Shown: positions 1 to 39,446 of the stretch, in pieces
Numbering within the stretch: position 1 is the stretch's first letter
Layout of the letters: each line of letters begins with the position of its first letter
DNA from: Candidatus Tenebribacter davisii
Lineage (GTDB): Bacteria > Cloacimonadota > Cloacimonadia > Cloacimonadales > TCS61
NCBI GenBank assembly: GCA_030765535.1
Contig: JAVCCH010000090.1
Location: 1 to 39,446, forward strand
Length of the DNA: 39,446 nucleotides
Direction: 5' to 3'
The notes under the pieces: model-generated
The model's database searches: none
What the model was told of the DNA's origin: nothing
What the model saw: the letters and a program-made list of their open reading frames with translations, nothing else
Translations under genes and position numbers: made by a program

Positions 1-109
1 ATAGCGGTAAGGTCACACCTGTTCCCATCCCGAACACAGAAGTTAAGCTTACCTACGCCGATGGTACTGTTCCGGCGACGGAATGGCAGAGTAGGTCGCC
101 GCCATCTTC
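1..109 (+). rRNA. 5S ribosomal RNA, 5' end cut by window edge
   Basis: The stretch from the first base aligns by eye with bacterial 5S rRNA from about E. coli position 12 onward: the loop A/helix II segment, CCCATCCCGAACACAGAAGT in the loop B/C region, and the closing strand GTCGCCGCCATCTT near 95-108. Only about a dozen bases of the 5' arm of helix I should lie outside the window. It is probably the last gene of an rRNA operon entering from the left, with an intrinsic terminator just downstream. The exact 3' end is estimated from where helix I should close. Confidence 0.95.
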
Positions 110-137
110 ATATATTCACACTCTTTCGGTTTGCATG

Positions 138-164
138 AGGCACCTTTATTTAGGTGCCTTTTGC
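138..164 (+). terminator. Intrinsic terminator after 5S rRNA
   Basis: AGGCACCT at 138-145 pairs perfectly with AGGTGCCT at 152-159 across a 6-nt loop and runs into a short T stretch. The position right behind the 5S gene fits the end of an rRNA operon. Confidence 0.85.
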
Positions 165-193
165 TTTTATTGATACTTTTTATTATGAATTTA

Positions 194-228
194 TTGACAA
201 TTGAGTTAGGAATTAAAAATTATACAAT
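194..228 (+). promoter_or_regulatory. Putative promoter for the 254 gene
   Basis: TTGACA at 194-199 lies 60 nt before the start codon. TATACA (221-226) or TACAAT (223-228) could serve as the -10, but the spacing (21-23 nt) is longer than the usual 17, so the -10 assignment is uncertain. Confidence 0.4.
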
Positions 229-253
229 CTAATAAAATCTATAGGAGGCAAAA

Positions 254-844
254 ATGAAGAAAGTTAGCATGTTAGTTATTATTATTATTTTTTCTTTTAC
301 ATTTATTTTGAATGCACAGGAATCTGGAATGAAAAAAGTAGCCGAGTATCCTACAGCTTTTCAACCAGGTGAAAAAATTGTTCAAGCTGGTTTAGGTTTT
401 GGCATGGTGGGAGTATATGGTGATGTTGTCATTCCTCCAATTAGTGTGAGTGTTGATATCGTAAAAGAGATAGAAGGTTTTCCTATTTCATTTGGTGGAT
501 TGATAGGAATAGCAAAATCTGAATATGATTATGGTTGGTATACTGATGACTACACATGGTCTTATACATATATTGTGTTAGGTGGAAGAGCTGCTTATCA
601 TCTGAAATTGAATTCTCCAAAAATTGATCCTTATGGTGGAATAATGTTAGGTTATAACATTGTTTCCTTCAATGAACCATCAGGTTGGGAGAGTACTTAT
701 GGAAGTTATTCAGGAGGAGATAGTTATTTAATGTATGGTTTTTATGGTGGCGCAAGATATTTCTTTAATCCAAAAATGGCTGTATATGCTGAATTAGGTT
801 ATGGATTTGGGTATCTAAATCTAGGGATATCATATAAATTATAA
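254..844 (+). CDS. Small outer-membrane beta-barrel protein
   Basis: A 196-residue exported protein of unknown specific function. Residues 1-21 form a signal peptide (two Lys, a run of Ile/Phe/Leu, then NAQ), so the mature protein is probably periplasmic or outer-membrane. The rest alternates Gly/Tyr/Phe-rich strands (for example GGARYFFNPKMAVYAELGYG near the end), the pattern of a small OmpA/OmpW-like eight-strand barrel, and it ends in a strand with an aromatic residue (ISYKL). The start is supported by AGGAGG at 243-248. It is a single-gene unit between the 5S terminator and its own terminator. No enzyme motif is visible; structural porin and adhesin-like roles cannot be told apart. Confidence 0.75.
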   Translation: MKKVSMLVIIIIFSFTFILNAQESGMKKVAEYPTAFQPGEKIVQAGLGFGMVGVYGDVVIPPISVSVDIVKEIEGFPISFGGLIGIAKSEYDYGWYTDDYTWSYTYIVLGGRAAYHLKLNSPKIDPYGGIMLGYNIVSFNEPSGWESTYGSYSGGDSYLMYGFYGGARYFFNPKMAVYAELGYGFGYLNLGISYKL

Positions 845-864
845 TTTCATAAAGAGAAACTATT

Positions 865-897
865 GCCGGATCATAACATAGATCCGGCTTTTTATTT
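865..897 (+). terminator. Intrinsic terminator
   Basis: GCCGGATC (865-872) pairs perfectly with GATCCGGC (881-888) over an 8-nt loop and is followed by a T-rich tail. It ends the outer-membrane protein unit. Confidence 0.9.
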
Positions 898-989
898 AGT
901 ATAAAATTAGTAAGAATAAGTAAATCTAATAAATATTTTTCTAGAACACATTAGCTCCTTTTAATATTAACAAAAAAAGATTGCTTTAA

Positions 990-4350
<3,361 letters not shown>

Positions 4351-4354
<4 letters not shown>

Positions 4355-5439
4355 GATTATTAGATAGATACATCTTACGTGAATACATAAAAATATTTTT
4401 AATTATTCTGTTTTCTTTTTCTGTTTTATTTTTAGTTGTAGATATATCAGACAGGTTACCAAAATTGATCAGTAAAGGTGGTGAGATCAATTATATTGTT
4501 TTGTATTTTCTGCTCAGGATTCCTTATCTAATCTTAATCTCATCTCCAGTAATGGTTTTACTTTCTGGTCTTTTTCTCATGAATAACCTTTCAAAATATA
4601 ATGAATCTGTAGCAATTAGAAGTGCCGGGATCAGCATATATCGAATGGTATCTCCTCTTATCTGGTTTGGCTTGATCTTCAGTATTATTATTATGTTCAT
4701 GGGTGATCTTGCCTTACCTAAAGCAGAAGATTACAGAAATTACATTTATAAAGAAAAAATAAAGCACCAGAAAGTAGAAGATAAAAAGATGAGATCGAAT
4801 ATCCATTATCTAGGGAATGATAAAAATCTATATTATATTGGTTTTTTCGATGGATATAGAAATAATTTAAAAACTATTGATATAACTACTTTTCATCCTG
4901 ATTCTGGAGAAATATTGCGTAAAATTACTGCAACAAGAGCAGAGTGGAAAGAAGTTGAATGGGTATTTTACAATTGCTATATCAGGAATTTTGAAAATGG
5001 TATCCTTACTAATATGGAGCATTATGAAGAAAAGATAATTCAAGAAGTTGATGTAACTCCACTCGATTTTATTAAAAGTGCTAAAAAACCAATGGCAATG
5101 AATTTCTTTGAATTGAAAGAATATATAGAACGACTTAAGAAAGTAGGTGAGAAATTTTCAAAAGAGATGGTAGAACTAAATCTCAAAGTATCATTTCCTT
5201 TTTCAAACCTGATTATATTACTTTTTAGCGTTCCATTAGTTTCTACTTCTTCTCGGAGTAAAGGAAGGGGATTGATCTTTGGAATGGGACTTGTAGTTTG
5301 TTTCTTATATCTTTCGACCTTGAGAATAAGTCAAAGTTTAGGGCATAATGAAGTTTTATCACCAATGGTCGCTGCATGGCTACCAAACTTAATATTTGCA
5401 GCTATTGGTATTTATTTCGTTATCAAGGCTGAAGTATAA
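4351..5439 (+). CDS. lptG: LPS export permease, LptF/LptG family (second copy)
   Basis: Partner permease of the LptB2FG complex. 362 residues, standard family length, opening with LLDRYILREYIKIF. Membrane segments lie at about residues 12-32, 47-75, 98-120, and three at the C-terminus (about 278-360); the periplasmic jellyroll lies between. It overlaps the preceding permease by 4 bases, and its stop shares one base with the next start, so the two permeases and the glycan genes that follow are probably translated from one message. The ATPase LptB and the periplasmic LptA/C are not in the window. The LptF/LptG labels of the pair could be exchanged. Confidence 0.92.
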
Positions 5440-6614
5440 TGAAAATTCTAATGATCTTGGAAAATAATTTTCCACCTGATGTAAGAGTTGAAAAAGAGAT
5501 AAAATCTCTTATTACTGCTGGACATGAAATTACATTGGCTTGTTCATCACCAAGATCTGAAAATGGTGTAATGAACTGGCATAATGCTAAGATTATTAAA
5601 AAGAAGATGCCGGATTTCATTTACAAATCAAGTGTAATTTGTTTACGCTTTCCATTTTATTTCAATTATTGGAGAAAATTCTTAGAAACTATTCTAAATA
5701 AATATGAATTTAATGCAATTCATCTTCATGATCTTCCTCTTGCTAAAGTTGCTAAAGAACTTTCCATAAAACACAATATCCCATTCATACTTGATTTGCA
5801 TGAGAATAGACCTGAAATAATGAAACTTTATAAACACGTACTAACATTTCCAGGTAAAATATTAATATCACTTAAGCATTGGTTTGAATATCAAAAGAAA
5901 TTTACAAAATTAGCAGATAAAATAATTCTTATTACAAATGAAGCGAAAATTGATTACATTAGTAAATATGAAGTCGAACCTCATAAAATTATTGTAATTC
6001 CAAATTATGTCGATATAAATAATATTAAAACAATTTCTATAAATACTGATATTCAAAATAAATACAATAAAGTTTTCACTATTGTATATTTTGGTGATAC
6101 CGGTTTGCGAAGAGGAACAGCAACACTTATTGAAGCTGCAAATCAACTGAAGGGTTATTCTGATATACACTTTCTGATAATTGGTAAGAGTAGGGAAGAT
6201 GAAAGCTTAAGAAAAATGATTGGTAAACTAAATCTTTCAAATATAGAATTATTAGGTTGGATTCCGATAGATAAGGCAGTTTCATATATCAAAGCTTCTA
6301 AAATTGGTGTTTGCCCTTTTTTACGTAATAGACATCATGATACAACTTACGCAAATAAAATGTTCCAATACATGGCTTTTGGGAAACCAGTAATCGTAAG
6401 TGATTGTACTTCACAAAAAAATCTTATTGAGAAAGAAAAATGCGGATTAGTGTTTGAAGCAGAAAATGCAAAAGATCTAGCAAAAAAAATATTAACAATA
6501 CATCAGAATTCAAATTATGATGAGTTGTCTGCTAATTCATATAATGCTGTGATCAATAAATACAATTGGAAAAATTCTTCCGAGCAATTAATTACACTTT
6601 ATAAGGAATTATGA
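5439..6614 (+). CDS. GT4-type glycosyltransferase
   Basis: Predicted GT-B fold transferase (391 residues) that adds a sugar from a nucleotide donor to a lipid-linked or LPS acceptor on the cytoplasmic face. The N-terminal half has ENNFPPDVRVEKE, typical of GT4 acceptor domains, and HLHDLPLAK near residue 110. The C-terminal donor domain has VYFGDTGLRRGTATLIEA and KMFQYMAFGKPVIVSD. In many GT4 enzymes the last motif reads (E/K)xxEYMAxGKPVI; here Gln replaces the donor-binding Glu, a variant that occurs in FCB-group transferases. It starts inside the TAATGA junction with lptG. The sugar and acceptor cannot be read from sequence. It probably builds a surface glycan with the next three genes. Confidence 0.88.
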   Translation: MKILMILENNFPPDVRVEKEIKSLITAGHEITLACSSPRSENGVMNWHNAKIIKKKMPDFIYKSSVICLRFPFYFNYWRKFLETILNKYEFNAIHLHDLPLAKVAKELSIKHNIPFILDLHENRPEIMKLYKHVLTFPGKILISLKHWFEYQKKFTKLADKIILITNEAKIDYISKYEVEPHKIIVIPNYVDINNIKTISINTDIQNKYNKVFTIVYFGDTGLRRGTATLIEAANQLKGYSDIHFLIIGKSREDESLRKMIGKLNLSNIELLGWIPIDKAVSYIKASKIGVCPFLRNRHHDTTYANKMFQYMAFGKPVIVSDCTSQKNLIEKEKCGLVFEAENAKDLAKKILTIHQNSNYDELSANSYNAVINKYNWKNSSEQLITLYKEL

Positions 6615-7801
6615 TCAAAGATAAATATCACTTAAGGCAAATCGTAATGAATACGTTTACATTACTACTAAAAATTGCTTCACTAATAATACCAAAACAA
6701 AAAGGATTAATATTATTAGGGAGTTTTTCAGCTGAAAGATTTGGTGATAATTCTGCTACTCTTTATAAATATATCCTTAAGAATCATCCAGAAATTACTG
6801 CAATCTGGATGACAAATAATAATCAGGTTGAAGATGAAATTAATAAGCTAGGTGGTCCAGTTTTTAAACGTCGATCAGTTCATGGAATTTGGCTGTCTTT
6901 AAGAGCAGAAGTAGTTATTTCTTCACATGGAATAAAAGATGCAATAATGTTTGAACCATTTCATCATCGTCCTAAATTGGTTTATTTAGGGCATGGAATT
7001 CCATTAAAAAAGGGTTGGATTGAAATTAAAAATATTTCAAAAAGATTAAAAAAAGCTTCACTAAAAAAAATCAAATATTCTACTTTCATGATATCTTCTT
7101 CAGAATTTTCTGCACAATTGCAAAATAATTTCTTACCAATAGGAAGAAATAAAATAAAAATTACAGGTCTTCCAAGAAATGATATGCTATTTGAGATAGA
7201 AAAACATACGATAAAAGAAAATTATAATTTAAACAATTTCAAATTTGTGATCTTGTATACTCCAACTTTTCGAAATTGGGGATTTACCAGATTCTTCCCA
7301 TTTGAAGATTATGATATGAAGAAATTGAATAAATTTTGTGAGTTAAACAAGGTTTGTTTCATCCTTAGACCTCATCACAGTGATTTGAAAAACATCGATA
7401 CTAATTTCTGGAAAGAGATTGAAAGGACTTCAAATTTCATATTAATAACACATGAGAGATGTTCAAACGTAAATGAATTATTAGTAGCATCAGATTGCTT
7501 GATCACAGATTATTCGTCTATATATTTTGATTATCTTCTGCTAGATCGTTCGCTTATATTTTTACCATATGATTTGAAAAAATATTCAAGTGAACATGGT
7601 TTTAATATTGATTATGATATGGTTACACCAGGTTATAAGCCAAAAACGCAGAATGAGCTATTGGAAAATATAGAACAGATTATTTATGGAAAGGATGAAT
7701 TTATTAGTTTACGAAATGAATTAAAAAATAAGATTCATAAATATCAAGATGCGAATTCATGCTTAAGATTAGTAAAAGAAATTAAAGGTTTGATGTTATG
7801 A
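6611..7801 (+). CDS. CDP-glycerol/ribitol glycerophosphotransferase family protein
   Basis: Member of the TagB/TagF-like family (Pfam Glyphos_transf) that moves a polyol-phosphate from a CDP donor onto a glycan. The 396 residues show the family landmarks in order: GLILLGSFSAERFGDNS (about 33-50), VVISSHGIKDA, YLGHGIPLKKGW (about 131-142, putative catalytic His), LYTPTFRNWG (about 216-225), RPHHSD (about 254-259) and DCLITDYSSIYFDYL (about 299-313). There is no signal peptide; the basic N-terminus suggests membrane association on the cytoplasmic side. Four-base overlaps tie it to both neighbours. In a diderm this implies glycerol- or ribitol-phosphate decoration of a surface polysaccharide rather than wall teichoic acid; the actual donor is unknown. 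Confidence 0.9.
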   Translation: MIKDKYHLRQIVMNTFTLLLKIASLIIPKQKGLILLGSFSAERFGDNSATLYKYILKNHPEITAIWMTNNNQVEDEINKLGGPVFKRRSVHGIWLSLRAEVVISSHGIKDAIMFEPFHHRPKLVYLGHGIPLKKGWIEIKNISKRLKKASLKKIKYSTFMISSSEFSAQLQNNFLPIGRNKIKITGLPRNDMLFEIEKHTIKENYNLNNFKFVILYTPTFRNWGFTRFFPFEDYDMKKLNKFCELNKVCFILRPHHSDLKNIDTNFWKEIERTSNFILITHERCSNVNELLVASDCLITDYSSIYFDYLLLDRSLIFLPYDLKKYSSEHGFNIDYDMVTPGYKPKTQNELLENIEQIIYGKDEFISLRNELKNKIHKYQDANSCLRLVKEIKGLML

Positions 7802-8526
7802 AAAAATTGAGAATTTCAATCATCGGAAATTCTGTAGCCATTCGTAATCGTCCTCCACAGAAATCCCCTGATAATAAAAACTATGGATTATTACTAGAAG
7901 AATTTCTTCAAAACCAGCATCCCGACCAGATTGTTATGGTTAACAATATGGGATTTAGTAGGGCAACAATTATAAATGTTATTCAGAATTATGATGAATA
8001 TATAGCTTCAATGCCAGATTATTTCATTATCAATATTGGAGTTAGTGATGCTACTACAAGGGAAATACCTTACTGGTTTGCTGAGATTCTAAATAATCCG
8101 AAGCAAAGTTGGTACAAACCGCTTTTCTCTGCTTTTCACCATTATTGCATCAAACCGCACAGGAGTTGTTTTGTAAAATTACGCGGTAAGCAAAGTTGGA
8201 TTACAAAGAAAAGATTTAGAAAATATTACAAGGAGTTAATTCTCTTATTGCAAAAGGAAACTAATGCTAGAATAATAGTTATCCCAATAAATTTAGCAAA
8301 TGATCGTATAGAAAGGATTGTGCCAGGTAGTAAGGAAAACTATAATCAGTATAATAGGATAATAAAATCAATTGCGAATGAATCTGATTGCATATATTTG
8401 AAACTTGATGAACTAAATTCTAAAGAACATTATCCAGATGGAATTCACTATTCATTAGAAGGGAATAAACTAGTTGCAAAAAAATTGTTTGATTTATTAG
8501 AAAGGGATTATAATTATGCTGAATAA
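7798..8526 (+). CDS. SGNH/GDSL-fold hydrolase-like protein
   Basis: 242-residue protein with the block pattern of SGNH esterases/acyltransferases: ISIIGNSVA at residues 7-15 (block I, with GNS in place of GDS, keeping the Ser), NNMGFSRATI (block II Gly region, about 41-50), INIGVSDAT (block III, where GxND becomes GVSD, about 80-88) and DGIHYSLEGN (block V, Asp-x-x-His, about 216-225). There is no signal peptide, so it would act in the cytoplasm. Sitting between the phosphotransferase and the flippase with overlaps on both sides (4 and 11 bases), it probably adds or removes an ester group such as acetate on the glycan intermediate. Loss of the block III Asn makes full activity uncertain. Confidence 0.75.
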   Translation: MKKLRISIIGNSVAIRNRPPQKSPDNKNYGLLLEEFLQNQHPDQIVMVNNMGFSRATIINVIQNYDEYIASMPDYFIINIGVSDATTREIPYWFAEILNNPKQSWYKPLFSAFHHYCIKPHRSCFVKLRGKQSWITKKRFRKYYKELILLLQKETNARIIVIPINLANDRIERIVPGSKENYNQYNRIIKSIANESDCIYLKLDELNSKEHYPDGIHYSLEGNKLVAKKLFDLLERDYNYAE

Positions 8527-9973
8527 ACTTAAAAATACAGCAAAACATACTTTTATTTACAGTATTGGAAACCTATCAACTAAGATTATTGGATTGTTGT
8601 TATTACCTCTTTACACAGCAAAATTAACCCTCCTAGATTACGGTAGATTCACAATTTTAGAAACAACTTCAATGTTCCTGACAATGGTATTGGGATTACG
8701 CATTGTTTCATCCATGATGAGGTGGAGTGCAGAAACAGAAGATAAAATAGAACAAGGCAAAATTCTCTTTAATACATATATTGTCCTGATCTTTACAGCA
8801 ATAATAATAAATATTGTTTTTTCACCTTTAAAGGATTGGTTATCTCAAGTATTTTTTTCAAGTATGGAATTCTCACATTTCTTTACCGTAATATTTGCCA
8901 TTATTGGTTTTGAGATGATCAACCAAGTACCAATGAATCTATTTCGTTTTAGAGAAAAATCGGTTATATATTCCGTTATTTTTGCTGCTAAATTATCTGT
9001 AGTTCTTATATTAAATATTTATTTTTTAGTTTATGCCGAAACAGGTGTGATCGGGATATTTTACAGCCAGTTAATAGCCAGCATATTGCAGATGCTTTGT
9101 ACACTTCCTATATTATTAAAGAATTTCAATTATAAATTTGATCTTATTCTGATAAAAGAGATGCTTGGTTACAGCATTCCCCTAATCTTCAGTGCAATTT
9201 CTGTCCAATTACTGGCGATTGGAGATCGCTATATTATAAAATACTTATTGGATTACTCTCAGGTGGGGATTTACTCCTTAGGATATAAAATATCAGGTGT
9301 ACTTAATGTATTTGTTATTCAAGCATTTGCACTTGGATTCTTACCAATAGCATATAAGATGCAAAACTCACCTGATGCAGCAGTATTCTTTAAAAAGATA
9401 TTCAAATATTTCTCTATGATCTTAGTTTTTGGAGCTTTAGCATTATCATTATTTTCACGTGAGATCCTGCTTATTTTTGCTCGTAAACCGGAATTCTATA
9501 TTGCCTATAAAATTGTTCCTCTAATTACACTGGCTTTTATCTTTAAGGGTATTCAGTATATGTTTTTACTTGGTTTCCATTACGTTAAAAAAACTAAGTA
9601 TATTGCATACATTGTTACTTTTGCATTATTTGTGAATATTGGCTTAAATTTTGTGCTGATTCCAAGACTCGGTATATGGGGAGCGGCATTAACAACTGTA
9701 ATTTCCTCCTTGTTGATCTCAGTTATTTCCTATTATGTTTCACAAAAATTTTATCCTGTTAAATATGAAATTGGTAAAATGAGCCTTGTCCTTTTTGTTG
9801 GTATTGGATTATTCTTAATATCTGGATTATTTTTTGATATTAATATATATATTGGGATTGGGATTAAATTATTACTATGTATAGCATTTCCGATATTATT
9901 ATACGTATTTAAATTCTATGAAAAGACCGAATTGGATAAAATGAAAAAAGTACTGTATAAATTTAGAAAATAA
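8516..9973 (+). CDS. Polysaccharide flippase, Wzx/MOP superfamily
   Basis: 485-residue integral membrane protein with 12-14 predicted helices, of the oligosaccharidyl-lipid flippase (PST/Wzx) branch of the MOP superfamily. Landmarks: an N-terminal amphipathic start KNTAKHTFIYSIGNLSTKII, LPLYTAKLTLLDYGRFTI in the first loop, YSIPLIFSAIS and GDRYIIKYLLDYSQVGIYSL in the middle helices, and RLGIWGAALTTVIS near residues 390-403. It would move undecaprenyl-linked glycan units across the inner membrane. Start ATG at 8516 lies inside the previous gene (11-base overlap). It is the last gene of the run beginning at ligA; the 35-base gap to the convergent neighbour holds no obvious hairpin. No Wzy polymerase or WaaL ligase is visible here. 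Confidence 0.9.
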   Translation: MLNKLKNTAKHTFIYSIGNLSTKIIGLLLLPLYTAKLTLLDYGRFTILETTSMFLTMVLGLRIVSSMMRWSAETEDKIEQGKILFNTYIVLIFTAIIINIVFSPLKDWLSQVFFSSMEFSHFFTVIFAIIGFEMINQVPMNLFRFREKSVIYSVIFAAKLSVVLILNIYFLVYAETGVIGIFYSQLIASILQMLCTLPILLKNFNYKFDLILIKEMLGYSIPLIFSAISVQLLAIGDRYIIKYLLDYSQVGIYSLGYKISGVLNVFVIQAFALGFLPIAYKMQNSPDAAVFFKKIFKYFSMILVFGALALSLFSREILLIFARKPEFYIAYKIVPLITLAFIFKGIQYMFLLGFHYVKKTKYIAYIVTFALFVNIGLNFVLIPRLGIWGAALTTVISSLLISVISYYVSQKFYPVKYEIGKMSLVLFVGIGLFLISGLFFDINIYIGIGIKLLLCIAFPILLYVFKFYEKTELDKMKKVLYKFRK

Positions 9974-10008
9974 ACAAAACTTCAAACCTTACAAAAAGGA
10001 GTAAAAAT

Positions 10009-11730
10009 TTATTTTAATAATAACATCTTCTTCGTATAAGTTTTGTTTCCAGATATAAGTTTGTACAAATATATTCCTGAAGAAACAGACTTTCCTGAAC
10101 TGTCTAATCCATTCCAAGTAACTGAATATTGATCATTTGAAACTGAATATTGTTTTATTAATTGTCCTTTTAAATTATAAATAGAAAGATCTGCATTTTC
10201 AGTGCTGTTAGTGTTTAAATTGAAAGAAATTGTTGTAGAAGGATTAAAAGGATTTGGATAATTGGACAACGAAGTGATAGATAGTACTGGATTTTCATTC
10301 TCGATATAATTGCCCGTCAATTCAATATCTTCATCATCACGAGGTTCAAGTTTAAATGCACCGAAAGTATAATCAACAATTCCAGTTAGGTTATAAATAA
10401 ATTCTCCCAGTTCAGGTTGATAAGTGTAATCTCCAAGTCCACCGATCATACACGTACCGGATATATCTTCGACTTCCCAGTTTCCATTTCCAAGGTTATC
10501 ATTAGAAATAGTTACATCCTGGAGTCTGGCTAGAACACTTTCATAATCTTCGGTTGTAGATAATTCAGCAGCACTTAGAACAACAGATTCAGGAACTTCC
10601 AATGTTCCTAAGATCGTTATGTTAATTATATCTGTGATCTCTGTTTTATCATTGTACTCCAGAACAGATCCAGAAATTGTGATCTCATCACCAACTTCAA
10701 CTTCCTGATTTGGATAAATAGCAATACCATTCCAGGCGCCGGGTCCATCCTGAATAAAGAAATAGTTTTCAAATTTTGCTGTTACAATACCGGAAGTCTC
10801 AACCAGTTCTCCTTCATGTGGAGAAGGACCAGTCAATGAATACTGAATATCATATATTGTGTAAGGAGTAACCGGAATTGGCTCAATAATGGAGAAGGCA
10901 GCATTACTATCATCCCATGGATCTCCATCTTCAGTGTCTGATATAATAATTGCATACCAATCATTGATAAATTGATCAACTGGAATGTTCCATTCCCAAC
11001 TACCGTCATCTTCGGTAGAAGCAACCAGCACTTCTCTATCACGATAAACTGATTCAAGTTCGATCTTTATGTTTCCTGTAAAATTTATAGATATCCAGGT
11101 GATTGGATGTGTAGAGCCCTGTTCCCATTGTTCTCCGCCATTTGGGCTGGCTACAATTAATGTTGGTTCTGGAGTTCCCCCAATAGTCTGACCGTTATTC
11201 AAAGCTCCTGGAGTTTCGGATGCAGGATCCTGCCAAGTGAAATCACTATAAACAGCTCCTGTTCCTAATAGTTGTAGTGATTCTCCAACTTGAGTACCAC
11301 CATCTTCGATAACACAAATATCAGTTGATGTTACACCAACTGCCGGACCTTCCCCTGCTTCAAAAGTACCCTCATAACTAAGGAACTGTCCTGGAATAAG
11401 CGTACCTTGGTAGTCAATAGCAATACCATCTGGAGCTCCATTTTGAATGCCATTTGCTGGATATTCATAATAATAAAGTGTATAGTTTTCACTTGTAATT
11501 CCGGTAGTAAACATGTCTAAGGTTTTCACATCGTAAGTAGTGCAATAGCTCCCATTATAGAGAGTAATAGTAAAATCACTTAGAGTATAACTTCCGGTAT
11601 TTTCTAACACTATCTCAACAAATTCACCTTCATCAGTACTTGCATTATCATAATGTAATTCATTAAGCCAAATATTTTGAGCAGAGAGAAGTGTTCCCAT
11701 AAAAAATATAACAATAAATAATTTTCTCAT
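10009..11730 (-). CDS. Secreted T9SS cargo with lamin-tail and OB-fold domains
   Basis: 573-residue exported protein. Signal peptide 1-17, cleaved near SAQ. Residues about 18-180 form a lamin-tail-like domain (NIWLNELHYDNASTDEGEFV, SYTLSDFTITLYNG, SETPGALNNG). About 190-285 match Kre9/KNH-type Ser-Thr-rich surface modules (PNGGEQWEQGSTHPITW). About 290-400 resemble the OB fold found beside secreted nucleases (FFIQDGPGAWNGIAIYP, VGDEITISGSVLEYN). The last about 85 residues are a T9SS sorting tail (NYPNPFNPSTTISF, SSGIYLYKL, ending KKMLLLK). No nuclease catalytic domain is present although the OB and lamin-tail modules often accompany one, so it may be a binding or structural surface protein. 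RBS AAGGAG lies before the start; 18 bases separate it from the upstream co-directional DUF6765-like gene. Confidence 0.85.
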   Translation of the reverse strand: MRKLFIVIFFMGTLLSAQNIWLNELHYDNASTDEGEFVEIVLENTGSYTLSDFTITLYNGSYCTTYDVKTLDMFTTGITSENYTLYYYEYPANGIQNGAPDGIAIDYQGTLIPGQFLSYEGTFEAGEGPAVGVTSTDICVIEDGGTQVGESLQLLGTGAVYSDFTWQDPASETPGALNNGQTIGGTPEPTLIVASPNGGEQWEQGSTHPITWISINFTGNIKIELESVYRDREVLVASTEDDGSWEWNIPVDQFINDWYAIIISDTEDGDPWDDSNAAFSIIEPIPVTPYTIYDIQYSLTGPSPHEGELVETSGIVTAKFENYFFIQDGPGAWNGIAIYPNQEVEVGDEITISGSVLEYNDKTEITDIINITILGTLEVPESVVLSAAELSTTEDYESVLARLQDVTISNDNLGNGNWEVEDISGTCMIGGLGDYTYQPELGEFIYNLTGIVDYTFGAFKLEPRDDEDIELTGNYIENENPVLSITSLSNYPNPFNPSTTISFNLNTNSTENADLSIYNLKGQLIKQYSVSNDQYSVTWNGLDSSGKSVSSGIYLYKLISGNKTYTKKMLLLK

Positions 11731-11748
11731 TAATTTCTCCTTAATTTA

Positions 11749-12750
11749 CTACCATTCTTTAATTTCTATTTGAGAGAAAATTGGTTCCATTTTATCAGTT
11801 GCTCTTTTCTGATAGCTTTTTGCTGCTTCTTGGAATTTATACCAATTGGTTTTTTTATAATTTTCCTTAAATGAAAGCTTGTCTTTAACAGAGTCTAATT
11901 TAACATTTTTATCATCTAAGAAATTTACTTCTTCTGTAACAGAGTCACTTAACCAGCTATATTGATCGTATTCTGCTTTGGTACCATGTTCTGAAATCAG
12001 CTTCTGATATTTCTTTATCCTGTCTTGCATTTGTTTTTTATAAGCTGGAATTTGTCGTTCATCAATTTTATCGTGTAATATTTCTGAAATATTCGCTTTA
12101 ACTTCTGTCCAGTTTGTCGGACTAGCCGTAAACATCAAGAAATTCTTATAAAGTTTATTTGCAGCTAATAAGATACGTTCAGTATTATCAATTGTGGCAT
12201 TTTCTTCGATAAGTCTCGGATCATGCCAAACAAGATTGGGAATATCAGGTTTAAAGCCGGCATCAGCATGACCAATAGTTGGAGTAAGAGTTTCCCAGAC
12301 TCCTTTCATGGCATTCATTTCATCAAGATTACCAATAAAATTTTGGTGAGATATAGTATCTGCTAACATATGAGATGCAATTCCAAGTGAGTAGAGATTC
12401 TCGCTTTTTGTGGCATCATAAAATATTTCTTGAGCATGTGTACTGGAAGAGGTTGTATTCAGTAGATGCATTTTTCCATCTTTTCTTCTAGTTTTAGGGC
12501 TTGTTGGATTTCCTGGCATGTAATGGAACAATAAATGAATTCTCATCAGTTGTTTTCGGGGACGAGTTATATTTTTGGTTTGTGTTATGTAATTTTCGTA
12601 AATAGACTTATCCGGTAAGTGTATTTTATATTGAATTGAATTATCGTCTATATACTGTGATGAGTAAGCAATAACTTCAGCTTCATCACTGTCGAAACCT
12701 GCTTCTAAGGCAAGGTACTTTGTTAAGTAATAATGAAATTCAATATTCAT
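11749..12750 (-). CDS. DUF6765-like protein of unknown function
   Basis: 333 residues opening with MNIEFHYYLTKYLALEAGF and then EVIAYSSQYIDDNS, the signature I associate with the DUF6765 family. A central His-rich region follows (SLGIASHMLADTISHQNFIG at about 131-150, and IGHADAGFKPDIPNLVWHD), reminiscent of the metal-binding helices of zinc-dependent phospholipase C / S1-P1-like folds, but I cannot prove that relation. There is no signal peptide. The start is supported by GGAGAGGAGAT just before ATG. It appears to be the promoter-proximal gene of a two-gene unit with the T9SS cargo at 10009-11730. Function unknown; a metal-dependent hydrolase is an inference from the His/Asp pattern only. 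Confidence 0.7.
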   Translation of the reverse strand: MNIEFHYYLTKYLALEAGFDSDEAEVIAYSSQYIDDNSIQYKIHLPDKSIYENYITQTKNITRPRKQLMRIHLLFHYMPGNPTSPKTRRKDGKMHLLNTTSSSTHAQEIFYDATKSENLYSLGIASHMLADTISHQNFIGNLDEMNAMKGVWETLTPTIGHADAGFKPDIPNLVWHDPRLIEENATIDNTERILLAANKLYKNFLMFTASPTNWTEVKANISEILHDKIDERQIPAYKKQMQDRIKKYQKLISEHGTKAEYDQYSWLSDSVTEEVNFLDDKNVKLDSVKDKLSFKENYKKTNWYKFQEAAKSYQKRATDKMEPIFSQIEIKEW

Positions 12751-12809
12751 ATCTCCTCTCCGTTAATGTATAATAATAATTATTTGGAAAAATAATTATC
12801 CATAAATTT

Positions 12810-12838
12810 AGGTTTATTTAATAAAGTTATGGTGTCAA
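12810..12838 (-). promoter_or_regulatory. Putative promoter for the DUF6765-like gene
   Basis: On the minus strand TTGACA (12838-12833) lies 88 nt before the start codon. A weak TAAACC follows at 16-nt spacing. Only the -35 is convincing. Confidence 0.35.
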
Positions 12839-12956
12839 CTAATTAATATTTTTTACTTTATAATACACTCATGGGTTAGCTGAATATACTAGAAAAATTG
12901 TGATATAATAAAACCATAAAATTACTGAAAAAATGGATTGATTACAAGATAATTGC

Positions 12957-13002
12957 TTAAAAAACAGCTTCATCCATTTTTTTTTCTCTGGATGAAGCTG
13001 TT
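12957..13002 (-). terminator. Intrinsic terminator of the glyA operon
   Basis: Bases 12963-12975 (AACAGCTTCATCC on the plus strand) pair perfectly with 12990-13002, a 13-bp stem with a homopolymeric loop. Read on the minus strand it is followed by six T residues. It lies 16 bases beyond the glyA stop. Confidence 0.92.
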
Positions 13003-13017
13003 AGATCACTTTTTAAA

Positions 13018-14325
13018 TTATTTATCTTCTTGAAGAAGTTCAGGATAAAGTGGAAATTTAGAACAGAAGTTGCGAACTTCTTTTTTTATTTCTACTAATT
13101 TCTCTTCATCGTCATGATGAGAGAAAACTTGAGAAATGAATTCTGCGATCTGTACCATTTCTTTTTCCTTCATACCCCTAGTTGTAACAGCAGGGGTACC
13201 AAGGCGAATACCAGAAGCTACAAATGGTGGTCTGGTATCGAAAGGAATAGTGTTTTTATTTGCTGTAATTCCAGCTTTATCAAGTGCTCCTTCCATTTTC
13301 TTGCCACTCGGATTGCCGCTGTCTTTAGTACCGAGGTCAATTAACATAAGATGTGTATCTGTTCCACCGGAAACTAAACGAAGTCCTTTATTTTCTAAAG
13401 CTTTTGCTAAAGCAGTAGCATTTTTTATAACTTGATCCTGGTAAATTTTGAAATCATCCTGAAGTGCTTCCTGGAATGCAGCAGCTTTAGCGGCTATAAT
13501 ATGTTCAAGAGGACCTCCCTGAATTCCCGGGAAGACTTGTCTATCAACTTCCTTCGCATATTCTTCTTTACATAGGATCATTCCACCCCGTGGACCGCGT
13601 AAAGTTTTATGAGTTGTAGTTGTTACGATATCTGCAAATGGAACAGGATTTTGATGGTTCCCAGTAGCTACAAGGCCAGCTATATGTGCCATATCGACAA
13701 ATAATTTTGCACCTACTTCATCAGCTATATCACGGAATTTTTTAAAATCTATTTTTCTAGGATAAGCACTGGCGCCAGCAAGGATCATTTTTGGTTTATG
13801 CTCAATTGCAAGTTTTCTAATTTCATTATAATCAAATTGTTCTGTTTCAGGATTAACACCATAAGGGATAATATTATAAAGAGCTCCTGAGAAACTAAGA
13901 GGATGACCATGAGTGAGATGACCACCGTGAGAAAGTTCTAAGCTGAGTACTGTATCACCTGGCTTTACCAGAGAAAAATAAGCAGCCATATTTGCTTGAG
14001 AACCTGAATGTGGTTGGACATTTACATGATCAGCACCGTAGATTTTTTTGGCTCTTTCAATTGCTAGTTTTTCAACTTCATCCACCCATTCGCAGCCACC
14101 ATAATATCTTCCGTAAAGATCATATTTTAATTTTCCTGTTTTTTTGCTAAAACGATATGGATAACCTTCTGCATATTTATTTGTGAGTACAGAACCAGCA
14201 GCTTCCAAAACGGTTCTTGATACAAAATTTTCTGAGGCAATTAATTCAAGATTTTCTGTTTGACGCTTCAACTCATTATGCATTGCCTGAAAAAGTTCAG
14301 GATCATTTTTTTTTAATATTTTCAT
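13018..14325 (-). CDS. glyA: Serine hydroxymethyltransferase
   Basis: PLP enzyme interconverting serine + tetrahydrofolate with glycine + 5,10-methylene-tetrahydrofolate, the main source of one-carbon units. 435 residues. Conserved blocks: [10 protein letters not shown] (27-36), [16 protein letters not shown] (101-116), [12 protein letters not shown] (209-220), and [14 protein letters not shown] (235-248) with the PLP Lys at 240. Most bacterial SHMTs run directly from YAEGYP into a KRYYGG-type motif; here about 14 Lys/Tyr-rich residues (about 57-72) are inserted, which accounts for the extra length over the usual 415-420. The ATG abuts the rpiB stop (TAGATG) and its RBS AAGGAG lies inside the end of rpiB. 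Third gene of the acyltransferase-rpiB-glyA operon. Confidence 0.97.
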
Positions 14326-14766
14326 CTATTTTTTCTCCTTTTCATAATTTGAAATTTTAGCTAATCTTCTTTGATGTCTATCTCCTTCAAATTCTGTATT
14401 GAACCAGACATTAATGATATCATCTGCCAGATATTCCGAGATGAATCTTCCTGATAAAACCAAAATATTAGAATTGTTGTGTTGCCTTGAAAGTTGTGCA
14501 AATTGTTTTGTCTGGCACAATGCAGCTCTAATACCAGGAACTTTATTTGCTACTATGCTCATACCTATGCCACTACCACAGATCAATATACCCCTTTCAC
14601 ATTCTCCATTTGATACTGCTTTGGCAGCATTAAATCCTGTGTCCGGGTAATCCATTGAGTTTGAATTACTTGGTCCGAAATCTATAATTTCATGATCAGT
14701 TAAAACTTTTTTAATCTTTTCTTTAAGATCAAAACCGGCATGATCTGAAGCAAGTGCAATTTTCAT
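14326..14766 (-). CDS. rpiB: Ribose 5-phosphate isomerase B
   Basis: Cytoplasmic LacA/RpiB-family aldose-ketose isomerase of the pentose phosphate pathway (ribose-5-P to ribulose-5-P). 146 residues, normal family length. Motifs: ASDHAGFDLKEKI (6-18), the catalytic Cys63 in LICGSGIGMSIVANK (61-75), RAALC (81-85) and NNSNILVLSGRF (98-109). CGSG in place of the common CGTG is a normal variant. Its start lies one base after the stop of the acyltransferase gene, and its stop touches the glyA start, so translation is probably coupled. RpiB next to glyA is a pairing seen in many bacteria. Confidence 0.96.
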   Translation of the reverse strand: MKIALASDHAGFDLKEKIKKVLTDHEIIDFGPSNSNSMDYPDTGFNAAKAVSNGECERGILICGSGIGMSIVANKVPGIRAALCQTKQFAQLSRQHNNSNILVLSGRFISEYLADDIINVWFNTEFEGDRHQRRLAKISNYEKEKK

Positions 14767-14767
14767 A

Positions 14768-15697
14768 TTATTCTTCTTCCTCTAAATTATCTTTATTAGC
14801 CATTAAACAAGAAAATGCTAATGAATATAATTTATTTGTTAAGGTATCGGTTCTTGAAGTAATAGCAACTGGTAATTTAGTCCCTACAATATATGTAACC
14901 ATTTTAGCTTTAGCAAAGTATGTAAGTGTTTTATAGAAGACATTTGCAACTTCTAGAAACGGGAATACCAGGCAATCGGCGTTTCCTTCAACACAACTTT
15001 TTACACCTTTGTACTTAAGACTTTCAGGATCGATAGAAAGATCTAGAGATAGTGGTCCATCAATATCGGCGTTTTTAATTTGATTACGATCTGCCATTTT
15101 GGAAATAAAAGCTCCATCAACTGCTGAAGGAATTTTAGGATTTGTTTTTTCAGAAAATGAAATAATTGATACTTTTGGTCTTTTAACTCCAATTCTTCTT
15201 GCAGCTTTGATAACATAATTTGTCATTGCAATTTTCTGTTCAATATTTGGTCTTGGGATAAAAGCTGCATCAGTAAAAATAAGAAGTTTATGATAATTTG
15301 GAATTTCTGCTATAGAGATATGTGATAATGTTGCTTTTGGTATCATAAGACCATTTTCTTTGTCAATAATGCATTTCAATAACTTGTCTGTTGATATTAA
15401 TCCTTTCATTAGAACATCACCGTTACCATGATTAAGTAAGGTCATAGCCTTTTTACCTGATTTCATTTCATCTGGTTCATTGATAATTGTAAATAATTTA
15501 TGGTCAATATCATGATCTTTACAGATTTTTTTAATAATGCTTTCATCTCCAATTATTGTAAAATCAGCAAAATTGAGATCAATAGCCTTTTTGGCGGAAA
15601 GTATTGAGAGCTCATCTTGCCCATAAGCGATTACAACTCTTTTTTTAGGGTTTTTTTGTACAAGTTCTATCAGCTGTTCTAATTTCTTAATTGCCAT
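14768..15697 (-). CDS. Phosphate acetyl-/butyryltransferase family protein
   Basis: 309-residue PTA/PTB-family enzyme exchanging phosphate and CoA on a short acyl group (acyl-CoA + Pi to acyl-phosphate + CoA). Length and architecture match phosphate butyryltransferase (about 300 residues, single domain). Recognisable parts: VVIAYGQDELSILSAKKAI (21-39), GDVLMKGLISTDKLLK (about 93-108), SIISFSEKTNPKIPSAVDG (about 178-196), VEGNADCLVFPFLEVANVFYK (about 235-255) and a C-terminal IVGTKLPVAITSRTDT (about 269-284) typical of the CoA/phosphate site. Whether it uses acetyl, butyryl or branched acyl cannot be told. No acetate or butyrate kinase lies beside it. First gene of the operon; RBS GGAGGAG before ATG. 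Confidence 0.9.
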   Translation of the reverse strand: MAIKKLEQLIELVQKNPKKRVVIAYGQDELSILSAKKAIDLNFADFTIIGDESIIKKICKDHDIDHKLFTIINEPDEMKSGKKAMTLLNHGNGDVLMKGLISTDKLLKCIIDKENGLMIPKATLSHISIAEIPNYHKLLIFTDAAFIPRPNIEQKIAMTNYVIKAARRIGVKRPKVSIISFSEKTNPKIPSAVDGAFISKMADRNQIKNADIDGPLSLDLSIDPESLKYKGVKSCVEGNADCLVFPFLEVANVFYKTLTYFAKAKMVTYIVGTKLPVAITSRTDTLTNKLYSLAFSCLMANKDNLEEEE

Positions 15698-15721
15698 TTC
15701 TCCTCCGAGATTATTTTTTAC

Positions 15722-15750
15722 TGAAAATAGAACTCAGGCTTAAGTGTCAA
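15722..15750 (-). promoter_or_regulatory. Putative promoter of the acyltransferase-rpiB-glyA operon
   Basis: Minus-strand TTGACA (15750-15745), 17-nt spacer, then TTTTCA (15727-15722), ending 25 nt before the start codon. The -35 is perfect; the -10 is far from TATAAT but resembles that before the 25394 gene. Confidence 0.4.
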
Positions 15751-15805
15751 GAAATTACAGAAATTGTGAAATTAACTTAAAAGTTTTATTAATCAAAAAT
15801 ATATT

Positions 15806-15840
15806 GTAAAAAAAATAGAGGTTGCAACCGCAACCTCTAT
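15806..15840 (-). terminator. Intrinsic terminator after the MFS gene
   Basis: ATAGAGGTTGC (15815-15825) pairs perfectly with GCAACCTCTAT (15830-15840) over a 4-nt loop. On the minus strand a run of at least eight T follows. It lies 18 bases beyond the transporter stop. Confidence 0.93.
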
Positions 15841-15857
15841 AATGATATAACTAATGA

Positions 15858-17180
15858 TTATGCTATTTTATGTTTGGGAGGTTTTACGAAAATAGCAAGT
15901 GCTGCTGAAATCAGACAAGCAACACCAGCAATTATAAAAGGTGTTGACCAAGTATCAACTCCTCCACCAGACTTAATTGCAATATCTTTAAAATATCCAG
16001 CTACTTGTGGTCCTGCAATTCCTGCAACTCCATATGCCAGAAATACCCATCCATAATTTGGTCCTAAATTTTTTAGACCAAAGAAATCAGATGTAATTGC
16101 TGGGAAAAGCGCGAAATTTCCACCGAAATTAAATCCAATTAAGCTAGCACCAATTATTAATCCAGTTTTTGATCCTCCGACTTTAATAAATAAAAGCATC
16201 ATGATTCCTTGAATAAGGAACATCAGGAAAAGAGCCATTTTTCTACCGATTTTATCAGAAACAATTCCCCAAATAATTCGTCCTAACCCATTGAAAATTG
16301 CATAAAAAGCCATTGCTGTTCCAGCAATTATACCAGCTAATTCCGCATTCTTTGCAAAACCACTTGCTTGCAGAGCATCAACTCCAAAAAGACGAATACA
16401 ATAAATAACCATTAATCCTGCTAAAGCTGATCCAATAAACATAAATAATAGCATAAAATATTGAGGTGTCTTCAACATTTCTTTGCTATTAAATTCTAAT
16501 GATTTTGTTGTAGGATCTTTAGCTGTTGATTCCTTCTGTTCCCATCCTTTAGGCTTATACCCAACAGGTGGGTCAACCATAACTATACTCCCAAGAAGAA
16601 CAACTAGGAAGAAAATAATTCCATAAATAATGAATACACTTTGAACACCAGGAAGCCCAAATAGACTTGTTGTATTTAAAAGACCACCAAACCAACTTCC
16701 TGCAAGTTTGACCCATAACGTTGCTCCGAATCCAAAACCTGCAACACCAAGTCCGGCAATCATACCCTTTTTATCAGGAAACCATTTAAGTCCAACGGCA
16801 ATAGGAACTACATAAGCAATCCCAATTCCAGCCCCACCTATAAGTCCAATGCAAATAAACTGTGCAATAAAAGAATTTCCTAAGAAACCACCTAGAACAT
16901 ATCCCAAACCAAGAATTGCTCCACCTAGCATTGTTGCCTTTCTAGGTTCTTTTTTAGCCCATGGACCAACTAAAACCATAACAACTGCAAAAGCAGCAAG
17001 ACCAGCTGAGAATACCCAAGCAGCTTGAGTTGCAGTAAATCCATATTCACCACCATCTGCAAGAGCTAAGGTTACTTTTTTTGTAAATACTGACCAGGCA
17101 TAGATAGCACCTAGACAAAGTTGAATGAGTATTGCGCCAAATACTACAAAATTTCTATTCATAACTTTTTTTTCAGGCAT
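15858..17180 (-). CDS. MFS transporter, oxalate/formate antiporter (OFA) family
   Basis: 440-residue major facilitator protein with 12 predicted membrane helices. The opening NRNFVVFGAILIQLCLGAIY followed by AWSVFTKKV is diagnostic of the OFA family (OxlT-like). Other landmarks: GLIGGAGIGIAYVVPIAVGL in helices 4-5, FPDKKGMIAGLGVAGFGFGA, the central cytoplasmic loop with a lysine/threonine-rich stretch (about 215-235), and GRIIWGIVSDKIGRK, the second-half MFS loop motif. OFA members carry small monocarboxylates or dicarboxylates (oxalate, formate, lactate, pyruvate). Directly downstream of acsA, uptake or exchange of acetate or a related acid is a reasonable inference. RBS AAAGGAG lies immediately behind an inter-gene hairpin. 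Confidence 0.92.
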   Translation of the reverse strand: MPEKKVMNRNFVVFGAILIQLCLGAIYAWSVFTKKVTLALADGGEYGFTATQAAWVFSAGLAAFAVVMVLVGPWAKKEPRKATMLGGAILGLGYVLGGFLGNSFIAQFICIGLIGGAGIGIAYVVPIAVGLKWFPDKKGMIAGLGVAGFGFGATLWVKLAGSWFGGLLNTTSLFGLPGVQSVFIIYGIIFFLVVLLGSIVMVDPPVGYKPKGWEQKESTAKDPTTKSLEFNSKEMLKTPQYFMLLFMFIGSALAGLMVIYCIRLFGVDALQASGFAKNAELAGIIAGTAMAFYAIFNGLGRIIWGIVSDKIGRKMALFLMFLIQGIMMLLFIKVGGSKTGLIIGASLIGFNFGGNFALFPAITSDFFGLKNLGPNYGWVFLAYGVAGIAGPQVAGYFKDIAIKSGGGVDTWSTPFIIAGVACLISAALAIFVKPPKHKIA

Positions 17181-17192
17181 TGTGTCTCCTTT

Positions 17193-17227
17193 AAATAAAA
17201 ACCGGAACTGTTTTACAAGTTCCGGTT
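17193..17227 (-). terminator. Hairpin between acsA and the MFS gene (terminator or attenuator)
   Basis: AACCGGAACT (17200-17209) pairs perfectly with AGTTCCGGTT (17218-17227) over an 8-nt loop. Read on the minus strand it lies 15 bases past the acsA stop, is followed by TTTTATTT, and then at once by the RBS of the transporter. It may end most acsA transcripts and lower transporter expression, or cap a processed downstream message. Confidence 0.8.
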
Positions 17228-17242
17228 ATGTTTAATAAATTT

Positions 17243-19228
17243 CTACTTAATTAATTTTCTTTCTTCGATCAGGTGTTCAACAACGCTTGGGTCTGCCAGA
17301 GTTGTGATATCACCAAGATTTCCTGTATCTTTCTCAGCAATTTTTCTCAAGATCCTACGCATGATCTTTCCAGAACGTGTTTTTGGAAGTGAAGGAGCCC
17401 ATTGGATTGCTTCAGGTGTTGCAATCGGTCCAATCTCAGAACGAACATGCTTGATCAGTTCTTTCTTGAGTTCATCAGTTTCTTCGATGCCACCAACCAG
17501 TGTTACATAAGCATAAAGTCCTTGACCCTTGATTTCATGCGGAACTGGAGTTACTGCAGCTTCAGCAACTGAGGGATGACTAACAAGAGCACTTTCCACT
17601 TCTGCAGTACCAATTCTGTGACCAGATACGTTTACAACATCATCAATTCTACCAAGTAACCAGTGATCGCCATCATCATCTACACGGCAGCCGTCACCTG
17701 CAAAATAAATGTCATTGTACATGGTGAAATATGTGTCGATGAATCTGTCGTGGTCGCCCCACATTGTTCTCATCATTCCTGGCCATGGCTTGCGAATGCA
17801 AAGTTTTCCACCCTCGTTTACGTCACAATCAGATCCATCATCTCTTAATACAGCAGTTTCTACGCCGAAGAAAGGTCTTCCAGCAGAACCCGGTTTAAGA
17901 GTGTGAGCACCAGGAAAGTGAGATAGCATAAATCCACCTGTTTCAGTTTGCCACCAGGTATCCACGATCGGACAATTTTCATGACCAACTTTTATATGAT
18001 ACCACATCCAGGCTTCAGGATTAATAGGCTCACCAACTGTCCCAAGAATTCTTAATGAACTCAGATCATATTTTTCTACCCATTCATCCCCTAACCTCAT
18101 CAAAGCCCTGATCGCGGTAGGTGCTGTGTAGAAAACAGTTATCTTAAATTTATCTACAATGTGCCAGAAACGTCCAGCATCCGGATAAGTAGGAACACCT
18201 TCGAACATAACAGAAGTTGCGCCGTTGGCAAGAGGACCGTAAACAATATAACTATGTCCTGTAACCCAGCCGATATCAGCTGTACACCAGTAAACATCAT
18301 CGTCGTGAATATTAAAAACTAATTTATGAGTAAGTGTTGTATGCAGTAAATATCCTGCTGTTGTGTGAACAACACCTTTTGGTTTTCCTGTTGAACCGGA
18401 GGTATAAAGAATAAATAAAGGATCTTCTGCTTTCATATGAACAGCTTCACATACTTCACCAGCTTTTGCCATTACATCATGATACCAGAAATCTCTTCCA
18501 GCTTCCATATGACAAGGCTCTTCATTTACTTTCACTACGACAACACTTTCAATAGAAGGAGTGTCTTTAAGAGCTTCGTCAGCAATATTTTTAAGATGAA
18601 TATGCTTTCCGGCACGAAGAGAAACATTTGAAGTGATCAACATTTTACAATCAGAGTCATTTACACGGCCTTTGATAGCATCAGAACTGAACCCACCAAA
18701 AATAATAGAATGAATTGCTCCAATTCTTGTGCAAGCAAGCATTGCAATTGCGAGTTCAGGAACCATTGGCATATAGATAGCTACTCTGTCACCTTTTTGA
18801 ATTCCTTTTGTTTTGAGGACATTTGCAAATTTGCATACTTCGGTGTGAAGTTGTTTATAAGTAAATTTCTTTACATTATCTTCGCCTTCACCTTGAAAAA
18901 GGATCGCAGTTTTGTTTTCAATGGGTGTTCCGAGATGCCGGTCTAAACAGTTATAACTTACATTCATCTCACCGTCTTCAAACCACGAGTGTTCAATAAT
19001 ACGGTTTCTTGTATCCCAGTTGTACTTGAGACCTTTTGTTGGTTCCTTGAACCAATGTAAAGTTTTCGCTTGTTCTAACCAGAATCCATCCGGATCCTTG
19101 ATTGATCTTTCCCACATTTCCTTGTATTGTTTATCTGATGAAATGTGTGCATTTTTTTGAAGTTCTGCTGATGGTGGAAATGTTTTTCCTTCGTGAGCAA
19201 ACGAAGTAATTGTCTTTTTTTCTGACAT
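17243..19228 (-). CDS. acsA: Acetyl-CoA synthetase (AMP-forming)
   Basis: Activates acetate with ATP and CoA through acetyl-AMP, in the cytoplasm. 661 residues, family-typical (E. coli Acs 652). Motifs in order: an N-terminal ACAS domain; RVAIYMPMVPELAIAMLACT (148-167); the P-loop YTSGSTGKPKGVVH (275-288); WWQTETGG (about 423-430, which sets a small acyl pocket through the Trp); a hinge/A8 region VVNVSGHRIGTAEVE; and LPKTRSGKIMRRILRKI near the C-terminus with the catalytic, acetylation-controlled Lys at about 621. Start supported by AGGAGG before ATG. Followed by a hairpin and an OFA transporter, which suggests an acetate assimilation unit. Confidence 0.97.
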   Translation of the reverse strand: MSEKKTITSFAHEGKTFPPSAELQKNAHISSDKQYKEMWERSIKDPDGFWLEQAKTLHWFKEPTKGLKYNWDTRNRIIEHSWFEDGEMNVSYNCLDRHLGTPIENKTAILFQGEGEDNVKKFTYKQLHTEVCKFANVLKTKGIQKGDRVAIYMPMVPELAIAMLACTRIGAIHSIIFGGFSSDAIKGRVNDSDCKMLITSNVSLRAGKHIHLKNIADEALKDTPSIESVVVVKVNEEPCHMEAGRDFWYHDVMAKAGEVCEAVHMKAEDPLFILYTSGSTGKPKGVVHTTAGYLLHTTLTHKLVFNIHDDDVYWCTADIGWVTGHSYIVYGPLANGATSVMFEGVPTYPDAGRFWHIVDKFKITVFYTAPTAIRALMRLGDEWVEKYDLSSLRILGTVGEPINPEAWMWYHIKVGHENCPIVDTWWQTETGGFMLSHFPGAHTLKPGSAGRPFFGVETAVLRDDGSDCDVNEGGKLCIRKPWPGMMRTMWGDHDRFIDTYFTMYNDIYFAGDGCRVDDDGDHWLLGRIDDVVNVSGHRIGTAEVESALVSHPSVAEAAVTPVPHEIKGQGLYAYVTLVGGIEETDELKKELIKHVRSEIGPIATPEAIQWAPSLPKTRSGKIMRRILRKIAEKDTGNLGDITTLADPSVVEHLIEERKLIK

Positions 19229-19614
19229 TTTTTATATCCTCCTTTTTTTATAAAAAAAGCTTACTCGAAATCTTAATCTGAGATTGAGAAGTCAAGTATT
19301 TTTTTTTCACATTTTTATTAATTTTCATCAAACACTAATCTACACGCATAATTAGAGTTAGATAATATTTATCATAAAATGATTCCCATTCATAACCTGT
19401 CAGAACATATATGCTTAATTAACACTGTGAAAGAAAAAATTAAACAAATATTATCAAATGTTTTTTTATTTAATTAAAAAATTAAGTCAATAAAATAAAA
19501 TAATTAGTGATTTTAGTATTGTGGATTTATATAAAATATTTTTCTTGCAAAAAGAAAGTTCAATTAAATTTTTGTTTCAATTAAATAAATAAAAAAGAGA
19601 AAAATGGAGAAAAG
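19229..19614 (+). other. Intergenic region between divergent acsA and ndk
   Basis: 386 bases, very AT-rich. Besides the acsA RBS and promoter it holds a perfect 9-bp A/T palindrome at 19242-19259 next to the acsA RBS (part of it overlaps the RBS). A near-direct repeat TTCAATTAAAT occurs around 19560-19590 before ndk. The ndk RBS GGAGAAAAG is just before 19615. I see no RNA gene, riboswitch or credible small ORF. Confidence 0.6.
19267..19295 (-). promoter_or_regulatory. Putative acsA promoter
   Basis: Minus-strand TTGACT (19295-19290), 17-nt spacer, then GATTTC (19272-19267), 67 nt before the start codon. The spacer contains the small palindrome AATCTGAGATT (19275-19285), a possible operator. 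The 31354 gene has the same AAGATTTCG downstream of its TTGACA. Confidence 0.4.
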
Positions 19615-20016
19615 ATGAAACAAAAAACTTTATTATTGATTAAACCGAACTCAACTAATCTAAATAAGATTGGTGCGATTCTGCAAATAGTTGAGAAAAA
19701 TGGATTTGTTATTGAAGATTTAAAGATGTTCAGGATGAACTGTGATCTTGCTGATGCATTTTATGTAGAGCATCTTGGCAAAGGTTTTTATAATGAGCTT
19801 AGTGAATTTATGAGATCAGGGAAGATCGTAGGTGCTGTGCTTAGTAGAGAAGATGCCGTGTTGAAACTTCGTGAACTTGTTGGTAATACTGATAGTACTA
19901 TAGCAGCTTTGGGTACGATTCGTTCAATGTATGGAATATCTAAAGGTGAAAATGCAGTTCATGCATCTGATAGTATTGAAAGTGCAGAAAGAGAGATAGC
20001 CCTGATATTCAAGTAA
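19615..20016 (+). CDS. ndk: Nucleoside diphosphate kinase
   Basis: Transfers the gamma-phosphate of ATP to other (d)NDPs through a phospho-histidine. 133 residues, a little shorter than the common 140 but complete. Motifs: TLLLIKPNS (5-13, with the substrate Lys of the family's IKPD motif), FYVEHLGKGFYNELSEFMRSG (49-69), GTIRSMYG (100-107), and the active-site block NAVHASDS (113-120) with His116. It is transcribed alone on the + strand, with a strong bidirectional terminator separating it from the convergent aminotransferase gene. Confidence 0.95.
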   Translation: MKQKTLLLIKPNSTNLNKIGAILQIVEKNGFVIEDLKMFRMNCDLADAFYVEHLGKGFYNELSEFMRSGKIVGAVLSREDAVLKLRELVGNTDSTIAALGTIRSMYGISKGENAVHASDSIESAEREIALIFK

Positions 20017-20027
20017 ATAATAATTAT

Positions 20028-20066
20028 AAAATGCGGAGATAGAATTATTTTATCTCCGCATTTTAT
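20028..20066. terminator. Bidirectional terminator between ndk and the aminotransferase
   Basis: A 14-bp perfect stem: AAAATGCGGAGATA (20028-20041) with TATCTCCGCATTTT (20051-20064) over a 9-nt loop. A/T-rich ends give a T run on either strand, fitting its place between convergent genes. Confidence 0.92.
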
Positions 20067-20082
20067 TATTTAAAATATCTTC

Positions 20083-21273
20083 TTATCTCTTCATATATTC
20101 AGCAAGACCTAACTGGAAGATCTTCATAGCTTTAGTTAATGCTTCCTCATTTAGAATGTAGGCTAAACGAATTTCATTTTTACCTAATCCTGGAGTTGCA
20201 TAGAAACCTTCGGCAGGAGCAAACATCACAGTTTCACCATCTACATTAAATTCCGTCAGCATCCATTTGGCAAAATGCTCACCATCTTCTATCGGGAGCT
20301 TAGCAATAATATAAAAAGCGCCTTTGGGCTTTATACAAACAATATTTTCAATCTTCTGAAGTTCATTAAAAACAATATTTCGACGCTTATCATATTCAGT
20401 GAGAATATTAGTAAAATACTCTTTTTCAATATCAATACAAGCATTAGCTGCCAGCTGATCTATTGTTGGGGGACAGAGACGAGCCTGTGCGAATTTCAAA
20501 GTAGCTTTCATCAATTCTTTATTACGGGAAACCATGCAACCTATACGCGCACCACAAGCACTGTAACGTTTTGATATACTATCAACCATGATGGCTAAAT
20601 TATCCAAACCTTCCAGATCAAGAATACTTATGTGTTTATCTCCATCATAAATGAATTCACGATAAACCTCATCGGAAATTACAAATAGATTATGTTTAAT
20701 GACAATATCAGCTATTCGCTGCATATCCTTTTGTGAATACACCGAACCAGTAGGATTCCCGGGATTGCATAGCATTATCGCTTTTGTTCTACTATTTATT
20801 AATGATTCTATCTTTTCATTATCAGGAAGAGCAAAGCCATCTTCTGCAACTGTTGTAAGTGGTACTATCTTTACTCCAGCCATGGTAGCAAAACCGTTAT
20901 AATTAGTGTAAAATGGTTCTGGGATAATGATCTCATCACCCGGATTACAGGTTACCAGCATAGCAAAGATGATCGCTTCTGATCCGGCTGTAGTAACAAT
21001 AATATCTTCTTTTTGAATAGAAATGTCATGTCTTTTATAATAGCGAACAAGATTTGTTCGGTAAAGGTCAAGTCCTTGTGATGGTCCATAAGCAAGCACT
21101 TTGTCATGAAAATTAGCATACACTTTTAACATCTCTTTAGGGGTCTCAATATCTGGTTGTCCAATATTTAAATGATAGATTTTAATACCTTTCTTTTTAG
21201 CTTCATCCGCAAAGGGCATCAACTTACGAATCGGAGAAGCCTGCACGTTTAATGCACGATTTGATAATTTCAT
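20083..21273 (-). CDS. Class I/II pyridoxal-phosphate aminotransferase (aspartate aminotransferase-like)
   Basis: 396-residue fold-type I aminotransferase. Visible landmarks: NIGQPDIETP (36-45), YGPSQGLDLYR (62-72), TTAGSEAI (94-101), NPGNPTGSVYS (170-180), SDEVYREFIYDG (200-211), the PLP Lys at 235 in SISKRYSACGARIGC, and a C-terminal NEIRLAYIL with the carboxylate-binding Arg. The YSACGARIGC variant is typical of an Ib-gamma-like branch annotated as aspartate or alanine/valine-type aminotransferases; the amino donor cannot be fixed. Last gene of the yjbQ - DUF401 - lpxB - DUF374 operon, two bases after the previous stop. No functional link to lipid A is evident; it may simply share the transcript. 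Confidence 0.92.
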   Translation of the reverse strand: MKLSNRALNVQASPIRKLMPFADEAKKKGIKIYHLNIGQPDIETPKEMLKVYANFHDKVLAYGPSQGLDLYRTNLVRYYKRHDISIQKEDIIVTTAGSEAIIFAMLVTCNPGDEIIIPEPFYTNYNGFATMAGVKIVPLTTVAEDGFALPDNEKIESLINSRTKAIMLCNPGNPTGSVYSQKDMQRIADIVIKHNLFVISDEVYREFIYDGDKHISILDLEGLDNLAIMVDSISKRYSACGARIGCMVSRNKELMKATLKFAQARLCPPTIDQLAANACIDIEKEYFTNILTEYDKRRNIVFNELQKIENIVCIKPKGAFYIIAKLPIEDGEHFAKWMLTEFNVDGETVMFAPAEGFYATPGLGKNEIRLAYILNEEALTKAMKIFQLGLAEYMKR

Positions 21274-21275
21274 AA

Positions 21276-21881
21276 TTACCTCACTATATTTTTTATTGTT
21301 AATTCTTCTAAATTATTTTGTAATAATAATTTCTTATTTTCCATCTCAATTTTATTCTCAACACATACCGGTGTACCATAGGTAACATTGATTTTACTAA
21401 AAAAATGGGGAATTCGAAATTTATCCCAGGATTTTAAAACAGTTTCACTCTTAATATCAACTGCTATGGGAACAATTGGAAGTTTAGTAAAATATGATAA
21501 GAATGTTACGCCATCCTTTATCTTCTCTGGAGGACCTTTCGGCCCATCTGGTGTTATACCAATACTGTTTTCAGTTGCATATCTAATAAGTTCTCTAGTA
21601 CCAGAACTTCCTTTTCTTCCAGAAGAACCTCGTGCAATTTTATAACCAAATAGTTTTGCAGGTCCAGCTATTAGCTCACCATCTTTTGAAGAAGATGCAA
21701 GAATTACAATATTTTCACCACGATGAAGATACATTAACGGAATCATATTTCTATGCCAGAAAGTGTAAATAACTTTCTCTTTTGGTTGTGGAGTTTGCAA
21801 ATTATACTTCCATGTTATTCCAACAAGACTTACAAATGCAGCTGCTAAATATTTTTCTAAAAACAATAAAACCTTATTCAT
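21276..21881 (-). CDS. DUF374 lysophospholipid acyltransferase-like protein
   Basis: 201-residue member of the DUF374 group within the LPLAT acyltransferase superfamily. An N-terminal hydrophobic segment (about 3-25) is followed by YTFWHRNMIPLMYL (about 39-52; the HxxxxP/D-type catalytic box), ILASSSKDGELIAGPAKLFG, ARGSSGRKGSSGTRELIRY, GITPDGPKGPPEKIKDG (about 112-128), and KLPIVPIAV. The GSSGRxG and TPDGPKGP motifs are hallmarks of the family. The likely role is acylation of a lipid A precursor or a related membrane lipid, consistent with lpxB directly upstream (8-base overlap). The acyl donor and acceptor are not known from sequence. Confidence 0.88.
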   Translation of the reverse strand: MNKVLLFLEKYLAAAFVSLVGITWKYNLQTPQPKEKVIYTFWHRNMIPLMYLHRGENIVILASSSKDGELIAGPAKLFGYKIARGSSGRKGSSGTRELIRYATENSIGITPDGPKGPPEKIKDGVTFLSYFTKLPIVPIAVDIKSETVLKSWDKFRIPHFFSKINVTYGTPVCVENKIEMENKKLLLQNNLEELTIKNIVR

Positions 21882-23007
21882 TTATCATCCTTCCAATAAT
21901 TGCAGTAACTTCAGTAGAAGGAGTCTTACTTCCAAGGATATCATGTAAAGCTTTCAGATCAGTTGATATCTGATTATATTTTTCCTTATCTGAAAGGATA
22001 TCTAGAATTATGTTATGTAAATTTTTTCCATTAACATCATTCTGAATTAATTCTGGTACAATGTCTTTTTCGATAACAATATTAGGTAATCCGATCTGAT
22101 CAATTTTAATAAATTGTTTGCCAATTTGATATGAAATTTGGCTGGTTTTATATACGATTATAAAAGGTGTTCCCAGATAAGCTGTTTCTATTGTTGCTGT
22201 ACCGGAAGTTACTGTAAGAAAATCACAATGTTTCATCATTTCATAATTATTTTCTTTTACAATTTTGATGTAACTATCTTTTTCATTAAATATTTTTTTT
22301 AACTGACTTGTTGAGATGGATGATGCTTGTGAAACAAGAAATTCATACTTATCGGGATCGAATCTTGAGATTGCATCTATGAATTGAGGCAGCATTTTTT
22401 TAATTTCTGCATAACGGCTGCCCGGCATAAACCCCAGCCATTTCTTTTTTGGATCCAGATCAAATTCACCTGCAAATTTTTCTCTAGTCAGATTAATATT
22501 AATCTCTTCCGAGATCGGATGTCCTACAAAACTGGCAGCAATATTATGCTTGTTAAAATGTTTTCCTTCAAACGGCAGAATATAAGCAATATGGTCAGTA
22601 TATTTTTGTAATTTGAAAATTCTTTTATATTTCCAAGCCCAAAATTGAGGAACAATAAAATATAATGTCGGTATATTAAAGCGTTTTGCCAGTTTTGCAA
22701 TACGCATATTGAGACCTGGATAGTCCACCAGAATTACCAGATCAGGTGGATCATTCTTAAAAATTTCTTTAATATGCTTTTCTACACCAACAAAAAAACT
22801 TAGATGTTTAACAACTTCAATAAAACCCATTACCGAGAAACGTTCAAAAGGGAAGATGGATTTAAATCCATTCTGGACCATCTTTTCTCCACCAATCCCA
22901 AAATTTTCAATATTTTTATATTGCTTTTTGAGTGCTTTTAAAACTATTGAAGCATGAAGATCACCTGAATTCTCACCGGCAAGCCAAAATATCCTTTTAT
23001 TTTTCAT
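21874..23007 (-). CDS. lpxB: Lipid-A-disaccharide synthase
   Basis: GT19 enzyme joining UDP-2,3-diacylglucosamine and lipid X into the lipid A disaccharide at the inner-membrane surface. 377 residues, typical length. Motifs: WLAGENSGDLHASIVLKALK (9-28), FGIGGEKM, VMGFIEVVKHL (about 59-69), VILVDYPGLNMRIAKLAK (about 91-108), YFIVPQFWAWKYKRI (about 116-130), SFVGHPI (about 159-165) and LGFMPGSRYAEIKKMLP (about 190-206). It overlaps the DUF374 gene by 8 bases and follows the DUF401 permease after 26 bases. Confirms a lipid A-containing outer membrane. Confidence 0.97.
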   Translation of the reverse strand: MKNKRIFWLAGENSGDLHASIVLKALKKQYKNIENFGIGGEKMVQNGFKSIFPFERFSVMGFIEVVKHLSFFVGVEKHIKEIFKNDPPDLVILVDYPGLNMRIAKLAKRFNIPTLYFIVPQFWAWKYKRIFKLQKYTDHIAYILPFEGKHFNKHNIAASFVGHPISEEININLTREKFAGEFDLDPKKKWLGFMPGSRYAEIKKMLPQFIDAISRFDPDKYEFLVSQASSISTSQLKKIFNEKDSYIKIVKENNYEMMKHCDFLTVTSGTATIETAYLGTPFIIVYKTSQISYQIGKQFIKIDQIGLPNIVIEKDIVPELIQNDVNGKNLHNIILDILSDKEKYNQISTDLKALHDILGSKTPSTEVTAIIGRMINE

Positions 23008-23033
23008 CTATTCTCAACTTCCAATTCATATAG

Positions 23034-24218
23034 CTAATTCACAAAAATCAAAGATAAAATATAAAGCAATACAAACCCAATTATAGTAGGTAAAAAAGCT
23101 TTCTTTGCAAACTTCCAATAACTTGTCTTAAAGTATTCCACTGAAATAACAACACAAGGATGAACAGGTGAAACCATGTATCCTAAATATACAGAAATAT
23201 ACATAATCACAAAAGCAAGAATGGTGAAATGATCAACACCGAATTTAGTGAGAAAAATTGGAATTAAAATAGACATTGCCAATTGTACTCGCCCGGTAAG
23301 AAAACTAAGAATACCTGCAATTACAATTATGAGGAAATTCTGAGAGAAGGTAAGTTGTGAAATTTTGTCTGCTACTGTCGTAGCTTGAAATATCCTTAGG
23401 AATAAAAATATTCCGAGAATAATTAAAAAATATCTCCAAGGTTTCATTTTCTTTATCAAGGGTAATAATTCACCAATTTTTAAATTTCCAAACAAGAATG
23501 TGAATGCTAATGATAGAGATACTGCCAGCACTAAAGCTGCTTCGTCAATCAGCGGGGTGAGAGTAAGTAAAGTATGGATCACTGGAGCGCTAAGTATAAT
23601 TAAGATGGGAATAAGAAGTTTCTTGATATTGAGTTTATAAGGTTTAGGCATATCGCCTTTTATCGGGCGTAGAAAGAAATAATAACCAATAAAAAATAGA
23701 ATGATAAAAATGGGGAATATATACAGCATAGCTTGGTATACGTTGAAATTACCCATTTTACTACAGGGTAGAAGTGCTCCCAGAGGGTAGATGAGTATTA
23801 GAATATGACGAAACCAAATATTGATGACTGTATATGATTCCGGTTTTATGTCATCCCCAGACTTATGCAGCATCGGTGCTGAAAGTAATGCACCGCCTGG
23901 AATTGGTAAAAGACCCATAATGGCTGGAGATAATCCAAGATAAACTCGTCTTTTTACCTGTAGATTATTTATCATATCATCCATAAGTCCTGATATTTTA
24001 AGTCCACCACCAATGAGGGGAATTATCCCTACTGCAGAGGCAAGTAAAATGATATTCTGATCTGTTATTGTGTAGTGGGTTATAGAATATAGATCTCGAT
24101 AAGGAAGATTAACAGCTCCTAAAAATAGAGCTCCTGTAAAGAATGCCAGCCATAGACATTTTTTTGAGATCATCATGATCAATATTATTGACACAATAAA
24201 GCTTAACCAGATCTGCAT
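23034..24218 (-). CDS. DUF401 family membrane protein, probable transporter
   Basis: 394-residue polytopic protein with about 10-12 membrane segments. The region LIGGGLKISGLMDDMINNLQ (about 68-87) and the helical hairpin LSPAIMGLLPIPGGALLSAP (about 95-114) are characteristic of DUF401, a member of the ion transporter superfamily with re-entrant loops. A related hairpin GYMVSPVHPCVVISVEYFK sits near residues 348-366, giving the two-fold pseudo-symmetry of that fold. The substrate is unknown; an organic anion is plausible. It shares one base with the upstream yjbQ stop, so the two are translationally coupled. Confidence 0.88.
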   Translation of the reverse strand: MQIWLSFIVSIILIMMISKKCLWLAFFTGALFLGAVNLPYRDLYSITHYTITDQNIILLASAVGIIPLIGGGLKISGLMDDMINNLQVKRRVYLGLSPAIMGLLPIPGGALLSAPMLHKSGDDIKPESYTVINIWFRHILILIYPLGALLPCSKMGNFNVYQAMLYIFPIFIILFFIGYYFFLRPIKGDMPKPYKLNIKKLLIPILIILSAPVIHTLLTLTPLIDEAALVLAVSLSLAFTFLFGNLKIGELLPLIKKMKPWRYFLIILGIFLFLRIFQATTVADKISQLTFSQNFLIIVIAGILSFLTGRVQLAMSILIPIFLTKFGVDHFTILAFVIMYISVYLGYMVSPVHPCVVISVEYFKTSYWKFAKKAFLPTIIGFVLLYILSLIFVN

Positions 24219-24610
24219 TAATCCAACCTTAAAATGGCAGTTCTTGTGCGAGGTCCATCGAATTCGCAGAAATAAACTCCCTGCCAGGTTCCCAAAAGTA
24301 GTTCTCCATCTTGGATTATAACATCCTGTGAACAGCCGACTATTGAACTTTTTGTATGTGCATCGGAATTTCCTTCCATATGCCTGAATTCCTTGAGGTC
24401 AGGAGATATCCTGTTAAGAGCAATAATAATGTCGTGCTGTACGTCCGGGTCTGCATTTTCATTGATAGTAACAGCAGCAGTTGTGTGTGGGATGAAGATC
24501 GTGATCTTTCCTTCAGAAATATTTAAATCTTTAACAAAATTTCTTATCTCAGAAGTTATATTTATAAGCTGTTCATGCTTACTTGTTTTAACGGAAATTC
24601 TTTTTATCAT
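24218..24610 (-). CDS. yjbQ: YjbQ/UPF0047 family protein
   Basis: 130 residues, full family length. Conserved blocks: ITIFIPHTTAAVTINENADP (about 36-55), DVQHDI, HMEGNSDAHTKSSIVG (about 77-92) and LGTWQGVYFCEFDGPRTR (about 107-124). The His/Asp/Glu set forms the metal or phosphate pocket of this trimeric family. Some members show low thiamine-phosphate synthase activity in vitro; the physiological role is not settled. First gene of a five-gene minus-strand operon that includes lpxB; the start is preceded by AAGGATATGT. Confidence 0.93.
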   Translation of the reverse strand: MIKRISVKTSKHEQLINITSEIRNFVKDLNISEGKITIFIPHTTAAVTINENADPDVQHDIIIALNRISPDLKEFRHMEGNSDAHTKSSIVGCSQDVIIQDGELLLGTWQGVYFCEFDGPRTRTAILRLD

Positions 24611-24663
24611 ACATATCCTTAATTATATTATTCAATTTTCTAAATTCCTAAAAAGTGGTTTTA

Positions 24664-24714
24664 TGTCAATTCATATCATTTCACTTGACGAATAATATTT
24701 AAAATCAGTAAATT
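24664..24714. promoter_or_regulatory. Divergent putative promoters for yjbQ operon and pspC-like gene
   Basis: Minus-strand TTGACA (24669-24664) lies 60 nt before yjbQ. Plus-strand TTGACG (24685-24690), with TAAATT 18 nt further (24709-24714), lies 61 nt before the PspC gene. The two -35 boxes are only 15 bases apart, back to back, so the units may compete for polymerase. Confidence 0.45.
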
Positions 24715-24745
24715 AAATTGAAAATGCAATTTAACTGGAGGGAAC

Positions 24746-25150
24746 ATGAAAAATCTGCATATATCAGATAAAGAAAAAATTATCACAGGAGTTTGTGCCG
24801 GTATTGGAGAATCATTTGGAATTAATCCCAACTTTGTAAGAGGAGTTTTTTTACTTTCGTTATTTTTTGGTTTCTCAGGATTTTTCGTTTATTTTATTCT
24901 GGCTGTAATACTACCTAAAGGGGAGAAGAAATCTGAAGCGGAATATATAGAGGAAAATGAGGAAGAAAAGACCAAAATTAAAAGAAGTTGGAATAGAAGA
25001 ATGATAGCTGGTGTTTGTAGTGGATTTTCCAAATACTTTGGCTGGGATGTCAGTTTGATCCGCATTGGTTTTGTCGTCATGAGTTTTGCCGGTGGGATCG
25101 GTATATTTCTCTATCTCTTCTTCTGGTTTATTTTTCCTAATGAGGACTAA
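24746..25150 (+). CDS. Tandem PspC-domain membrane protein
   Basis: 134 residues made of two copies of the PspC domain (about 3-58 and 76-133). Each copy has the (I/M)xxGVCxGxxxxFGxxxxxxRxxF start followed by a Gly-rich membrane helix ending in LP or FP. The copies differ in sequence, so the duplication is not recent; a charged linker (Glu/Lys-rich, about 58-75) separates them. PspC proteins are inner-membrane stress sensors or anti-sigma-like partners in the phage-shock response, but no pspA or sigma factor is visible here. RBS GGAGGG before ATG. Monocistronic; two hairpins follow. Confidence 0.9.
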   Translation: MKNLHISDKEKIITGVCAGIGESFGINPNFVRGVFLLSLFFGFSGFFVYFILAVILPKGEKKSEAEYIEENEEEKTKIKRSWNRRMIAGVCSGFSKYFGWDVSLIRIGFVVMSFAGGIGIFLYLFFWFIFPNED

Positions 25151-25182
25151 AATTTTTACTCTAATTGGGAGAATATTTTTCA

Positions 25183-25238
25183 AGTTCAATCTTGTAGATT
25201 GAACTAAATAATTTTGGACGCATCAGAATGATACGTCC
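25183..25238. repeat. Two consecutive hairpins with 3-nt loops
   Basis: AGTTCAATCT (25183-25192) pairs with AGATTGAACT (25196-25205) across TGT. GGACGCATCA (25216-25225) pairs with TGATACGTCC (25229-25238) across GAA with one C/A mismatch. Neither has a proper T run, so they are not standard terminators. The first shares the core ATCT-N3-AGAT with the palindrome at 31197-31217. Confidence 0.6.
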
Positions 25239-25336
25239 TGAAGAAGCATATGACCTGCAGAGGTTAATAGTGTTTCAGAAACAATTTTCGTAATGAAGTA
25301 AAAAAAATATTTATTCCCCAAAATAGTAACATTCAC

Positions 25337-25366
25337 TTGACTTTCAAAGTAACATATTTGTTTTCA
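25337..25366 (+). promoter_or_regulatory. Putative promoter for the large outer-membrane protein
   Basis: TTGACT at 25337-25342 and TTTTCA at 25361-25366 (18-nt spacer), 57 nt before the start codon. No canonical TATAAT. Confidence 0.35.
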
Positions 25367-25393
25367 TAAATAAAAAATGGATAGATAGAAAGA

Positions 25394-28300
25394 ATGAAAA
25401 TAAAGTTGATTATTGGATTGATTTTCCTGCAGGTAACCCTATCTGCTTATAATTTTTTCTCTCCAATGATCAAGTATGAAAGATTGAATGTATCTGAGGC
25501 TGGAACTTCAATTGAATTATCTAATACAAATATTATTATCAACTCTGAGAAAGTTTACAATGATTCAATTATATTTGGAAATGATGATTATAAAATTAAT
25601 TATCAGAAAGGATTAATCACTTTTAAAAACGTGTCGGGAAATTGCATAATTGAATATTATATTTATCCTCAACATCTTACGAAGAGGTTTTACCTTTTTA
25701 AATTGCAGGAATATTCAGATACTACAAACGTGAAGATAATAAGAGATAGATCACAGCAGTTTTATGCAAATTCCGATCTTGATATTACAGGAAGTAAGAC
25801 CATTTCAATATCAGTTTCCAATAACGAGGATTTTGATCTTGATCAGTCATTATTCTTGAAGATCAACGGAAAGTTAAGTGATGAGATGAGTATTGAAGCT
25901 CAACTTTCTGACAGCCAAACACCCATAACTCCGGAAGGAGATTCACGTGAACTGAGCAGCTTGGATAAAATATTTATTCGGTTATATGGAGAAAAATACG
26001 AGCTTGCATTTGGTGATCTTGAAATGAATTTTAATACCTCTTCTCTTATGAACTATTCAACCCAATTTGAAGGTTTAAAAGCGAGTTGGAACGGGAAAAA
26101 TAATTTCATTGGTGCGCTGGCAGTTTCCAAGGGCAAGAAGATAACTAATTCATTTGATGGAACGGAAGCAAAACAGGGGCCATATTATTTATCTATTGAA
26201 GGAACATCAGGAGTACAGGTAGTTCCTGGCTCGGAAGAAGTCTTTTTAAATGGGCGTCAGATGCAGCGTGGAGCGGATTATTTAATTGATTATTCAGAAG
26301 GTGGCATTACATTTTCCAATCAGCATTTTATATCTTCAACAAGTCATATTCGGGTTACATTCCAATATTCTGATGAACATTATACTCAGAATATGTACCT
26401 TGTCTCTTCTAAGATTAAGATGACTGAAAATGTTATGATAAACAGCAGTTTGATAATGCAGAATGATGATAAAAAGAATCCATTGCAGGATATATATAGC
26501 GATATTGAGATCGATGCTATAAAAACAGCAGGTGATGACACAGCCTGGGTAACCGGCATAACTGAGGCAGAAAATGGTGAATATGAACTATCAGAAGATG
26601 AATTGTATTACTATTATGTGGGTAATGACAGTACAACGGTAGGACATTATAATATTCATTTTGAATACATGGGAATTGAAAATGGAGATTACAATTACAA
26701 TTCCGAAGGTAGTTATTATGAGTATGCCGGTGTGGGAAATGGCAGTTATCTACCATTAAAGAAGCTCCCGCTTCCGCAAAGTAAACTTAATTCTGATCTA
26801 AGTATTAAATATACAGGAGAAACATTTAGTTTGTCAGCAGAAGGAATTTTTACGTCAAATGATAAAAACACATTTTCTGATCTTGCTGACAAGGATAATA
26901 ATGATTTTGCTTCCAGGCTAAGTACCCGGATCTATCCTGATTATGATAAGATCGATCCTGATTTAAAATTGATGTATGAAAGACGTGGTGCTGATCTTTC
27001 TACTTTTGCCCAACTGCAGAGTGCTGCCGATGCTTATGAATTTACACAATTACCGGATAGTTTAAGTAGTGAGGAATATTCCGCAGAATTAAATATGAAT
27101 ATCCTGAAGTTCTATTCGCCGTCTGTTATTTATAAATATAAAAAAGTTAATGAATATGCAGTTCAACAATATCTTTCCATAACTTCCAATATTATTCAGA
27201 AGAGATTGATCCCGCATATTTATCATCATTATCTTAATGTGAAACAAACCAGTCAAGATCAACATGCTAATGATTCAAATATTGAGCAGCATGATCTGAA
27301 AGGAAAATACAATTTTGAAAAGATAGCTATTGGATTGGATTATTTCAACCGAAAAAATGAATATGATATTTCAGAAAACAGCAATTTTTCTGAACTTAAT
27401 AAAGACTATAAAATTCAGCTTGAATCTACTAATCTGAAATTGATAACTTCACGTATATTCGGTCAAAAAAAAGTTGATAGATTAAAATTATCAAATGATC
27501 AGGATGAAATAACTCATAAAGATGAAACAGCCTACACTTATGGAGTAGAAACTTATTTGAATACGGCCAAACATAAAGTTAATATTGCTCTTACGCATAG
27601 ACAGGTGAACAATAATAAACTTTCAGAAACAGATGATTTTGATATTGCTGATATTTCTACCCGCAATGTTTTTCTGAGAGATCTGGTGAATATTAATTCT
27701 AATTATTCCCTCAGAAACATTGAATTTTATCCGAAGATCAAAGAATTCCAATATGTAGGTGAAAATATGGGTTCGTATGATGTTGATACACTTTTTGTTG
27801 GATATTATCAAGGAGATTATGATTGGGAAATCGTTGAAATAGATTATGATAATCCTGAAATGTCGGTTGAAGTTAATGCCAGTCTTTCATTGAATCTCAC
27901 CCCTAAAATGATCACAAAATCCTTTCTGAAAAAATTCCAGACAGAAACATATCTAATGTTAACAGAAAATTCTAGAGAGAAAGATAAGAGATCTGTATAT
28001 TTTCTTAAACCTGGTGTTTTAATGAATAACGAGACTACAATCTTCGGGCAAAGGGTTTTACATCAGACTTTATGGTATGATATATTAGAAAGAAAATTAA
28101 CTACAAAACTGAATTATAAACTTGAAGAAACCCTGGATAACAGATATAATAATGAAACATCAAAAAAGGATCAAGAGACTTGGGAAGCTGCACTGAATAT
28201 ATTAGCTTTTAAAAACACCAATATGGAATTGCTTTTTGTACATTCTACAGAAGATGATTCATATTACAATTCTAAACTGGAATTAGATCAGGCTGAAATG

Positions 28301-28675
28301 AATGTTCAAAATAGACTTTCTTCTGATATTACGTTAAAATCAGCAGTTTCGTTTTCAACTGAAAATGGAAACGATAATCTAGATAATAATCAATACAAGA
28401 TAAGTGCCTTTGAAATCGAAGAATCAGTATCATATTTCTATAAACGAAAATACAGATTTTTTGCTAGAGCAAGCTATAAGCGTAACAATCGTGACGGATC
28501 AGGATTCCTTAGCTTTCTGGCAGATAAAAGAGAGGGTAATATTATCAAATGGGACATGACTTTAAACTACCGAATGAACAGTTATACATCAATGAATTTT
28601 CAATATTCCGGTAATGATTATCCTGATGAGAAACAGGTTCATAAATTAAGTGTGGAAGTTAAAGCTGAATTTTAA
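25394..28675 (+). CDS. Large outer-membrane protein with repeated GxDYxIxYxxGxITF modules
   Basis: 1093 residues, signal peptide 1-18 (ends SAY). Two copies of a small beta module are visible: about 50-92 (SEKVYNDSIIFGNDDYKINY, then GLITF) and about 276-326 (VVPGSEEVFLNGRQM, then GADYLIDYSEGGITF). Between them lies ITPEGDSRELSSLDKIFIRL, typical of large FCB outer-membrane proteins distantly reminiscent of SprA/Sov. From about 470 to the end, alternating polar/aromatic strands with frequent turns suggest a big beta barrel (for example SLNLTPKMITKSFLKKFQTE, FFARASYKRNN), and the protein finishes in a strand (LSVEVKAEF) with a terminal Phe, as BamA substrates do. No enzymatic motif. Weak RBS (AAAGA); monocistronic. 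A role in surface export or adhesion is inference. Confidence 0.75.
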   Translation: MKIKLIIGLIFLQVTLSAYNFFSPMIKYERLNVSEAGTSIELSNTNIIINSEKVYNDSIIFGNDDYKINYQKGLITFKNVSGNCIIEYYIYPQHLTKRFYLFKLQEYSDTTNVKIIRDRSQQFYANSDLDITGSKTISISVSNNEDFDLDQSLFLKINGKLSDEMSIEAQLSDSQTPITPEGDSRELSSLDKIFIRLYGEKYELAFGDLEMNFNTSSLMNYSTQFEGLKASWNGKNNFIGALAVSKGKKITNSFDGTEAKQGPYYLSIEGTSGVQVVPGSEEVFLNGRQMQRGADYLIDYSEGGITFSNQHFISSTSHIRVTFQYSDEHYTQNMYLVSSKIKMTENVMINSSLIMQNDDKKNPLQDIYSDIEIDAIKTAGDDTAWVTGITEAENGEYELSEDELYYYYVGNDSTTVGHYNIHFEYMGIENGDYNYNSEGSYYEYAGVGNGSYLPLKKLPLPQSKLNSDLSIKYTGETFSLSAEGIFTSNDKNTFSDLADKDNNDFASRLSTRIYPDYDKIDPDLKLMYERRGADLSTFAQLQSAADAYEFTQLPDSLSSEEYSAELNMNILKFYSPSVIYKYKKVNEYAVQQYLSITSNIIQKRLIPHIYHHYLNVKQTSQDQHANDSNIEQHDLKGKYNFEKIAIGLDYFNRKNEYDISENSNFSELNKDYKIQLESTNLKLITSRIFGQKKVDRLKLSNDQDEITHKDETAYTYGVETYLNTAKHKVNIALTHRQVNNNKLSETDDFDIADISTRNVFLRDLVNINSNYSLRNIEFYPKIKEFQYVGENMGSYDVDTLFVGYYQGDYDWEIVEIDYDNPEMSVEVNASLSLNLTPKMITKSFLKKFQTETYLMLTENSREKDKRSVYFLKPGVLMNNETTIFGQRVLHQTLWYDILERKLTTKLNYKLEETLDNRYNNETSKKDQETWEAALNILAFKNTNMELLFVHSTEDDSYYNSKLELDQAEMNVQNRLSSDITLKSAVSFSTENGNDNLDNNQYKISAFEIEESVSYFYKRKYRFFARASYKRNNRDGSGFLSFLADKREGNIIKWDMTLNYRMNSYTSMNFQYSGNDYPDEKQVHKLSVEVKAEF

Positions 28676-28712
28676 TATTAGGAAGTTTTATTTGTTGAAA
28701 TGAAAAATCCTA

Positions 28713-28740
28713 TTGACTTTGAATATGCAATATTCAAAAT
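28713..28740 (+). promoter_or_regulatory. Putative promoter of the gmhA operon
   Basis: TTGACT (28713-28718), 16-nt spacer, CAAAAT (28735-28740), 57 nt before the chosen ATG. The TTG here is also in frame with gmhA, but reading it as a -35 box is more economical than as a start codon. Confidence 0.45.
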
Positions 28741-28769
28741 CTTCAGCAGAAGTGAAAAGGTATAAAAAA

Positions 28770-29357
28770 ATGAATAAAAAAATTGAAAGATCACTGAATG
28801 AAACAGCACAAAATTTCACACAATTTGCCAAGGAAAAAAGAAATATCGAGGTAATTGAAGAGATTTCAGGTATTATTGCACAGGCATTTGGGAACGGGAG
28901 AAAAGTATTGATCTGCGGAAATGGTGGAAGCTCAACTGATGCAATGCATTTTGCTGAAGAATTAACCGGGAAATTCCGTGAAGAACGACGTGCCCTACCG
29001 GCAATTTCATTAACAGATCCTTCTCATATTACCTGCGTAGCAAATGATTATGGCTTTAATGAAGTTTTTGCAAGATCAGTGGATGCCTACGGCAAAAAAG
29101 GTGATATACTTATTGCGATCTCGACAAGCGGCAACTCACAAAATGTTATCAATGCTGTACAGAGAGCTGCTGAAAAAGATATGATAACTTTTGGTTTATT
29201 AGGGAAAGAGGGTGGAATTCTGAATAATAAATGTAATCTTCAGCTTGTAGTTCCTGGAAAGAACACAGACAGAATTCAGGAAATTCACATCACTGTTCTT
29301 CATATAATTATTGAAATAATAGAGAGAATTCTATTCCCGGAAAATTATTTGGGCTAA
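28770..29357 (+). CDS. gmhA: Sedoheptulose 7-phosphate isomerase (phosphoheptose isomerase)
   Basis: SIS-domain isomerase converting sedoheptulose-7-P to D-glycero-manno-heptose-7-P, the first step of ADP-heptose synthesis for the LPS inner core. With the ATG at 28770 the protein has 195 residues, matching E. coli GmhA (192), and begins MNKKIERSLNETAQNF like other family members. The longer in-frame reading from TTG at 28713 would add 19 non-conserved residues and overlap a probable -35 box, so I rejected it. Motifs: LICGNGGSSTDAMHFAEEL, LTGKF (active-site neighbourhood), AISLTDPSHITCVANDYGF and LIAISTSGNSQNV (phosphosugar-binding Ser/Thr loop), and a C-terminal EIHITVLHIIIE with the conserved His. 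First of four tightly spaced genes. Confidence 0.94.
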   Translation: MNKKIERSLNETAQNFTQFAKEKRNIEVIEEISGIIAQAFGNGRKVLICGNGGSSTDAMHFAEELTGKFREERRALPAISLTDPSHITCVANDYGFNEVFARSVDAYGKKGDILIAISTSGNSQNVINAVQRAAEKDMITFGLLGKEGGILNNKCNLQLVVPGKNTDRIQEIHITVLHIIIEIIERILFPENYLG

Positions 29358-29360
29358 TGT

Positions 29361-29798
29361 ATGAAACTATTAATTCAACGTGTAAAACACGCCAATGTAA
29401 AGGTGAATGGCAAAGATATCTCTAAAATTGGGAAAGGACTGCTTATTTTAATCGGAATTTCAAAAGAAGATAGTGGTGAAGAGATCGAATGGCTGGCAAA
29501 GAAAGCAGTTGAATTAAGAATATTTGAAGATGAACAGCGGAAAATGAACCTGTCACTAAGGGATATAGATGGAGAGATTATGTTGGTCTCCCAATTTACC
29601 CTGTATGGAAATTGCAATAAAGGACGCAGACCGGATTTCATGGGTGCTGCACAACCGGATAAAGCTGAGAAAATGTATCTTGAGTTTGCTGCAGAACTAA
29701 GAAAATATGACGTTATTTGCAAACTGGGTAAATTCGGTGAACACATGGAGATTACTTTATTAAATGATGGCCCGGTAACAATAATGCTGGAAAAATAA
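29361..29798 (+). CDS. dtd: D-aminoacyl-tRNA deacylase
   Basis: Removes D-amino acids (and glycine from tRNA-Ala) mischarged onto tRNA, in the cytoplasm. 145 residues, exact family size. Motifs: MKLLIQRVKHANVKVNG (1-17), LILIGI, MLVSQFTLYGNCNKGRRPDF (75-94, with the SQFTL active-site motif) and LLNDGPVTIML (about 133-143, the NxGPxT cross-subunit proofreading motif; Gly-Pro present). It lies three bases after the gmhA stop and overlaps the next start by one base (TAATG). Confidence 0.96.
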   Translation: MKLLIQRVKHANVKVNGKDISKIGKGLLILIGISKEDSGEEIEWLAKKAVELRIFEDEQRKMNLSLRDIDGEIMLVSQFTLYGNCNKGRRPDFMGAAQPDKAEKMYLEFAAELRKYDVICKLGKFGEHMEITLLNDGPVTIMLEK

Positions 29799-30379
29799 TG
29801 AAGAATATCATATTTGATCTTGGTAAAGTATTAGTTGAATACAATTTTGATATTCTCTTTAAAGAGTTGGATGCTTATCCAACAAAAGAGATGAGATTAG
29901 AAACAATCGCTACTGTCAGGGAATTTGATTCCGGGAATATATCAAGATACGAATTTTATAAAAGATTAAAAGAAATATATAATTTTAAACATTCAGCAGC
30001 AAGTTTTGAAAAATTGTGGTGTAGTGTGTTTACAGGACTTACTTCACTTGTAGATTATGCCCGGGAATTAAAAAATGATTATGATGTATTTATTTTATCT
30101 AATACTGATGAAATTCATTTTCCCAGTATCTGGCATAACTTTCCAGAATTACATTTTTTTGAAGATAATCTGATGTTGTCATATAAACTAGCTTCTGTTA
30201 AACCTCAAAAGGAGATCTATGAACGGGCATTGAAACTTTTTGATCTTAATCCTGAGGATTGTTTATTAATTGATGATAAATTCGAAAACCTTCATGGCGC
30301 AGAACAAATTGGGATTACCGGGATATTATATACAGATGCTGAAGAAACAAAAATAAAAATTAAAAAAATGCTTAATTAA
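29798..30379 (+). CDS. HAD-superfamily hydrolase, subfamily IA (YihX-like)
   Basis: 193-residue haloacid-dehalogenase-type phosphatase. Motif I IIFDLGKVLVEYN carries nucleophile Asp7 and, as in YihX relatives, Gly in place of the second Asp. Motif II is VFILSNTDEIHF (about 100-111). Motif III is SVKPQKEIYERAL (Lys about 133-134). Motif IV is CLLIDDKFENLHGAEQIG (about 148-165, Asp-Asp). The helical cap between motifs I and II is of C1 type. The substrate is a small phosphate ester; with gmhA one operon position away, a role as the heptose bisphosphate phosphatase step is tempting, but GmhB is a different HAD branch, so this is speculation. Confidence 0.9.
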   Translation: MKNIIFDLGKVLVEYNFDILFKELDAYPTKEMRLETIATVREFDSGNISRYEFYKRLKEIYNFKHSAASFEKLWCSVFTGLTSLVDYARELKNDYDVFILSNTDEIHFPSIWHNFPELHFFEDNLMLSYKLASVKPQKEIYERALKLFDLNPEDCLLIDDKFENLHGAEQIGITGILYTDAEETKIKIKKMLN

Positions 30380-30401
30380 TATATGGAGGAAAATATAAAA
30401 A

Positions 30402-31043
30402 ATGCTGAATTATAAGAAAACGATAATAATAAGTATAAAAGAACAAAAATTAATGCTAATTGAGGATAATTACAAAATTGCGGAATATCCAATTTCATCT
30501 TCAAAATTTGGTTTGGGAAATAAAACTGGAAGTAATATGACGCCACTTGGATATCATAAGATCAATGAGAAACTTGGTGATCATGCTCATATAAATTCTA
30601 TTTATAAAAATGGCAAATTTACTGATAAAATTGCCACCGTTAATGGCAAATATAATGAGAAAGAGTCTGTTATCACTACCCGTATAATTAAGCTTGAAGG
30701 GTTGGAGAATAATATCAATAAAGGTGGTGAGGTCGATTCCCTGAAAAGAGAGATCTGGATTCACGGAACACCATTTGAAAATAAGATCGGAACTCCTGCT
30801 TCCCATGGCTGCATCAGAATGAAAAATGAAGATATTATTTTACTTTATAATTCAATAGAAATTAATACTTATTTAAATATTGTTATACAGGATTTAACCA
30901 AATTTAATACAAAAAATAGTTTATATACCAAAAGGGATCATGGTTTCAGACTGCAAGACAGGAGGAAGAAAGGAGTTCTTGATTCCACACTTTGGAAGTT
31001 CAATAATGTTGAACGCAGAAAGAAAAGTGAAAGAAGAAAGTAA
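30402..31043 (+). CDS. L,D-transpeptidase (YkuD domain) without signal peptide
   Basis: 213 residues. The YkuD catalytic signature is complete: IWIHGTPFENKIGTPASHGC then IRM, with His121 and nucleophile Cys137; KTGSNMTPLGYHKI (41-54) is the typical substrate-loop start. YkuD enzymes cross-link peptidoglycan 3-3 or attach lipoproteins, in the periplasm. Here the N-terminus (MLNYKKTIIISIKEQKLMLI) is the first beta strand of the domain, not a signal peptide, and no upstream start adds one, so the export route is unclear. The C-terminal 35 residues are strongly basic with three Arg-Arg-Lys clusters. GGAGG lies 12 nt before the ATG. Last gene of the gmhA operon, followed by a terminator. Confidence 0.88.
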   Translation: MLNYKKTIIISIKEQKLMLIEDNYKIAEYPISSSKFGLGNKTGSNMTPLGYHKINEKLGDHAHINSIYKNGKFTDKIATVNGKYNEKESVITTRIIKLEGLENNINKGGEVDSLKREIWIHGTPFENKIGTPASHGCIRMKNEDIILLYNSIEINTYLNIVIQDLTKFNTKNSLYTKRDHGFRLQDRRKKGVLDSTLWKFNNVERRKKSERRK

Positions 31044-31066
31044 TTCTCAATTATCCATATTATATT

Positions 31067-31098
31067 AAAGAGCCATAAATCATATATGGCTCTTTTTC
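31067..31098 (+). terminator. Intrinsic terminator of the gmhA operon
   Basis: AAAGAGCCATA (31067-31077) pairs perfectly with TATGGCTCTTT (31085-31095), loop of 7, followed by further T residues. It lies 24 bases after the transpeptidase stop. Confidence 0.92.
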
Positions 31099-31196
31099 AT
31101 TGACTTGTAACAACAAGTATTAGTAAATAAGAAACTTGAGAATGATTACTATGAGATCGTATGGAAAAGTAGAGATAACTCTAACAAATCAGTAAC

Positions 31197-31217
31197 AAGC
31201 GATCTGGCAGATCGCTT
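31197..31217. repeat. Perfect 9-bp palindrome with GGC spacer
   Basis: AAGCGATCT (31197-31205) and AGATCGCTT (31209-31217) flank GGC. There is no T run, so it is not a terminator; it lies about 50 bases upstream of the promoter-like TTGACA of the next gene and could be an operator or a small repeat element. This and the terminator are the main contents of the 310-base gap 31044-31353. Confidence 0.6.
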
Positions 31218-31265
31218 TATCGGGGGCTTTTTATCTCTTAAATAATCACTTTTTCAACATTATAT

Positions 31266-31295
31266 TTGACACGAAATATTTATTTAAAAGATTTC
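31266..31295 (+). promoter_or_regulatory. Putative promoter for the 31354 T9SS cargo gene
   Basis: TTGACA at 31266-31271 and, 18 nt later, GATTTC (31290-31295), the same pairing as at acsA. It lies 88 nt before the start codon, whose RBS AAGGAGAT is strong. Confidence 0.4.
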
Positions 31296-31353
31296 GCACT
31301 AGGAACGAATAATGCAGAGAAAAAAGATAATAATCTAAAAAAAGGAGATCAAA

Positions 31354-33303
31354 ATGAGAAAGTTATTATTAGTTTTTTTAACAATTCTGATCGCATCAAT
31401 GCTTATTGCTGCTCCAGCAGTCAATAGGGCTACATTAAGTGAGATCAGAGACAACAGAGAATTTGATTGGGCAGATCAAAATTCAGGTTTTCCAAATGCT
31501 TCAACAGGCATCAACTCCATGATTGCTGTAGATACAAACATTGTATGGGCAGCAGGTTATGATGGAAGCGGTAGTACTATACCGTATCAAATAGTTACAC
31601 ATACTACTGATGGTGGTACTAACTGGACTGCTACACAGATCGACACAGCTCCAACAGATGGTGATGTTGCCATGATCATGGCAATTGATGCGAACAAAGC
31701 ATGGGTTCCAATTCACACAGGAACACCTCAAGGGATCTATTATACGGAAGATGGTGGTGCGAACTGGGTACACCAGGAATCTGCAACTTTTAATTATGTT
31801 AATCCTCAAAGTCAACTTGTGTCTTTTCCAAATGTGGTTCATTTTTTCAATGAAAACGATGGTTTTGCACAAGGTGATCCGGTGGAGGGATATTTTGAAT
31901 TGTATACAACTAATAATGGTGGAACAATTTGGACTAGGGTAGCAGAAGCTAATATTCCTGCTCCATTAACTGAAGAATGGGGAATAGTTGGATATTATGA
32001 TGCTGTTGGAGATAATATCTGGTTTGGTACTCAAAAAGGTCGTGTTTTTTATTCAAATGATAAAGGATTAACTTGGGGAGTTGCGCAAACACCACTTGGT
32101 ACAAACGATATGTATACAGATGTTACATTTAAAGATGCATTGCATGGACTTGCCCAGGATAAGAGTGCATCTTCTACTGGAACTGTTTGTGAAACAAGTA
32201 ATGGTGGTGTAACATGGCAGGCTGTAACTCATACAGGAACATGTTATACAAATGATATGGATTATGTCCCGGGAACTGAAAATACTTATGTATCTACAGG
32301 TGCTGCTACTGGAATCTCCGGTGCATCCTTTAGTTATGATGGTGGACACAACTGGATCACATTTGATGAAACTGATGCAGTGCAGTTCCTTGCTACTTCT
32401 TGGATCAATGTAACAACTGGATGGGCAGGATGTTTCAATGATCAGAATAATCCTGGCCTGTTTGGTGTTTATGCTTATACCGGTGACCTAACTCCGCAGC
32501 CGATGGGAACAATTAGTGGCGTTGTATCTGATCTGGATACAGGTACTTTATTAGTTAATGCTATAATTACTTTAGGAACAAATACAACAACGACAGATTT
32601 TGATGGTGAATTTGAAATGCTGGTTGATGTTGGTACTTTCGATTTTACGTGTGAATTACTGGGGTTTGATACTTACAGTGAAGATGATGTAGTGATTGAA
32701 GAAAATCAAATTACATCAATTGATATAGCTTTGCAAAATCAATATGTTCCTCCTACAAACCTTAGCTGTTCTGTTACAGGAGAAAATGTTTTTATCGAAT
32801 GGTCAGCTCCGGAAACAGAAGCAGATGTTACTAATTATAATATCTACCGTAATGCAGAAATTCTTTATACTGTAAGTGGCTCAACAACAGTGACAATAGA
32901 TGAGGGAGTTTCATCAGGAACATATACATATAACATTAGTGCAATATATTATGATGTTTATGAATCTGAACTTACAGATGATTTTGTAGTAGAAGTAGTG
33001 GATGCTGGTAATATCTTACCAGTAAATGGAACAAAACTTATTGGAAATATTCCTAATCCATTCAATCCTACAACTGCTATCAGTTTCTCACTTGATAAAG
33101 CAGGATTTGTAAATATTGATATCTATAACGTTAAAGGTGAAAAAGTACGTACTTTAGTAAATGAGAACTTGGAAGCTTCTACACATAACGTTATTTGGGA
33201 TGGAGAAGACGATCAGGGAAAAACAATTTCAAGTGGTATTTACTTCTATAAGATGAGAACAGGATCATTTACTGCAACTAAAAAAATGATTTTGATGAAA
33301 TAA
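31354..33303 (+). CDS. Secreted T9SS cargo with BNR/YCF48-like propeller
   Basis: 649-residue exported protein. Signal peptide 1-20 (ends IAA). Residues about 30-380 hold at least six BNR/sortilin-type Asp-box repeats (TTDGGTNW, TEDGGANW, TTNNGGTIW, SNDKGLTW, TSNGGVTW, SYDGGHNW), implying a beta propeller like those of YCF48-type or secreted glycan-binding proteins. About 387-462 form a carboxypeptidase-regulatory-like module (GTISGVVSDLDTGTLLVNAI), then an FnIII-like stretch (about 468-550), and finally a T9SS/FlgD-Ig-like tail (NIPNPFNPTTAISFSL, VIWDGED, SSGIYFYKM, ending KKMILMK). Probably displayed on the cell surface or released. No catalytic triad seen. Convergent with a related cargo gene. 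Confidence 0.87.
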   Translation: MRKLLLVFLTILIASMLIAAPAVNRATLSEIRDNREFDWADQNSGFPNASTGINSMIAVDTNIVWAAGYDGSGSTIPYQIVTHTTDGGTNWTATQIDTAPTDGDVAMIMAIDANKAWVPIHTGTPQGIYYTEDGGANWVHQESATFNYVNPQSQLVSFPNVVHFFNENDGFAQGDPVEGYFELYTTNNGGTIWTRVAEANIPAPLTEEWGIVGYYDAVGDNIWFGTQKGRVFYSNDKGLTWGVAQTPLGTNDMYTDVTFKDALHGLAQDKSASSTGTVCETSNGGVTWQAVTHTGTCYTNDMDYVPGTENTYVSTGAATGISGASFSYDGGHNWITFDETDAVQFLATSWINVTTGWAGCFNDQNNPGLFGVYAYTGDLTPQPMGTISGVVSDLDTGTLLVNAIITLGTNTTTTDFDGEFEMLVDVGTFDFTCELLGFDTYSEDDVVIEENQITSIDIALQNQYVPPTNLSCSVTGENVFIEWSAPETEADVTNYNIYRNAEILYTVSGSTTVTIDEGVSSGTYTYNISAIYYDVYESELTDDFVVEVVDAGNILPVNGTKLIGNIPNPFNPTTAISFSLDKAGFVNIDIYNVKGEKVRTLVNENLEASTHNVIWDGEDDQGKTISSGIYFYKMRTGSFTATKKMILMK

Positions 33304-33362
33304 TCAGAAAATTCTTCGGAATGTTCTTTTGACCTTCCGAATGGTTTCACACTTAAGCATAA

Positions 33363-33392
33363 TAAAAGCCCTGACAGAAGTCAGGGCTTTTA
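33363..33392. terminator. Bidirectional terminator between convergent T9SS cargo genes
   Basis: TAAAAGCCCTGAC (33363-33375) pairs perfectly with GTCAGGGCTTTTA (33380-33392) over AGAA. A/T-rich arm ends serve both directions. A weaker 7-bp hairpin (TTCGGAA 33315-33321 with TTCCGAA 33335-33341) precedes it just after the + strand stop. Confidence 0.93.
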
Positions 33393-33417
33393 TCTATCTC
33401 AAAAGCTGAGCTTTAAG

Positions 33418-35376
33418 TTACTTCATCAAAATCATTTTTCTGGAAGATGAGTAGCTTCCAGATCTCATTTTGTATAAATATACTCCGCTCGAAACAGGTT
33501 TGTTAGAAATATCTGTTCCATCCCAAATCACTGAATATTCACCAGTTTCTTTGTTCTCATTAACAAGCATTTTTATCAACTGTCCTTTAAGATTATATAC
33601 TTGAATTGTAACATTACTGATTTCCTTAATTGTATAAAAGATATTTGTAACCGGATTGAATGGATTTGGATAGTTACTTCCCAGTTCATTATGTGCAATA
33701 ATAACATCTTCAGTGCTAACAATTGGTTCTAAAATAAAATCAACTCCTGAAATTATATTGCCGGACGTTACGACAATAGGTGGTGTGGTTTGAGGTGTAT
33801 AATCTTCCAAACTAGCTGTTACATCGTAAGTACCTGGTGCAAGTGTAATGATATAATCTCCATTTGTATCCGGATTTACAATCACTCCACCTGTTTCTAC
33901 TTCAACCTCTGTGACAATACCACTTCCACCGTTTAAAGTTACATTTCCTTCGATCGTACCGTTCAAAATCGAAGCTCCCAATGTTCCATCCAAGTTAATA
34001 TTTTGTGCATAAATGTCTTTCCCACCATTTCTGCTATCTTCCCAGGATGCAACGAACATACCATTTGAGAGTTGGCTTACAACATTATGTACTTTTTCAG
34101 ATTCTACAGAACACATTGTGATCTGCTCTTCTGTCCAGGCATAATTTCCATCCTGATCAATCTTTGCAGCAACTACGTGAGCATCAACAGCATTCGTATA
34201 ATCTTCCAGAAACAACATTAAATCTTCGTTTGCTTTTCTAAGCCCTACCATCTGGATATAGTCAGAAGAGATACTTATAAGATTGTTGCCATTATCACCC
34301 CAAAGTAAATTTCCTGTAACATCAACTTTTTGTCCGGTAATACCATGGTTATTCTGATTGCCATCGGTTTGTCCCCAGTAGGTTATCAGTTCATTTGTAT
34401 CTTCATAATAAACCGATTCCGGATAAAAACTCTGTCGATCCATTTCGGTGGTTAGCTGAACACCATTTGCAGTAAAGGCAACTGTACCATCCGCATTTAC
34501 ATGTTGAGCAAAAGGATATGAGATCGTACCACCACCCCGACTATCGTGCCAGGAAATAAAACATCCATTGTTTCCATCAGTGATTATATTGAAAACCTGT
34601 GTCCATGCTGTTATTCCACCTGCATTGGAAACGACAGTATCGTTTGCCCAAACTGCATCCCCATCATTATCAAATTTCTGTATGTAACAATAACGAGTTG
34701 GTGCCCAGGCAGGACCAGAATCATGGAAAAACTTTAATAAAATGTGGTCATTCTCTACTGCAAAAGGTTGCGGCCAGGAATACCTATCAGCGCAACTCAA
34801 TGTAATACCGTTCGGTCCCCAAACTAATGTTCCATTTCCAGCGATTCTCTGCATGATGATCGCATCATCTGACTGCCAGGTGATAACTGCAACTCCATCT
34901 GATGTTACACAAACTTTTGGTGCTACATCAAAGGCAGTAGAATTTGAAAGTTCAATCCCATCATTTCCCCAAATGAACGTACCATCAGACAAAATTTTAT
35001 AAACGTAAATATTGTTATTCCCACCATTGCGGATGTCCTGAAAAACCAAGATCGCATGGTTATCATCATCGACGGTCATATCCCAATCCGTAAGCCAGGT
35101 CATGGCGGTATTATCACTTACAAGAATCCCATTATGTTCCCACAATTCATTGCCTTGAGAATCTAACCTTTGTAGTCGTACATCGTAATTACCGGAGTCG
35201 TTGGAAAAATATCCAATGTAAGTATCACCAGTAATACTTGTAACAACCTTTGGAATTGCCTGTTCACCGCTCAGATCACAGATTGCATTGTTAGTTGCCG
35301 GATTTTCACTCCACTGAGCATAAATAAGGGTTGAAAAACATAAAATTAAAAATAGTATAAATAATTGTCTCTTCAT
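33418..35376 (-). CDS. Secreted T9SS cargo with repeated propeller-like N-terminus
   Basis: 652 residues from the ATG at 35376, chosen because GGAGGT lies just before it and the signal peptide MKRQLFILFLILCFSTLIYA starts there; an upstream in-frame ATG at 35400 would add eight residues before the signal peptide. Residues about 20-470 contain repeats built around W-G-x-(D/N)-G-(I/N)-x-L (such as FIWGNDGIELSNST, LVWGPNGITLSC, LLWGDNGNNLIS) with SWxDxRxGG and FQDIRNGG turns, a propeller-like surface domain. About 478-560 is a carboxypeptidase-regulatory-like module (GTIEGNVTLNGGSG), and the last 85 residues a T9SS tail (NYPNPFNPVTNIFYTI, VIWDGTD, SSGVYLYKM, ending RKMILMK). The tail closely resembles that of the convergent 31354 gene. 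No enzyme motif. Confidence 0.87.
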   Translation of the reverse strand: MKRQLFILFLILCFSTLIYAQWSENPATNNAICDLSGEQAIPKVVTSITGDTYIGYFSNDSGNYDVRLQRLDSQGNELWEHNGILVSDNTAMTWLTDWDMTVDDDNHAILVFQDIRNGGNNNIYVYKILSDGTFIWGNDGIELSNSTAFDVAPKVCVTSDGVAVITWQSDDAIIMQRIAGNGTLVWGPNGITLSCADRYSWPQPFAVENDHILLKFFHDSGPAWAPTRYCYIQKFDNDGDAVWANDTVVSNAGGITAWTQVFNIITDGNNGCFISWHDSRGGGTISYPFAQHVNADGTVAFTANGVQLTTEMDRQSFYPESVYYEDTNELITYWGQTDGNQNNHGITGQKVDVTGNLLWGDNGNNLISISSDYIQMVGLRKANEDLMLFLEDYTNAVDAHVVAAKIDQDGNYAWTEEQITMCSVESEKVHNVVSQLSNGMFVASWEDSRNGGKDIYAQNINLDGTLGASILNGTIEGNVTLNGGSGIVTEVEVETGGVIVNPDTNGDYIITLAPGTYDVTASLEDYTPQTTPPIVVTSGNIISGVDFILEPIVSTEDVIIAHNELGSNYPNPFNPVTNIFYTIKEISNVTIQVYNLKGQLIKMLVNENKETGEYSVIWDGTDISNKPVSSGVYLYKMRSGSYSSSRKMILMK

Positions 35377-35415
35377 ATTACCTCCAATAGGCCATTGCAT
35401 TTACAACTCGAAGTA

Positions 35416-35438
35416 AAAAGTTTGATACTGTTTGTCAA
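35416..35438 (-). promoter_or_regulatory. Putative promoter for the 33418-35376 gene
   Basis: Minus-strand TTGACA (35438-35433), 62 nt before the chosen ATG, with a 17-nt spacer (35432-35416) leading to TACTTC and then GAG. Only the -35 is strong. It sits 14 bases from the tRNA remnant, on the chromosomal side. Confidence 0.4.
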
Positions 35439-35451
35439 TATGAAATAATAA

Positions 35452-35479
35452 TGGTCGGGATGAGAAGATTTGAACTTCT
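35452..35479 (-). other. tRNA 3'-end remnant (tRNA-Pro-like), probable attachment site
   Basis: On the minus strand these 28 bases read as a T stem-loop (AGAAG, loop TTCAAAT, CTTCT), a 7-nt acceptor strand CATCCCG, discriminator A and CCA. All parts of a tRNA 3' end are in register, but no matching 5' CGGGATG, D arm or anticodon arm follows upstream, so it is a fragment, not a gene. CATCCCGACCA is the usual 3' end of bacterial tRNA-Pro (5' partner CGGGATG). Located 227 bases from a tyrosine integrase, it is best explained as the displaced tRNA end left at the chromosomal side of an integrated element. Weaker resemblance to an anticodon-stem strand (TCAAG) just upstream is not relied on. Confidence 0.8.
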
Positions 35480-35618
35480 AATATTCTTGACACTTTCAGT
35501 TTAATTATATTTAGTGTGATGTAGTTGTTAATAGTTTTAGAGATACCTATAAACAAGGGAGCTATGAGCATGAAGTATTCAGTTAAGTTTGATTTAATAA
35601 GATTTTCTTTGATGGGAG

Positions 35619-35683
35619 TTCACAACAATGTTGTGATTATTTCACAACAATTCAATACATTTCACAACAATTTTCACAACAAT
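35619..35683 (+). repeat. Four direct repeats TTCACAACAAT before the integrase
   Basis: Exact copies of the 11-mer at 35619-35629, 35641-35651, 35661-35671 and 35673-35683 (start-to-start 22, 20 and 12). A reversed half-site makes a palindrome CACAACA-A-TGTTGTG at 35621-35635. The array ends 23 bases before the integrase ATG. Likely roles: arm-type binding sites for the integrase, or an operator controlling its expression. The rest of the 330-base gap 35377-35706 holds the tRNA remnant, a TTGACA at 35487-35492 and the RBS AAGGAG (35695-35700). Confidence 0.85.
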
Positions 35684-35706
35684 TTTACGTGTAGAAGGAG
35701 ATAATT

Positions 35707-36801
35707 ATGTATGAAAAATTATTAAAAGAAATCAGGAAATTCAACCAGAAAAGTATTTTCAAGATTAAGTATAGGAAGTTAAAAGAGAAGTACACATTAT
35801 TCTTAGAATTACAAAGAGACGGAAACAGAAAGACCATTAATATTGAAAACTGCTTTGTTAAAGGTTTAACATCATCGTATATTAATGATAAGAGGATGGT
35901 TCATAAGGCATCACAAGAACAACAAGTATACGATAAGCAGTATGAATTTAAAAAGGATACATTCTTAAGAGATATTAAAATAAAAAGTAGTAACGTGGTT
36001 ACATTCTTTGAATCTATAAAAGAATCTAAAAAAAGTAAAGCTACAAGAAGATCTTGGAACAATACCATTAATTACTTCAAAGAATTTACTAAAGGGAAAT
36101 TAACTTTTAAAGAAATTAATCTTGAATTCAGTGAAAAGTTTAGAAGATATTTATTAACTCAAGTCTCAGAGAATTCAACAGCAACCTATTTCTCAGTGTT
36201 TAAAGCAATGCTCAATCATGCAGTAAAGCATAATATTCTTGTAAAAAATCCAGCAAAGTTTGTTTTGAATCCAAAGAAAAGAGTTGAGAGGGAGTTCTTG
36301 CTGCTTGATGAGATAAAATTATTAGCATCAACAGATAGTTATCGTCCTCAAACTACTAACGCATTTTTATTTAGTTGTTTCACTGGTTTAAGGATATCAG
36401 ATATTAGAAATTTAACATGGAGCAATATCACTAAGGATTCATTAGAATATACTCAGCAGAAAACAGGGATTTCTCAAAAAATGAAAATTAATGAAAGTGC
36501 ACTCGGAATATTGAAAGAGCAAAAAGCGAGTACAAAAGGTAAAAGAGTTTTTGAAGTCCCAAGATCAGATTCCAATAGCAATAAGCATTTAAAGAAATGG
36601 GTAAATCGAGCTGGTATAAAGAAACATATAACCTTTCATTGCAGCAGGCACACGTTTGCTACGTTATGTTTAACTTATGATGTAGATTTGTATACTGTAA
36701 GTAAGTTACTTGGACATACAGACATTAAGAACACTCAAATATATGCTAAATTGATTGATAAGAAGAAAGACCAAGCAATAGATAAATTACCTGTATTATA
36801 A
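35707..36801 (+). CDS. Tyrosine recombinase / integrase (Bacteroidetes type)
   Basis: 364-residue site-specific recombinase. Three-part layout: an N-terminal arm-DNA-binding domain of the Arm-DNA-bind_5 kind (about 15-55; IFKIKYRKLKEKYTLFLELQ then RDGNRK), a SAM-like core-binding domain (about 95-185), and the catalytic domain (about 195-355). The active-site set is complete: Arg229 in TGLRISD, Lys252 in TQQKTG, His311 and Arg314 in HCSRHTFATL, His337 in LLGHTDI and nucleophile Tyr346 in TQIYAKL. It reads away from the tRNA remnant, with a strong RBS. It probably integrates the element into a tRNA-Pro gene. No excisionase (small winged-helix) gene is visible next to it. Confidence 0.95.
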   Translation: MYEKLLKEIRKFNQKSIFKIKYRKLKEKYTLFLELQRDGNRKTINIENCFVKGLTSSYINDKRMVHKASQEQQVYDKQYEFKKDTFLRDIKIKSSNVVTFFESIKESKKSKATRRSWNNTINYFKEFTKGKLTFKEINLEFSEKFRRYLLTQVSENSTATYFSVFKAMLNHAVKHNILVKNPAKFVLNPKKRVEREFLLLDEIKLLASTDSYRPQTTNAFLFSCFTGLRISDIRNLTWSNITKDSLEYTQQKTGISQKMKINESALGILKEQKASTKGKRVFEVPRSDSNSNKHLKKWVNRAGIKKHITFHCSRHTFATLCLTYDVDLYTVSKLLGHTDIKNTQIYAKLIDKKKDQAIDKLPVL

Positions 36802-36989
36802 ACGTTTTCTTGTAAGTGATTAGCATAGTAAATATTTAATTGATTTTAGCAAAATGGTATTTTTCGTTCATTAAATGATTCGAAAATTAAATTTACATTG
36901 TATTTTAACCAGAGAAGTGTTGTCTTTCAATAATTTACTGCTAAAGAGTATAAATAATTAACTTTTACGATTTGGCATATTTTAATAGT

Positions 36990-38726
36990 TTAAACAATAT
37001 TCATTATCTCAAGGGTTTGACTAATGTATTTATCTAAACTATTATCATACTTCTTTAATAATGATCGCTTAGCTTTACATTCTCCTATTTCAATAAGTTT
37101 AGCTTTATCTTGAAAGTACTTTCTATTAAAATCTAAAATTAGACTTTTATTTTTTTCAATTACAGCAATTGAAATAAAAGTTTGAGTGTCAATTGGCAAA
37201 AAATTACTTACAAACTTTATTATAATGTCTTTACTAACTTGTTCTAAATCCTCTTTAAAAATGGCATCTAATATGAATGGTAATCTATGAATATCTTCAT
37301 TCTGATTGATTAGATAGTTAAATGCAAAGTGATAAGCTAAAACAGTTTTATGTAGCTCAACACCTTGAGATGGAAATGCAGATATCATGTATAACTCTCG
37401 ATACCTTCTTTCATTTAATGGCTTCACTTTTAACTCTCTAAGATACCTACTAAATATTCTCTCAAATATTTTAGAATAATTATTTCTATCTTTTGTAATA
37501 TCTTCAAAGCTCTTAAAGTCCTCTAATTCCTCACTAAGTTTATTTTTTTCTTTTGTTAAATTGCCTAATTTGTGAGTGATCTGTTCAACTAATTCAATAT
37601 TAGTTTTATCCTTTAGCCAATTATCATAAGTAATTTCTGACTCAGAATGTCTTTTTAGTATATTAAATTCTTGTTTTATTATTTCTGAATTTTTTTCAAG
37701 TGATTTAGATAATGAATTAACTTCAGATTGCTTCTGTTTGATTTTTAATGAACACAATTTTGTTTCTTCAATAATGTCATATGATTCTTGTATGTACTTA
37801 TATGATGATTCAATATTATATGGAAGACTTTGAGTACATACAGGGCAAAAATCGTTTGCAGGATTTTGTCCCTTATGATTTTGAGAAACTTTTCTAAGAA
37901 CTGAAAGACGTTGCTTGTAATATGTCAATTCATTACATTTATTAACATACTCTTTTTCTTGTTGCTTATATTCTGATATTCTTTCTTTATGGGATTCAAT
38001 ATATTCTTTTGTATGTTCAATGTATTTTTCATCAGCCAACTTTGATATCTCAAGCTCTTCATTATTTTTTTCGATTCTGGAATAAAAGTCAATTTGCTCC
38101 TCTTTCGATTTAATCTGATTCTCCAACTTTTTTTTCATTATTCTGTCGGATGAATTCTCAATACCCAAATAATAATCTAAGTAGTCATTTTTAAAATTAC
38201 GATAATAATCCAAACAACTGAAAGATTTTCTCAAATATACCCAGCCAACTGATTGTGAAACATAATAGGGTAGAAAAAGAGTTTCTATTGGTGCTGGTTT
38301 ATATTCATCTTGACTTTCCAAAAGCAAAGAACATTCGAATAAATTATGTATAAACTCTTTTAGCTTTATATGCTCAACTGAAGAATTTCCATTTATACCA
38401 CTAAATCTCTCAGTTGGTTTGTTCTTACGATGAATATACAAGGTATCATCGTCTCTAATAAAGCTTATCTTTTCAACACTTGATCTCATTGATGGAATAA
38501 ATTCACAATCAAGCCTGAATATCAATTGCTCGTCTAAAATCTCTTTTAGCTTTAAATTATTTTCGTTAATCCCAAATGTATATAGAATCGTTTGAAATAG
38601 AGTACTTTTGCCTGAAGTATTAAGACCAAAAACAATATTCATTTTATCGCCAAACTTGAAACAAAAATACTTGTTTGATATCGAGGAATAAGCCATAAAG
38701 CTTTTTAAAATCAGTGTTTTTTTCAT
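36990..38726 (-). CDS. SMC/Rad50-like ATPase with zinc-hook CPVC
   Basis: 578 residues. Walker A GLNTSGKS at 34-41, following the short MNIVFG strand as in RecF/Rad50/SMC proteins. A Q-loop-like LPYYVSQSVGW lies at 152-162. A long charged coiled-coil (about 195-285) leads to CPVC at 294-297, a zinc-hook-type turn, and a return coil (about 310-415). The C-terminal lobe has a degenerate ABC signature PSQGVELHKTVLAYHFAF (452-469) and Walker B PFILDAIF (483-490), where Ala stands in the place of the usual catalytic Glu. The coil is much shorter than in true Rad50 (SbcC), and no nuclease partner is adjacent. It starts three bases after the stop of the upstream gene. It resembles ATPases of mobile defence operons (Lamassu or ABC three-component type), but family membership is inference. 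Confidence 0.85.
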   Translation of the reverse strand: MKKTLILKSFMAYSSISNKYFCFKFGDKMNIVFGLNTSGKSTLFQTILYTFGINENNLKLKEILDEQLIFRLDCEFIPSMRSSVEKISFIRDDDTLYIHRKNKPTERFSGINGNSSVEHIKLKEFIHNLFECSLLLESQDEYKPAPIETLFLPYYVSQSVGWVYLRKSFSCLDYYRNFKNDYLDYYLGIENSSDRIMKKKLENQIKSKEEQIDFYSRIEKNNEELEISKLADEKYIEHTKEYIESHKERISEYKQQEKEYVNKCNELTYYKQRLSVLRKVSQNHKGQNPANDFCPVCTQSLPYNIESSYKYIQESYDIIEETKLCSLKIKQKQSEVNSLSKSLEKNSEIIKQEFNILKRHSESEITYDNWLKDKTNIELVEQITHKLGNLTKEKNKLSEELEDFKSFEDITKDRNNYSKIFERIFSRYLRELKVKPLNERRYRELYMISAFPSQGVELHKTVLAYHFAFNYLINQNEDIHRLPFILDAIFKEDLEQVSKDIIIKFVSNFLPIDTQTFISIAVIEKNKSLILDFNRKYFQDKAKLIEIGECKAKRSLLKKYDNSLDKYISQTLEIMNIV

Positions 38727-38729
38727 AAT

Positions 38730-39446
38730 TTAGTTCTCAATCATAATAAAGGCTGCACAAATTGCAGCTTTAAGTTCTATCGGTTTCAATTGCGTTCTAT
38801 TATTTTTGTTAAATTCTTCATATAATTTCTCTATACACTCAGTTTCTGTAAAAGTAGTTGTTAATATACCTGTGTTTTTTCTTACAAATAATAGAATTTT
38901 TTGATGTTCCGCTTGTAACAAATCTTTAAAAAGATCAAAACTATTTACAAAATTGAATTCGAATATTGTTCTTTCTGCAATTGGTATTTCTAATTTTATA
39001 GATAATTCATTCTTTTTTGATCTCCACAGCTCGAAACCAAGTTGTTGTTTTGTAATAATGTCAATAGCTTCGGTTATTTGTACACTACTTACACGTTTAG
39101 CTGCATCTAATAGGTTAGCTCTATTCCCCTTGTTTAATTCATTCTCAACATCTCTAAATAACATAATAAGTGTATCAACTGCAGCTTTATGTTTGCTCAC
39201 TTTATCCCCAAAGATATCACCAAATTGCCCTACTAAAGTATTTTTTTGTTTTATGCTTGTTCTTGGTAAATCTATATATGCTAAAGATAAGTTTTGAAGT
39301 TCATCAATTGATTTGCTATTCTCAGAAAGCAATTTTTGAACCTCTACTTTAATTTTCAATTGTAATGAATTTTTCAGATTGACATATTTCACAACTTGGT
39401 TACTTTCATTAATAGTAACTTTACTCTTACAAGCTTTTGTAGATAA
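38730..39446 (-). CDS. Unrecognised partner of the SMC-like ATPase, 5' end outside window
   Basis: At least 238 codons. A GTG at 39392 could start a 220-residue protein, but the frame is open to the window edge (upstream residues read LSTKACKSKVTINESNQV) and there is no good RBS at the GTG, so the true start lies outside. The protein is mostly alpha-helical with Lys/Glu-rich stretches; a mid-region segment (about LSIKLEIPIAERTIFEFNFV) looks like beta strands, and it ends in a hydrophobic helix (AAICAAFIMIEN). No signal peptide, no nuclease, protease or TM motif that I can recognise. It precedes the ATPase gene by three bases, so the two are translationally coupled and probably form a complex. 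Confidence 0.75.
   Translation of the reverse strand, partial: LSTKACKSKVTINESNQVVKYVNLKNSLQLKIKVEVQKLLSENSKSIDELQNLSLAYIDLPRTSIKQKNTLVGQFGDIFGDKVSKHKAAVDTLIMLFRDVENELNKGNRANLLDAAKRVSSVQITEAIDIITKQQLGFELWRSKKNELSIKLEIPIAERTIFEFNFVNSFDLFKDLLQAEHQKILLFVRKNTGILTTTFTETECIEKLYEEFNKNNRTQLKPIELKAAICAAFIMIEN

Follow-up and report, generated by a model that had tools for sequence, protein, structure and literature searches.

The window analysed here is a stretch of 39,446 nucleotides from Candidatus Tenebribacter davisii (Cloacimonadota). It comprises the whole of contig C210, in an assembly of 3.0 Mb and 218 contigs, and its right edge is therefore an edge of the assembly. Two genes lie against this edge on the minus strand: an open frame at 38730-39446, which represents the C-terminal 238 residues of lmuA, and, after a gap of 3 bases, lmuB at 36990-38726, which encodes an SMC/Rad50-like ABC ATPase of 578 aa with a CxxC hook. 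The lmuA frame stays open up to the window edge. A 220-aa "gene" that would start at the GTG at 39392 was rejected as an artefact; this GTG is no gene start because the frame continues beyond the contig edge. The next gene behind lmuB is convergent and encodes a tyrosine integrase of 364 aa (35707-36801, plus strand; Phage_integrase, E=3e-22; Phage_int_SAM_5, E=5e-20).

The integrase belongs to an integrative element of about 15.4 kb that is bordered by a perfect 29-bp direct repeat. One copy, AATGGTCGGGATGAGAAGATTTGAACTTC, marks the left end of the element at 35450-35478 (plus strand), while the other lies at 11465-11493 of contig C136 and forms the 3′ end of an intact tRNA-Pro(CGG). The integrase is located at one end of the element with the lmuA-lmuB pair behind it, and the occurrence of the repeat on both contigs provides independent support for joining C210 to C136. 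In two genomes of the same genus (G096 and G098), the element is absent and a single contig holds both flanks, with about 220-270 bp between them; at these empty sites a copy of the repeat region is kept that is tRNA-Pro-like. The GC content is 0.28-0.29 within the element versus 0.33-0.35 outside, and the integrase family is present in 22 of 123 genomes of the phylum. Just upstream of the integrase, at 35620-35690, TTTCACAACAAT is repeated several times, and a further copy lies close to the second attachment repeat (C136, locus L004, 11386-11400). These repeats are possibly arm sites of the integrase or an excisionase.

Other cargo of the element is carried on C136 (L004). At 4981-7258 (plus strand) lies a cluster of CsgG, a small lipoprotein, DUF4810 and a GNA1162-like protein (PF03783, PF16068, PF05643), apparently an envelope-related, non-defence cargo. 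The far end of the element encodes a 447-aa protein (9790-11133, minus strand) with no Pfam or NCBIfam match. A distant relative (L047, 5218-6420; 27% over 162 aa) immediately follows a related integrase in a different genome of the genus, and the 447-aa protein may therefore be a conserved mobility gene of the element family. The segments at 816-4392 and 8295-9711 contain genes of unrecognised families (75, 227, 237 and 467 aa) along with small genes, one of which encodes an HTH_17 excisionase-like protein (9427-9711). Genes in the host flanks (window 31354-35400; L004 11688-15296) code for large secreted proteins whose C-terminal tails are of type IX style (FlgD_ig/Por_Secre in L004), a C25 gingipain-like peptidase among them. 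The DNA coding for these tails is present in many further copies in genomes of the genus.

The partner of the ATPase is a single gene split over two contigs. Its window part matches LmuA (PADLOC PDLC00244; E=3e-68) at profile positions 145-362 of 366. When the whole genome was scanned with this model, the window part covered positions 131-363 and the N-terminal part turned up at C136:7-384 (profile 1-128, E=6e-49). This second piece comprises 128 residues and continues the frame on C136:1-384 (minus strand). The window ends in the same 24 bases with which C136 begins, and both copies read LSTKACKS in the same frame, which gives by arithmetic a full length of 128+238-8 = 358 residues; LmuA of the relatives described below measures 364, 370, 371, 371 and 397 aa. 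Both pieces, which were analysed separately and unfused, match a single 364-aa Paenibacillus gene directly upstream of lmuB. An undetected error at the C210/C136 junction is possible despite the exact, in-frame overlap.

The piece on C136 contains the Cap4 dsDNA endonuclease domain (PF14130), scoring over the curated cut-off. Residues E46, D50, Q69 and K71 are invariant in an alignment of four members, and D50, Q69 and K71 in eight LmuA proteins, distant ones among them (L017 numbering), as expected of a putative PD-(D/E)xK nuclease. The C-terminal part is not recognised by Pfam, NCBIfam or PHROGs, and Pfam holds no model for it; for this reason the partner had looked unfamiliar in an earlier, sequence-only reading of the locus, which assigned it to no recognised family. 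The PADLOC match supplies that family. The LmuA profile also matches the LmuA chain of the structure 9ux7 weakly (E=0.002).

The contig break that interrupts lmuA, together with the part of the element cargo that has no recognisable function, might suggest that an old island carries a Lamassu remnant which has decayed and lost its function. However, both frames are open, the motifs and nuclease residues are conserved and the contig ends overlap exactly and in frame, while the integrase also has an open frame and the two copies of the 29-bp repeat match perfectly. Decay is accordingly a very improbable account of the locus.

With its SMC-like ATPase joined to a small helical protein where the contig ends, the locus could also point to a three-component system of the ABC-3C or type II Lamassu kind; the 220-aa protein would then be the middle component, and the effector would be encoded separately past the edge. 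The sequence-only reading had favoured this arrangement as part of an undescribed two- or three-gene system. Its expectation of an effector beyond the right edge held in that a nuclease domain is encoded on C136, but this domain belongs to the same gene as the partner and not to a third one. The presumed middle component is itself LmuA positions 131-363, with the nuclease part following directly on C136, and in five relatives a single gene of 364-397 aa spans both parts. Middle-component models went unmatched in the profile searches. A three-component system can hence be given hardly any credence.

The relatives of the pair lead to the same gene content. A tblastn search found an LmuB with 49% identity on a Paenibacillus plasmid, and five further LmuB proteins were found on IMG/VR contigs (L011, L012, L016, L017 and L021). 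The latter were retrieved with hand-made patterns and an improved alignment; automatic patterns gave none among genome and viral contigs. Loci L013-L015, which matched the LDAIFKED pattern, were discarded as they do not code for LmuB. lmuA lies immediately before lmuB in all four IMG/VR loci that extend far enough, and with the Paenibacillus plasmid the two-gene arrangement holds in 5/5 relatives with enough flank. The same PADLOC models score best in all relatives. Inspection of their ORF lists revealed no recurring third gene, whether between the two genes or on either side of them.

The identity of the ATPase is clear from profile and structural comparisons. PDLC00250 (LmuB) matches it over residues 1-577 with E=1.5e-215, and LmuB models are at the top of its 19 PADLOC matches; weak matches to SMC_N/AAA_23 and Rad50 were also found. 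Profile searches gave no HerA match to the ATPase, which speaks against a HerA-DUF4297 system. In the predicted structure (pLDDT 79, pTM 0.63), long helices at 192-285 and 305-401 lie on either side of the hook. The best Foldseek match of this model is 9ux7_A, from a cryo-EM LmuAB-DNA complex (E=5e-15, TM 0.50), followed by other SMC and Rad50 heads and type II LmuB. Among sequence searches, the broad LmuB profile found 9ux7, the subgroup LmuB profile missed it, and single-sequence phmmer missed the PDB Lamassu entries. Structure prediction of both proteins, named in the sequence-only reading as a check, was thus informative for LmuB; the C-terminal LmuA part yielded a low-confidence fold (pLDDT 63) and no significant structural match, with Lamassu LmuA chains appearing at E>2 only and not counted.

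LmuB carries a Walker A motif at residues 34-41 (GLNTSGKS, extending to GLNTSGKST at 34-42; 38604-38627, minus strand), and GxNTSGKS is invariant in all members aligned. The zinc-hook-type CxxC is CPVC at residues 294-297 (37836-37847, minus strand), with CPxC invariant in five and six aligned subgroup members. Residues 454-460 stand where the ABC signature region lies and read QGVELHK (37347-37367, minus strand), a sequence invariant in the subgroup. The Walker B motif, LDAIF at residues 486-490 (37257-37271, minus strand), is without the usual catalytic Glu after the Asp and corresponds to LDA[IV][FL]KED in the subgroup. The alignment shows Walker A GxNTSGKS, CPxC, QGVELHKT, LDA-I/V-F/L-KED and DTQ as conserved throughout the subgroup. 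Walker A, the CPVC hook, LDAIF and the short coiled coils agree with the earlier description of the ATPase, as do the 3-base gap to its helical partner and the neighbouring integrase at 35707-36801 (plus strand). The proposal that a mobile island here carries a Lamassu-like defence ATPase of the SMC/Rad50 type was also borne out, by the PADLOC assignment to LmuB and the 29-bp repeat borders.

A core genomic context, or assignment to a housekeeping repair complex, would have spoken against that proposal, and the pair proved to be sporadic (LmuB is found in 1/125 genomes of the phylum) and mobile. A role in housekeeping repair, as an ATPase of the Rad50/SbcC type joined by an accessory subunit, would suit the zinc-hook-type CxxC and the weak SMC_N/AAA_23 and Rad50 matches, but its probability is negligible given a partner that is a Cap4 nuclease, no Mre11/SbcD partner gene, an Ala after the Asp in LDAIF in place of the Walker B Glu, and a sporadic distribution (1/125) on a mobile element.

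The pair is almost certainly a two-gene (type I) Lamassu abortive-infection system, encoded as an lmuA-lmuB operon on the element of about 15.4 kb in tRNA-Pro. It combines an LmuB ATPase with an LmuA made up of an N-terminal Cap4/DUF4297 effector domain and a C-terminal docking part, and lmuA lies directly upstream of lmuB with no third component. The middle component LmuC/DdmB is absent both between the genes, where 3 bases separate the lmuA stop from the lmuB start, and behind the pair. The two genes, their family, their intact motifs, the operon order, the conservation of the pair and the borders of the island are established at this locus. Rather than an undescribed system, both genes represent by PADLOC a known and complete one, type I Lamassu (PDLC00244/PDLC00250), to which they correspond in full-length matches, gene order, tight coupling and lack of LmuC; the sole difference found is the new host lineage. 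The originally identified Lamassu system was also a two-gene type I system (review, PMC10586767).

Among the closest known systems is LPB68_RS21695/RS21700 on the Paenibacillus crassostreae plasmid pPC03, another two-gene operon on a mobile replicon, with 49% identity in LmuB and 40-46% in LmuA. The pPC03 genes overlap, reside on a plasmid and are annotated as hypothetical only, whereas here the genes are separated by 3 bases within a tRNA island. Type I Lamassu systems from Klebsiella, Vibrio and Roseomonas plasmids, together with 9ux7, share the LmuA(DUF4297)-LmuB order, the SMC-like fold and a Walker B without Glu. At the Walker B and signature places they carry VIDSPKQQD and TGSRxPR-like sequences, in contrast to LDAIFKED and QGVELHK here, and the LmuB identity between the subgroup and the other type I systems examined is about 20%. 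Some other type I LmuB proteins are also without the CxxC hook that is present here. Lamassu type II, DdmABC and ABC-3C systems have the SMC-like sensor and LmuA effector in common with this pair, and Vibrio DdmA has a Cap4 nuclease (PMC12409362); however, they need the middle component LmuC/DdmB, absent here.

By its family, the pair probably serves in antiphage defence. In characterised Lamassu, LmuB senses DNA ends or hairpins (PMC12904381), and LmuA, once liberated, assembles into a homotetramer, by which the Cap4 nuclease is activated (PMC12409362, addendum). Transferred to this locus, hook-dimerised LmuB would bind DNA ends or hairpins arising in phage or plasmid replication, having until then kept bound LmuA inactive. 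Upon sensing, LmuA would be freed to form a tetramer, its Cap4 domain would cut DNA indiscriminately, and the cell would be killed or arrested before the invader spreads. Mechanistic work has mostly addressed three-gene type II systems, and the present subgroup is a distant relation even of the other type I systems compared.

In hydrolysing ABC ATPases, a Glu follows the Walker B Asp. This Glu is absent from both forms of LmuB, the LDA-I/V-F/L-KED subgroup and the other type I proteins, which have VIDSPKQQD or VVDAPNQQG at the Walker B place and a TGSRxPR-like sequence at the signature place; the altered Walker B is therefore a family trait of LmuB. Loss of the Glu suggests very slow ATP hydrolysis, so that ATP binding would probably act as a one-way switch. 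Vibrio LmuB reportedly has a Glu to Gln change, and low hydrolysis is expected there (review, PMC10586767). In the subgroup the Walker B Glu is replaced, as is the signature motif with its usual Ser, but Walker A and the hook are strictly kept. It is conceivable, if rather unlikely, that this LDA-I/V-F/L-KED/QGVELHK subgroup is a hydrolysis-dead, single-use sensor with gating unlike that of characterised Lamassu ATPases.

For the field, the divergent yet strictly conserved ATPase motifs of the subgroup are only a mildly useful point, and the locus illustrates how a contig break can disguise a known effector as an unfamiliar partner. This example adds a well-bounded integrative element in tRNA-Pro with a probable defence pair beside its integrase, and extends two-gene Lamassu, a known kind of defence system, to a new host and one more lineage.
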